A stretch of DNA of 64,000 nucleotides, taken from positions 17,328 through 81,327 of the forward strand of contig NZCC01000068.1 in the NCBI GenBank assembly GCA_002688175.1, given 5' to 3'. Below are positions 1 to 64,000 of the stretch, piece after piece. The translations under genes and the position numbers were made by a program. The notes beneath the pieces were generated by a model. The model was not told the origin of the DNA, searched no databases, and worked only from the letters and a program-made list of their open reading frames with translations. The stretch's first letter is position 1. Each line of letters starts with the position of its first letter. This DNA comes from Chromatiales bacterium (GTDB lineage: Bacteria > Pseudomonadota > Gammaproteobacteria > Steroidobacterales > GCA-2729495).

Positions 1-1142
1 TCGTCAGCCAGCGGTGAGTACGCGGGGTTCCTCCTGGCCGATACCGTGAACCGGGAGTTGGGATGCGCGGCTGGACCGTTCTCGCCGGTAAACGGGTTGC
101 CCTTCCAGTCGATGGTTGGCACGCCGGTGGTTTTTTGTTCCCACCAGGGTTCGTTGTCTGCCGTAACCGCGACGTTGGTAAAGATCGTGTCACTCTGGAT
201 CGTATTGTAAGCGTTAGGGTTGGTGTTCTCATTGGTGCCCGGAACCACGCCAAAATAACCGGCTTCGGGATTAATGGCACGCAGCTGGCCGGTTTCGTCA
301 AGATGCAGCCAGGCGATATCATCGCCAATGGTACGAACTTTCCAGCCGGCATGAGACTCGGGTGGAATCAGCATGGCCAGGTTGGTTTTGCCGCAGGCCG
401 ATGGGAATGCGGCAGCCAGGTAATGCTTTTCACCCTCTGGATTCTCGATTTCGACAATCAGCATGTGCTCGGCAAGCCATCCTTCCGTGCGTGCCTGTGA
501 ACTGGCGATGCGCAGGGCATGGCATTTCTTGCCCAGCAGGGCATTGCCGCCATAGCCTGAGCCAAAGCTCTGGATCATCAGTTCTTCAGGGAAATGCATG
601 ATGAATCGTCGCTCAGGATCGAGTTCACCGGTTGAGTGCAGGCCACGTACGAACCGGTCTTCTTGCTCGATTCGTTCAAGTGCCGGTTGGCCCATCCGGG
701 TCATGAGATTCATGTTCGCAACGACGTAGGGGCTGTCGGTGATTTCGACACCACAGCGAGAATACGATGAATCGATCGGACCCATGCAATACGGAATGAC
801 ATACATCGTGCGTCCCTGCATGCAGCCAGAGAACAGGTCATCCATCTTCATGTGGGCATCAGTTGGTTGCATCCAGTGATTATTCGGTCCGGTGTCTTCT
901 TCTTCCGGGGTACAGATAAAGGTCAGGTGTTCAACGCGTGCGACATCGGTTGGATTCGATCGGTGCAGGTAGCAGTTCTTGTAGTTGTCATTGAGTTTGA
1001 TCAGATCGCCACTATCGAGCATCTGATTGATCAGGCCCTGATATTCTGTCTCACTGCCATCACACCAGTAGATATTGTCCGGTTTTGTCAGCATGGCGAC
1101 CTCGTCGACCCATTGCTGAAGTGATTCGTTACTTGTCGTCAT
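1..1142 (-). CDS. pckG: Phosphoenolpyruvate carboxykinase (GTP), C-terminal part cut off by window edge
   Basis: Manual translation from ATG at 1142: MTTSNESLQQWVDEVAMLTKP...; contains FPSACGKTN (GTP-type PEPCK nucleotide site) and reaches VSARRNPAYSPLAD at the window edge. The provided ORF track shows only spurious + ORFs here. Confidence 0.95.
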   Translation of the reverse strand, partial: MTTSNESLQQWVDEVAMLTKPDNIYWCDGSETEYQGLINQMLDSGDLIKLNDNYKNCYLHRSNPTDVARVEHLTFICTPEEEDTGPNNHWMQPTDAHMKMDDLFSGCMQGRTMYVIPYCMGPIDSSYSRCGVEITDSPYVVANMNLMTRMGQPALERIEQEDRFVRGLHSTGELDPERRFIMHFPEELMIQSFGSGYGGNALLGKKCHALRIASSQARTEGWLAEHMLIVEIENPEGEKHYLAAAFPSACGKTNLAMLIPPESHAGWKVRTIGDDIAWLHLDETGQLRAINPEAGYFGVVPGTNENTNPNAYNTIQSDTIFTNVAVTADNEPWWEQKTTGVPTIDWKGNPFTGENGPAAHPNSRFTVSARRNPAYSPLAD

Positions 1143-1431
1143 ACCATTCCTCGGCAGGTATTGCCGTTCTGTGTGTGCAGAGTAAATTAAAGAGGCGCCT
1201 GTGCTTTATCGTCCGTGTAATTATTCAGGGGCCCGCTGCAGGGAAAGCGTATTATACAGATGCGTCGTCGGTGGTCAGCCCGATTTGGGCCTGTTTTGGG
1301 CTCCGATGCGACAATTCAGATCAGACAACCGCAGCAGGATGGCTGGATGGATCGGATCCGGTCTGATTTGTAGTTGAATCTGAAACTAGGATATATGTGT
1401 AAGCTTCTGATATTTAATTTGATATTTTCTT

Positions 1432-3375
1432 GTGTTGACGATGACTGATGCTAATTTAACCGCCATGTTCGGTGCGGAGGGTCCGCTTGCGGCGTGTCTG
1501 ACTGGTTTTCGGCCGCGACCCGAGCAGCTGACCATGGCGCAGAATGTTGCTGAAGCATTGGTCGAGGGTCACAGTCTTGTGGTTGAAGCGGGCACGGGTA
1601 CCGGGAAAACTCTGGCGTACTTGTTGCCAGCCCTTGATTCTGGATTGCGAATCGTTATTTCAACCGGGACCAAAACGCTGCAGGATCAGTTGTTTCATCG
1701 TGACCTGCCGATGATAGGCAAGGCTGTGGGGCGGCCGGTCGATGCTCAGTTACTGAAGGGAAGATCAAATTATCTGTGCCTGTATCGGCTGAATCAATTG
1801 ACCAGTGCAGCCGATGAATCGTCGACGCCGAGTCGTGGTGCCGATATCGAGCTGCTCAGGCAATGGGCAGAGCGGACCCTGACCGGTGATACCGCCGAGG
1901 TTAGCGAATTACCTGAAAATTCACCGCTGTGGCCCCGCGTGACCTCCACCGTTGATAACTGCCTCGGTTCACGTTGCCCGCTGTTCGATGATTGCCATGT
2001 TGTGGCGGCCCGGCATGCAGCCCGTGAGGCTGAAATGGTGGTGGTTAATCATCATCTGCTGATGGCTGACCTGGCGATGAAGGAAGAGGGTTTTGGGCAA
2101 CTCTTGCCGGGCGCCGATGCGCTCATCATCGACGAGGCGCACCGGTTTCCCGATGTTGCCCAGGGCTTTTTCACGATCGGATTCGGTACCGGGCAGGTGC
2201 TTGATCTTGCGGGTGATGTACGCAGCGAGTTGGTTCGCGGTGGTGCTTTCGACAGACCGCTCGAACAGGCGCTCGATGAACTGCGCAAGGCTGCTGCTGA
2301 TGCACGACTGACGCTGAGTGATGGGGTGGCAAACCTGCCGTGGGATGCGACCCGGGATGATTTCAAGTCCGCTTTTGATACGCTCGGTGCGTCGCTGGAT
2401 GGGGTGAGCTCGGAATTGGCTGCGATTGAGGATTCAAGTCCGGGTCTGCAGCGATGTCGGCAGCGGGCCGGGGCGATGTTTGCTGCATTCGAGGCAATTG
2501 TCTCTGCACGGGATGACCAGGGTTTGCGCTGGATCAGGCTGGCCCGGCGTACTTTTACGGCTAATGTCACGCCGCTGGATACGGCGGAGGAGTTAGGTGC
2601 CTTGCTCGAATCACGCCCCGCGGCTTGGGTCTTTACCTCGGCGACACTGGCGGTTCGGGATAATTTCCAGCACTTTATCAGTCGTATTGGCTTGCAGGAC
2701 GTCAGGACTCGGCAGATTCCGAGTCCGTTTCCTTTTGCTGATATCGCCCGCCTGTATCTGCCCCGGGGTCTGCCCCAGCCAAATGATCCTGAATTTACGG
2801 ATCGGGCCGTCGCTGAAATGCGTGCCGCGGTCATTGCCAGTGGCGGCCATGCTTTTTTGTTGTTCACGAGTCATCGGGCATTACGTCGTGCGGCTGAAAT
2901 ACTGAGCGATGATTCGGATTTTGATTTTCCTTTGCTGGTTCAGGGCACCGAGCCGCGAACCAGGCTCCTTGAGCAATTCGCCGGTCAGCCACGAGCGGTA
3001 CTGCTTGGAACGGCAACTTTCTGGGAGGGGATTGATATCCGCGGTCATGATCTCGTGCTGGTTGCGATTGACCGGCTGCCCTTTGCTTCACCGGGTGATC
3101 CGCTACTTGCGGCCCGTCTCGAGGCTATCCGCAGCCAGGGCGGCAACCCGTTTCGTGATTACCAGTTACCGCAGGCTGTGCTGAGCCTGAAGCAGGGTGT
3201 CGGTAGGCTGATTCGTGACTATGACGATTATGGTGTTGTCATGATCTGTGATCCGCGCTTGACTGAAAAAAGCTACGGTCGAGTGTTTATGTCGAGTTTG
3301 CCGCCGATGCCAGTCGTTCGGGATTTGGATATGATTCGTGAATTCTATGTGGCGCACGGAGTCACTGAATCATGA
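1432..3375 (+). CDS. ATP-dependent DNA helicase, DinG/YoaA (XPD-like) family
   Basis: Walker A EAGTGTGKT, DEAH box (IIDEAHRFPD), FeS-type cysteines CLGSRCPLFDDC, C-terminal GVGRLIRDYDDYGVV. Alternative ATG at 1441. Confidence 0.9.
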   Translation: MLTMTDANLTAMFGAEGPLAACLTGFRPRPEQLTMAQNVAEALVEGHSLVVEAGTGTGKTLAYLLPALDSGLRIVISTGTKTLQDQLFHRDLPMIGKAVGRPVDAQLLKGRSNYLCLYRLNQLTSAADESSTPSRGADIELLRQWAERTLTGDTAEVSELPENSPLWPRVTSTVDNCLGSRCPLFDDCHVVAARHAAREAEMVVVNHHLLMADLAMKEEGFGQLLPGADALIIDEAHRFPDVAQGFFTIGFGTGQVLDLAGDVRSELVRGGAFDRPLEQALDELRKAAADARLTLSDGVANLPWDATRDDFKSAFDTLGASLDGVSSELAAIEDSSPGLQRCRQRAGAMFAAFEAIVSARDDQGLRWIRLARRTFTANVTPLDTAEELGALLESRPAAWVFTSATLAVRDNFQHFISRIGLQDVRTRQIPSPFPFADIARLYLPRGLPQPNDPEFTDRAVAEMRAAVIASGGHAFLLFTSHRALRRAAEILSDDSDFDFPLLVQGTEPRTRLLEQFAGQPRAVLLGTATFWEGIDIRGHDLVLVAIDRLPFASPGDPLLAARLEAIRSQGGNPFRDYQLPQAVLSLKQGVGRLIRDYDDYGVVMICDPRLTEKSYGRVFMSSLPPMPVVRDLDMIREFYVAHGVTES

Positions 3376-4064
3376 CGCAGGATGCACAAAAGGCGTTTAC
3401 CTGCCTGGCGATCGAACTTGCGGCCGGCGTCGGCAGTGTGGCTGCCTGCATCGGCACGCAAACCACCAGTCGTGAATACCCGGTTCCGTCAATGCAGTCA
3501 CGTGAAATCTATTCGGGTGTTCGCGAAGTGCTGGATGATCTGGGGCTGGAACTCGCGGCATTGGACTGCATTGCTTTCGGTTGTGGTCCCGGTGCATTTA
3601 CCGGTCTGCGCGTTGCTGCGGCTGCTGCCCAGGCCCTTGCTTACGGTGCTGGCATACCGGTTGCCCGGGTATCCAGCCTGGCCTCGCTGGCTGCCGGTGC
3701 CGCACGCAGGCACAGTGTCGATTGTGTTGTGCCATGTTTTGATGCGCGTATGGGTGAAGCCTATCTGGGTATTTATACCGGCAATCCTTCAACCGGGCTG
3801 CAGGAGGTAGTACCGGACCGCCTGGTCGACCCTGAACAGTTCAGGTTGTCAGCAGACCTGCAGTTTTTTGCCGCGGGCCCGGGTTGGTCCGTATACCCGG
3901 CGTTGGTTGAAAATCACCCGGCACAGATCGTCGGATCAGATTTCACTCTTGAGCCATCGGCGGACGATCTGCTTGTGCTGGCGAGCCAACAGTTTCGTGA
4001 CGGCCAAACGGTTGCCGCCGCAGAGGCGCTGCCAAACTATATACGTGACAAAGTTACGTATTGA
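3372..4064 (+). CDS. tsaB: tRNA threonylcarbamoyladenosine biosynthesis protein TsaB
   Basis: GCGPGAFTGLRVAAAAAQALAYG and FDARMGEAYLG motifs; 4-bp overlap with upstream gene. Confidence 0.92.
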   Translation: MTQDAQKAFTCLAIELAAGVGSVAACIGTQTTSREYPVPSMQSREIYSGVREVLDDLGLELAALDCIAFGCGPGAFTGLRVAAAAAQALAYGAGIPVARVSSLASLAAGAARRHSVDCVVPCFDARMGEAYLGIYTGNPSTGLQEVVPDRLVDPEQFRLSADLQFFAAGPGWSVYPALVENHPAQIVGSDFTLEPSADDLLVLASQQFRDGQTVAAAEALPNYIRDKVTY

Positions 4065-4081
4065 GAGATATTCTGTGAATC

Positions 4082-4612
4082 ATGATCATCGATACCCTTA
4101 ATACACTGCGTACACTGCTTTTTCAGCCACGCATCGGTAATTTCGCTGCCTTCATTGCCTGTACCGGCATGATGGGATTTGCTTTGTTCGCACAGCATGT
4201 CTTGCACCTGGAGCCATGTCCGTTATGCATATTTCAACGCGTTGCGCTGATCACGCTGGGTGGCGTGTTCCTGCTTGCTGCCATTCACCCGGCGGGCAGG
4301 ATAGGTCGGCGTATCTATGCCGTGATGCTGGCTGCTCCGGCCCTGGCGGGGGTTGGCGTGGCCGGTCGTCACGTATGGTTACAGAATCTGCCGAAAGATC
4401 AGGTACCCGCGTGTGGCCCCGGGCTGGATTTCATGGTCGATACGTTTCCAATGCTCGAGGTACTCGATATGGTCCTGTCCGGCTCAGGAGAGTGTGCTGA
4501 GGTTGTCTGGCGCTTTCTGGGATTATCCATGCCGACCTGGACGCTGGTCTGTTTTCTGGCGCTGGGTGGCTGGGGCGTATGGCTTAACTGGACGAATCGT
4601 CAGCCAACATGA
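4082..4612 (+). CDS. dsbB: Disulfide bond formation protein B
   Basis: CPLCIFQR redox motif, second Cys pair (ACGPGLDF...SGECAEV), four hydrophobic helices. Confidence 0.92.
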   Translation: MIIDTLNTLRTLLFQPRIGNFAAFIACTGMMGFALFAQHVLHLEPCPLCIFQRVALITLGGVFLLAAIHPAGRIGRRIYAVMLAAPALAGVGVAGRHVWLQNLPKDQVPACGPGLDFMVDTFPMLEVLDMVLSGSGECAEVVWRFLGLSMPTWTLVCFLALGGWGVWLNWTNRQPT

Positions 4613-5726
4613 TCTGCAAAGTCTTTAAATAGACATTCTTAATCCGTTCGATGTCATCAACCCGAATCAGTTCGTTCACTTTGTGAATCGATTTATTGAC
4701 GGGCCCGAATTCAACAACATGCGCACCGCTCGGTGCGATGAAGCGCCCGTCAGAGGTGCCGCCGCCGGTCGATAGCTCGGGTGTCAGGCCGGTAATCTCG
4801 GTAACAGCCTGCAGCGTGGCCTGTGACAGCCGGTCATCGGGCGTCAGGAACGGCGCACCGGATAAATGCCACTTCAGGGAATAGTTGAGCCCGTGTTTAT
4901 CAAGTAGCTTTTCGACGAACTCCTGTAATTGTTTGTGATCCCACACAGTCGAGAATCTGAAATTAAAACGGGTATATAGAGAGTCGGGTGTGACATTCGG
5001 TGCGCCGCTGTCACTTTCGATCTTTACAACTTGAAAACTGGTTGGAGGAAAATACTCGTTGCCGCTGTCAAGAATTCGCCCATAAAGATCTGCAAGTACC
5101 GGGGCAAAACGCTGGATAGGATTATCAGCCAGTTGCGGGTAAGCGATGTGGCCCCGTTGTCCGTGTACGGTCAACATGCCACTCAGTGATCCGCGTCTGC
5201 CGATACGAATCGTGTCGCCGAGTTGTTCGTTGCAGGAAGGTTCACCGATCATGCACCAGTCAATTTTTTCACCCCGTGCATCCAGCGTTTCGATTACTTT
5301 CTTCGTGCCTTCACGGGCACGGCCTTCCTCGTCGCTGGTGATCAAAAAGGCTATTGAGCCAGGATGCTGTGGATGGCTGTTGATGAATTCTTCCGTCGCC
5401 TCAACCATGGCTGCGAGACTGGCTTTCATGTCGGCCGCGCCACGTCCGTAGAGGATGCCATCACGAATGTCCGGTACAAACGGGTTGGAGTCCCATTGAT
5501 CTTCCGGTCCGGATGGGACGACATCAGTATGACCGGCAAAGCAAAATATTGGCGCCGACTGCCCGCGTCGTGCCCAGAGATTTGTCACATCACCGAATTT
5601 GAGTGTTTCACACTCGAAGCCGATTTTTTTCAGGCGTTCGGCAATCAGTTCCTGGCAGCCGTCATCATCGGGTGTTACCGATTGCCGACGGATCAGTTGC
5701 TGAGTGAATTCCAGCGCATCAGTCAT
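4584..5726 (-). CDS. dapE: Succinyl-diaminopimelate desuccinylase
   Basis: M20 family: FAGHTDVVPSG, GRGAADMKAS, TSDEEG; next to dapD. Confidence 0.95.
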   Translation of the reverse strand: MTDALEFTQQLIRRQSVTPDDDGCQELIAERLKKIGFECETLKFGDVTNLWARRGQSAPIFCFAGHTDVVPSGPEDQWDSNPFVPDIRDGILYGRGAADMKASLAAMVEATEEFINSHPQHPGSIAFLITSDEEGRAREGTKKVIETLDARGEKIDWCMIGEPSCNEQLGDTIRIGRRGSLSGMLTVHGQRGHIAYPQLADNPIQRFAPVLADLYGRILDSGNEYFPPTSFQVVKIESDSGAPNVTPDSLYTRFNFRFSTVWDHKQLQEFVEKLLDKHGLNYSLKWHLSGAPFLTPDDRLSQATLQAVTEITGLTPELSTGGGTSDGRFIAPSGAHVVEFGPVNKSIHKVNELIRVDDIERIKNVYLKTLQIMLADDSSS

Positions 5727-5743
5727 GATTTATGCAATCCGTT

Positions 5744-6565
5744 TCATTCTAAACGCAGCAGATCATTGATGGCTGTCTTGGCACGGGTTTTGGCATCGAC
5801 GCGTTTGACAATGACAGCGGCGTAGAGACTGCAGTTACCTTTGCTTGACGGTAGCGTTCCCGGTACAACGACAGATCCGGCCGGGACCCGACCATAGATA
5901 ACTTCATCTTTGTCCCGGTCATAGATTCGTGTGCTTTGGCCGATAAAGACTCCCATCGAGATGACGGCGCCTGATTCGACGATGACACCTTCAACGATTT
6001 CCGAGCGGGCGCCAATAAAACAGTCGTCTTCTATGATGGTCGGGCCGGCCTGGATGGGTTCAAGCACGCCGCCGATGCCCACGCCGCCGGACAAGTGAAC
6101 ATTTCTGCCAATTTGCGCGCAACTGCCGACCGTGGCCCAGGTGTCTACCAGCGTGCCACTATCGACAAAGGCGCCGATATTGACGTAGGAGGGCATCAGT
6201 ACGACATCGCGCGCGATATATGCACCCTTGCGCGCTACTGCGTTTGGTACGACCCGGATGCCGGCCTGATCGAAATCAGCCTGGGTCATGCCGGTAAATT
6301 TCAAGGGTACTTTGTCGAAGTAGTTGGTATGGCCTCCGTCGATGCATCGGCCCTGTTCAATGCCAAAATACAGCAGTACAGCTTTTTTAAGCCACTGGTT
6401 TACGATCCAGCCATCCGGGCCTTTCTCCGCTACGCGGGCCTGGCCGCTATCGAGAAGTTCGATGGCCGTCAATATGCTGGCCTGAAGCTCTGGATCAGGA
6501 TTGCTGAGGTCAAGGGCTTTTCGTTCGTCAAACGCCGTTTCAATTGTGGTCTTGAGGTCTTCCAT
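5744..6565 (-). CDS. dapD: 2,3,4,5-tetrahydropyridine-2,6-dicarboxylate N-succinyltransferase
   Basis: [16 protein letters not shown] start; left-handed beta-helix repeats, [34 protein letters not shown]. The track ORF extends 5' to 6733; MEDLK is the likely start. Confidence 0.94.
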
Positions 6566-6611
6566 GCTGGTTATCCGGTTCTGGTTGACGGAATTATAGG
6601 GTATTCGGCGA

Positions 6612-9374
6612 TCACATCGTTGTATCTGATAATGCGCTGAGCAAATCTGATTCCAGTTCATCGCAGGCAGCGGCTGATAACGGATTTCCCGAATGGTCGG
6701 TGATGTAGAATATATCTTCTGCCCGCTCACCAATGGTCAGTACTTTCGCCGTCTGAATAACAATTTCATGGCTGCGCAAGATCTGTCCGACTTCACACAG
6801 CAATCCGGGCCTGTCCCCGGCAACGATTTCCATGATCGTTCTGCGATTGACGTCATCCTGTACAAAACTTACGAGTATCGCGGTATCGAATAAACGGACC
6901 TGACGGGGTGCGCGGCGCGTTACGGTTACCGGAATGTCGGGACTGGAGGCCAGGGTTCGGGTCAGACGACTCTTGATTAGTTCAAGTCGCGCGTGATCTA
7001 AAATCCGCTCACCGCTTTGTTCGATGATGACAAATGTTGTCAGTTGAAGTTGGTTGTGCAGTGGGATGATCCTGGCATCTACGATATTCAGGCCGAGTTC
7101 ATCCAGTACAGCTGTCGAGGTTGCAAATGCATAATATTGCTGCGGTGAAAACAAGAATAAGGCCGTGCCGCCATGAAATGCCTGCTCCATGAGGTCAACC
7201 ATGATGGTTGGCTGGTTGCTCGCTTCTCGGGCGAATAAACGTGTGTGTGAATCGATTTCTTCTGGCCGGCAGCGCAGGAAATATTCATCGGTGAAGAAAT
7301 TCCAGACGTTCTCAATTTCTTCATCACTCAGCCCTGCCTGAGTCAGCAATATGCGGGCTTCATGTTTTCGCTGAGTGAGGAGTTCATCTTTGTCGATCGG
7401 GTTGGCAAGACCACGTCGCAACGCCTGCTTGGCCAATCGGTACAGACCTTCCAACAGCTGTGCTTTCCACGAGTTCCATAGTTCCGGGTTGGTGGCCCGC
7501 ACATCGGCTACGGTCAGCAGATACAGGTAATCCAGATGTTGTTCGTCGCCGATCGTTGTGGCAAATTCGTGAATGACGGTTGGATCGCTGATATCTTTTT
7601 TTTGTGCGGTCAGTGATAACGTCAAGTGGTGGCGAACGAGCCAGGCGACAAGGTGAGCATCGTACCGAGCCATGCCATGTTCAAGGCAAAAGGATTCAGC
7701 ATCGACGGCGCCGAGTTTGGAATGATCGCCGCCACGGCCCTTGGCAATGTCATGAAATAGTCCGGCGAGATAAGCAATTTCTGGATTCCGTAACGTTCGC
7801 ATGATCTCAGAGCAGCTTGGAAATTCATGATCAAAACGTGAAAGCGCAAAACGGCGTAAATTGCTGACGACAAACAGGGTGTGAGCATCGACCGTGTAAC
7901 TGTGAAACAGGTCGTATTGCATGCGGCCGACGATGCGTCCAAAAGCCGGGATATAGCGACCCAGTACACCGTAGGTATTCATACGCCGTAATTCATGCGT
8001 GACGCCTTCGGGCGCGCTGATAATTTGCAGGAACAGTTCGTGGTTTTGTGGATCCTGTCTGAATTCATCATCGATCAGATGCAGGTTGCGCTTGATTGCG
8101 GTAATCGTAGACGCGCTGACACCCTTGAGATCTGGATGTTGCTGCAGCAGCAAAAAAAGTTCGAGCAGGGCGGATGGCGTTTTCTCGAAGATCTCGTTGT
8201 CGGCAGCCTGTAGAAAACCGTTCCTGGTTTGAAATCGCTCGGTCAATTCTTTGGGCATGACTTCGGGATTCATCAGGATTTCTTCCTGAAACCGCTGCAG
8301 AAGCATCTCATTCAACCGGCTCAGGTCCATGACGGTACGGTAATAACGCTGCATCAATTGCTCGACAGCCAGCATGAAGGTTGCATCTTTGTAACCGAAC
8401 AGATTAGCAATTTTTATCTGGTAATCGAATAGCAGGCGATCTTCACCGCGTTTGGTCAGTACATGCAGGGCGAAACGAAGACGCCACAGAAATTCCCGGC
8501 CCTGCTGTAGCAGGCGTAATTGTCCCGGAGTCAGAAACCCGTGGTCGACCAGTTCGCTTAGATTGTTGGTGCCGAAGTGACGTTGTGTAACCCAGAGGAT
8601 CATTTGAATATCTCGCAAGCCACCCGGACTGCCCTTGATATTGGGCTCAAGGTTATAAGCCGTATCACCATAGCGATGGTGCCGGGCATGCTGTTCTCTG
8701 AGTTTGGCCTCGAAAAAGTTTCGTGCGGGCCACACCCGGTCCGGCATCACCGCTGCTTGCATGGCCGCAAACAATGATTCAGAACCAGCCAGCAGGCGTG
8801 ATTCCATCATTGTCGTCACCACCGTAATATCCTGCTCAGATTCGTGACTGCACTCAGCTATTGTGCGGGTGCTGTGGCCGACTTTGAAGCCGAGGTCCCA
8901 GAGCAGGGTCAGGAAATTCGACAAGGGTTCTTCGGCGTTGTTCTTATCGGCATCAATAAGCAGGATTAACACATCGACATCTGAATGTGGGTGCAGTTCA
9001 CCGCGGCCATAGCCACCGACTGCAACGAGACTTGCCGCAGACAGTGTGTTACCAGTGGTTAGCTTCCACGCTGAGCAGACCACCAGGTCGACGAGGCGAG
9101 CGCGGTCCCTGACGAGTCGACCCGCTGATTCACCATGCAGAAACAATTGTGATAACGCGGCGTTACCACAGGCCAGCGCATGCTTGAGTTGCTCAGGCTG
9201 CGGAGCTATCAGCCACTCTGTTATGCGCTCCCATGCAATGGTCTTGTCGCCGTCAATGGTCCGGATTTCACTGGTCAGGACTTCGTTGGTCAGGACTTCA
9301 TTAGCCAGCCGGAGTTCCTCGACCGGTTGCGATAACGTCAGATCTACAGCTGAGGGGTTTGTGTGATCCTTCAT
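6612..9374 (-). CDS. glnD: Bifunctional uridylyltransferase/uridylyl-removing enzyme GlnD
   Basis: NT domain [21 protein letters not shown] domain [15 protein letters not shown]-terminal ACT repeats. Confidence 0.95.
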
Positions 9375-10141
9375 GCAGTGCGTTCTGTAGCTCCGAGGGT
9401 CAGGACTTCATTACCATCTTCGGTGATGAGAATGGTATGTTCCCATTGTGCCGAAAGCGAGTGGTCCTTGGTAACTACGGTCCATCCGTCAGGCATCAGC
9501 CGGACATGCCGTTTGCCGGCGTTGACCATTGGCTCGATCGTAAAAGTCATCCCCGGCACAATTTCAATGCCACTTTTTGGCAGGCCATAATGCAGAACCT
9601 GGGGATCTTCGTGAAAGCCACGTCCAATCCCGTGACCGCAATATTCACGGACGACTGAACAATGATGAGTCTCGATGTGTTTCTGAATGGCATGCCCGAT
9701 GTCACCGAGATGGGCGCCGGGCAGGGCCTGATCGATGCCATGCCATAATGCATCGAACGCGACTTGTGCGGTTCGCTGTGCCTGCACATTTGGCTTGCCG
9801 ACATGAAACATCCGGCTGCTGTCCCCATGGAACCCATCCTTGATAACGGTGATGTCAATATTGACGCAATCGCCGTTGCGCAGCTTTTTATCACTGGGGA
9901 TACCGTGACAGACAACATGGTTGATTGAGGTACAGGTCGATTTGGGGAACCCCCGATAATTCAGTGGTGCCGGGATGGCTTGCTGCGATTCAACAATATA
10001 GTCATGGCAGATCTGGTCAAGTTCATTGGTAGATATGCCGGGCTGGACATGCTGCCCGATCATATCGAGCACATCCGCGGTCAGACGACCGGCTACTCGC
10101 ATCAGGTCTTGTTCGGCTGGGGTTTTGGAAGTGATTGCCAT
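9371..10141 (-). CDS. map: Type I methionine aminopeptidase
   Basis: Metal ligands NIDITVIKDGFHGDSSRMF, GHGIGRGFHEDPQVLHYG, MTFTIEPM; 4-bp overlap with glnD. Confidence 0.95.
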   Translation of the reverse strand: MAITSKTPAEQDLMRVAGRLTADVLDMIGQHVQPGISTNELDQICHDYIVESQQAIPAPLNYRGFPKSTCTSINHVVCHGIPSDKKLRNGDCVNIDITVIKDGFHGDSSRMFHVGKPNVQAQRTAQVAFDALWHGIDQALPGAHLGDIGHAIQKHIETHHCSVVREYCGHGIGRGFHEDPQVLHYGLPKSGIEIVPGMTFTIEPMVNAGKRHVRLMPDGWTVVTKDHSLSAQWEHTILITEDGNEVLTLGATERTA

Positions 10142-10317
10142 AGGTTGCGGTTAGGTCCGTTTGCCGTGCCAGTTCGTGCTGGTTCCGGGTGAGTTGTGTG
10201 CCAAATATGTTTTATCTTCTCACACACACAAAGTTGTAACGAAATTCGACAGCCGGTTGCCCGGTCAACTGATATGGATGGGTTTAGAGCCGCACGGGCG
10301 CTTCAAGGCCAGACACA

Positions 10318-10346
10318 TTGTTGCAGGAACCCGGGTATGGTATAAA
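10318..10346 (+). promoter_or_regulatory. Putative sigma70 promoter of rpsB-tsf
   Basis: TTGTTG (10318-10323), 17-bp spacer, TATAAA (10341-10346), about 120 nt upstream of the rpsB start. Confidence 0.45.
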
Positions 10347-10402
10347 GCGCGCGCCCTTGAGGCAATTAAATCCACACATGCACCGACACATTCGACGGGG
10401 TG

Positions 10403-10420
10403 CCTGGCCATAAAGCCAGG
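10403..10420 (+). promoter_or_regulatory. Hairpin in rpsB 5' leader
   Basis: cctggc-cataaa-gccagg perfect 6-bp stem, flanked by cgac (10393-10396)/gtcg (10423-10426). Confidence 0.45.
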
Positions 10421-10466
10421 TTGTCGTATGGGGTGTATGGAGGCCCAACCCACACAGGAGAAAATC

Positions 10467-11513
10467 ATGGCACAGGTCAGCATGCGCCAGATGCTGGAAG
10501 CGGGTGTCCATTTCGGGCACCAGACCCGGTACTGGAATCCCAAGATGGCGCCCTTTATTTTCGGCGCACGAAATAATATCCATATTATCAATTTGGAGCA
10601 GACAGTCCCGATGTATCAGGCTGCCTGCACCTTCGTCAAAACACTCACATCAAATCACGGCAAGGTACTGTTTGTAGGTACCAAGCGTTCGGCCGGAAAC
10701 GCCATGCGTGAACAGGCCATGCGTTGCAATATGCCGTATGTAAACCACCGCTGGCTTGGCGGGATGCTGACAAATTTCAAGACAATCAAGCAGTCTATCA
10801 AGCGTCTGGAAAGCATTGAAGCCATGGAAGAGGACGGCTCATTTGAGCGCCTGACCAAAAAGGAAGTTCTGGGGCATCGCCGCGAGAAGGCAAAGCTGGA
10901 ACGCACGCTTGGTGGTATCAAGGATATGGGGTCGTTACCCGATGCCGTATTCATCATTGATGTTGGTCACGAGAATATTGCTGTACATGAGGCGAAGGTT
11001 CTCGGCATCCCGGTGATCGGTATTGTTGATACAAACTGTTCTCCGGATGATATTGACTACATTATTCCGGGTAACGATGATGCGATGCGGGCTGTTGATT
11101 TATACGCAGCAGGCATTGCCGATGCCATTTTGGATGGCAAGGACGCGGTACCGGACTTGCCGGGTGGCGAGGATGAGTTTGTTGAACTGGATGCTGAAGG
11201 GCGACCGACCAAGCAAGCGCCAAAACGCGCGAGTCGCAAGTCACGCGCCGGGGCAGCCGCCAAGACTGATCCCAGTGAGAAACGCCAAGCGAGTGCCGCG
11301 GCTAATGCGCCAACTGATACTGCTGCCGAAGCACCCGGCGAAACTGCTGCCGAAGCACCGGCTGATGCTGGCGCCGAAGCACCGGCCGATGTTGCTGTTG
11401 AAACGCCTCCCGAAACGTCCGCAGATGATGTGCAGGAATCAGCTGCGGCAGCGGAGCCGGAGGCTGATGACACTAAACCGGATGTGACGACTCCACCGGA
11501 GACAAAATCCTAG
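10467..11513 (+). CDS. rpsB: 30S ribosomal protein S2 with long low-complexity C-terminal extension
   Basis: [27 protein letters not shown]...; ATG at 10467 after AGGAG; about 348 aa with a tail rich in Ala/Pro/Glu/Thr. The track's 5' extension is spurious. Confidence 0.96.
11319..11414 (+). repeat. 24-bp imperfect tandem repeat (4 units) inside rpsB
   Basis: actgctgccgaagcacccggcgaa / actgctgccgaagcaccggctgat / gctggcgccgaagcaccggccgat / gttgctgttgaaacgcctcccgaa. Confidence 0.85.
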
Positions 11514-11574
11514 ACAACACGCAGAAGGCGTAACGGCCCTTGATTGAGAGGGTTGAAGATAGCGAGAGCAGGTT

Positions 11575-12447
11575 ATGGCGATTACAGCAAGTTTGGTAAA
11601 GGAGCTCCGGGAGATGACCGGAGCTGGAATGATGGAGTGCAAGAAGGCCCTGGTAGAGGTTGACGGCGACCTGCAGGCCGCCCAGGAATACCTGCGTAAG
11701 AAAGGCCAGGCTTCAGCAGAGAAGAAAGCCGGCCGTATTGCTGCGGAAGGACGGGTTGAGCTGGCAATTGGTGACGGCTGTGCCGTTATTATTGAAGTGA
11801 ATTGTGAGACTGACTTCGTCGCCAAGGACGAGAATTTTCTTGCTTTCACACGCCAGGCTGCTGAACTGGCGCTCGCTAACCGACCGGCCGATGTGGAAGC
11901 GCTGATGTCGATTGAGGTCGACGGTAGTACCTTCGAGGTAAAGCGCAATGAACTCGTTGCAAAAATTGGTGAAAAAATAGCCGTGCGTCGCTGCGAAATT
12001 GTTACGCCGAAAGGCCAGGTTGCGCAGTATTTGCATGGCATAAAAATTGGTGTGCTGGTTGATATAGAGGGTGGCGATGAGCAACTCGGTAAAGATGTTG
12101 CAATGCATATTGCCGCGACGAACCCGGACTGCATCTCAGCCGATGACGTACCTGCCGAGACGCTGGAACATGAACGTCGAATTCTGTCTGAGCAGGCTGA
12201 GCAAGAGGGTAAACCTGCTGAAATTGTGGCGAAAATGGTTGAGGGGCGGCTACGCAAATATCTGGGCGAAATTACGCTGCTCGGGCAGCCGTTCGTCAAG
12301 GATCCTGATATTAATGTCGGTAAGTTGCTGCAGAACAATTCTGCAACTGTTCACAGTTTCGTCCGTCTCGAAGTGGGTGAGGGTATTGAGAAAAGGGTCG
12401 AAGACTTCGCTGCAGAGGTTCAGGCCCAAGTCAAGGCCAGCGGCTGA
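11575..12447 (+). CDS. tsf: Elongation factor Ts
   Basis: LVKELREMTGAGMMECKKAL, EVNCETDFVAKDENF. Confidence 0.97.
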   Translation: MAITASLVKELREMTGAGMMECKKALVEVDGDLQAAQEYLRKKGQASAEKKAGRIAAEGRVELAIGDGCAVIIEVNCETDFVAKDENFLAFTRQAAELALANRPADVEALMSIEVDGSTFEVKRNELVAKIGEKIAVRRCEIVTPKGQVAQYLHGIKIGVLVDIEGGDEQLGKDVAMHIAATNPDCISADDVPAETLEHERRILSEQAEQEGKPAEIVAKMVEGRLRKYLGEITLLGQPFVKDPDINVGKLLQNNSATVHSFVRLEVGEGIEKRVEDFAAEVQAQVKASG

Positions 12448-12605
12448 GCAATGTTAATGTCAGGACTGACGATGGGTTTTGGTCAGGTCGGTCGCGTAAC
12501 AAGATCAGGTTTGTGGGTGCCGGGAGTTGTCCACCGTTCAGCCCGAATCTTTGCAAACTCACTGTCACAAGGATTTTATTGTGATTTGCCGGAGCCTGTA
12601 GCACT

Positions 12606-13331
12606 GTGAATAAGCCTGCTTTACCGTATTCTCGGATTTTATTGAAACTCAGCGGCGAAGCCCTGATGGGGAATGCCGGCTACGGTATTGAACCGAAGAC
12701 CCTGAGGCGCATCACCGAGGAGATTCTCGAGGCGCAGAGCCTTGGAGTGGAAATCGGAATCGTAGTGGGTGGCGGCAATATTTTCCGTGGTGCCGGGTTG
12801 TCTGAAGCCGGGATGGACCGGGTAACCGGCGATCATATGGGCATGTTGGCGACTATGATCAATGCTCTGGCATTGCAGGACGGAATTGAACGCATTGGTG
12901 GTCATGCGCGGGTCATGTCGGCCTTGCAGATCCATCAGATTTCTGAAGACTATATTCGTCGACGTGCTGTCCGGCACCTTGAAAAGGGTCGGGTGGCAAT
13001 ATTTTCTGCTGGAACGGGGAACCCTTTTTTTACCACTGATACGGCTGCGGCATTGCGGGCAATTGAAATCAATGCCGATATGCTTGTCAAAGCCACGAAA
13101 GTCGGCGGCGTGTTTGCGGCAGATCCGGTTAAAGACAAGAATGCCAAACGGTATGCGGAACTGACCTATGACAAGGTTTTGGCTGATAAATTGCAGGTTA
13201 TGGATGCGACAGCCATTGTGATGTGTCGTGACAATAACCTGCCGATCCGGGTATTTGATTTGAATAATCCGGGTGCTCTCGTGCAACTGGTTGGTGGTGC
13301 CAATATCGGCACATTGGTGAATGGTGATTAA
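12606..13331 (+). CDS. pyrH: Uridylate kinase
   Basis: [27 protein letters not shown]; synteny. Confidence 0.97.
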
Positions 13332-13353
13332 GGCGCGTCACGGAGGGTGATAA

Positions 13354-13911
13354 GTGATTGAAGATATCAAGAAAGACGCAGATACGCGTATGGACAAGAG
13401 TGTTGAGGCGTTGCGCCAGACTTTCAAGAAGATGCGCACCGGTCGCGCCCATACTGGCCTGCTTGAGCATATTATGGTCGACTACTATGGCACCAAAACG
13501 CCATTGAACCAGGTCGCCAATCTTGCTGTAGAAGATGCGCGGACACTGACAGTGACGCCTTGGGAGCAGCCAATGATTTCAGTTGTCGAGAAGGCCATTA
13601 TGAACTCTGATCTGGGTCTGACCCCGACATCAGCCGGGGCTGTCATTCGTGTGCCACTGCCGGCATTGACGGAGGAGCGGCGTCGTGATTTGGCAAAACT
13701 CGTCAAGCACGATACTGAAAACGGACGTATTGCGGTTCGTAATATTCGCCGCGATTCGATTCATGATCTCAAGGATTTGCTGAAGGAAAAAGAGATTTCC
13801 GAGGATGTGGAGCGTCGAGCTGAGCAGGACATCCAGTCACTTACCGATAGCCATATTGCAAAACTCGATGAAATAAGCGAGGAAAAACAGAAAGAAATCA
13901 TGGAGTTCTAA
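13354..13911 (+). CDS. frr: Ribosome recycling factor (GTG start)
   Basis: [35 protein letters not shown]. Confidence 0.97.
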
Positions 13912-13933
13912 GAAAGTACTAAAGCAAATACTG

Positions 13934-14686
13934 ATGAATAAGGAAGTTGACAATCCGGCTGGCTCGATACCGCGTCATGTCGCCATCATCATGGATGGTA
14001 ACGGCCGCTGGGCTGCACAGAATGGACGGCCCCGGTTGGCCGGCCATCGGGCAGGTGTCAAGTCGGCACGCCAGATAGTCGAGGCATGTGCAGAGGCCCA
14101 GGTTGAGATCTTGACTCTGTTCGCTTTCAGCAGTGAAAACTGGCAGCGTCCCGCGGAAGAGGTCAATGCACTGATGCGCCTCTTTATTGAGGTTTTGCAG
14201 CGCGAGGTTGCGACTTTGCATGATAACGGGATTCGGTTGCGGTTTATTGGCGCGCGTGAGAATCTGCCAACCATCCTGCAAAAACGAATCGAAGATGCTG
14301 AAAACAAGACGGCGGCAAACACTCGGATGACCCTGATGCTGGCTGTCGCCTTCGGCGGACGTTGGGACATTACTCAGGCAACCAGGCAAATTGCAAACAA
14401 GGTAAGTACCGGTGAACTTGACGTTGAGGATATTGATGAGGCCATGGTTTCACGGCATTTGTCGCTGGCTACGTTTGATGATCCCGACTTGTTGATTCGC
14501 ACTGGTGGGGAAAAACGTGTCAGTAACTTTTTGTTATGGAATCTTGCATATAGCGAAATTCATTTTTCGGACACGCTGTGGCCCGCTTTCGACAGCACAG
14601 ATCTTGCAACGGCATTCGAGTTTTTCAGCCAGCGACAACGCCGCTTCGGCCAGCTCGATAATCAAAAAGAAGCCAGTGCGGACTGA
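13934..14686 (+). CDS. uppS: Undecaprenyl diphosphate synthase
   Basis: RHVAIIMDGNGRWA, RPRLAGHRAG, LAFGGR-type motif. Confidence 0.96.
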   Translation: MNKEVDNPAGSIPRHVAIIMDGNGRWAAQNGRPRLAGHRAGVKSARQIVEACAEAQVEILTLFAFSSENWQRPAEEVNALMRLFIEVLQREVATLHDNGIRLRFIGARENLPTILQKRIEDAENKTAANTRMTLMLAVAFGGRWDITQATRQIANKVSTGELDVEDIDEAMVSRHLSLATFDDPDLLIRTGGEKRVSNFLLWNLAYSEIHFSDTLWPAFDSTDLATAFEFFSQRQRRFGQLDNQKEASAD

Positions 14687-14718
14687 ACGGCATTTGATTT
14701 AATTTTACTGATATCCGT

Positions 14719-15534
14719 ATGAACAAGCTTTTACAACGGGTCGTGACTGCTGTGGTCTTGCTGCCCATCTTGCTCATTGTTTTCTTTCGGTTGCCATTAT
14801 CAGCTGCGATCGGCGTGCTCGGTGCATTTATCGCGATTGGGGCCTGGGAATGGAGCGCATTTTTACCGCTTGAGCGCTTTGTCGCCCGTGCTGCATATAC
14901 TGGATTATTGCTGGTTTTGATGGTGGCTTCATTATGGCTATTTTCTGATCAGGCTTCACTCCAGCCACTGCTGTGGCTCAGTTTGCTCTGGTGGGTCGTC
15001 GCCTTTATTAGGCTACTGCGGTTTCCGACGAAGATCGGCCCCGTGAACGGTGCTATCAGCGGTATGCTCGTCATCATACCCGCATGGGTAGCATTGGTTG
15101 CATTGTTGTCGGTGCCAGAGCGTGGTCCTGAATATGTATGGTTCTTACTTATGATTGTCTGGGCGGCGGATATCGGCGCCTATTTTGTTGGTCGACGCCT
15201 GGGGCGCACGAAATTAGCGCCCAGAGTAAGCCCCGGCAAGACCTGGGAGGGTTTTGCCGGTGGCATTATTGGTGCGATCGGCATTGCGTGGTGTGGTTCA
15301 TGGTGGTTCGATTGGTCACTGTGGTTTCTCTTTCCGCTGGCGGTCAGCGTGACGGTAATTTCAGTAGTTGGTGATCTGACAATCAGTATGTTCAAGCGTA
15401 ATGTCGGGCTCAAGGATAGTGGTAATCTGTTCCCTGGGCATGGCGGTGTTCTGGATCGCGTTGACAGCGTGACGGCGGCGGTACCGCTGTTCGTCCTTGA
15501 AGTAATGTGGATCGGATTATTGGCTAATGATTAA
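14719..15534 (+). CDS. cdsA: Phosphatidate cytidylyltransferase
   Basis: Polytopic; SPGKTWEGFAGG ... KDSGNLFPGHGGVLDRVDS signature. Confidence 0.95.
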   Translation: MNKLLQRVVTAVVLLPILLIVFFRLPLSAAIGVLGAFIAIGAWEWSAFLPLERFVARAAYTGLLLVLMVASLWLFSDQASLQPLLWLSLLWWVVAFIRLLRFPTKIGPVNGAISGMLVIIPAWVALVALLSVPERGPEYVWFLLMIVWAADIGAYFVGRRLGRTKLAPRVSPGKTWEGFAGGIIGAIGIAWCGSWWFDWSLWFLFPLAVSVTVISVVGDLTISMFKRNVGLKDSGNLFPGHGGVLDRVDSVTAAVPLFVLEVMWIGLLAND

Positions 15535-15540
15535 GAGTAA

Positions 15541-16911
15541 GTGATGGGTGGATTTGTTACCAATATCCTATCGTTTGTCATCGCGATAGCCATTCTCGTT
15601 GCGGTACACGAGTGGGGTCATTATATCGTCGCACGACTTGCCGGTGTGAAAGTATTACGTTTCTCGATCGGCTTTGGCCGACCGCTGTGGATCAAGAAAT
15701 ATAGTCCGGATCAGACAGAATTCTGTATCTCGGCAATTCCGATTGGTGGCTACGTCAAGTTGCTTGATGAACGCGACTGTGCCGTATCACTGGTCGAGCA
15801 GAAACGTGCATTTAATCGTCAGTCGATCCCGGTCAAGACGGCTGTTCTGGTAGCCGGGCCGCTACTGAATTTCCTGTTTGCTATTGGCGCCTACTGGTGT
15901 ATGTACATGGTCGGGGTGCCGGGACTTAAACCGGTCATCGGGGTTGTAGAGCCCGCCTCGATCGCGTCTCGCGCAGGGGTGATCGCCGGTGATGAAATCA
16001 ACGCGGTCGGCGGGCGGGTAGTGGCAACCTGGGAGGGCGCAGTGCTTGAAATTCTCGGGCAGATGCTCGATGAGGGTGATATCGAACTACAGGTTACCGG
16101 TCAGGATGGTAGTCAGCGCCTCGTCGTCATGCATGCTGCCGGGCGGGAGTCAGAATTAACTGAACCGGGGCAGTTGTTTACCGGGCTGGGGATCAGCCCC
16201 TGGTCACCGGTTGTGCCGGCTGTTATCGATAAGTTAACGCCCGGTGGTCCTGCCGAACAAGCGGGACTGATTAGCGGGGACGAGGTGATTGCTGCCGATA
16301 ACGAGCCAATTTCATCATGGACAGAGTGGGTCCAGTTTATTCGTATGCGGCCTGAGCAAACGATGACTGCGACAATTTTGCGTGATGGCCATGAAACCCA
16401 ATTTGAGATTCAGATTGGTGTTGCCGAGGATGATGGTGAGTCGATCGGGCGCATAGGGGCTTCGGTGCTGATCGTCGACGATTTGATGGCAGGGATGCGA
16501 GCTGAGCAGCGTTATGGGGTGATTGCTGCGTTTTCGGTTGCCGTAACAAAAACCTGGGACATGATTGCTCTGACAGTGCGGATGCTTGCGAGCATGGTGA
16601 CCGGCGGTGTATCGGTAAAGAATATCAGCGGTCCAATCAATATTGCACAATTCGCCGGACAAAGCGCCAGTATCGGTCCTGTCGCCTTCCTCAGTTTCCT
16701 TGCAATTGTCAGTATCAGCCTTGGTATTTTGAATTTGTTGCCGATACCGATGCTTGATGGTGGGCAGATTGCATATCAGATGATAGAGGCAATGAAAGGC
16801 AGTCCAATCTCCGAACGCACGCAAATCTTTGGTCAGCAGATGGGTATTATATTCCTGTTACTGTTAATGAGTTTTGCATTTTATAATGACTTGACGCGTA
16901 TTTTTGGCTGA
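15541..16911 (+). CDS. rseP: Regulated intramembrane zinc metalloprotease RseP
   Basis: HEWGH (HExxH), two PDZ domains, LLPIPMLDGG. Confidence 0.95.
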   Translation: MMGGFVTNILSFVIAIAILVAVHEWGHYIVARLAGVKVLRFSIGFGRPLWIKKYSPDQTEFCISAIPIGGYVKLLDERDCAVSLVEQKRAFNRQSIPVKTAVLVAGPLLNFLFAIGAYWCMYMVGVPGLKPVIGVVEPASIASRAGVIAGDEINAVGGRVVATWEGAVLEILGQMLDEGDIELQVTGQDGSQRLVVMHAAGRESELTEPGQLFTGLGISPWSPVVPAVIDKLTPGGPAEQAGLISGDEVIAADNEPISSWTEWVQFIRMRPEQTMTATILRDGHETQFEIQIGVAEDDGESIGRIGASVLIVDDLMAGMRAEQRYGVIAAFSVAVTKTWDMIALTVRMLASMVTGGVSVKNISGPINIAQFAGQSASIGPVAFLSFLAIVSISLGILNLLPIPMLDGGQIAYQMIEAMKGSPISERTQIFGQQMGIIFLLLLMSFAFYNDLTRIFG

Positions 16912-16918
16912 GCCAGAG

Positions 16919-19354
16919 ATGCGATTTTGTATGGTTTCTATCCCTGGAGCGATATGTGCGCGAGCATTCATGCTGCTCGCGTGTTGCCTGTTCGTCGAGG
17001 TTTCGCTGGCCCAGTCTTCTTTTGTCGTGCGGGATATTCGTGTTGAGGGTTTGCAACGTATTTCGGATGGGACGGTATTTAATTATCTGCCGGTTAATAT
17101 CGGTGACACGCTCGACCGACAGAGAATTCAGGAAGCGATGCGGGCGGTCTACGCCACCGGTTTTTTCAAGGATGTTGAATTTCGCCTTGATGGCGATGCA
17201 CTGATTATTGCGGTACTTGAGCGGCCTTCGATCGAATCGTTTACGATCGAGGGAAATAAGGATATCAAGACCGAGGATCTCGAACAGCCATTGGCAGATA
17301 TTGGTCTGAAAGCCGGACGTACATTCAATCGTTCGGTTCTGGATGAGGTAGAACAGTCCTTGACTGACCAGTATTTCAGCCAGGGCAAATATGCGGCCCA
17401 GGTCAGGGCTGAAGTTGAAGATGTTGGCGGCAATAAGGTACGGATTGCAATCAAGATCGTTGAAGGTGATCGTGCTCGAATCCGGCAGATAAACCTGGTC
17501 GGTAATACAACCTATTCAGATGAGGATCTGCTTGAGGCATTTGAGCTCAAGACGCCTCACTGGTTGTCATTCATTCGTCAGGATGATCGTTACTCACGTG
17601 AAGCGTTATCCGGTGATCTTGAGTCGCTGCGGTCCTATTACATGGATCGCGGTTTTGCTGATTTCTCGATTGAATCAACGCAGGTCGCAATCTCGCCGGA
17701 AAAGGAAGATATCTTTATCACGGTCAACATCATCGAAGGCGATCGTTACAAGATATCCGATGTTCGTCTTGCCGGTGATTTGATTCTTACCGAACAGCAA
17801 CTCAACCCATTTGTGCAGGTTAAACCCGGGCAGATTTACTCCCAGCGCCTGATTTCATCGAGCACTGAACTGATCCGTCTGCGTCTTGGTGAAGAGGGCT
17901 ATTCGTTTGCGACTATCGAACCGGTGCCTGAGCTTGATCGAGAGGCAAAGACTGTCGAACTTACGCTCTACGTTGATCCAAAGAACCGCGTTTATGTACA
18001 CCGGATAAACTTCAACGGTGCTGATTCCGTCACCGATGAAGTGTTTCGCCGTGAAATGCGACAGTTCGAGAGTGGTTTCCTGTCCAATAACAGGGTTGAA
18101 AGATCTCGCATCAGGTTGCAGCGCTTACCTTATATCGAAGAAGTTACGGTTGAAACAAACCCGGTACCGGGAACGCCGGATCTCGTCGATGTGGATTTTG
18201 AAATCAAGGAAGGTCTTCCCGGTCAGTTTGGCGGCGGTGTTGGTTATTCTGAATCTCAGAAACTGGTCTTTAATGCCAACTTCGTACATACCAATTTTTT
18301 CGGTACCGGTACGCGTGTAGCTGCTGATGTTAATACCGGCCAGTTCAGAACTGTCTACAGCCTGTCGCACACGAATCCTTACAGTACAATCAACGGTGTT
18401 AGTCGTACTTTGAGCATGGCTTACCGGGACATTACCCAGTTCACAGCAGATGCATCTGAGCTGGACACGCAAACGTTGTCGGCAAGAGTTGAGTACAGCT
18501 ATCCATTTACTGAGTTTCAGACCGTGGTTCTTGGCTTCGGCTGGAATGCGGCGGAACTGCTTGCGACCACGGGCAGTACGCTACAGGCTCAGGAATGGGT
18601 TTCAAGCAATGGCAATACTTTCGTCGAATCGGGTGTAGGTGGTACCAAGTTCTCTACCTACGAACTTATTGCCGGCTGGATCTACGATACGCGTAATCGT
18701 TCGTTGTTTGCTGATCGGGGCGGTCGGCAGAGCCTGATATTGAACTACTCGATACCGATTGCCGATGTTGAGTATTACACGATGAACTATTCCTTTCTCC
18801 GCTATATGCCGTTGACGCGATGGTTTACGCTGTCGTTAAAAGCAGATGTTCGCTTTGGTGAGGCGCTTGGTGATACGACTGCCCTGCCGCCCTTCAGGAA
18901 CCATTTTGCTGGTGGACCGAATACGGTGCGCGGTTTTCGCGAAAATGGTCTTGGCCCCCGTGATTCATTCGGCAATCGGTACGGCGGAAATCTGCTGACG
19001 GTCTCGCAGACCCAGCTAATATTGCCGATCCCGGCCGGCTGGCGTTCGAGGGCCAGATTTACGTTGTTTTTCGATATCGGCAATGTATTCTCGACGGATG
19101 ATGTGACGTTCTACAATACCAGCTGTAACTCATTTATAACGCCCGAGAATTGTAATGCGAGCAACGTAATCGGTTATGATTTCGATATTGACGAGCTGAA
19201 ATACTCATATGGCATTGCGGCTGAGTGGCTTGCGCCTTTGGGATTGTTCAGGTTTAGCTACGCCTTTCCACAGAATCAGGCCCCATTTGTGGCCGATGGT
19301 CCTTTCGGTGATCAAACCGAGCGATTCCAGTTTTCTATTGGTGGGGCATTTTGA
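16919..19354 (+). CDS. bamA: Outer membrane protein assembly factor BamA
   Basis: Signal peptide, five POTRA domains, Omp85 barrel, GGPNTVRGF, C-terminal aromatic residue. Confidence 0.95.
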   Translation: MRFCMVSIPGAICARAFMLLACCLFVEVSLAQSSFVVRDIRVEGLQRISDGTVFNYLPVNIGDTLDRQRIQEAMRAVYATGFFKDVEFRLDGDALIIAVLERPSIESFTIEGNKDIKTEDLEQPLADIGLKAGRTFNRSVLDEVEQSLTDQYFSQGKYAAQVRAEVEDVGGNKVRIAIKIVEGDRARIRQINLVGNTTYSDEDLLEAFELKTPHWLSFIRQDDRYSREALSGDLESLRSYYMDRGFADFSIESTQVAISPEKEDIFITVNIIEGDRYKISDVRLAGDLILTEQQLNPFVQVKPGQIYSQRLISSSTELIRLRLGEEGYSFATIEPVPELDREAKTVELTLYVDPKNRVYVHRINFNGADSVTDEVFRREMRQFESGFLSNNRVERSRIRLQRLPYIEEVTVETNPVPGTPDLVDVDFEIKEGLPGQFGGGVGYSESQKLVFNANFVHTNFFGTGTRVAADVNTGQFRTVYSLSHTNPYSTINGVSRTLSMAYRDITQFTADASELDTQTLSARVEYSYPFTEFQTVVLGFGWNAAELLATTGSTLQAQEWVSSNGNTFVESGVGGTKFSTYELIAGWIYDTRNRSLFADRGGRQSLILNYSIPIADVEYYTMNYSFLRYMPLTRWFTLSLKADVRFGEALGDTTALPPFRNHFAGGPNTVRGFRENGLGPRDSFGNRYGGNLLTVSQTQLILPIPAGWRSRARFTLFFDIGNVFSTDDVTFYNTSCNSFITPENCNASNVIGYDFDIDELKYSYGIAAEWLAPLGLFRFSYAFPQNQAPFVADGPFGDQTERFQFSIGGAF

Positions 19355-19368
19355 TTTTCTAGGAATGG

Positions 19369-19908
19369 ATGGTGCTTATGTTTACACAGATAAAGTTTTT
19401 GTTTGTCATCCTGGCAGTTTTGTTAGCGATGTCGGGTGTCGCCCAAGCTGAAGGCCTCAAGATTGGTTTCGTTAATGTTGGTCGGTTGAGTGAATCGCCG
19501 CAGGCAACCGATGCTATGGAGGGTCTCCAGGAAGAATTTGCGCCGCGGCAACGCGAGGTTGTTGCCATGCAAACCGAATTACAGGAAAGACAAGAGCAGA
19601 TCCGGCGAGACCTTGAAGTGATGGGGCCGGAAGAACGACGCAATGCTGAGCGCGATCTGCGCCGCGACGAGCGTGAACTGGCGCGTAGTCAGCAAGAGTT
19701 TCAGGAAGATATCAACCTGCGGCGCAATGAGTCGCTCGGCAAGCTGCAGCGCGAATTGCTGCGCCAGGTCCAGGGTTATGCTGCGGAACAGGGTTATGAC
19801 CTGATTGTCAGTGAGGGCGTTTTGTATGCCAGTACTACAATTGACATCACCGAGCAGGTGCTGGCCGGACTCAAGGCAAGTTATGCTGAACAACCTGCCG
19901 GTGATTAA
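19369..19908 (+). CDS. skp: Periplasmic chaperone Skp/OmpH family
   Basis: Signal peptide, IGFVNVGRLSE, long coiled coil; position after bamA. Confidence 0.9.
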   Translation: MVLMFTQIKFLFVILAVLLAMSGVAQAEGLKIGFVNVGRLSESPQATDAMEGLQEEFAPRQREVVAMQTELQERQEQIRRDLEVMGPEERRNAERDLRRDERELARSQQEFQEDINLRRNESLGKLQRELLRQVQGYAAEQGYDLIVSEGVLYASTTIDITEQVLAGLKASYAEQPAGD

Positions 19909-19926
19909 ACGAGTGTCCGGGATCAA

Positions 19927-20979
19927 TTGATGAGTATTAGCCTCGGTGAAATTGCTGCTCGTTACGGTTGCGAGTTACAGGGTGATCCGGAGGCGCAGGT
20001 TTCTCATGTTGCAACACTGAGTGCTGCAGGGTGTGATTCGATCACATTCCTTGCCAATAAGTTATATCGGCAGCAGCTTGAGACGACGGCCGCGGCCGCC
20101 GTCATTCTGTCGGCAGAACATGCTGAAGCCTGTCCGACTGCTGCCATCGTGGCGCCGAATCCGTATGCTGTCTATGCCCGGGTAGCTACGGAGTTGCATC
20201 CGCCCCTGGCGCTGGTCTCAGGTATCGATGCGCAAGCTTCAGTAGGTGAAGGTTGTACGCTGGCACCCTCATGTCAGGTTGCCGCGGGTGCTGTCATCGA
20301 GGACGGCGCAACACTCGGTGAACGTGTCAGCATCGGACCTAACAGCGTCGTCGGTCGTGACGCACAGATCGGCGACGACACGCAGTTGATGGCCAATGTA
20401 ACGGTGTACCACGGGGTACGTATCGGCAGACGGTGCCTGTTGCACAGCGGTGCAGTGATTGGCGCTGATGGGTTCGGCATCGCTCAGGATGAGGCCGGCT
20501 GGACCAAAGTACCTCAGGTTGGTGGCGTCGACATTGCCGATGACGTTGAAATCGGTGCGAATACGACTATCGATCGTGGTGCTATCGATGACACAGTCAT
20601 TTGTGCGGGCGTCAAGCTCGACAACCAGATCCAGATTGCGCACAACGTTGTGATTGGCGCCCATACGGCTATCGCGGCACTCGCTGGTGTTTCCGGGAGT
20701 ACGACTGTTGGCGCTGGATGTTTGATCGGAGGCGCATGCATAATTGCCGGACATCTGTCCATTTGTGATCAGGTGATGTTGGCTGCAGGGAGCGGGGTGT
20801 CCAGTTCGATCGACAAACCCGGTGCCTATGGCGGATTTCCCGCAATGACCGATGAGATCAGTCGCTGGCGCAGGAATGTTGTCCGTTACAGTCAGCTCGA
20901 TGAGATGGCGCGTCGGTTGCGAAAGGTTGAGAAACTCGCAGAAAAAATGGCCGACCAGGAAAAGTTGAATAATTCATGA
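19927..20979 (+). CDS. lpxD: UDP-3-O-(3-hydroxyacyl)glucosamine N-acyltransferase
   Basis: Hexapeptide repeats, IGADGFGIA, KLDNQIQIAHNVVIG. Confidence 0.95.
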   Translation: MMSISLGEIAARYGCELQGDPEAQVSHVATLSAAGCDSITFLANKLYRQQLETTAAAAVILSAEHAEACPTAAIVAPNPYAVYARVATELHPPLALVSGIDAQASVGEGCTLAPSCQVAAGAVIEDGATLGERVSIGPNSVVGRDAQIGDDTQLMANVTVYHGVRIGRRCLLHSGAVIGADGFGIAQDEAGWTKVPQVGGVDIADDVEIGANTTIDRGAIDDTVICAGVKLDNQIQIAHNVVIGAHTAIAALAGVSGSTTVGAGCLIGGACIIAGHLSICDQVMLAAGSGVSSSIDKPGAYGGFPAMTDEISRWRRNVVRYSQLDEMARRLRKVEKLAEKMADQEKLNNS

Positions 20980-21761
20980 GCGATACCGAGTTGATCCACC
21001 TGACGGCAATAATTTCCGCTGATGCTGAACTGGCTGAGAATATTGAGGTTGGACCCTATACGGTAATCGAATCCGGGGTCCGGATTGGTGCCGGCTCGAA
21101 GATAGGCGCTCATTGTTTCATCAAGGGCCCGACGACAATCGGCCAGAATAATCATTTTTACCCGTTTAGCTCGATCGGTGACGATCCGCAGGATAAGAAA
21201 TATGCCGGCGAGGCAACCCGTCTTGAAATTGGTTCGGGCAATACGGTTCGTGAGTACTGCACCATCAATCGCGGCACGACCCAGGACGAGGGTTTGACTC
21301 GCGTCGGTGACAATAACTGGCTCATGGCTTACACCCATATTGCACACGACTGTCACGTTGGCAACGACATTATTATGGCGAACGGTGCGTCCCTGGCTGG
21401 CCACGTACACGTTCACGACTACGCTATACTGAGCGCATTCACGGCTATCCACCAGTTTTGCAGGATCGGTGCCTACAGTTTCATTGGCGCATACGGTGGG
21501 ATTAGTAAAGACGTGCCGCCGTATATTGTTACTTTTGGCCAACCACCTGAAGCGCGCAGCATTAATTCCGAGGGTTTGCGCCGACACAATTTTTCCAGCG
21601 AACAGATTCGCAGCCTCAAGGAAGCCTATCGCATTCTGTATCGTTCGGATCTGCGCCTGGTTGAAGCCAGGGTCCAGCTCGGAGAGTTGGTAACGGAGAA
21701 GCCGGAACTGGCGATTCTAATCGAGTTTCTCGATAAATCCGAACGTGGCATTTTCCGCTAG
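20976..21761 (+). CDS. lpxA: UDP-N-acetylglucosamine acyltransferase
   Basis: Hexapeptide repeats, SSIGDDPQDKKYAGE, THIAHDCHVGN; ATGA overlap with lpxD. Confidence 0.95.
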   Translation: MSDTELIHLTAIISADAELAENIEVGPYTVIESGVRIGAGSKIGAHCFIKGPTTIGQNNHFYPFSSIGDDPQDKKYAGEATRLEIGSGNTVREYCTINRGTTQDEGLTRVGDNNWLMAYTHIAHDCHVGNDIIMANGASLAGHVHVHDYAILSAFTAIHQFCRIGAYSFIGAYGGISKDVPPYIVTFGQPPEARSINSEGLRRHNFSSEQIRSLKEAYRILYRSDLRLVEARVQLGELVTEKPELAILIEFLDKSERGIFR

Positions 21762-21799
21762 CTGCCTCTCTTGCTGCAGCTGTCCTGACGAGTAATTGC

Positions 21800-22957
21800 A
21801 TGCCAAGGGTTGTTGTCATCGCTGGTGAAGCCTCCGGTGATCGGTTGGGTGCCAGTTTCATTCGTAGCGCTCTTGCGCAACGTCCCGACTTGAAAATTGA
21901 GGGTATTGCCGGGCCCCTGATGCGTGCCGCCGGTTGCGATGCATGGTTCGACAGTCAGGATCTTGCGGTGATGGGGTTCGTTGATGTCATCCGCCATTTA
22001 CCCCGTTTGTTGCGCATCAAGCGTTCAGTGGTTCGTCGTCTGCTGGCTGATCCGCCGGATGTGCTGCTGGGTATCGATGCACCGGATTTCAATCTACGGG
22101 TCGAAAAAGTGGCCCGTCGGGCGGGCATTCCCACCGTACATTATGTGTGTCCGTCAGTCTGGGCCTGGCGTGAGGGGCGGGTCCGGGTGTTGCGCAAGGT
22201 CTGTGATCGAATCCTGTGCCTGCTCCCGTTTGAGCCTGCGTTTCTCGCGCAGCATGGCATTGATGGTGAATTTGTCGGCCATCCACTGGCTGATGAGATT
22301 CCGCCCGAGGTCAATCAGGATGAGGCCCGGCGCCGGCTTGGAATCGGCCCGGGTCCCGTGGTCACGATCATGTCCGGCAGCCGGGTTAGCGAGGTCGAAC
22401 GTCTCGGCCCTCATTTCGCGCAGGCCGCCGCCTGGCTGAGCAACGAGGTCGATGGGATTCATTTTGTCGTGCCGGCCGCCAGTGCTGTATTGCGCGGTAT
22501 GATTGAGTCACAGTTCAATGCACTTGCTCCGTCAGCCCGGGTGATCATTCAGGATAGTGATGCCCATGCGGCGATCGCTGCCGGCGATGTTGTGCTGCTT
22601 GCCTCCGGCACCGCATCACTGGAGGCAATGTTATCGAAGCGGCCAATGGTCGTTGCCTATCGGGTCTCACCGATTAACTATTTTGCGGCAAAATTGCTGC
22701 GTGCAATCGGTGTCTTGAAAGTGATTTATTTTTCGTTACCGAATCTGCTGGCCAATCGACAGCTGGTGCCGGAACTTCTCCAGGAACAGGTGACGGCCGA
22801 AGTGCTCGGGAAGAATATTCTGGCTGTCATGCAAGCGTCGCCGCAGCGTGATGAACTCCTGGTGACGTTTGACCAGTTGCAGGCTCAACTGCGTTGTTCA
22901 GCCGGTGACCGTGCAGCACAAGCCGTGCTTAAATTGGCCGGATTGCTAGAATCTTGA
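21800..22957 (+). CDS. lpxB: Lipid-A-disaccharide synthase
   Basis: GEASGDRLGA, YYVCPSVWAWR-type motif, ASGTASLEAML. Confidence 0.95.
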   Translation: MPRVVVIAGEASGDRLGASFIRSALAQRPDLKIEGIAGPLMRAAGCDAWFDSQDLAVMGFVDVIRHLPRLLRIKRSVVRRLLADPPDVLLGIDAPDFNLRVEKVARRAGIPTVHYVCPSVWAWREGRVRVLRKVCDRILCLLPFEPAFLAQHGIDGEFVGHPLADEIPPEVNQDEARRRLGIGPGPVVTIMSGSRVSEVERLGPHFAQAAAWLSNEVDGIHFVVPAASAVLRGMIESQFNALAPSARVIIQDSDAHAAIAAGDVVLLASGTASLEAMLSKRPMVVAYRVSPINYFAAKLLRAIGVLKVIYFSLPNLLANRQLVPELLQEQVTAEVLGKNILAVMQASPQRDELLVTFDQLQAQLRCSAGDRAAQAVLKLAGLLES

Positions 22958-22963
22958 ACAGAC

Positions 22964-23611
22964 ATGGGAAATGATTTTCGTTTCATGAACAAGGCCATGG
23001 ACAGGGACTCAGGCTATGAAGTGGGCGCCATCGGTGGTATTGATGAGGCCGGTCGCGGGCCACTGGCCGGCCCGGTTGTGGCCGCGGTTGTAGTGCTGAC
23101 GCCGGACCAGCATATTGACGGCGTGCGTGATTCGAAGCAATTAACGCCACGCCGACGCACGGCATTAGCCGCCGAGATCAGGTGTCATGCAGCAGCCTGG
23201 TCGGTCGCCCGAGCCGAGGTCGCCGAGATCGATAATATTAATATTCTGCAGGCAACGATGCTGGCGATGCGTCGTGCTGTTGAACAGCTGGACCAGTTGC
23301 CAGATGAGTTATGTATCGATGGGAATCGGGCGCCCGAGTTACCCGGGTACCACGGGCAAACTACGACGATTGTTGGTGGTGACCGAACTTGTTTGGCCAT
23401 CTCGGCAGCGTCGATTCTTGCCAAAGTGGTTCGCGATGATCTGATGCTGGATCTTGACCGTGCCTTCCCGAATTATGGTTTCGCGCAACACAAGGGCTAT
23501 CCGACGGCGCAGCATCGTGAAGCCTTGCTGCATTATGGCCCGTGTGCTGCGCATCGCCGCAGTTTCAGGCCGGTCCGGCAGGCGATTGAAGCCGGGGGTG
23601 GCTGCGCATGA
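22964..23611 (+). CDS. rnhB: Ribonuclease HII
   Basis: GIDEAGRGPLAGPVVAA, DSKQLTPRRR, HKGYPTAQH. Confidence 0.95.
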   Translation: MGNDFRFMNKAMDRDSGYEVGAIGGIDEAGRGPLAGPVVAAVVVLTPDQHIDGVRDSKQLTPRRRTALAAEIRCHAAAWSVARAEVAEIDNINILQATMLAMRRAVEQLDQLPDELCIDGNRAPELPGYHGQTTTIVGGDRTCLAISAASILAKVVRDDLMLDLDRAFPNYGFAQHKGYPTAQHREALLHYGPCAAHRRSFRPVRQAIEAGGGCA

Positions 23612-26600
23612 CGCCATCGTTTGTTCATCTGCACCTGCATACCGAGTTTTCGATTGTCGATAGCGTGTTGCGAGTAAAAGACCTGATGGCCGCAACTGCC
23701 AAGGCTGAAATGCCTGCTGTGGCGCTGACTGACCAGAATAACCTGTTTGCACTCGTAAAGTTCTACCGGGCGGCGCATAAGGCCGGGCTCAAGCCGATTA
23801 TCGGTGCCGAGGTCTGGTTTCGGGTGCACTCTGAGGACGAGCCGTCGCGCCTGATCCTTTTGTGTCGAAATAACCAGGGTTATAAGAGCCTGTCACGCCT
23901 GTTGACACGTGCCTTCCTCGAAGGACTACAGGACGGTGTTCCGGTAATCAGTCGTGACTGGCTCGAGACAGGGGTTACTGACGGTCTGATGGCCTTGTCA
24001 GGGGGCCGCGAAGGTTACATTGGCAAGTTACTGCTTGCCGGGCAGCTCGAACTGGCGGGTAGCGTGCTTAATGAATTACGCGAACTGTTTGCGGGTGATT
24101 TTTTTATCGAGCTGCAGCGCACGGGTCGCCAGTATGAGCAGGAATACCTGGCTGCAGCGGTCGAACTGGCTGCGACGAACGGTTGCCCGGTGGTGGCGAC
24201 TAACGATGTCCGATTTCTGCGTCCGGAAGATTTTGAAGCGCACGAGGCGCGGGTCTGTATACAGCAGGGATGTGTGCTTGATGACCCGAATCGGCCCCGT
24301 GACTATACCGAGCAACAATATCTGCGTAGCCCTGATGAAATGGCCGAGTTGTTTGCTGATTTACCCGAGGCTCTGGCCAACAGCGTCGAAATCGCGAAGC
24401 GCTGTAATGCCGAGCTGTCGCTCGGCAAGTCTTTTCTGCCTGAATACGAGGTCCCGGATGGTCTGACGATTGACTTATTCCTGGAGCAGGAAGCCCGGCA
24501 GGGGCTCATATGGCGTTTGCAGCTCAGCGACTTTGATGCTGCCCCGGCAATTTATCGTGAACGTATGAAGGTCGAGCTTGATGTCATAACCAAAATGGGT
24601 TTCCCGGGTTATTTCCTGATCGTCGCCGATTTTATTCGCTGGTCAAGAGAAAACGCTATCCCGGTCGGTCCCGGGCGCGGCTCAGGCGCCGGATCGCTGG
24701 TTGCCTGGGTGTTGAGAATTACCGAACTTGATCCGATTAAGCATGAATTGCTGTTCGAACGATTTCTTAATCCGGAACGTGTGTCGATGCCGGACTTCGA
24801 TATCGATTTTTGCATGGAAGGGCGTGACAAGGTCATTGACTATGTTTCAGAGCGCTATGGTCGTACCCGGGTATCACAGATTATTACTTACGGCACGATG
24901 GCCGCAAAAGCCGTGGTGCGCGATGTTGCGCGCATACTCGGGCAGCCTTACGGTTTTGGAGATCGTATTGCAAAACTGATTCCGTTTGAGATTGGAATCA
25001 CACTTGAAAAAGCTATAAGCCAGGAAAAAGAACTCAAGGATTTATACGCGAACGATGACGACGTGCGGACAGCAATTGATCTGGCCATGCAGATCGAAGG
25101 CCTGGTGCGCAATGCCGGCAAGCACGCCGGTGGAGTGGTCATTGCACCGACGACGATTACAGATTTTACGCCATTATTTCGTGTTGAAGGTGAGTCGGTA
25201 ACTGTTACGCAGTTTGACAAGGATGATGTAGACGCGGTCGGGCTGGTCAAGTTTGATTTTCTTGGGCTGCGAACTTTGACGATCATTGACCATGCGGTCA
25301 GAACGATCAATAAGCAATGCGTTGGTCCGGACGAGCAGATTGATATTGCCACGATCCCTATGGATGACAAGGCCACCTATGACCTGCTCAGCGCCTGCAA
25401 CACGACAGCGGTGTTCCAGCTCGAGTCGCGCGGCATGCGCGACTTGGTGAAACGACTGCGACCTGATCAGTTCGATGACATCGTTGCGCTCGTTGCACTT
25501 TTTCGGCCCGGTCCGTTGCAGTCAGGGATGGTTGATGACTTTATCAATCGGAAACACGGCGAGTCCGATCAACCGATAGATTATTTCCATCCGGATCTTG
25601 AACCGGTACTGGAAAGTACCTATGGCGTAATCCTGTACCAGGAACAGGTCATGCAAATAGCGCAGCGGCTGTCCGGTTTTTCGCTGGGTGGTGCCGATAT
25701 TCTGCGGCGTGCGATGGGCAAGAAAAAACCTGAAGAGATGGCACGACTGCGTAGCAGTTTTGTCGATGGCGCTGCTGGACGCGATGTAGATAGAAGGCTG
25801 GCGGGTAGAATATTTGATCTTGTCGAAAAATTTGCAGGTTATGGTTTCAACAAGTCACATTCAGCGGCGTATGCATTGCTTGCTTATCAGACGGCCTGGC
25901 TCAAGGCGCATTATCCCGCAGCCTTTATGGCGGCAGTCCTGAGTTCGGAGAAGGATGCTACGGACAAGCTGGTTATTCTGAAAGAGGATTGCAGGCTCAA
26001 TAACCTGGATCTGATGCCGCCGGATATCAATGATTCGGGCTATCAGTTCAGTATTCGTGGTAATTCAGCGATTCGTTACGGGCTCGGAGCAGTCAAGGGA
26101 CTCGGCCACAGCGCAATTGAAAAAATAATAACTGCCAGAGAGGCTGAACCATTCCACGATCTCGATGATTTTTGTCTTCGGGTCATTTCGCATAAAGTCA
26201 GCAGACGTGCAGTCGAAGCGCTGATCAAGACCGGCGCGATGGATGAACTTGGACCAAACAGGCCCAGTCTGTTGGCTCGGGTTCCGGCAGCTATCGGTGC
26301 TGCGGAGCAGGCAGCACGCCTGCGTGATTCGGGTCAGGTTGATCTGTTTGGCAGTGGTTCCAGTTCCGCAACACAGGCGACACCGGTTAAAGCACTGCCC
26401 GATTGGGGGTTTCGTCAACAACTGGTGGCGGAGCGGGATAGCCTTGGTTTATACATGAGCGGCCATCCATTTGATGAGTATCGCCATGACGGGCCGTTCG
26501 TGTCGTCCGGGACGATCAGCTGTCTGAAAAGTACCCGGCCGGTGGCCAAGGGGGATAAACCCTGGACAGGTGGCAAGTCCTGTGCGGCGGCTGGTCTGTT

Positions 26601-27084
26601 TGCCAATTTACGCAAACGGGGTGGTCGGGTGACATTTGATCTGGATGACGGCACGAGCCAGATCGAGGTTACCTTGTTTCAGGATGCGTATGAGCGATTC
26701 CGTCACATGCTGACGGCGCATGCAATTATCGTCGTATCCGGCAAGTTGCGGTTTGATGATTTTATTGATGACTGGCGATTGACTGCGAGTGATATCAGTG
26801 ACATCGACAAGTTGATTGAGCAGCACGCTACGAATCTTGTGATTCAATGGCAACCCGGTGGCAACGGCAGTCTCAATGCAGATCGTCTGAAACAGGTCCT
26901 CGAGCCTTATCGACCCGGGTCCTGTGATATCAGCCTGTTCTTCCGTCGTGATAATGCGCAGGCACGAGTTCGCCTGGGCGACGAGTGGTCTGTGCGGCCA
27001 AGTCGTGAGCTTCGTGAACGTCTGGCGGAGATTGTCGGTAGCAATGGTTTCCGGTTTATATACAAGAATGCTTTATCCGCCTGA
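23608..27084 (+). CDS. dnaE: DNA polymerase III subunit alpha
   Basis: PHP domain [35 protein letters not shown], 1158 aa. Confidence 0.97.
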
Positions 27085-27128
27085 ATCACTCTTGTAACGT
27101 ATCGCGACAGCGTTTAGGGTTTCATTCT

Positions 27129-28088
27129 ATGGATCTGAAGTTTCTTGAATTTGAACAGCCGATCGCCGAACTGGAAGCGAAGATCGATGAATTGCGTTTC
27201 GTTGGAGACGATTCTGAAGTCAATATCAATGATGAGATTACCCGCCTCAAGGCCAAGAGCAAGACGCTGACGAAATCCATTTTCGCAAATCTGACCCCAT
27301 GGCAGATTGCCCAGGTAGCGCGTCACCCGTTGCGGCCCTATACAAATGATTACATCGCGGCGATCAGCCCGGATTTTCAGGAACTGCATGGTGACCGGAT
27401 GTATGCCGATGATCTGGCGATTGTCGGCGGACTTGGCCGGCTTGATGGTAAAGCGGTTATTTTCATTGGCAACCAGAAGGGACGTAATACGAAGTCCCGC
27501 GTGCTGCGTAATTACGGCATGGCTAAACCCGAAGGTTATCGCAAGGCTCGCCGGCTCATGGAGATGGCCGAGCGGTTTCACTTGCCGGTCATTACCTTCA
27601 TAGATACGCCGGGAGCTTATCCTGGTATTGGCGCCGAGGAACGCGGGCAAAGCGAAGCGATTGCGCAAAACATGTTCACCATGTCGCGCCTGAAAACACC
27701 GATTATCAGCGCCGTTGTCGGTGAGGGCGGTTCCGGCGGGGCGCTGGCCATCGGTGTGGCTGATCGGATTCTGATGCTCGAGTACGCGATCTATGCGGTT
27801 ATTTCGCCGGAAGGTTGTGCGAGTATTCTGTGGAAAAGTGCCGAGAAGGCTTCAGCAGCCGCCGATGAGATGGGTATAACAGCTGACCGGTTGTTTGAAC
27901 TTGGTCTGGTTGATGAAATTATCCCGGAACCGCTTGGCAGCGCGCATCGTGATCCGGAGGCGACCGCACAGACTTTGCAGAATGCGTTGTCGACACACCT
28001 GAATGAACTCGAAGCGCTCGATAGTGAAGAATTGCTGTCACAGCGTGCAGCCCGGCTCGAGGCTCTGGGTGTTTTCAAGGAATCCTGA
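27129..28088 (+). CDS. accA: Acetyl-CoA carboxylase carboxyltransferase subunit alpha
   Basis: [48 protein letters not shown]. Confidence 0.97.
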
Positions 28089-28111
28089 CGCCGCGGTGCG
28101 TTGGCCCCAGG

Positions 28112-29452
28112 GTGCCGGCGATGAAAACGATGCTTGATATTCTGCGGCAACAACTGCATGAAGACCTGATTACCGGGTCCGAGTGGTGTGTTGCGCTAAG
28201 TGGTGGCGTTGATTCGACGGTCTTGCTGCATGCCATCGTGCGCCTCGGGCAGGAATTTCCTGGCAATTCCATCCGTGCCGTTCATGTTAATCATCACCTG
28301 CACGTCGAAGCTGATGACTGGGTAGTGGTCTGTCAGTCGCTCTGTCTTGCGCTCGGCGTACCGCTGACCTGTTGCGACGTTACGGTCGAGAGGGCGAGTG
28401 ATGATGGTATGGAAGCCGCTGCCCGCACGGTGCGTTATGGCGCATTAACCGGCTTGCTGGGTCACGGCGAGATCCTGCTGACTGCCCATCATCGTGATGA
28501 CCAGGTTGAAACATTATTGCTCCGCCTGTTACGTGGCGCCGGTCCGCACGGACTGGCCAGCATTGAACTGCGTCGGCCATGTGGTCAGGGCTGGTTGTTA
28601 CGACCATTACTCGATGTCGGGCGTGATGCGCTTGAGGCCTATGCCCGGGCGCAAAGCCTGACGTGGATCGAAGATCCGGCAAATACCGACACGACCTTTG
28701 ATCGAAATTTTTTACGCCACCGGGTTTTGCCAATATTGCGCGAGCACTGGCCCGGTCTCGGTGAAACGATTCCACGAGCGGCGCGGCTTTGTGGCGAGGC
28801 TGCGCGGATTCTAGATGATCAGGCTGAACGTGATGCAGCCGGCAGTGGGGTCGATGAGTCGCTCTCGATTAGCATACTCAGGGGGTTACCCCCGGCGCGA
28901 CGCCATAACGTCGTCCGGCATTGGGTACGGCAGCGTGGATTGGCGCCACCAGCCGAAGCCAGATTGCGTGATGGTCTGCAGCAGTTGCTGACTGCCGGTC
29001 CCGATCGGATGCCGCTACTCAAATGGGGTGGGGCGCAGATGCGCCGATATCGTGATCGTTTGTACCTGTTGGAGTTTGATCCGGATCCGGCGGGGGCAGC
29101 GTTGCCGGATACCTATGATTGGGACGGCCGGGGACGTATTGATCTGGGTCCCTTGCGTGGGGGATTGCAGTTCGTGCGCTACGATGGGGCGGATATCGAC
29201 CTGCCGGGAGACTGGGTGGTTCGTTTTCGGACCGGTGGTGAACGTTTTGAATCCGGGGGGCAGCACAAGTCAGTCAAGAATTTATTCCAGGAGCAGGGTG
29301 TCGTACCCTGGATGCGTGGCCACGTTCCACTTCTCTATCGAACCGGTGGCCTCGTTGCTGTGGGCGACCTGTGGCAGGTTGATGACATGGGTGGGGAAGG
29401 TGCGGGAAAGGGTACGCAGGTGGTCTGGAATGGCCGGGTGGATGCACCGTGA
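28112..29452 (+). CDS. tilS: tRNA(Ile)-lysidine synthase
   Basis: PP-loop ALSGGVDSTVLLH, HHRDDQVETLLLRLLRGAG. Confidence 0.94.
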   Translation: MPAMKTMLDILRQQLHEDLITGSEWCVALSGGVDSTVLLHAIVRLGQEFPGNSIRAVHVNHHLHVEADDWVVVCQSLCLALGVPLTCCDVTVERASDDGMEAAARTVRYGALTGLLGHGEILLTAHHRDDQVETLLLRLLRGAGPHGLASIELRRPCGQGWLLRPLLDVGRDALEAYARAQSLTWIEDPANTDTTFDRNFLRHRVLPILREHWPGLGETIPRAARLCGEAARILDDQAERDAAGSGVDESLSISILRGLPPARRHNVVRHWVRQRGLAPPAEARLRDGLQQLLTAGPDRMPLLKWGGAQMRRYRDRLYLLEFDPDPAGAALPDTYDWDGRGRIDLGPLRGGLQFVRYDGADIDLPGDWVVRFRTGGERFESGGQHKSVKNLFQEQGVVPWMRGHVPLLYRTGGLVAVGDLWQVDDMGGEGAGKGTQVVWNGRVDAP

Positions 29453-29637
29453 TACCCGCCTGATTATGGATTTTGCATTGTCGTGGTAAGGGCGATCTGG
29501 TAACTTGGAGTACCGTGTCGATCCTTCCTGATTTCAGCAGAATTTGTGCGATTGCTGCAGGTAACACTGTACGATCTGATCTTCACCATTTTTCCGTACA
29601 TTCCTTTGTCATTAGCGATTGGATTAACCTGGGATAG

Positions 29638-32117
<2,480 letters not shown>

Positions 32118-32162
32118 ACCAGGACTAATCCTGGATTGAGCGACAGGGAGTAAGCTTCGATT

Positions 32163-33443
32163 ATGAGTGCAATTGCAAAAATTCTGGGCCGGGAAATTAT
32201 TGATTCCCGTGGTAATCCGACTATTGAGGCAGATGTTGAGTTTGCCAGCGGGGCGTTCGGTCGTGCCGCCGTGCCTTCCGGTGCCTCAACGGGTTCGCGT
32301 GAGGCTGTGGAACTTCGCGATGGTGACAAGAATCGTTACCAGGGCAAGGGTGTGCTGCGTGCTGTAGCCAATGTGAACGGCGAGATCAGCGCTGCACTGG
32401 TTGGTCAGGATGGACTGGATCAGGCTGCGGTCGATGCTGCCTTGATAGAACTGGATGGTACGGCCAACAAGGGTCGACTCGGTGCGAATGCGACGCTGGC
32501 TGCATCCCTTGCTATTGCAAAGGCGTCAGCCGCTGAGCAACAGTTGCCCTTGTTCCAGTCGTTGCCGGGCGATGCCGCATCTATGCCAGTACCGATGATG
32601 AATATTATCAACGGTGGTGCGCATGCGGATAACAGTGTCGATATACAGGAATTTATGATCCTGCCGGTTGGTGCCGAATCATTCAGCGACGCGTTGCACA
32701 ACGGCACTGAAGTATTTCACGCACTCAAGTCTGTCTTGAAAAGCCGGGGTCTGAATACCGCAGTTGGCGATGAAGGCGGTTTTGCACCGGACCTGCCATC
32801 CAATGCGGCTGCACTCGAAGTTATCCTGACAGCAATTGATACGGTCGGCTTGCAAGCAGGTCGCGATATTTATCTGGGCCTTGATGTCGCAAGTTCCGAA
32901 TTTTATTCAGAGGGCCAGTACAACCTCGAATCTGAAGGCAAGAGTTTCGATGCGGCTGGTTTTGCCGATTATTTGTCCGGCCTGGTCGATGCTTTCCCGA
33001 TCATCTCGGTTGAAGACGGAATGGATGAGAGGGACTGGGACGGCTGGGGTCTGCTCAGCGAGAAACTTGCCGGCCGGGTGCAGTTGGTCGGTGATGATCT
33101 GTTCGTGACCAATACAGCTATCCTGGCAAAAGGTATCGAGAAGAAGATCGCCAATTCGATTTTGATCAAGCCAAACCAGATTGGAACCCTGACGGAGACT
33201 CTTGAGGCGATCAATATGGCGGATAAGGCAGACTATTCAGCTATCGTTTCGCATCGTTCCGGGGAGACGTGCGATGCGACGATTGCCGATATTGCGGTTG
33301 GTACCACTGCATCGCAGATCAAGACCGGTTCCTTGTGTCGCTCGGATCGGATGTCGAAGTACAACCAGCTGTTGCGCATTGAGGAGATACTTGGTTCAGC
33401 CGCACGTTACCCGGGCGCCGCTGCATTTCCCATTTCGCTATGA
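32163..33443 (+). CDS. eno: Enolase
   Basis: [47 protein letters not shown]. Confidence 0.98.
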
Positions 33444-33775
33444 AAGAAAGGTTAAGGAAATCAGTTGCTTTCAGGTTGATTGTCGGTAGCTTGCTGTGCC
33501 TGGTGCTGGTGTTACAGGCCAGGCTATGGATCTCCAATGGTGGGTTTTCAGAAGTCAGCCGGTTGCATACCCAGGTTGAACTGCAGACCCATGAAAACGA
33601 ACAACTGGCTGAACGTAACGAACGGTTGACGGCGGAAGTTGAAGATCTGCAGCGAGGTTTTGGAGCTGTTGAAGAACGGGCGCGTAGCGATCTTGGCTTG
33701 ATTGGTGAGGATGAGACGTTTTATGTCTTTTCTGAAGAGCGGGGGGGCGGTGAGGCTGTCAAGACTGCCAAGTGA
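33440..33775 (+). CDS. ftsB: Cell division protein FtsB
   Basis: Short bitopic protein, TM then coiled coil, [17 protein letters not shown] signature; after eno. Confidence 0.93.
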
Positions 33776-33829
33776 TGGGGCTGGGTTATTTTCAGGTCAG
33801 TTTCTCAGTCTGTTGGCTTTTCCCTGAGC

Positions 33830-33911
33830 GGCCTTTTTCCGCCCGGTATGTTTCCGAAACGCCGCAGGAGCGGCTTTAAGGTTTCGGAAACATACCGGGC
33901 GGAAAAAGGCC
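33830..33911. repeat. 82-bp palindromic element with 31-bp perfect inverted arms
   Basis: Left arm 33830-33860 ggcctttttccgcccggtatgtttccgaaac is the exact reverse complement of right arm 33881-33911; 20-nt loop contains inner gccgc-agga-gcggc. Confidence 0.97.
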
Positions 33912-33995
33912 TCGACACTATTGTAGCTTGGCAATGGATGTTGCTCTGATGTTCCGCTTGGATAATCAAGTGGTGTCGGCTATGAGTCCACGATT

Positions 33996-35027
33996 ATGAA
34001 TTGCTCCGACGAGGCATTGCGTCTTCGCCGGGGCGCCGATCTGAATGCATTGCCGCGCATAATGGGGCTGCCGGTAACAACGGGCATCATCCGTACTGAA
34101 CCGGCCGACTTCATTGTTCGGGAGTCGCTGGCTTTCGAATTGACGGGTGCGGGTGAGCACCTGTATTTGCTGGTGCGCAAGACCGGCCAGAACACTCGTT
34201 GGGTAGCCAAACAACTCGCACAGACCATCAACCTGTCATATCGTGCGGTTGGTTATGCAGGTTTGAAAGATCGGCATGCCATCACCGAGCAATGGTTTAG
34301 TTTGCATCTGCCGGGTTGCGAGGATCCTGATCCTGAAGTGTTTGCAATCGATGGTGTTGAGGTGCTCGAGCAGCGCCGGCATGTGGGTAAACTGCGTGTA
34401 GGGGCGCTGCGCGGCAATCAGTTTCGAATCGTCATTCGCAATCTGGACGGAGATTGTGTCGAACTTGAACGACGGCTAAGTGTATTACGTGACGGTCTTC
34501 TGCCAAATTATTTTGGTGCGCAGCGTTTCGGTCGTGGCGCTGGTAATCTTGGCTTATTCGGAGATCTTGAGCGACCGGCCAAACTGAAGCGGGAGTCACG
34601 ATCGTTTGCATTGTCGGCGCTGCGTTCGGCATTGTTCAATAATTATCTTGCCCAGCGTATTTCGGATGGTTCGGCAGCAACGGCTTTGCCCGGGGAGATT
34701 GTCTACGACGAAGTTGAGCGCACCTTTCGCCATGAGCCGGATGTACGTGGGCAATCATTGCAACCGACCGGGTTGCTGTGGGGGGCAGGTGAAAATCGTG
34801 CGACTGACAAAGCGTTAGAGTGTGAGCGGTCATTTTTTACCCAATATCCGGCAACAATAAAACTGCTCGAGAGCCAGGATCTGCGAATGATGCGCCGACC
34901 GCTGCTGATCAGGCCCCGAGAGCTCGAGTGGCAGGTGGATGATCAACAAATGATCGTGAGCTTTACGTTGGCACGCGGACAGTTTGCGACCGCCTTGTTG
35001 CGTGAATTCGTGACGTGGCCTGAGTAG
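33996..35027 (+). CDS. truD: tRNA pseudouridine(13) synthase TruD
   Basis: DFIVRE, GYAGLKDRHAITEQW, RGNQFRIVIR, NYFGAQRFGR. Confidence 0.95.
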   Translation: MNCSDEALRLRRGADLNALPRIMGLPVTTGIIRTEPADFIVRESLAFELTGAGEHLYLLVRKTGQNTRWVAKQLAQTINLSYRAVGYAGLKDRHAITEQWFSLHLPGCEDPDPEVFAIDGVEVLEQRRHVGKLRVGALRGNQFRIVIRNLDGDCVELERRLSVLRDGLLPNYFGAQRFGRGAGNLGLFGDLERPAKLKRESRSFALSALRSALFNNYLAQRISDGSAATALPGEIVYDEVERTFRHEPDVRGQSLQPTGLLWGAGENRATDKALECERSFFTQYPATIKLLESQDLRMMRRPLLIRPRELEWQVDDQQMIVSFTLARGQFATALLREFVTWPE

Positions 35028-35104
35028 CGAGGAATTCATATAATCCACATGAGAGTCAGTCTATTGGATCGAGACAGCTCATCAGTTTGTTTGGGAGTGC
35101 AACC

Positions 35105-35320
35105 ATGAAAATTTCATTAAATGTTGGTAGTGCAGATCGATTGATAAGGGTTGTCATCGGAGGCGCGCTGATCTGGATGGCTTTTTCCTCAGTGCTCACG
35201 GGTAAAGTGGCAATGACCGCATATATCATTGGCTCTGTTGGAATATTTACCGGCCTCGTGCGATTTTGTCCCGCCTATGTCTTGATTGGTGTTAATACTG
35301 GTCTGGACAAGCAGGAGTAG
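35105..35320 (+). CDS. DUF2892 (YgaP-like) small inner membrane protein
   Basis: MKISLNVGSADRLIRVVIGGALIWMAF...CPAYVLIGVNT. Confidence 0.8.
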   Translation: MKISLNVGSADRLIRVVIGGALIWMAFSSVLTGKVAMTAYIIGSVGIFTGLVRFCPAYVLIGVNTGLDKQE

Positions 35321-35350
35321 TTGTATTGGCCTATATCTAGGATCCTAATC

Positions 35351-36100
35351 ATGCTGGAAATCATTTCGCATGGCGATATAACCGAGTTGCGGATGAATCG
35401 GACGCCGGCCAATGCGTTGAATCATGATTTGCTTGAAGCAATCCTGGCCGGTTACGCTGAAGCGCTGGATGCAGGTGCACGTGGCCTGATCCTTTCAGGT
35501 CAGCCCGGCATGTTCTGTGCCGGTATCGATGTGCCTGAGTTGCTCGGTCAGTCACGTAGTGAAATTCAGCGCTTCTGGTCATTATTATTCCGGACGGGCC
35601 ACACACTGGCGGCCTGTCCGGTGCCTGTCGTAGCGGCGCTGGCCGGTCATAGTCCGGCCGGTGGCGCTGTATTAGCGGCACACTGTGATTACCGGATTGC
35701 TGCAGACGGTACGTTCAAGATCGGTTTTAATGAAGTGCAGGTCGGCTTGCCATTGCCGGCATCGATTCTGTATCTATTCAAGGATCTGGTGGGTACCCGG
35801 CTGGCGCGACTGGGTGGTATGCAGGGGCAGCTGATGCTGATGGCTTCTGCACTGGAAATTGGTCTGGTTGATGAACTCGTACCACCGGATGTGCTGGAGG
35901 AAAGGACCCTGGAATTCCTCCGTGATCTGCTCGCGTTACCGACCGTTGCTATGAATACGACGCGAATGAGCGGTAAACAGGAATTGCTCAAGGTGCTAAG
36001 TACGTCTGATGATGTCGATAAAACGACCGCGGCCTGGTTTACTGATGAGACGCAGTCGGCTATGAAACGGCTTGTTGAGAGCCTGAATAAGAGCAAGTAA
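35351..36100 (+). CDS. Enoyl-CoA hydratase/isomerase family protein
   Basis: Crotonase fold: GMFCAGIDVPEL, AALAGHSPAGGAVLAAHCDYRIAADGTFKIGFNEVQVG. Confidence 0.88.
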   Translation: MLEIISHGDITELRMNRTPANALNHDLLEAILAGYAEALDAGARGLILSGQPGMFCAGIDVPELLGQSRSEIQRFWSLLFRTGHTLAACPVPVVAALAGHSPAGGAVLAAHCDYRIAADGTFKIGFNEVQVGLPLPASILYLFKDLVGTRLARLGGMQGQLMLMASALEIGLVDELVPPDVLEERTLEFLRDLLALPTVAMNTTRMSGKQELLKVLSTSDDVDKTTAAWFTDETQSAMKRLVESLNKSK

Positions 36101-36132
36101 TAACTTTAATATAATTTATTATCTTATTGTTA

Positions 36133-36681
36133 TTACTTGTTATATTGCAGTAATACATATACTGCTCCGGTCCCGCCGTCGCGCGTTTGTGCCGAGCAGA
36201 AGGCCGCTACAGAATCCCAGTGGCGCAGCCAGCGATTGATGCCATTTTTAAGTACCGGCCCACGCGGACCGGACCCAAGGCCCTTGCCGTGGACAATGCG
36301 CACGCAGTGCGAATGATGTGCCAGGGCGTTGCCGATAAACTCTTGTAAGGCCTGGTGGGCGTCTTCGAGGGTCATGCCGTGCAGGTCGATCTCATCCTGG
36401 ATTGCATATTGACCACGCCGCAATTGCCGCATGACCTTGCGACTGATATTGGCGCGGGCAAACAGAAGTTCATCGCCAATTTCCAGTTCGGCCAGGTCCG
36501 GTCCGGCGGTCAGCGATTCTTCGAGAACGGTTCGCTCATCAGCACGACTAAAGCGGGCATTTGGTTTGGGTTGCGGTGGAAGACGCGCATCCCGCCGGCC
36601 TGTTACCGGTTTGACGGGACCAACGGCACTACGGAATAGCGCTGCATCCTCGGTCTTGCTATGTTTATCCTTTTTACTCAT
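36133..36681 (-). CDS. Smr/MutS2-domain protein
   Basis: [16 protein letters not shown]...[11 protein letters not shown]...LKNGINRWL. Confidence 0.9.
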
Positions 36682-36698
36682 ACGCGGGAGCCTACGTC

Positions 36699-37442
36699 TT
36701 GAGAATACTGCTAAGTAACGACGACGGCTACCAGTCTGACGGGCTCGCGACACTGGCGCTGTCTTTGCGGGATCTTGCCGAGCTGGTTATCGTCGCGCCG
36801 GACCGGAATCAGAGCGGCGCAAGTCATTCATTGACGCTCGATAAGCCACTGCGCGTGGGAAAGACCCGCAATGGTATCTATTTTGTGAACGGGACGCCGA
36901 CCGATTGCGTTCACCTGGCCCTGACCGGGTTGTTCGACGAAGATCCGGATATGGTGGTGGCCGGGATCAACCATGGTGCAAATCTGGGCGATGACACCTT
37001 GTATTCGGGTACCGTAGCAGCGGCAGCGGAGGGACGCTTTCTGGGTCTGCCGGCTATTGCCGTGTCGCTGGTCGGTGAAGATCCACATCATTTCGATACC
37101 GCCGGTCAGGCAATTAGGGATATCGTGAGCCGACTGGATGATAATCCGTTACCGTCGGATACGACGCTGAACGTTAATGTTCCGGATGTGCCGTACGACG
37201 ACTTGCGTGGTTTCAAGGCGACGCGTCTGGGTTATCGTCATCGCGCTGAGCGGGTGGTAGAGTCGCGTGATCCAAAAGGCCGGTTACTATACTGGGTCGG
37301 TCCACCCGGGGGCGGTCAGGATGCCGGCCCGGGTACGGATTTTCACGCGGTCGAGAATGGTTATGTTTCGGTGACACCGATGCATTTTGATCTGACCCAG
37401 CGTGCGGCACTCGAGCATCTCACGACCTGGTTACAAGTGTGA
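36699..37442 (+). CDS. surE: 5'/3'-nucleotidase SurE
   Basis: [41 protein letters not shown]. Confidence 0.96.
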
Positions 37443-38116
37443 ATGACAAGCAGAATATTCAGGGTATCGGCATGACGTCGGCCCGCACCCGCGAACGTCT
37501 CGTGCAGCGGCTGGCCGGCCACGGCATCAGCAATCTGCAGATACTTGATCGGGTGCGTAGCGTGCCGCGCCATTTATTCGTCGATGAAGCCTTGCAGAGT
37601 CGCGCTTATGAAGACAGCGCGCTGCCGATCGGTCATGGTCAGACGATTTCACAGCCGTATATCGTTGCCTTGATGACCCAGGCGCTACTGGATGGTATTG
37701 ATCCGTCACAACCTCTGTTGAAGGTTCTGGAGGTCGGTACCGGCTGCGGCTATCAGACAGCGATCCTGTCGCCGCTGGTGCGGCAGATTTTTTCAATTGA
37801 ACGAATCCGTGACCTGATGGTGGATACCCGCACCCGTCTGGCTCAGCTTGGTTTTCAGAATATTCGCTTTCGCCACGGTGATGGCATGCAGGGCTGGCCT
37901 GGCCAGGCACCGTTTGATGGCATCCTGGTGGCGGCGGCCCCGGCGGGGATTCCCCAGCAGTTGCTCGATCAGTTGGCCGTCGGTGGTTGCCTGATCATCC
38001 CGGTCGGACCGGCGGGGTGTCAGGAACTCATGCGCGTGACCCGCACCGAGCAGGGTCTGAAGCAGGAGAACCTGTGCACCGTGTCATTTGTGCCGCTGCT
38101 GGAGGGTACCGGGTGA
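37439..38116 (+). CDS. pcm: Protein-L-isoaspartate O-methyltransferase
   Basis: [45 protein letters not shown]. Confidence 0.95.
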
Positions 38117-38694
38117 CGCGACTATTTTCCCGGCTACTCGAACTCGTTCTTAGTTGGTCAAAACATCCTCATGCCCCGTGGTATCTGGGCGGTCTGAGTT
38201 TTGCAGAGTCGTCATTTTTCCCCATTCCGCCCGATGTCATGTTGGCACCGATGGTGCTCGCCAGGCGTGACCGGGCCTGGCATTACGCATTACTGACCAC
38301 CGTGATGTCCGTCATCGGTGGATTAGCCGGGTTTCTGATTGGTGCGCTGGCAATCGACTGGGTCATGCCTTGGTTAGGTAAATTAGGTTATGTAGCGACA
38401 TTCGAGCGTGCGCAGGACTGGTTTCTTACCTGGGGTTTCTGGGCAATCCTGGCCGCGGGATTTTCGCCGATTCCGTACAAGATTTTTACGATTGCAGCCG
38501 GTGCCATGTCGATGATGCTGATTCCGTTCATGCTCGCGTCGGTGGTCGGCCGCGGTGCACGGTTCTTTCTCGTCGCCGCATTAATCTACTGGGGAGGTGA
38601 ACCGTTTGAACGCAATCTCAGGCGCTATGTTGATGTGCTTGGTTGGGCCATCGTCGTGATCATTGTCGTTGCAATCATCGTGTTGCGCACTTGA
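38113..38694 (+). CDS. YqaA/DedA-like (SNARE-associated) membrane protein
   Basis: GGLSFAESSFFPIPPDVMLAPMVLA, GFSPIPYKIFTIAAGA; GTG start overlapping pcm stop. Confidence 0.85.
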   Translation: MTRLFSRLLELVLSWSKHPHAPWYLGGLSFAESSFFPIPPDVMLAPMVLARRDRAWHYALLTTVMSVIGGLAGFLIGALAIDWVMPWLGKLGYVATFERAQDWFLTWGFWAILAAGFSPIPYKIFTIAAGAMSMMLIPFMLASVVGRGARFFLVAALIYWGGEPFERNLRRYVDVLGWAIVVIIVVAIIVLRT

Positions 38695-38707
38695 ATGTCG
38701 TAATCCG

Positions 38708-39406
38708 ATGGTGCTCATTCGATACCTGTTGCCGGTGGTTGCATGTCTGCTTATTGGCGCGTGCAGCAGCGCCTTGCGCTGGATGCCGGAAGCACACGTC
38801 GTTCAGTCGGGTGAAACGGTTTATTCGATTGCATTCCGCTACGGTATCGATCAGCGTGACCTGATCGGCTGGAATAAACTCAGTGCCAGCGGGTTAATCT
38901 TTGAGGGGCAGCGACTGCGGTTGACTGCACCAGACAGCTATACCGCGGCGTCATCCGCATCGCGGGCAACGGGCCGTCACAAGTCCGCCTCGTCAACACA
39001 GCGTGCGCCGACACCCGGCAAGTCTGCTGCTGTACCCGTGACATGGAAATGGCCGGTCAATGGAGCGGTCATTGCCATGTTCGGTGCGACAGCCAAGACT
39101 CAGTCGGGTGTGCACATCGCGGGCAAGCGCGGTCAACCGGTCCATGCCGCGGCAAGTGGTGAGGTCGTTTATGCCGGTAGTGGTCTGCCCGGTTACGGGC
39201 AATTGTTGATTATCAAGCACACCTCAAACTACCTGAGTGCCTATGGGCATAATCAGAAGCTGGTGGTTGGTGAGGGCGATCGGGTAAAGGGCGGGCAATT
39301 GATTGCGAAGATGGGCGAGGGGCCCAGTAAGCGCCCTTTACTGCATTTTGAAATTCGCCGTTCAGGCAAACCGGTCAATCCGCTGCGATATTTGCCAAAA
39401 CAGTGA
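38708..39406 (+). CDS. nlpD: LysM/M23 lipoprotein, NlpD-like murein hydrolase activator
   Basis: Lipobox LLIGAC, LysM VVQSGETVYSIAFRYGID, degenerate M23 domain. Confidence 0.88.
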   Translation: MVLIRYLLPVVACLLIGACSSALRWMPEAHVVQSGETVYSIAFRYGIDQRDLIGWNKLSASGLIFEGQRLRLTAPDSYTAASSASRATGRHKSASSTQRAPTPGKSAAVPVTWKWPVNGAVIAMFGATAKTQSGVHIAGKRGQPVHAAASGEVVYAGSGLPGYGQLLIIKHTSNYLSAYGHNQKLVVGEGDRVKGGQLIAKMGEGPSKRPLLHFEIRRSGKPVNPLRYLPKQ

Positions 39407-39413
39407 CCAGACT

Positions 39414-39788
39414 TTAGCGCACCAGCAGTGCGGCAATAACGTTGCGCTGCTCAGCTGCCAGGATATTAAAGGTCCGGCATGCAGCACCGGTGTCCATGAC
39501 TTCAAAGCCGACCCCCTGGCGCAGGATGTCGGTCATCAGGGCGCCGGGGGGGAAGGTTTGGGTGATTCCGGTACCAAATACGATGACTTCAGGTGTGGCA
39601 CTCAGAACTTCGCTGAAATCCGCTATGCTTAAGTTCATTATTTTTTCTGGCGACCAGTTTTCGATAATCGTGTCAGTTGATACGATGACATGATTAGTGA
39701 AGATTGCATCGTTAATACGTAATTCACCGGCTGAGAAAGACCTGATGATATTGCCGCCACTTTGTTCACGATTGAATTGCATGGTCAC
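39414..39788 (-). CDS. Mth938-like/DUF498 domain protein
   Basis: PEVIVFGTGITQTFPP...GVGFEVMDTGAACRTFNIL...RNVIAALL. Confidence 0.85.
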   Translation of the reverse strand: MTMQFNREQSGGNIIRSFSAGELRINDAIFTNHVIVSTDTIIENWSPEKIMNLSIADFSEVLSATPEVIVFGTGITQTFPPGALMTDILRQGVGFEVMDTGAACRTFNILAAEQRNVIAALLVR

Positions 39789-39854
39789 GGATACTAGCGG
39801 CCGGTGTGCATTGGCGCCAGCGTTGTTGCTTGACCGCGGTCGGCTGACCTGGTC

Positions 39855-41615
39855 ATGGAGGTGAAATTGTCGGCAATGCGGCTGATTCGCCGGCGTGTGG
39901 CGCCGGTTAAGTTATTGCAGAGTTTTCCAGCCGATATGCACCCGGTTTTGCAGCGGGTGTATGCAGCACGTAATACGGCTGCAGATCAGTTGGTCCCCTC
40001 CCTGGCCCAGATGATTCCGGTCGGGGCGTTGGCAGGTGCGACCGCAGCAGCTATGCGTCTGGCCGATGCGCGAGTCCGACAGGAGCGGGTTCTCATCCTT
40101 GGTGATTTCGATACTGATGGCGCGACGGCGACGGCCCTGTGTATCAGTTGCCTGCGCGCCATGGGGTTTGCTGATGTTGTTTACCTGGTGCCGAACCGGA
40201 TTGAATTCGGGTACGGATTGTCGCCGGCAATTGTTGACGAGGCGGCAAAACTGCGACCGGATCTGATTGTGACGGTCGATAACGGCATATCAAGTATTGA
40301 CGGGGTCGAGCGTGCGAAGCAGCAGGGTATTGATGTCATCGTAACCGATCATCATCTGCCGGGCCTGAAGTTGCCTGATGCAGTTGCGATCGTGAACCCT
40401 AATCTTGCCGATGAACCGTTTCCGAGTAAGTGCCTGTCTGGTGTAGGCGTTGCTTTTTACGTCCTGGCAGCGCTTGGCCGGTTGCTCGCCGATCGGGGGT
40501 TGATTGGACGTGGTCAGTCAAGATCAATCGTGGCCGATGGCCTGGATCTTGTCGCACTTGGTACGGTCGCCGATCTGGTCAGGCTGGATTACAACAACCG
40601 GATACACGTTACCGAGGGTCTGGCGAGAATGCGTAGCGGGCGCACACGGCCCGGTATTCGCGCATTATTTACGGTGGCCGGTCGGAATATCCGTGATGCC
40701 CGGGCCAACGATCTCGGTTATGCGATTGCCCCGCGTCTGAATGCAGCCGGACGGCTGACAGATATGTCTCTGGGTATCGACTGTCTGCTGGCGCAATCAG
40801 ATGCAGAAGCCTTACAGCTGGCAAAACGTCTTGATGCATTGAATATAGAACGCCGGCAGCTGCAGGCGCAGATGGAAGCTAAAGCACGCGATTTTGTTGC
40901 CTCGGCAACGCGCAATCTGGTGGACTCTGGTGAGGATGACCGGCACGATGCTTATTGCCTGTTCGACGCAAATTGGCATGAAGGTGTCGTTGGGCTCGTC
41001 GCCTCCCGCATCAAGGACCAGGTCCATCGTCCAGTCGTTGCATTTGCACCAGCCGATCAGGGTGGATTGCTCAAAGGTTCCGCACGTTCGATTGAAGGTA
41101 TTCACATTCGTGATGTCATCGATGCAATTGCGGCCAGACATCCGGACCTGGTCAATAAATTCGGTGGGTATGCGATGGCGGCCGGCATGACTATCGATGG
41201 AGAACGACTCGATACCTTTCGTCAGGCCTTTGTAGCTGAAGTCAGGCAGCACACGGATGCGCTGACCGGCCCAGACCTGATCTGGACGGATGGCGAACTG
41301 GCTGCTGCTGAGCTAAATCTCGATCTTGCCGAGGAATTGCGACGTGGCGGGCCCTGGGGGCAGGGTTTCCCGGAGCCGTTGTTTGAAAACGTGCTGGAAG
41401 TTGTAGATCATCGGGTGCTCAAGGATGCGCATTTGAAGCTCCGTGTCAGTCATCCGGACGGTAAGGGTCTGACCGAGGCTATTATATTCAACCAGACGCA
41501 ATTTCCTGACGGCTTTGACGGGTCGTTACTGAAGCTTGTCTATCGACTCGATGTTAACGAATATCGTAATCGACGGACTGCGCAACTGGTTGTGGAACAC
41601 ATGCAATCCGCATAG
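39855..41615 (+). CDS. recJ: Single-stranded-DNA-specific exonuclease RecJ
   Basis: DHH family: LGDFDTDGATATA, VTDHHLPG, SARSIEGIHIRD. Confidence 0.94.
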   Translation: MEVKLSAMRLIRRRVAPVKLLQSFPADMHPVLQRVYAARNTAADQLVPSLAQMIPVGALAGATAAAMRLADARVRQERVLILGDFDTDGATATALCISCLRAMGFADVVYLVPNRIEFGYGLSPAIVDEAAKLRPDLIVTVDNGISSIDGVERAKQQGIDVIVTDHHLPGLKLPDAVAIVNPNLADEPFPSKCLSGVGVAFYVLAALGRLLADRGLIGRGQSRSIVADGLDLVALGTVADLVRLDYNNRIHVTEGLARMRSGRTRPGIRALFTVAGRNIRDARANDLGYAIAPRLNAAGRLTDMSLGIDCLLAQSDAEALQLAKRLDALNIERRQLQAQMEAKARDFVASATRNLVDSGEDDRHDAYCLFDANWHEGVVGLVASRIKDQVHRPVVAFAPADQGGLLKGSARSIEGIHIRDVIDAIAARHPDLVNKFGGYAMAAGMTIDGERLDTFRQAFVAEVRQHTDALTGPDLIWTDGELAAAELNLDLAEELRRGGPWGQGFPEPLFENVLEVVDHRVLKDAHLKLRVSHPDGKGLTEAIIFNQTQFPDGFDGSLLKLVYRLDVNEYRNRRTAQLVVEHMQSA

Positions 41616-41653
41616 GATAGCCGCGCTTACCAGGCAATAAAGTCGGAAATGAA

Positions 41654-42749
41654 ATGGAAACCAACCAGATAAAAGCCAAAATTGCAGATCTGCAGCAACG
41701 AAGTATTGCTTTACGGGGGTATCTTTGACTTCGATGAAAAGGTAAACCGCCTGGCTGAAGTTAGCAAAGAACTTGAAAACCCGGAAGTCTGGAATAATCC
41801 GGCGCTCGCTGAAGCACTCGGCAAGGAACGCTCGGGGCTCGAAGCGGTAACTGAAAATATCGAGCGAGTTACGAATGTACTGGCTGAATCGGCTGAATTA
41901 CTGGAGTTGGCCGAAGCCGAAGATGATGAATCGACACTGGCTGAGGTTCAGGCTGATGTCAGCGGTGTCGAAGTTGAAATCGAAAAGCTTGAATTTCAGC
42001 GCATGTTTAGTGGTAAGGCTGATGCATCGAATGCTTTTGTCGATGTGCAGGCCGGATCCGGTGGTACCGAGGCCCAGGACTGGGCCGAGATGTTGTTGCG
42101 TATGTACCTGAAATGGGCGGAAACCAATGGATTTTCGGCAGAACTGATTGAGATGTCGCCCGGTGAAGTTGCCGGCATCAAGAGCGCGACAATACATGTT
42201 GTCGGTGAGTATGCTTTTGGCTGGTTACGGACAGAGCTTGGTGTGCACCGCCTGGTTCGCAAGTCACCATTTGATTCAGGGAATCGACGGCATACCTCGT
42301 TTGCTGCAATTTTTGTGTCGCCAGAGATCGATGACAACTTTGAAATTGAAATCAACCCTGCGGATCTGCGTATTGATGTTTATCGTGCTAGTGGTGCCGG
42401 TGGTCAGCATGTCAATCGGACCGAGTCTGCGGTACGTATTACGCATCTGCCGACCAATTCTGTCGTGCAATGCCAGAATGATCGTTCACAGCACAAGAAC
42501 AAGGCTACGGCGATGAAACAGCTACGCGCCAAGCTCTACGAACTCGAAGAGCAGAAGCGCAGAACCGAGGCGCAGCAGGTTGAGGAAACGAAGTCTGATA
42601 TTGGCTGGGGCAGTCAAATCCGTTCCTATGTGCTCGACCAGTCGCGGATCAAGGATTTGCGTACCGGCGTCGAGACGGGCAATACGGAAGCGGTGTTGAA
42701 TGGCGGATTGAATCGCTTTATTGAAGAGAGTTTAAAGCAGGGTTTGTAA
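41654..42749 (+). CDS. prfB: Peptide chain release factor 2, programmed +1 frameshift
   Basis: ATG 41654; [24 protein letters not shown] then CTT TGA C (TGA 41726-41728), continues +1 into the 42749 frame; [14 protein letters not shown]. Confidence 0.95.
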
Positions 42750-44237
42750 ATGAATGACAGTATTCCCGAGCATCGGTTAATTGCCGAGCGGCGTAATAAG
42801 TTGAATGAACTGCGCGAACTCGGTTTTGCATTTCCCAACGGACGTCGACGGACAGCCATGGCGGGACAGCTGGTTGAAACCTACGAGGATCATTCAGCCG
42901 ACATACTGGCGGAAAATGAAGTTGAGGTCAGTATTGGCGGTCGGCTTATGGCCAAGCGTGTCATGGGGAAAGCCAGCTTTGCCAAGCTGCAGGATCGTTC
43001 GGGGCAGATCCAGATCTTCGTGCAACGCGATATGGTGTCCGCAGATATCTACCAGGCTTTCAAACGCTGGGACCTGGGGGACATCATCTGGGTGCGCGGT
43101 AAAGTATTCAGGACCAAAACCGGAGAATTATCCGTCAGGGCTGAGGAGATTGATCTGCTGACAAAATCCTTGCGTCCACTGCCTGAGAAATTTCATGGTC
43201 TTTCTGATCAGGAGATGCGCTACCGGCAACGCTACGTGGACCTGATCATGAATGAGGAGTCACGACAGGTATTTCGTGTTCGGACCAGGACCGTTCAGTA
43301 CATTCGTTCTTACCTCGATACAATGGACTTTCTCGAGGTTGAGACACCGATGATGCAACCGATTCCTGGTGGCGCGGTTGCCAGGCCCTTTATTACTCAT
43401 CACAACACGCTCGATCGTGATTTATATTTGCGTATTGCGCCTGAGCTGTATCTGAAACGCCTTGTTGTTGGCGGCTTCGAACGTGTCTATGAAATCAATC
43501 GGAGCTTTCGTAATGAAGGAATATCGACACGTCATAATCCCGAGTTTACGATGCTTGAGCTGTATATGGCTTATGCCGATTACGAAGTGTTAATCGACCT
43601 GACTGAAAACCTGTTGCGTAGTCTCGCCACAATGTTGTTCGATGACGGTATCGTGACTTATCAGGACAAGAGCTACGATTTGTCGAATGCTTTTCGGCGT
43701 CTCAGTGTTATCGATGCCGTTGCCGAGTTTAATCCAACCCTCGACAGGAACAAGCTGCGCGATGCGGAATACCTGGGTGAAGTTTGCAAGAACCTCGGCA
43801 TAGAAATCAGGGATGGCTATGGCTCAGGTAAACTGTTGATCGAGATTTTTGAGAAAACGGTCGAAGACCGGTTGATCGAACCGACGTTCATAACCGGTTA
43901 TCCGGCAGAAGTATCTCCCCTGGCTCGGCGCACCGATAATGATGTCTGGCTGACGGATCGCTTCGAACTGTTTATTGCGGGGCGTGAGCTGGCCAATGGA
44001 TTCTCCGAGCTGAATGATCCGGAAGATCAGGCTGAACGTTTCCGTGTCCAGGCAGCGCAGAAGGATGCCGGTGATAATGAGGCGATGTTTTATGACGAGG
44101 ATTACATCACGGCACTGGAGTACGGCATGCCGCCGACGGCCGGACTTGGTCTCGGCGTTGATCGTCTCGTTATGTTTCTGACCGATAGCGATTCAATTCG
44201 CGATGTGTTGCTGTTTCCGCTGTTGCGGGATGTGTAG
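42750..44237 (+). CDS. lysS: Lysyl-tRNA synthetase, class II
   Basis: [44 protein letters not shown]. Confidence 0.97.
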
Positions 44238-44280
44238 GAGCGGGTTTGCGCAATGGTGATTGGCTTTAGTCTGGCAGGTA

Positions 44281-44852
44281 TCAGCTCGCATCATCCGCAG
44301 GGGCATAGCTGAATTTTTGCCCGGCGATTGCCGTTTCATACATGAGACCGCCCTTGGCCAAGGTGAATATTGCCATGTCGGCCGTCCAGTGCCCCGCAGA
44401 TGATGCGTCCCTGGTTCTTGCCTCGTTGCCACTTGCGAAGTACCCGTCGTGCCGGTCTGGGCACTTGCGCCAAGTGTGATCGCAACAGCTGAGGCTTCGG
44501 CGCCGAATTCAAAGCTGCCGCTGGTAAACCGGTTGTAGGCAGTTTTGTTCTTGAAAAAAATGATTTGGCTGTAAGCCTGCCCACCAAACTGGAAGCCGAT
44601 ACTGATTTGCACCATTTCTGTCAAACCGGTGACGGCGTTATTTCGGTACACGCGTCCCTTGCCATAAGTTCCACCGATACCTATTCCACCCTTGCCGATC
44701 GTCGGAAAGAGGGCATATCCGTAAGCTTCCGCGAAAAAGCTCTTCGTACCACTTGAGGCACGAAATTTGTCGAGTGCCGTATCGAAATTGTCGGCCGGGG
44801 CGGAGGTTGACAGCAGCAGCAAGGCAAGCGGGAAAAGGGTGTGTTTCATCAT
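44281..44852 (-). pseudogene. SYLF-domain (Ysc84-like) lipoprotein/secreted protein, apparent single-base frameshift near 44431-44440
   Basis: N-terminal frame: ...SFFAEAYGYALFPTIGKGGIGIGGTYGKGRVY...ITLGASAQTGTTGTS; after shifting frame: SGNEARTRDASSAGHWTADMAIFTLAKGGLMYETAIAGQKFSYAPADDAS*. Confidence 0.85.
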
Positions 44853-45790
44853 GTCAGCTCTCCTGAGGTGCCCGGGTCTGCTTGATAGGGTAATGGTTGG
44901 TTGTTCAATTTGATATTTCGCGCCTGATCGGCAAACCAGGCTCCGCTGGCGTCTTCGATTGGCAGGACGGCGAGTAATTCACCACGTGTTCCCTGTTCGC
45001 TGAAGATTACCACCTTACCGGTTGCGTTGCCGGGTCCGTATAGTCCGGCCCCAGGCGGTAAATTAGTGGCCTGGTCTGTTGTGAATCGATACATCCGTCG
45101 CTTGATGCGACCCAGGTTCTGCGTACGAGCCACAATTTCCTGGCCGACGTAACAGCCTTTGTCGAAACTGATCGCACCGATCAGGTCGAGATTCAGCATC
45201 TGGGGTATGAAAAGTTCCTGGGTGGTAGCGACGATAAACGGCAAACCGGTGCGAATCGATTGCAGTATCCAGGTCGATTCGTCGGCGGGTTTGAATCTGG
45301 TCGTTTCGGCAGTCGGCCCGATCAGCCATGCGCGATCCGGATCGCCGACGACACCCACAACGAGACTATGGTCTGCTAATCGGGTTGGTCCGGTGCCGAT
45401 CTGTACGCTTTCTCCCGCAATACGCAGTTGATCCTGTCCATCAAGGCCAAAAAGTCCGCTTATCGGAGTTGTGGAAATCACTATCTTGACATCCGCTCTG
45501 AGCACGAACATTTGCAGTCGTTTTGCTACGCCTTTAATTATATCGGCCGGCAGTGGCCACCAGATTTCATCACCGGCAGCGATCAGCTGACCGGCGGCCA
45601 GCAACCGGCCTTTGGCCGAAGCCCAGCCAGCAAGCGAGGTTCCGCTGGTTTTAAGTGTCGCAAGGTCTTGTGTCAACTGGCCCTGCAGGAACTCGACATG
45701 GTCAGATCCGCTAATGACGAGCACCTGAAAACCTTCCAGCCGGGTAGCTTTAATTTTTTCCCCAACCGATTTGTCTGGCATGTGATACAT
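44849..45790 (-). CDS. ygfZ: Folate-binding protein YgfZ family (Fe-S related)
   Basis: DKGCYVGQEIVARTQNLGRIKRRMYRF signature. Confidence 0.92.
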   Translation of the reverse strand: MYHMPDKSVGEKIKATRLEGFQVLVISGSDHVEFLQGQLTQDLATLKTSGTSLAGWASAKGRLLAAGQLIAAGDEIWWPLPADIIKGVAKRLQMFVLRADVKIVISTTPISGLFGLDGQDQLRIAGESVQIGTGPTRLADHSLVVGVVGDPDRAWLIGPTAETTRFKPADESTWILQSIRTGLPFIVATTQELFIPQMLNLDLIGAISFDKGCYVGQEIVARTQNLGRIKRRMYRFTTDQATNLPPGAGLYGPGNATGKVVIFSEQGTRGELLAVLPIEDASGAWFADQARNIKLNNQPLPYQADPGTSGELT

Positions 45791-45835
45791 CCTTGCGGGC
45801 TGAAAGTCTGTTTTTATTCTGGCACACTAACAGCC

Positions 45836-46048
45836 ATGTCAGAACCCGTTTCAATGCAGAAGAAGCCAGCGGCACCCGAAACTTCAGGGCTGGATACGGC
45901 TGATCATTCCGTTGAATCAGGCCGTGATCATGAGATTTCAGCAGATCAGGAAAATCCGGAACGGCCGCGTGAACTGGGAGGTCCGGTGGGTCCCGATCCG
46001 ACTCGTTACGGCGACTGGGAGCGCAAAGGGCGCTGCATCGATTTCTAA
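45836..46048 (+). CDS. DUF1674/SDHAF4-like succinate dehydrogenase assembly factor
   Basis: C-terminal RPRELGGPVGPDPTRYGDWERKGRCIDF; 70 aa; immediately upstream of sdhC. Confidence 0.85.
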   Translation: MSEPVSMQKKPAAPETSGLDTADHSVESGRDHEISADQENPERPRELGGPVGPDPTRYGDWERKGRCIDF

Positions 46049-46161
46049 CGGGCCTACAGGTAACCTGGTCAAAATTACTTCTGCCGGTTTTTATTGTCTG
46101 CGTGACGGGTAGTGACTTGGCCAGGCTTTGAGATGAACAAACAGAGTTGAGGTGGCAGCGC

Positions 46162-46545
46162 ATGGCAAATAGTGATCGACCCCTATCCCCGCACCTGCTT
46201 GCCTATCGATGGGGAAGCAGCATGAGGATGTCGCTCATACATCGGATGAGCGGGGTTATTTTGTCATTCGGCACGGTGGCACTCGTCGGCTGGCTGGTTT
46301 CGATCATCGCCGGGCACGATACCTACTCAGTCGTCAATTACCTGTTCGGCAGCGCCTTCGGCTTGTTTGCACTGTTCGGCTGGACCTTCTGTTTTTTCTA
46401 TCACTTGTGCAATGGCATTCGCCATATGGGCTGGGATGTCGGCAAGGGCTTTGGAAAACAGCGCGCGTATCAAAACGGAATGCTTGGCTTGATCATCGCA
46501 ATTATATTAACAGGCGGCCTGTGGGTTTTCGTGCTGGTTGGGTAA
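46162..46545 (+). CDS. sdhC: Succinate dehydrogenase cytochrome b556 subunit
   Basis: RPLSPHLLAYRW, SLIHRMSGVIL, HLCNGIRHMGWD. Confidence 0.95.
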   Translation: MANSDRPLSPHLLAYRWGSSMRMSLIHRMSGVILSFGTVALVGWLVSIIAGHDTYSVVNYLFGSAFGLFALFGWTFCFFYHLCNGIRHMGWDVGKGFGKQRAYQNGMLGLIIAIILTGGLWVFVLVG

Positions 46546-46557
46546 CGAGGTTATTTT

Positions 46558-46941
46558 ATGAGTCTCCAGTCTCCTTTGGCCAAGGCATTAGGGCACGGGT
46601 CATCCAAGGCCGGCCCTGAGCATTGGTTGGTACAGCGATCAACAGCCATCGCCCTCGCGCCACTCGGCCTGTGGTTCATTTATGCGATGGTAACACTCGA
46701 GCACGGCAGCTATGAGATTGTCACGGCCTGGGTCGCCGAGCCGATGAATGCCATCCTGTTGATCCTGCTTGTCATGGTGTACGCCTATCACTCGATGCTC
46801 GGTCTGCAGGTCATCATCGAAGATTACGTGCGGGGCGGACTCGGGTACCTGACCCTGCTCGCCTGCCAGTTTATTCATCTGATGCTGGCGACGGCGGGAA
46901 TTTACGCGGTCATCGTCACTGCTCTTGGAGCGGGCCAATGA
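46558..46941 (+). CDS. sdhD: Succinate dehydrogenase membrane anchor subunit
   Basis: [37 protein letters not shown]. Confidence 0.93.
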
Positions 46942-48725
46942 CCGGCGATTACACTTTTGTGGATCACACATACGATGTCGTCGTCGTAGGCGCGGGAGGT
47001 GCCGGATTGCGTGCAACCTTCGGCATGGCCGAGGCCGGGCTGAGCACAGCTTGTATTACCAAGGTGTTTCCGACGCGTAGTCATACTGTCGCGGCTCAGG
47101 GCGGTATCAGCGCCGCGCTCGGCAATATGGGTGAAGACGATTGGCGCTGGCATATGTACGACACGGTCAAGGGATCCGACTGGCTCGGCGATCAGGACGC
47201 AATTGAGTACATGTGCAAAGAGGCCCCGGAAGCGATCATCGAGCTGGAACACTTTGGTGTGCCGTTTTCGCGAACCGAGGAGGGTAAGATCTACCAGCGG
47301 CCGTTCGGTGGCATGACGACCCGGTTTGGCGAGGGTACGGCGCAGCGAACCTGTGCGGCCGCGGATCGAACCGGACACGCGATGCTGCACACACTGTACC
47401 AGCAGTCTCTCAAACACGAGGCAACATTCTTTATTGAGTTTTTTGCGATCGATCTGATCATGCAAGACGGTGAATGTCGTGGCGTGATCGCGATCGACAT
47501 GGCGGAAGGTACGATTCACCGCTTCCGGGCCAGGCGTGTCGTCCTCGCAACCGGCGGTTACGGTCGGGCATATTTCTCGTGTACGTCGGCACACACCTGT
47601 ACCGGCGACGGCAACGCGATGGCGTTGCGTGCCGGGTTGCCGTTGCAGGACATGGAGTTTGTTCAGTTTCACCCGACCGGCATATACGGCGCCGGATGCC
47701 TGATAACCGAGGGCGCACGCGGTGAGGGCGGATACCTGACTAATTCCGATGGCGAGCGCTTCATGGAACGTTATGCGCCAAATGCGAAAGACCTCGCCTC
47801 GCGCGATGTCGTCAGCCGCTCGATAACGGTTGAAATTCGTGAAGGACGAGGGGTTGGTACGCGCAAGGACCATGTCCAACTGCATCTGGAGCACCTTGGT
47901 CCTGAGGTGATCGATGAACGTCTACCGGGTATTGCCGAGTCGTCACAAATTTTTGCCGGCATAGATGTGACGAAGGAGCCGATCCCGGTCCTGCCGACCG
48001 TGCACTACAATATGGGGGGCATCCCTACGAACTGCGATGCGGAAGCATTGACGCTCGATGCGGATGGTAACCAAACAGTTGTGCCGGGATTGATGGCGGT
48101 CGGCGAGGCCGCCTGTGTTTCAGTCCACGGAGCTAATCGTCTTGGTTCCAATTCGCTGCTCGACCTGGTCATATTTGGCCGGGCAGCAGCGAGTCGCTGC
48201 GCGGAAGTTCTGAAAACGAGCGAACGCCAACAGCCACTCGCGGCTGACGCGGGCCAGCCGGCACTGGAGCGCCTCGATCGTTTGCGTCATGCCAACGGTT
48301 CACGACCGACGGCCGAAATCCGGCTTGAGATGCGGCGGGTCATGCAGGAGCATGCGGCAGTTTTCAGAACGGGTCCTGTCCTGCAAGAAGGCATTAAGAA
48401 GTTATCTCAAGTCCTTGATTCATTTGGTGATGTTCAGGTGTCTGATCGAAGTCTGATCTGGAACACGGACCTGATCGAAACCTTCGAACTCGACAACCTG
48501 CTGCTTCAGGCAACTGCGACAATTGTCTCGGCCGAGAATCGCAAGGAAAGTCGCGGCGCACAGGCACGCGAAGACTACCCGGATCGTGATGATGAGAATT
48601 GGCTGAAGCACACCCTGTCGTGGGTCGACGCCACGGGTTCGGTGCGATTCGATTACCGGCCCGTGAACCTGGAGCCAATGACCGACGAAGTGGAAACCGT
48701 ACCGCCGCAGGCACGGGTGTACTGA
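46938..48725 (+). CDS. sdhA: Succinate dehydrogenase flavoprotein subunit
   Basis: [59 protein letters not shown]. Confidence 0.97.
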
Positions 48726-48760
48726 TTTTTTTATAATTTGTAACATGACGAGACTGATGC

Positions 48761-49543
48761 ATGGCCCAATTTGCTCTTCCGCCTAACTCGCGGGTCAAGA
48801 AAGGCAAGACATACGAGGCGCCCGCCGACGCGAAGAACGTACGGCGTTTCGAGATCTACCGCTATGACCCCGATAGCGGTGAAAACCCGCGCATGGATAA
48901 GTATGACATCGATCTTGCGGACTGCGGGCCGATGATTCTTGACGCGATGATCAAGATCAAAAGTGAAATTGATCCGACGCTGACTTTCCGCCGGTCTTGC
49001 CGTGAAGGTATTTGCGGTTCGTGCGCGATGAGTATAGATGGCACTAATACGCTGGCCTGTACGCTCGCAATCGAGGACGTCAAGGGCGATGTCAGCATAT
49101 ACCCGCTGCCGCACATGTCCGTCGTAAAGGATCTTGTGCCGGATATGACGCATTTCTATGCGCAGTACGCCTCGATCAAGCCGTGGTTGCAGACCCGTAC
49201 ACCGGCACCACCGGATAGCGAGAGATTACAGTCGAAGGAGGAGCAGGAACTGATCAATACGCCGTCGGCCTGTATTCTATGTGCCTGTTGTTCGACGAGT
49301 TGCCCCAGTTACTGGTGGAATAGCGATCGATTCCTTGGGGCGTCGGCACTGCTGGCAGTGTACCGCTGGCTCGTCGACTCACGCGATGACGCGACAGGCG
49401 ATCGGCTCGACGAACTCGATGATCCGTTTCGCCTCTATCGCTGCCACACGATCATGAACTGTACCTATGCATGTCCGAAGGATCTGAACCCGGCAAAAGC
49501 AATAGCCGAGATTAAAAAGATGCTTGTCGAGCGAAGGCTGTAA
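48761..49543 (+). CDS. sdhB: Succinate dehydrogenase iron-sulfur subunit
   Basis: [40 protein letters not shown]. Confidence 0.97.
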
Positions 49544-49574
49544 GGAAATTGCGGTCCGCTGATGGAGTGGCGGC

Positions 49575-49832
49575 ATGAGTTCGGCGCATCGATCACGGCT
49601 TGAATGGCACTGCCGGCGCGGCATGCGCGAACTCGATGTCATCCTGATGCGTTACATGAATCGCGATTACGACGGTGCGGGGCAGACCGAGAAAGCGTCA
49701 TTTGAAGCCCTGTTATCGTTACAGGATCCCGAGATTCTCGACTTGCTGACCGGGCGCCTCGTCGCCGAGGATGAAGATATTCGCCATGTCATCGAACGGA
49801 TTCTTGCAAATTCTCGACCTGAAAATCATTAG
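49575..49832 (+). CDS. sdhE: FAD assembly factor SdhE
   Basis: RLEWHCRRGMRELDVILMRYMNRDYD (RGxxE motif). Confidence 0.92.
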   Translation: MSSAHRSRLEWHCRRGMRELDVILMRYMNRDYDGAGQTEKASFEALLSLQDPEILDLLTGRLVAEDEDIRHVIERILANSRPENH

Positions 49833-50124
49833 CCTGCCGCGGCTTTTGTGGTTTGGGCTGCATCCGGGTGGGCGTATCGACCGGGTGGTGGCCCAATCGT
49901 CCGGGTCGTGGATCCTGTTTGCCGCTGACGGAAGTTGTCTTGATGCCCGTCTGGTTAGTAGCTGGGTGCTGGCAAGCGGTGTGTTGCTTGGGTTGCGCTG
50001 GCAGGCTGCGGATGGCCGTTATTTTGCCGCCGTCACCAGTGTTCGCCTGCAAGCGCCAATAGTCGGCCGGCTGCTGCTGACACGACTCAGATGGCCGCTT
50101 TTCGAGTCCGCTACGGTCGCCTGA
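49771..50124 (+). CDS. Small protein, possibly YgfX/CptA-like
   Basis: Follows and overlaps sdhE as ygfX does; C-terminal SWVLASGVLLGLRWQAADGRY...RLRWP resembles the YgfX C-terminal half; N-terminal TM domain not evident. Confidence 0.4.
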   Translation: MKIFAMSSNGFLQILDLKIISLPRLLWFGLHPGGRIDRVVAQSSGSWILFAADGSCLDARLVSSWVLASGVLLGLRWQAADGRYFAAVTSVRLQAPIVGRLLLTRLRWPLFESATVA

Positions 50125-50255
50125 GTTTATTTTCTCCCCGGAGCAGATCCTCAGGAAAATGCAGATTAGAATGCAATTGCAGCAGTGCAGGATGTCACCG
50201 GGAGGTGTTGTGACCGTTTTTTGTGATCTGATCCGCGAATTTGGCATAAATCGGC

Positions 50256-50281
50256 GAACTTTAGGTATTTGCATCAGTCTA
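50256..50281 (+). promoter_or_regulatory. Candidate sigmaE-type promoter upstream of rpoE
   Basis: GAACTT (50256-50261), 16-bp spacer, TCTA (50278-50281). Confidence 0.4.
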
Positions 50282-50324
50282 TATCGTAGGCAGATCAGTG
50301 CATTGCCGCTCCGCAAACGGTGCC

Positions 50325-50924
50325 ATGTCCGCTAAGACAGATGATCAACGGCTGGTCGAGCGTGTCCAGGGCGGGGACAAGCAGGCATTTGATGTGCTCG
50401 TGCTCAAGTATCAGCACAAGATCGTCAAGCTGGTCATGCGCTATGTGCGGGACCAGTCCGAAGCGCTTGATGTAACCCAGGAAGCGTTTATCAAGGCGTA
50501 CCGGGCGCTACCGAAGTTTCGTGGCGACAGTGCTTTTTATACCTGGCTGTACAGAATTGCGATTAATACGGCGAAAAATTACCTGGTGGCGATGAAACGA
50601 AGACCAATGGAATACGATCTGGATTTGCAGGAACAGGGAGGTTATGAACCTCATGCACAACTGCGCGACTTTGATTCACCGGATCGGATCGTGCAGCGTG
50701 AAGAATTGCGCGCGGCGCTGCAGACATCTATTGATAACCTGCCAGAGGAACTGCGCGTCGCGATTTTATTGCGCGAAATCGACGGTCTGAGTTACGAGGA
50801 AATCGCTACCGCGATGGATTGTCCGGTAGGCACGGTTCGGTCACGTATTTTTCGTGCCCGGGATGCGCTTGATAATGCTGTTAAAGCTTACCTTGATGAG
50901 CCGACGGGAAGCTCTTCAGAATAG
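50325..50924 (+). CDS. rpoE: RNA polymerase sigma factor RpoE (ECF, AlgU-like)
   Basis: MSAKTDDQRLVERVQGGDKQAFDVLVLKYQHKIVKLV, DVTQEAFIKAYRALPKFRGDSAFYTWLYRIAINTAKNYLV. Confidence 0.95.
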   Translation: MSAKTDDQRLVERVQGGDKQAFDVLVLKYQHKIVKLVMRYVRDQSEALDVTQEAFIKAYRALPKFRGDSAFYTWLYRIAINTAKNYLVAMKRRPMEYDLDLQEQGGYEPHAQLRDFDSPDRIVQREELRAALQTSIDNLPEELRVAILLREIDGLSYEEIATAMDCPVGTVRSRIFRARDALDNAVKAYLDEPTGSSSE

Positions 50925-50946
50925 TCGAGAACAAATTGACCTAAAG

Positions 50947-50972
50947 AATTAACCAGAGGAATTAACCAGAGG
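50947..50972 (+). repeat. Tandem duplication of a 13-bp unit carrying an AGAGG RBS-like motif upstream of rseA
   Basis: aattaaccagagg (50947-50959) aattaaccagagg (50960-50972). Confidence 0.9.
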
Positions 50973-50982
50973 CATACATGAA

Positions 50983-51519
50983 ATGACCCGCATTATTGAT
51001 GAGCAATTATCTGCATTGCTTGATGGTGAGTTGCCTGCTGAGCAGGAATCATTGTTGTTGCGCAGGCTTGAGCGAGAACCTGAGCTTCGTGAGAAGCTCG
51101 CACGTTTCGGGCTGATTGGCGAACTCGTTCGGGATGCTTCGGCGCCAACCTCGGCCCTGGTGATCAGCGAGCGTGTTTCTGCTGCAATTGCAGCAGAGTC
51201 GACGACCGGACAGTCGGATGAATCACCTTCTGTCGGTTTCGGTTTTATGGGTGCGGGTATCGCTGCAATGATCGCGCTGGTGGTCATGTTCAATCTGGTT
51301 GGCACTGGCGGTACAGCATATTCGCCAGGGATAAATACGGTTGCGGGCTCGGTGCCCGCAGCATCCGGTCATGAGCATGGAATGGCTGAAGATTCTGTTC
51401 GGCTGACACGCTATCTGGTGTCTCATGCGCAATATTCGAACAGTACATCCAGGCAACTCGTTAATTCACATATTGCGATGGCTGCCGCCACGCCAGGGGT
51501 CTGGACGAGCCATGAGTGA
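50983..51519 (+). CDS. rseA: Anti-sigma E factor RseA
   Basis: EQLSALLDGELPAEQESLLLRRLEREPELREKLARFGLIGELVRD; single TM; after rpoE. Confidence 0.9.
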   Translation: MTRIIDEQLSALLDGELPAEQESLLLRRLEREPELREKLARFGLIGELVRDASAPTSALVISERVSAAIAAESTTGQSDESPSVGFGFMGAGIAAMIALVVMFNLVGTGGTAYSPGINTVAGSVPAASGHEHGMAEDSVRLTRYLVSHAQYSNSTSRQLVNSHIAMAAATPGVWTSHE

Positions 51520-52528
51520 CACACGGCATATTTTCCGGGGATCGAAACCCCGGTATTGCTGGTTAAGTATTTTCCTGTTGTTGGCCTGTAACGTGATGGC
51601 CCAGTCGCCGCATGACTGGCTTGAGCGAATGGACGGTGCAAACGAGAAATTCAACTATCAGGGCACCCTGGTACATATGTGTGATGGCACGATGGATATC
51701 GTGCGGATTGTTCACCGGGTTGATCATGGTCAGGTCACCGAACGTATGACGGCGCAGGCTTCGGGTGGACGTCAGATTATTCGGAGTACTGACAAGGTTA
51801 TGTGCATTTTGCCCGATCAAAAGAAAGTTACGGTCGAGCAGCGTAATTCGAGTGGCTCACCGATGGACTCAAAAATCGCCAACTTTCCCAGTTTCTCAAA
51901 TATCAATGCGCAGTTGTACGACATCTCGATACTTGGTGAGGATCAGATCGCCGAACGGGAAACCATTATTCTGGCTATCCACCCGGCTGATTCATTCCGC
52001 TTTGGTTATCGGCTGTGGCTTGACCATCGGACGGCATTGCCATTGAAGTTTGAACTTGTCGACGAGGCCGGCCGGGGGCTGGAACAGGGTGTGTTTACCG
52101 AGATCGAGTTCTATGAGTCGATACCTGCAGAGGATGTTGAGCCAACATTAGCGACCGATGGGTTCGAGTGGAAGCGTAGCGCGGTTGTTGCTATCGAAAC
52201 TCAGGACGATGCGACGGCAGATAAACCACCCGGGTCAGGGTGGCGGGTTGAAATACTGCCACCCGGCTTCAAGCTGACCTTTGCGCAATCCAGGCTTGAT
52301 ACCGTTGCGACAACCACGCTGGATCAGCTCGTATATTCGGACGGTCTGGCAACCATTTCAGTGTTTATCGAACCAGAAATGGCTGAGTCTGCCGCCGTCG
52401 AGGGGGCCTCAAAGATTGGCGCTACGAATGCCTTTACGACCTTCAGGAACGGTTACCTGATTACCGCGATGGGTGGTGTGCCGCTTGAAACTGCGCGCAA
52501 GGCCGCACTTTCGGTGTCTCCCCGCTAA
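51512..52528 (+). CDS. rseB: Sigma-E factor regulatory protein RseB
   Basis: Signal peptide, MucB/RseB fold: DWLERMDGANEKFNYQGTLVHMCDGTMDIVRIVHRV; position. Confidence 0.92.
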   Translation: MSDTRHIFRGSKPRYCWLSIFLLLACNVMAQSPHDWLERMDGANEKFNYQGTLVHMCDGTMDIVRIVHRVDHGQVTERMTAQASGGRQIIRSTDKVMCILPDQKKVTVEQRNSSGSPMDSKIANFPSFSNINAQLYDISILGEDQIAERETIILAIHPADSFRFGYRLWLDHRTALPLKFELVDEAGRGLEQGVFTEIEFYESIPAEDVEPTLATDGFEWKRSAVVAIETQDDATADKPPGSGWRVEILPPGFKLTFAQSRLDTVATTTLDQLVYSDGLATISVFIEPEMAESAAVEGASKIGATNAFTTFRNGYLITAMGGVPLETARKAALSVSPR

Positions 52529-52543
52529 TTTACGGCTATCCTC

Positions 52544-52583
52544 TCAGCGCCTCGCGCTGATGGTTGCATCCTGTTTGCAACCA
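52544..52583. other. Two adjacent small hairpins downstream of rseB
   Basis: tcagcgc-ctc-gcgctga (52544-52560) and tggttgca-tcctgtt-tgcaacca (52561-52583). Confidence 0.7.
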
Positions 52584-52759
52584 CTGGGGCTGTAATGATC
52601 AGAGGCGGTCAGCAAATTGTGGTGAAAAGGTGCCGGTCATGCACTGTGACTGAGCCGGCATTGCCAGTACAATCCCGACCGTCAGATCGTGCTGAAGAGG
52701 CTGATCAGGGGGCAGACCCCGTTTCCCATAATTTTCCTAAGGCTATGGATTGCCCCTGA

Positions 52760-54553
52760 ATGCGCAATATCCGCAATTTTTCGATTATCGCCCATATTGA
52801 TCACGGTAAGTCGACCCTGTCAGACCGCCTGATTGAGCTGTGTGGCGGTCTTGAGAAGCGTGAGATGGAGGCGCAAGTGCTTGATTCGATGGATATCGAG
52901 CGCGAGCGGGGCATTACGATCAAGGCCCAGAGTGTTTCGCTGCACTACACGGCACAGGATGGCGAAGTCTATTCACTGAATTTTATCGACACGCCGGGGC
53001 ACGTGGATTTTTCCTATGAGGTATCGCGATCGCTTGCAGCCTGTGAGGGAGCGCTGCTTGTTGTCGATGCGGCACAGAGTGTCGAGGCGCAGAGTATTGC
53101 AAACTGTTATACGGCGGTTGAACAGGGACTGGAGATTGTTCCGGTCATTAACAAGATTGACCTGCCATCCGCCGATCCTGAACGTGTGCTCAATGACATC
53201 GAGGAGATTATCGGTCTCGACATCGAAGATTGCCCGCTTGTCAGCGCGAAGACCGGACAGGGGGTAAGTGAACTACTCGAGATTCTCGTGCAGCGTATCC
53301 CGCCACCTGAGGGCCAGGCAGAGGGACCGCTGCAGGCTCTGATTATCGACTCCTGGTTTGATAACTACGTCGGCGTTGTGTCCCTGATACGCATCGTGAA
53401 CGGCAGTTTGCCGGCCCGGCGCAAAGTTACGATTATGTCGACCAGCAATACCTACGTTGCCAGCGATGTTGGTGTATTTACACCGAAGATGGAAAGTCGC
53501 CCGGAACTAACAGCCGGTGAGGTCGGATACCTCGTAGCCGGGATCAAGGATATTGACGGGGCACCGGTCGGTGATACGATCACCCTCGCTGATGAACCGG
53601 CTGCTTCAGCGCTGGAAGGATTTCGTCCCATCAAGCCGCGGGTTTTTGCCGGATTATTTCCGGTGCAGTCTGAACAGTTCGAGCTTTTCCGGGACGCGCT
53701 GCAGAAATTACGCCTGAACGATGCAGCGTTGCATTTTGAGCCGGAGTCATCGGGCGCCCTCGGTTTTGGTTTTCGTTGCGGTTTTCTGGGCATGCTGCAC
53801 ATGGAGATTGTTCAGGAGCGGGTTGAGCGTGAGTATGGCCTGGATATCATTACCACAGCACCAACAGTTGCGTTTGAGGTCGAGACGCAGAAGGGTGAGG
53901 TGCTTCGAATTGATAACCCGTACTTGTTGCCTTCGGCCAATGAAATTACCGAGATCAGGGAGCCTTATATTCGTGCCAACCTTCTGGTGCCGCCTGATTA
54001 TCTCGGTGCTGTGATTCAATTATGCATTTCGAAACGTGGCGTACAGAAGCGGCTCGAGTATCTTGGCTCGCAGGTGGCCCTGGAATATGAGTTACCAATG
54101 GCTGAAGTGGTACTGGACTTCTTTGATCGTTTGAAGTCGGTCAGTCGAGGGCATGCATCATTCGATTATGACTTTTCAAGCTTCACGCCCGGCGATCTTG
54201 TCAGGCTGGATATATTGATCAACAAGGAGCGGGTTGACGCACTATCATTGATTGTTCATCGTGATTCTGCCCGCCGACGTGGTCGTGAACTTGTTGATAA
54301 ACTCAAGGAGTTAATTCCGCGGCAGATGTTTTCAATCCCGGTGCAGGCTGCAATCGGTGCTGATATTGTTGCGCGGGCGGACATCAAGGCATTTCGCAAG
54401 GATGTCACGGCAAAGCTGTATGGTGGCGATGTGACCCGCAAGCGAAAATTGCTTGAGAAGCAGAAGGCTGGTAAGAAGAGGATGAAGCAACTGGGTAATG
54501 TGGAAATACCCCAGGAGGCTTTTTTGGCTATTCTGAAGGTTGGCGGAAGATGA
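52760..54553 (+). CDS. lepA: Elongation factor 4
   Basis: [44 protein letters not shown]. Confidence 0.97.
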
Positions 54554-54606
54554 TGCGCCATGTATGAAATCAGGACTGTTGCAGTAAACCAAGGGCGGGG
54601 TAGTAG

Positions 54607-55389
54607 GTGACGATGGATTTTTCTCTTATTCTAACTACGGCGACCGCAGTTTGTGGATTGATATGGGGGTTTCATGCGCTCTTGTTGAGGCTGGGTCGCG
54701 GTGGCGGTGCAGAGTCTCAGGAGGAGAATGCGAAAGAACCGATTCTTGTCGAGTATGCACGTTCTTTTTTTCCTGTCTTGTTAATCGTACTCATCGTTCG
54801 TTCATTCCTGTTCGAACCTTTTCGTATTCCGTCCAGTTCGATGGTGCCTACGTTGCTGGTAGGTGATTTTATTTTTGTTAACAAATATTTCTATGGCCTG
54901 CGCCTGCCAGTCGTAAATAAGAAATTTATGGATATTGGTGATCCTGAACGTGGTGATGTTGTCGTGTTTCGACTGCCGGCCGACCCGAGTATTAACTATA
55001 TCAAGCGCCTGGTTGGATTGCCGGGCGATAAGGTTATGTACCGTAATCGACGTCTGTATATCAATGGTGAGATTGTTGCGAGTGAAGCGGCGGGTGAATA
55101 TGAGGGAGAAGGCCAGCCTGGCTCATTGTTATACAATGAATTGTTGGGCGAGGTGGAGCACAGTATTTTGTTGATGCCCGACCGTCGCAGTCTTGAAGGG
55201 ACTTTCGTCGTACCCTCGGGACACTATTTCATGATGGGAGATAACCGTGATAACAGTAAGGACAGCAGGTATCAGGGTGTTGGTATCATTCCGGATGGTA
55301 ATATTGTCGGTAAAGCCGTGCTGATCTGGATGAACTGGGGATTTACAAAGTTGCCACGTTGGGACCGGATCGGAAACGAAATAAATTGA
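54607..55389 (+). CDS. lepB: Signal peptidase I
   Basis: IPSSSMVPTLLVGDFIFVNKY, YIKRLVGLPGD, GDNRDNSKDSR. Confidence 0.95.
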   Translation: MTMDFSLILTTATAVCGLIWGFHALLLRLGRGGGAESQEENAKEPILVEYARSFFPVLLIVLIVRSFLFEPFRIPSSSMVPTLLVGDFIFVNKYFYGLRLPVVNKKFMDIGDPERGDVVVFRLPADPSINYIKRLVGLPGDKVMYRNRRLYINGEIVASEAAGEYEGEGQPGSLLYNELLGEVEHSILLMPDRRSLEGTFVVPSGHYFMMGDNRDNSKDSRYQGVGIIPDGNIVGKAVLIWMNWGFTKLPRWDRIGNEIN

Positions 55390-55430
55390 TACATCGCAGT
55401 GCCGGTGAGTCAAATCAGGGAGTATGAACT

Positions 55431-55796
55431 ATGAGGTCCAGACAGCAGGGCATGACATTTATCAGCCTTCTCATAACTGCCGCCTTTGTCGGAGTTATTG
55501 CCTTTGCGGCGTTGAAGATTATTCCGGCATATCTTGAACAGATGAAAGTCGTCAGCATACTTGAAGATGTCAAGCGTGATCTGGATGGCACCGGTGCTTC
55601 GATAATCCAGATCCGCAGTGCAATCGGGAAGCGGCTGGATGTTGAGATGGTTTATGGTATCAAGACCCGTGAATTTGTGATCAAGAAAATTGGTATGGGT
55701 TACTCCGTGCAGGCAAAGTATGAAATTCGCGAACCATATTTCGCCAATCTCTATTTGGTGGTTGTTTTCGATAAACAGGTTGAGATCAAACGGTGA
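55431..55796 (+). CDS. DUF4845 family protein
   Basis: MRSRQQGMTFISLLITAAFVGVIAFAALKIIPAYLEQMKV; located between lepB and rnc. Confidence 0.85.
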   Translation: MRSRQQGMTFISLLITAAFVGVIAFAALKIIPAYLEQMKVVSILEDVKRDLDGTGASIIQIRSAIGKRLDVEMVYGIKTREFVIKKIGMGYSVQAKYEIREPYFANLYLVVVFDKQVEIKR

Positions 55797-56470
55797 ATGA
55801 TGCGGAAAATTGGTGTGAAAGGATTCTGAATTACCAATTTTCTGATCGCGATCTTCTTGCGCAGGCCCTGACGCACAGGAGCGCTTCGCTGGACAACAAT
55901 GAGCGCCTGGAGTTTCTTGGCGATGCGGTTCTTGCGCTGTCGATCAGTCATGATTTGTACTCCGGGAAACCAACTGTCCGTGAAGGTGGGTTGAGTCGTT
56001 ATCGTGCGGAGCTGGTCAGGAAAGAATCACTGGTCAAAATGGCTGCCAGGACAGGTCTGGCTCAACATCTCATTCTCGGCAACGGTGAACGGCATTCAGG
56101 TGTGCGGCAACGTGATTCCGTTCTTGCTAATGCGCTGGAGGCGGTATTTGGCGCGATTCTGCTGGATGGCGGTTTCGAAGCCGCCAATACGGTTATCCTT
56201 GAACTGTTTCACGATCAGCTGGCAACATTGCCGGATGAGGAAGAGCTAAAGGATGCCAAGACCCGATTACAGGAGTACCTGCAGGCCAGGCACTTACCGC
56301 CACCCGACTATGAGTTGCTGGAGGTGACAGGTGTTCCGCATGCGCGGATCTTCGAGGTTGCCTGTCGCATCACCGAGCCGGGTATTGAAACTTCTGGCAA
56401 AGGTTCGAGTCGTCGGCGTGCCGAGCAGGTTGCAGCATCGTTTGCGCTGGAAAAATTCATCAGTGACTGA
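55793..56470 (+). CDS. rnc: Ribonuclease III
   Basis: LTHRSASLDNNERLEFLGDAVLALSIS; C-terminal dsRBD. Confidence 0.96.
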   Translation: MNDAENWCERILNYQFSDRDLLAQALTHRSASLDNNERLEFLGDAVLALSISHDLYSGKPTVREGGLSRYRAELVRKESLVKMAARTGLAQHLILGNGERHSGVRQRDSVLANALEAVFGAILLDGGFEAANTVILELFHDQLATLPDEEELKDAKTRLQEYLQARHLPPPDYELLEVTGVPHARIFEVACRITEPGIETSGKGSSRRRAEQVAASFALEKFISD

Positions 56471-57365
56471 GAATCAGCATCGCTCAGGATTTGTGGCCGT
56501 GATCGGACGGCCGAACACAGGCAAATCAACCCTTGTCAATGCGCTGGTGCATGAAAAGATCAGTATTGTTACGTCCAAGCCGCAAACGACCCGCCATAGT
56601 ATCCTTGGTATATTGACGGAGCCGGAGGTGCAGGTTGTACTGGTTGATACGCCGGGGTTGCATGGCGGTTCCAGCCGGCTGATTAACCGGGCGATGAATC
56701 GATCCGCTACCGCATCGATGACCGGTGCCGATCTCGCCCTGTTCATGGTCGATGCAACCGGCTGGACCAGCGGTGACAATCATGCGCTGGAGCGTTTGCA
56801 GGAAGCAGGTATTCCGGCATTCCTGGTGATCAATAAACTTGATTTGCTCAAGCGGCGTGAAGACCTGTTGCCCGTTCTCGAAAATTTTTCAGCACGCGGT
56901 GATTTTGCCGAGGTCATCCCGATATCTGCACGCCGGGGTACGAACCTGGAAAGATTGCTCGACACCATTCGCCAGTCGATGCCGCTCGGCCCTCAATTGT
57001 TCCCGCCTGAAGCGAAAACTGATCGTAGCATGGAGTTTCGCATTGCTGAGGTGCTGCGCGAGAAGATGCTGTCGATGTTGCGGCAAGAGGCGCCTTATGG
57101 ATTGGCAGTTGAAGTACTGGCACTCGAAAAACGATCAGACCTGATTCTTGCTGATGCCGTTATCTGGGTCGAACGCGAGTCCCATCAGGGGATTGTAGTA
57201 GGCCGCCATGGTGAACAGATCAAGAAAATCAGTACCTCGGCACGGATGGATCTTGAGGCAATATTTTCCCGGCGGTTCTACCTGACAACCCACGTTAAGG
57301 TTAAGGAAAACTGGGGAGACAGCGTGCGTGCTTTACGTCAGCTCGGTTACGAGGAGTCGCTATGA
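56463..57365 (+). CDS. era: GTPase Era (GTG start)
   Basis: AVIGRPNTGKSTLVNALVHEKISIVTSKPQTTRH, VDTPGLH, KH domain; the track ORF 5' extension overlaps rnc and is spurious. Confidence 0.96.
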   Translation: MTENQHRSGFVAVIGRPNTGKSTLVNALVHEKISIVTSKPQTTRHSILGILTEPEVQVVLVDTPGLHGGSSRLINRAMNRSATASMTGADLALFMVDATGWTSGDNHALERLQEAGIPAFLVINKLDLLKRREDLLPVLENFSARGDFAEVIPISARRGTNLERLLDTIRQSMPLGPQLFPPEAKTDRSMEFRIAEVLREKMLSMLRQEAPYGLAVEVLALEKRSDLILADAVIWVERESHQGIVVGRHGEQIKKISTSARMDLEAIFSRRFYLTTHVKVKENWGDSVRALRQLGYEESL

Positions 57366-58117
57366 GCGACATAGATCGAATCGAGTTCGAGGCGGCCTTT
57401 TTACTGCACGCGAACCCCTACCGGGAATCGAGCCAGGTGATTGAGGTTTTCAGCCAGGATCACGGTCGGGTCGGTCTTGTTGCACGCGGATCCCGTCGAC
57501 CCAAGTCGCGCTGGAAAAGTGTCCTGCGACCGTTTCAGCCGATGCGGATGAGCTGGTCTGGACGCGGTACATTGCAGACACTGCGTGCAGCGGAACCGAC
57601 ATCCCTGCCGCTGGCATTTACAGGTATGTGTCTGATGGCGGGGTATTACCTGAACGAGCTGCTGATCGCGCTATTACACAGATGTGATCCGCATCCGGAC
57701 CTGTTTGCCCATTATGGGTCAGCCCTGGCGATGCTGGCGGCAGGCGAAGAACTGGAGCCCACATTGCGCCGGTTTGAGCTCGCCTTACTCAGTGAAATTG
57801 GCTATGGGCTCGTGACTGATCGTGACGCAGTCGAAGGGCAACCGGTGTGTGCAGAGAGCTGGTATGAGTATTTTGCAGATCAGGGTCCGGTCCCCATCGC
57901 GCCTGGTAGTGTTGCAGATGGCAGACTCGTGGTCACGGGTGCTGACCTCACTGCGATTGGCAACGGGGTATTCGATCGGCCGGAAAGCTTGCCGCTCGCC
58001 AAGCGATTGTTACGCGAGAAACTTAACTGGCACCTGGGCGGGCGAGCCTTGAAAACCCGTCAGGTTATTGCTTCCATGCACGATGGTTTAACCGCTGAAA
58101 GCGTCGGTCATGACTGA
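57362..58117 (+). CDS. recO: DNA repair protein RecO
   Basis: [37 protein letters not shown]. Confidence 0.93.
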
Positions 58118-58853
58118 AAATACAGATATTCTGCTGGGCATCAATGTGGATCATGTGGCCACTCTTCGCCAGGCCCGAGGTACGGTTTATCCTGATCCTG
58201 TTGAGGCCGCGTTGCTGGCTGAGCGTTCCGGTGCTGATTCAATCACGGTGCATTTACGCGAGGATCGTCGTCATATTCAGGATCATGATGTAGAGAGGCT
58301 GGCGCAGTCGCTCACGACGCACATGAATCTTGAAATGGCTGTGACCGATGAAATGTTGCGCATCGCCGGGGGACTTGTGCCTGCCGACTGTTGCCTCGTC
58401 CCGGAACACCGTGAAGAGTTGACGACTGAGGGAGGGCTGGATGTCGTCGGTCAGCAGGCTCGTATCAGGGAAGCCTGTACGGAATTGGCAGATTGTGGAA
58501 TTCGGACCTCACTGTTCATTGATCCGGATCCACGGCAACTCGATGCCAGCCGGGAAGCTGGTGCGCCGGTCGTTGAATTACATACCGGTTGTTTTGCAGA
58601 CGCGGTCAGCGATGCGGATCAAGAAATTGAACTGCAGCGCATTGTCAATGCCGCAGAATATGGGGCAGGCTTGGGACTCAGGATTCATGCCGGCCACGGG
58701 TTAAACATTCACAATGTGCAGCCCATTGCAGCAATCGAGCAAATTGTAGAATTGAACATTGGCCATGCGCTAATTGCCCAGTCGGTATTCTCTGGTCTTG
58801 CCTCAGCCGTAGCCGGGATGAAGCGCCTGATGGTCGAGGCTCGACAGCGATGA
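58110..58853 (+). CDS. pdxJ: Pyridoxine 5'-phosphate synthase
   Basis: [40 protein letters not shown]. Confidence 0.96.
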
Positions 58854-59233
58854 TCTATGGTTTTGGTATCGATATTCTCAGGGCCGAGCGCATTTCTGCT
58901 GCCTACCAAAGATTTGGCGACCGTTTCGTGCAGCGGATTTTAATGCCCGAAGAACTTGAGTTTTTCGGGCAGCACAAACGCCCCGAAAGATTCCTTGCCA
59001 TGCGTTTCGCGGCCAAGGAGGCGATTGTCAAGGCGATGGGAACCGGTTTTGCGCATGGGATGTGGGTTCGGGACTCGGGTGTCATTCATAACCGTCTCGG
59101 TCGTCCGGAAATTATTTTTTCATCCCGTGGCAGAAAAAAATGTGACCAACTGGGTATCGCGGGTGGCCACATGACGCTGAGTGACGAGGCGGGTCTCGTC
59201 GTTGCCGTTGCGATCCTGATGAGCACAACATGA
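58850..59233 (+). CDS. acpS: Holo-[acyl-carrier-protein] synthase
   Basis: [34 protein letters not shown]. Confidence 0.95.
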
Positions 59234-60021
59234 ATACGATGGTATTTGATATCGAGACCGTGCCTGATGTCGAACTTGGCAGGCGGTTGTATCCCCTTGC
59301 AGAACTTGACGATCAAGATGTTGCCAAAGCAATGCTCTTTCGTCGTCTGCAGGAGTCCGGTACGGAATTTCTGCAGCACTATCAGCATCGGATTGTCGCC
59401 ATCTCCATCGTATTGCGTACCAGTCAGCAGGTTCGGGTCTGGAGTCTCGGCGATCCTGACAGTGACGAGAGAGAGCTGATCAAACGGTTCTTCGAGGGTG
59501 TCGAGAAATATACACCCGAACTCGTATCCTGGAATGGCGGCGGATTTGATTTGCCGGTTTTGCATTATCGGGCGTTATTGCATGGCATTCAGGCACCACG
59601 CTATTGGGAATTAGGTGATGAAGATCGCTCATTTCGTTACAACAATTACCTGAGTCGGTTTCATTGGCGGCATATCGATGTCATGGATGCCTTGTCTGGT
59701 TTTCAGCCGCGAGCCCGGGCCGGACTAGATGTGATTGCTGTAATGCTGGGGTTTCCGGGCAAGATGGGTTTCAGCGGTGCAAAGGTCTGGGATTATTTTC
59801 TGGACGGACAAATCGACCAGATTCGTGATTACTGTGAGACGGATGTATTGAATACCTATCTTGTATTTTTACGTTTTCAGCATATGCGCGGGTTAATTGA
59901 TACCACAGAGCTCGACGCCGAATTAGACCGGCTTCGCGATTTGCTGGCGGCAGCGCAGGAGCAGCACCTGCAGGCATTTCTGGCTGCCTGGTCCGCTGGC
60001 GATACCGGGTCAACAGCATGA
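59230..60021 (+). CDS. Predicted 3'-5' exonuclease, PolB-exonuclease-like family
   Basis: FDIETVPDV (ExoI DxE), SWNGGGFDLPVL (ExoII), YCETDVLNTYLV (ExoIII). Confidence 0.87.
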   Translation: MNTMVFDIETVPDVELGRRLYPLAELDDQDVAKAMLFRRLQESGTEFLQHYQHRIVAISIVLRTSQQVRVWSLGDPDSDERELIKRFFEGVEKYTPELVSWNGGGFDLPVLHYRALLHGIQAPRYWELGDEDRSFRYNNYLSRFHWRHIDVMDALSGFQPRARAGLDVIAVMLGFPGKMGFSGAKVWDYFLDGQIDQIRDYCETDVLNTYLVFLRFQHMRGLIDTTELDAELDRLRDLLAAAQEQHLQAFLAAWSAGDTGSTA

Positions 60022-61331
60022 GTCGGCGAAATGCCGAGCCCGAGACAGCTTTGATTATCGATACCTTGATGGATGGCCGCGGGGTTGCCGATGCGCCGGG
60101 CAAGAAAGTTTTTGTCAATGGGGCCCTAAGCGGCGAGACGGTCAGATTTCGTCGCACCCGGAAAAAACGCAACTTCGACGAGGCTGAGTTGCTGGAGGTA
60201 CTGAAGCCGGCTCCGGAGCGCATTGAGCCGCATTGTGAAACATTCGGTATCTGCGGTGGCTGTTCGTTACAGCACCTGTCTGGGGTCGAGCAGCTGCGAA
60301 TAAAACAGACAGTTTTGCTCGACAGTCTGCAGCGTATTGGCACAATTGTTCCTGAAAGTGTGCTGCCACAGATCGAAGGGTCGGCATGGGGATATCGGCG
60401 CAAGGCCCGGCTTGCGGTTAAATATGTAGTTAAGAAAGATCGGGTGCTGGTCGGTTTTCGTGAACGTAACAAGCCTTATGTCGCGGACATGAACCGCTGC
60501 GAAACATTGCACCCGGCCTTCGGCGAACGGTTGGATGAATTATCCGGGTTGATCGGAGGGTTAAGCATTCGCGATCGCTTACCGCAGATTGAATGCGCGG
60601 TCGGTGATAATGCTGCTGCCATGATTTTTCGGGTGCTTGATTCACCGAGTCAGGCAGATCTTGCAGCATTGTCGTCATGGTCCGGGACAAGTGGTGTACA
60701 GGTGTTTCTGCAAACGGGTGGCCCCGATACCATTGCGCCGTTGCCGGGGCACACCTGGCCGGAACCTCTGCATTATCGGGTTCCGGAATTCGATGTGACT
60801 ATCGCGTTTACACCAGCGGACTTTCTGCAGGTACATGCGGAAGTAAATCAACGCATGATTAAACAGGCGATTGATTTACTGGCACCTGATGCGTCATCAA
60901 GTGTCCTTGACCTTTTTTGCGGTCTCGGAAATTTCTCGTTACCACTGGCCCGGGTAGCGGGACAGGTGCTTGGCATGGAGCTGGATGAGGACATGGTTAC
61001 CCGGGCACGCCACAACGCGAGTGCGTGTGGACTTGATAACGTAGAATTTCGTCAGGTTGACCTGAGCAAGCCAACGGAGGATCTTGCCGCCGGGCAATCT
61101 TTCGATCTTGTGCTGCTCGATCCGCCACGGACCGGGATGGCCGAGTTGCTTGATGCAGTGATCAACATTCGTGCCAGGCGCATATTGTACGTCTCTTGCC
61201 ATCCGGGAACGTTGGCTCGTGATGCACAGCGGCTCGTTGCTGACGGCGGTTATCGGTTGGTAACAGCCGGGATTATGGATATGTTTCCGCAGACAAGCCA
61301 TGTTGAGTCAATGGCACTGTTTCAGCGTTGA
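60018..61331 (+). CDS. rlmD: 23S rRNA (uracil(1939)-C(5))-methyltransferase
   Basis: TRAM domain, CETFGICGGCSLQHL FeS cysteines, DLFCGLGNFSLPLA, LLDPPRTGM, YVSCHPGTLARD. Confidence 0.95.
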   Translation: MSRRNAEPETALIIDTLMDGRGVADAPGKKVFVNGALSGETVRFRRTRKKRNFDEAELLEVLKPAPERIEPHCETFGICGGCSLQHLSGVEQLRIKQTVLLDSLQRIGTIVPESVLPQIEGSAWGYRRKARLAVKYVVKKDRVLVGFRERNKPYVADMNRCETLHPAFGERLDELSGLIGGLSIRDRLPQIECAVGDNAAAMIFRVLDSPSQADLAALSSWSGTSGVQVFLQTGGPDTIAPLPGHTWPEPLHYRVPEFDVTIAFTPADFLQVHAEVNQRMIKQAIDLLAPDASSSVLDLFCGLGNFSLPLARVAGQVLGMELDEDMVTRARHNASACGLDNVEFRQVDLSKPTEDLAAGQSFDLVLLDPPRTGMAELLDAVINIRARRILYVSCHPGTLARDAQRLVADGGYRLVTAGIMDMFPQTSHVESMALFQR

Positions 61332-61455
61332 GCGCCAGGCAGGCCTGGTATCGTTAATGATAATGAGTGGCTGGGTTGCGACCGGATGGCTGGTCTGGTG
61401 ATCTGGTTCAGCAATAGCGCAAACAGGCATAATTACCTTGGTATGGTAGATACAT

Positions 61456-61467
61456 GGTACCGGTACC
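61456..61467. promoter_or_regulatory. 12-bp perfect palindrome upstream of nagZ
   Basis: GGTACCGGTACC. Confidence 0.3.
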
Positions 61468-61521
61468 TATACATTAAAGGTGCCCCGGACAGTGACCAAT
61501 GAGTGTGTGAGGACAAACACC

Positions 61522-62568
61522 ATGACGCTCGGACCATTGATGATTGATGTTGAAGGGTTGCAGTTGACGGCCACAGAGAAGGACAAATTGCGTGACCCGC
61601 GGATAGGTGGTGTGATTTTGTTCAGTCGTAATTTCACCTCTATCGAACAACTTAAAGAATTGACCCGTTCGATCCATGCTGTGCGTTCTCCTTGTCTGCT
61701 GATTGCCGTCGATCAGGAAGGCGGGAGAGTGCAACGTTTTCGTGATGGGTTTACCCCATTACCGCCGGCACATTTGCTCGGCCACCAATATGATCTTGAT
61801 GAAAAATTAGCCAGGCGTCGGGCGAGTGCCTGTGGGTGGATCATGGCCGCAGAGTTGCTCGATATCGGTGTTGATATCAGTTTTGCGCCGGTTGTAGATC
61901 TTGATCTGGGTTTGAGTGATATTATTGGTGACCGTGCATTTCATCGTGACCCCAAAGTAGTTGCGACACTGGCAATAGCTTTCATGCAGGGTATGCGTGA
62001 CGCCGGGATGATGGCTGTGGCCAAGCACTTCCCCGGGCACGGTGCAGTGGTTGCAGATTCACATGTCGAGTTACCAGAGGATCACCGACACTACAATGAA
62101 ATGACGGACGACCTGGTGCCTTACAGTCGTCTGATTACTAATGGCTTGCATGGCATTATGATGGCCCATGTGCGTTACCCTGCCATCGACCGACGGATTG
62201 CAAGCCTGTCTGCGTATTGGCAAGAAGCCGAACTACGTCGCAAGCTGGGCTTCGTCGGGGTAATTTTTTCCGATGACCTGAGTATGTCAGCCATGGAATT
62301 GGTCGGTGATATGACCGATCGAGTGCGTGAGACGCTTGCAGCAGGTGCCGATATGGCGCTGATCTGCAATGATCCGGATGCGGTCGATCAAACTCTGGCC
62401 AACATTGGCCCGCTTGACAACCCGGCCAGTCAGGCACGGCTTGTCTCATTGCGTCCTCATCCGTTGTCATGGCAGGGCGAGGATCTGCGGCAGACAAATA
62501 AGTGGCTACGTGCGGTTGCGCTGATTGCCGAGGCACATGAGCCGCCGCCCTTCGCTCTGGATGGTTAG
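61522..62568 (+). CDS. nagZ: Beta-N-acetylhexosaminidase NagZ
   Basis: GGVILFSRNF, VDQEGGRVQRFRDGFTPLP, KHFPGHGAVVADSH, FSDDLSMSAM. Confidence 0.95.
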   Translation: MTLGPLMIDVEGLQLTATEKDKLRDPRIGGVILFSRNFTSIEQLKELTRSIHAVRSPCLLIAVDQEGGRVQRFRDGFTPLPPAHLLGHQYDLDEKLARRRASACGWIMAAELLDIGVDISFAPVVDLDLGLSDIIGDRAFHRDPKVVATLAIAFMQGMRDAGMMAVAKHFPGHGAVVADSHVELPEDHRHYNEMTDDLVPYSRLITNGLHGIMMAHVRYPAIDRRIASLSAYWQEAELRRKLGFVGVIFSDDLSMSAMELVGDMTDRVRETLAAGADMALICNDPDAVDQTLANIGPLDNPASQARLVSLRPHPLSWQGEDLRQTNKWLRAVALIAEAHEPPPFALDG

Positions 62569-63106
62569 TTCAATACCAGGTTTTCCGCAGGCAAGTGTCG
62601 TTGCGACTGCAGCGGAGGTTCAGTGTGCCTACGATAATCTTGCCAAAGCACTGCAAGTGAGCATCGATGCCGATGACTGTGTCCTGCTTGGCATCATGCT
62701 GGGTGGCATGATCCCGACAGCGCGTCTGGCAGCGATGTTACGTGGCGATTACCTGCTCGATTACTGTCAGGTCAGTCGCTATCGTGGCGGTGAACAGGGC
62801 GGGGCACTAGAGTGGTTGCAGCCACCGCGTGCCGAGTTGCGTGATCGCACCGTATTGCTCGTGGATGATATTTATGATGAAGGGGTTACGCTGGAGTTTG
62901 TGACGCAAAAATGTAGTGAGCTTGGTGCGCGTCAAATCATTAGCTCGGTGTTGGTACGTAAACGCCATACTCGAGGAGTGTCCGGGTTGCAGCCTGACCA
63001 TGTCGGGCTTGAAGTTGCAGATCGTTACGTATTTGGATGCGGCATGGATTATCGTCATCGCTGGCGGCATCTGCCAGAAATCTGGGCATTGGCTGACGAA
63101 TCATGA
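62561..63106 (+). CDS. Hypoxanthine-guanine phosphoribosyltransferase-like protein
   Basis: GIMLGGMIPTARLA, VLLVDDIYDEGVTLEFV (PRPP-binding motif). Confidence 0.88.
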   Translation: MVSSIPGFPQASVVATAAEVQCAYDNLAKALQVSIDADDCVLLGIMLGGMIPTARLAAMLRGDYLLDYCQVSRYRGGEQGGALEWLQPPRAELRDRTVLLVDDIYDEGVTLEFVTQKCSELGARQIISSVLVRKRHTRGVSGLQPDHVGLEVADRYVFGCGMDYRHRWRHLPEIWALADES

Positions 63107-63840
63107 CAAAGATTGCAGTTATCGCGGGTACGGGTTCCGGACTGTTGTTCGAGACCCTCCAATGGACGGGCTCGCCGGAGGAAACACCATTCGGTTGTCC
63201 TTCGACTACGATCAACCGGGTTGAGCAGGATGCTTATCCAGCGGATATAAGTGTACTGGCTCGCCACGGACCGGATGGGTCTATTCCACCACACCAAATT
63301 AATTATCGGGCTAATCTGTGGTCACTGATGCAATTTCAACCTGACCTGATTGTGGCTCTGAACACCGTCGGTGGTATTCACGAAGCTGCGGCGCCAGCAA
63401 CTTTGTATTTTCCTGACCAACTGATCGACTATACGTGGGGACGCGAGCAAACTTATTCAGACGGCAAACTTGCTCCTTTGCAGCATATTGATTTTACGGA
63501 ACCGTTCGATCAAACCGGACGCCAGCATCTGATCGACCGTGCCGCTGAGCTCGGCCTTGATTTCAAACCGACCGGTACTTATGGCGTCACGCAAGGGCCA
63601 CGGCTTGAAACTGCGGCTGAAATTGACCGGATGGAGCGGGACGGTTGCGATATTGTCGGCATGACGGCGATGCCTGAAGCGGCGCTTGCCCGCGAACTGG
63701 GTTTGGCTTATGTCGTCTGCGCTATAGTGGTAAACAGAGCGGCAGGACGCTGTCCGCCAGGCAGCGTAATTCACGCTGACATTCAGCAAAGTACCGAACG
63801 AGGTATGGCTCAGGTCGGCCAGCTACTGCGCTCACTTTAA
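63103..63840 (+). CDS. S-methyl-5'-thioinosine/thioadenosine phosphorylase family
   Basis: PNP/MTAP family: IAVIAGTGSGL, RHGPDGSIPPHQINYRANLWSL, GVTQGPRLETAAEIDRMERDGCDIVGMTAMPEAALARELGL. Confidence 0.9.
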   Translation: MTKIAVIAGTGSGLLFETLQWTGSPEETPFGCPSTTINRVEQDAYPADISVLARHGPDGSIPPHQINYRANLWSLMQFQPDLIVALNTVGGIHEAAAPATLYFPDQLIDYTWGREQTYSDGKLAPLQHIDFTEPFDQTGRQHLIDRAAELGLDFKPTGTYGVTQGPRLETAAEIDRMERDGCDIVGMTAMPEAALARELGLAYVVCAIVVNRAAGRCPPGSVIHADIQQSTERGMAQVGQLLRSL

Positions 63841-64000
63841 AGAGGAGCCTCCTGCGCACCGCAGCAACGGCTTTTCGTCGCGATGCATAATAGCATCGAA
63901 ACAGTAACGAGTGATTCGCATCACAGACGTATCCGTCTAATCACCTTATATTCAATGCGCTGGATCACTGATTCAATTGAATTTCATAGATAGAAATACC

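Follow-up and report, generated by a model that had tools for sequence, protein, structure and literature searches.

Palindromic repeats of bacterial genomes are best described for REPs and REPINs, which are extragenic, high-copy palindromes that mostly occur as inverted doublets and have been inferred to be non-autonomous mobile DNA; REPIN heterodimers have been suggested to escape clearance (PMC3116915; PMC3733652). Related genes are found in TIRtrons, in which RAYT-like genes are flanked by long TIRs and for which a GGGGWSAS motif has been published (PMC3733652). Template switching between the arms of inverted repeats has a published signature, arm homogenization combined with spacer inversion (PMC8604942), and is also known to give rise to hairpin stems and to maintain them (PMC8794818).

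The locus described here lies in a 64-kb stretch of DNA (the window) from the source genome (G000), which we compared with three congeners (G001, G002 and G003). The closest genomes, G000 (2.6 Mb) and G002, are both incomplete MAGs (81% and 78% complete, respectively). The palindrome between ftsB and truD is a copy of a non-coding hairpin element whose family is restricted to one genus. We consider it likely that this copy represents a decayed single unit of an interspersed MITE/REPIN-like element, the arms of which are kept matched by template switching.

The palindrome between ftsB and truD

We compared the inverted repeats within 120 bp across the window and found that this palindrome was the strongest, with arms that are exact reverse complements over 31 bp and a 20-nt loop, in agreement with the sequence-only reading (Table 1). 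The runner-up, located at positions 36083–36150 at the 3' ends of a convergent gene pair, is A+T-rich and has 33-nt arms at 76%. The 220 nt around the window copy (positions 33776–33995) fold with a z value of –9.2. The inner GCCGC-AGGA-GCGGC hairpin that had been noticed in the loop was conserved throughout the family (helix 3, 94.7% paired). The extent of 82 bp originally given is correct for the palindrome itself but not for the element, which is larger, starting with the outer end from position 33819 and continuing as a decayed tail past 33911. In the window copy this outer end reads TTTCCCTGAGCGG, compared with the family consensus TTTCCCTGnnCGG.

The window copy is a decayed single B-type unit, and no second unit was found before truD. 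Compared with most B copies, 5–6 substitutions were observed per arm, nearly all of which are matched opposite. The near-palindrome GTTTC[C/G]GAAAC described in each arm is present in the window copy, but it is absent from the other copies: the three matching loci were all the window copy, and most family copies read CCTTCCGAAAC or CCCTCTGAAAC at this place. The suggestion that GTTTCNGAAAC serves as a protein-binding site therefore finds no support, since a sequence private to one copy does not constitute a conserved binding site.

Table 1. Features of the window copy and its neighboring genes (positions in the window)
Feature	Positions	Strand	Remarks
Outer end TTTCCCTGAGCGG	33819..33831	+	Aligned to other copies and G002; last two bases overlap the left arm
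Left arm, 31 bp, type B, with copy-specific substitutions	33830..33860	+	
Loop/core: inner hairpin GCCGC-AGGA-GCGGC (33861–33874), then TTTAAG	33861..33880	+	Conserved across copies
Right arm, 31 bp, exact reverse complement of the left arm	33881..33911	+	
Decayed tail and middle region (TCGACACTATTGTAGCTTGGCAATGGATG...)	33912..33960	+	Homologous to the B-unit tail CTCGACACCGTAGTGGAACGATGACGGATGCC; right boundary approximate
ftsB, upstream neighbor outside the element	33440..33775	+	ORF, conserved eno-ftsB-truD order
truD, downstream neighbor outside the element	33996..35027	+	ORF; orthologues in 14/24 relatives

The palindrome had also been tied to the loss of ispDF, which would be expected at this position. 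We found that the IspF family was absent from all 16 family genomes searched, including G000 and several genomes that are 92–100% complete, and was present in two genomes of the order in the same search. The arrangement eno-ftsB-truD without ispDF was observed in the congeners and in the other family members whose locus was fetched. Because IspF is absent from all of these family genomes and the element occurs in one genus, the loss of ispDF is older than the element and unrelated to it, and the position of the palindrome is a coincidence.

Distribution and anatomy of the hairpin family

A search for further copies, which the sequence-only reading had proposed, showed that the arm and loop sequences belong to a repeat family with approximately 54–55 members in G000: 55 matches were obtained by a BLAST search of its own genome, and a covariance model built on 38 hairpins detected approximately 54 distinct hairpins in G000, 13 in G002 and 16 in G003 (matches on the two strands were merged by hand). 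As approximately 14 contig ends of G000 lie within or at hairpins, its true copy number is probably higher. No member was detected by the covariance model in G001 or in 56 additional genomes from the same family and order, and all of its matches among 60 relatives fell within the genus. In GTDB contigs, with its own genome set aside, the exact core pattern was found only in Chromatiales bacterium NP153, which has the same sequences as G002. Viral carriage was considered and rejected, the exact core pattern being absent from IMG/VR.

Each unit consists of the outer end, an arm of approximately 27–31 bp, a conserved core, the matching arm and a conserved tail like CnGGACAnnnnGTGG. The core, AAACGCCGC-(AGGA, TAAA or similar)-GCGGCTTTAAGGTTT, contains a small hairpin of its own. 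Three arm types recur in G000, namely A (GGTATTTTGTGTCCGTATACCCTTCC), B (GGTATTTTTCCGTCnGTTATCCTTCC) and C (CGGATTTTTCCGCCGTTGACCCCTC). When intact, an element (240–290 bp) comprises two unlike units in inverted orientation with their outer ends facing outwards, and the pairings were always A+B (283–290 bp) or A+C (240–242 bp). These elements have an outer terminal inverted repeat of 8–13 bp (TTTCCCTGnnCGG...CCGnnCAGGGAAA) and no coding capacity; when two whole doubles were folded, an outer stem with three arms was obtained in each (z = –16.5 and –17.7). The copies of G003 conserve the ends, the core and the tail but have a longer loop and very different arms, which again match each other within most copies. 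A similar insert, CGCCCGAAGGAAGTGCCCTTGGG, was observed in hairpins of L038 (approximately 181–277, G000) and L118 (approximately 305–422, G003), and may be another small repeat.

The dispersal of the family is chiefly intergenic, and copies are often located 20–90 bp from a gene end, frequently just after stop codons. According to a crude ORF call, 25 copies have both neighbors, and these lie between convergent (13), tandem (8) or divergent (4) gene pairs. One copy, near positions 2930–2990 of L056, is located just past a sequence resembling the 3' end of a tRNA gene (GGTTCAAGTCCCTCTTCCGGCACCC). We found no consistent direct repeat indicating a target-site duplication at 17 loci, although the true ends of the element are uncertain, because some outer flanks share further partial homology beyond TTTCCCTG. 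Inverted flanks beyond TTTCCCTG were considered as well and rejected, since the complementarity per locus was no better than that between loci, except at L058 and L024.

Arm matching and history at orthologous sites

The arms differ between copies, yet they remain Watson–Crick matched inside each copy. In the 38 hairpins, 96.6% of the cells were paired, two-sided change was observed in 22 of 34 pairs, and the changed cells comprised 195 two-sided and 8 one-sided cells, with the qualifications that the copies are related, that the two-sided cells are not independent events and that the alignment is imperfect in a few rows carrying an additional base. When the partner was slid by 1–3 columns as a control, pairing fell to 36–52%. 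The mismatches comprised 11 A.C, 10 G.T and 23 others, compared with 1058 Watson–Crick pairs, and wobble pairs were not in excess on either strand.

The site represented by L033 in G000 and L064 in G002 carries a double in both genomes. In its B unit, the arms have changed on both sides (CAGTT/AACTG vs CGGTT/AACCG), and in its A unit, the loop is inverted between the genomes and the arms are the same but for one base. The core is also inverted relative to the outer end in the A unit of L035 and in L045. Both parts of the published signature were thus observed, namely two-sided arm homogenization and, in one case (L033/L064), spacer inversion between orthologues. On the basis of the two-sided arm changes, the lack of a wobble excess and the loop inversion, we prefer DNA-level template switching to RNA selection, with arm-to-arm correction as the main cause of arm matching. 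Gene conversion had been listed among the possible reasons for the perfect arms; in the form of arm-to-arm conversion, it is the explanation that best fits the two-sided changes across copies. At the same site, the A-type hairpin is much better conserved between the two genomes than the middle of the element, which diverges, and therefore selection or between-copy conversion probably adds to arm-to-arm correction.

The presence or absence of copies differs between congeners, and the elements decay through hairpin deletion. At the ftsB-truD site, G002 has kept TTTTTCTCTGAACGG and the tail, the hairpin is gone and the neighboring genes are intact, and G001 and G003 have a short gap only. In the simplest history, the insertion preceded the G000/G002 split and the hairpin was later lost in G002; it is less likely that G000 gained the hairpin late. 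A recent insertion, which the perfect arms had suggested, is accordingly unsupported, because G002 holds the outer end and tail without the hairpin at the orthologous site. The double at L034 in G000 corresponds to a single hybrid hairpin at L062 in G002, which is the product of a deletion between two hairpins. At the L036 site, G002 retains the middle of the element and neither hairpin, and G002 lacks the element altogether at the L024 site, which could be due to a deletion in that genome.

Origin of the family and comparison with known systems

The unit design, with a short outer inverted end, a long hairpin and a tail, would allow one strand to fold into an outer stem and three arms. Template switching during replication, with one arm templating the other, would keep the arms matched at the DNA level, and the same process would occasionally invert the loop. 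Selection may perhaps reinforce the hairpin as a structure needed by a mobilizing enzyme, and a putative transposase or nuclease would act in trans on the ends or the hairpins. Of 30 relatives from the family and order, one had SbcD over the cut-off, in a search whose control set included E. coli, in which it was detected. The family-wide scarcity of a recognizable SbcD nuclease may let the long hairpins survive and persist; it leaves their restriction to one genus unexplained.

The hairpin family could be a classical REP/REPIN system mobilized by the RAYT (HUH/Y1) proteins of G000, and the inverted doublets, extragenic sites, hairpins, high copy number and presence of RAYT genes in the genome are all consistent with such a system, the inverted-doublet logic being shared with published REPINs (PMC3116915). 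However, other palindromes flank the two Y1/RAYT-type genes of G000, one of which scores marginally above the NCBIfam cut-off and the other below it. The first (L021:495–2175; NF047646, 80.5 vs a cut-off of 80) lies amid TTGGTGTCAGACACCAA palindromes with a 30-bp perfect inverted pair at 496–590, and the second (L022:1044–1973) lies within a GGGGTCGGACCA...TGGTCCGACCCC inverted repeat. In G003, inverted repeats of their own accompany two of the three Y1 genes as well. None of these five loci, all in incomplete genomes, contains a homologous hairpin unit (the one model match proved to be a different palindrome), so the check for a linked RAYT that the sequence-only reading had proposed gave a negative result, and G002, which carries the element but is incomplete, yielded no Y1 gene. 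The TTGGTGTCAGACACCAA palindrome also occurs near hairpin-family copies in L025, L036 and L042. Moreover, the stems of 27–31 bp exceed the 5–13 bp of GTAG/CGTC REPs (PMC3733652), and the unit ends, which read TTTCCCTGnnCGG and CnGGACAnnnnGTGG, lack the GTAG/CGTC tag. We therefore regard mobilization by these RAYT proteins as rather unlikely. Similarly doubtful is the possibility that the element is a MITE whose parent was a DDE-type insertion sequence with TTTCCCTG at its ends: the short outer inverted repeat, the length of 240–290 bp and the non-coding nature would fit, but no target-site duplication was seen at the 17 loci with their uncertain ends, an A/B-type end-pattern scan of the incomplete own genome gave only ends of this hairpin type, and long palindromes within the ends are unusual for DDE-type MITEs. 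No mobilizing enzyme for the family was found; G000 and G002 are both incomplete, and therefore a transposase could be missed. A new non-autonomous class that moves as folded single-stranded DNA, with its arms recopied in each cycle such that symmetry rather than sequence is inherited, and with an undescribed enzyme, is a speculative idea to which we give a small chance.

Two further explanations place the function of the hairpin in a transcript. If the family were a repeated structured RNA (an sRNA or an mRNA 3'-end element), its stem would be under transcript selection, and the very stable fold, the strong covariation and the frequent position right after stop codons could be read in this manner. 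Nevertheless, strong covariation alone does not prove a selected RNA structure, and hardly any one-sided (G-U) steps were observed, with wobble pairs not in excess on either strand. The loop inversion between orthologues and the loss of the hairpin at ftsB-truD in G002 with the adjoining genes intact also argue against it, and the best match in Rfam 15 scored 38.9 bits vs a gathering cut-off of 84, with chance hairpin matches only; such an RNA is improbable. An ordinary intrinsic or bidirectional terminator would account for the site after ftsB and for the 13 of 25 copies between convergent genes (crude ORF call), but no T-tract follows the right arm of the window copy, as had been noted from the sequence, and a terminator scan identified no terminator-like site there. 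In addition, the 5' arm carries the T-run and the 3' arm the A-run, opposite to the arrangement in a terminator, and some copies lie between divergent genes, making this explanation highly improbable.

Bacterial genomes usually purge long perfect hairpins. The long hairpins described here persist, spread and drift yet stay symmetrical, in a family without recognizable SbcD. On the preferred reading of DNA-level template switching, they form a natural record of one hairpin arm being rewritten from the other in bacterial DNA, and the orthologous copies in sister species allow direct tests of template switching with respect to arm correction, loop inversion and hairpin deletion.

Among described elements, fungal mitochondrial double-hairpin elements and sponge repetitive hairpin elements (e.g. 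PMC2800124) are also dispersed, non-coding and hairpin-built, although these are organelle elements that appear unrelated in sequence, and the likeness is only an analogy. Bacterial MITEs (NEMIS, ERIC, YPAL, RUP and Nezha) resemble the hairpin family in size, in having inverted outer ends, in lying between genes near stop codons and in folding strongly, and the element has the terminal inverted repeats, the length within 70–300 bp and the non-coding nature that define a MITE. However, it differs in its two independent long perfect hairpins, in that no target-site duplication was seen and no parent IS is known, and in its outer repeat, which at 8–13 bp is shorter than the 15–30 bp quoted for MITEs. 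The TIRs of some TIRtrons are self-complementary, dimer-forming and moderately abundant families, like the hairpin family (PMC3733652), but the genomes searched yielded no TIRYT gene with the hairpin repeat at its flanks. The family resembles REPINs and REPs in its extragenic inverted doublets of palindromic units, and differs from them in its two unlike units per doublet, its length of 240–290 bp, its longer stems, the missing tag and the lack of a linked RAYT. The hairpin family is an interspersed palindromic REPIN/MITE-like element, distinguished by the unusual length of its hairpins, by the pairing of unlike units and by the clear record that arm-to-arm correction has left in it.
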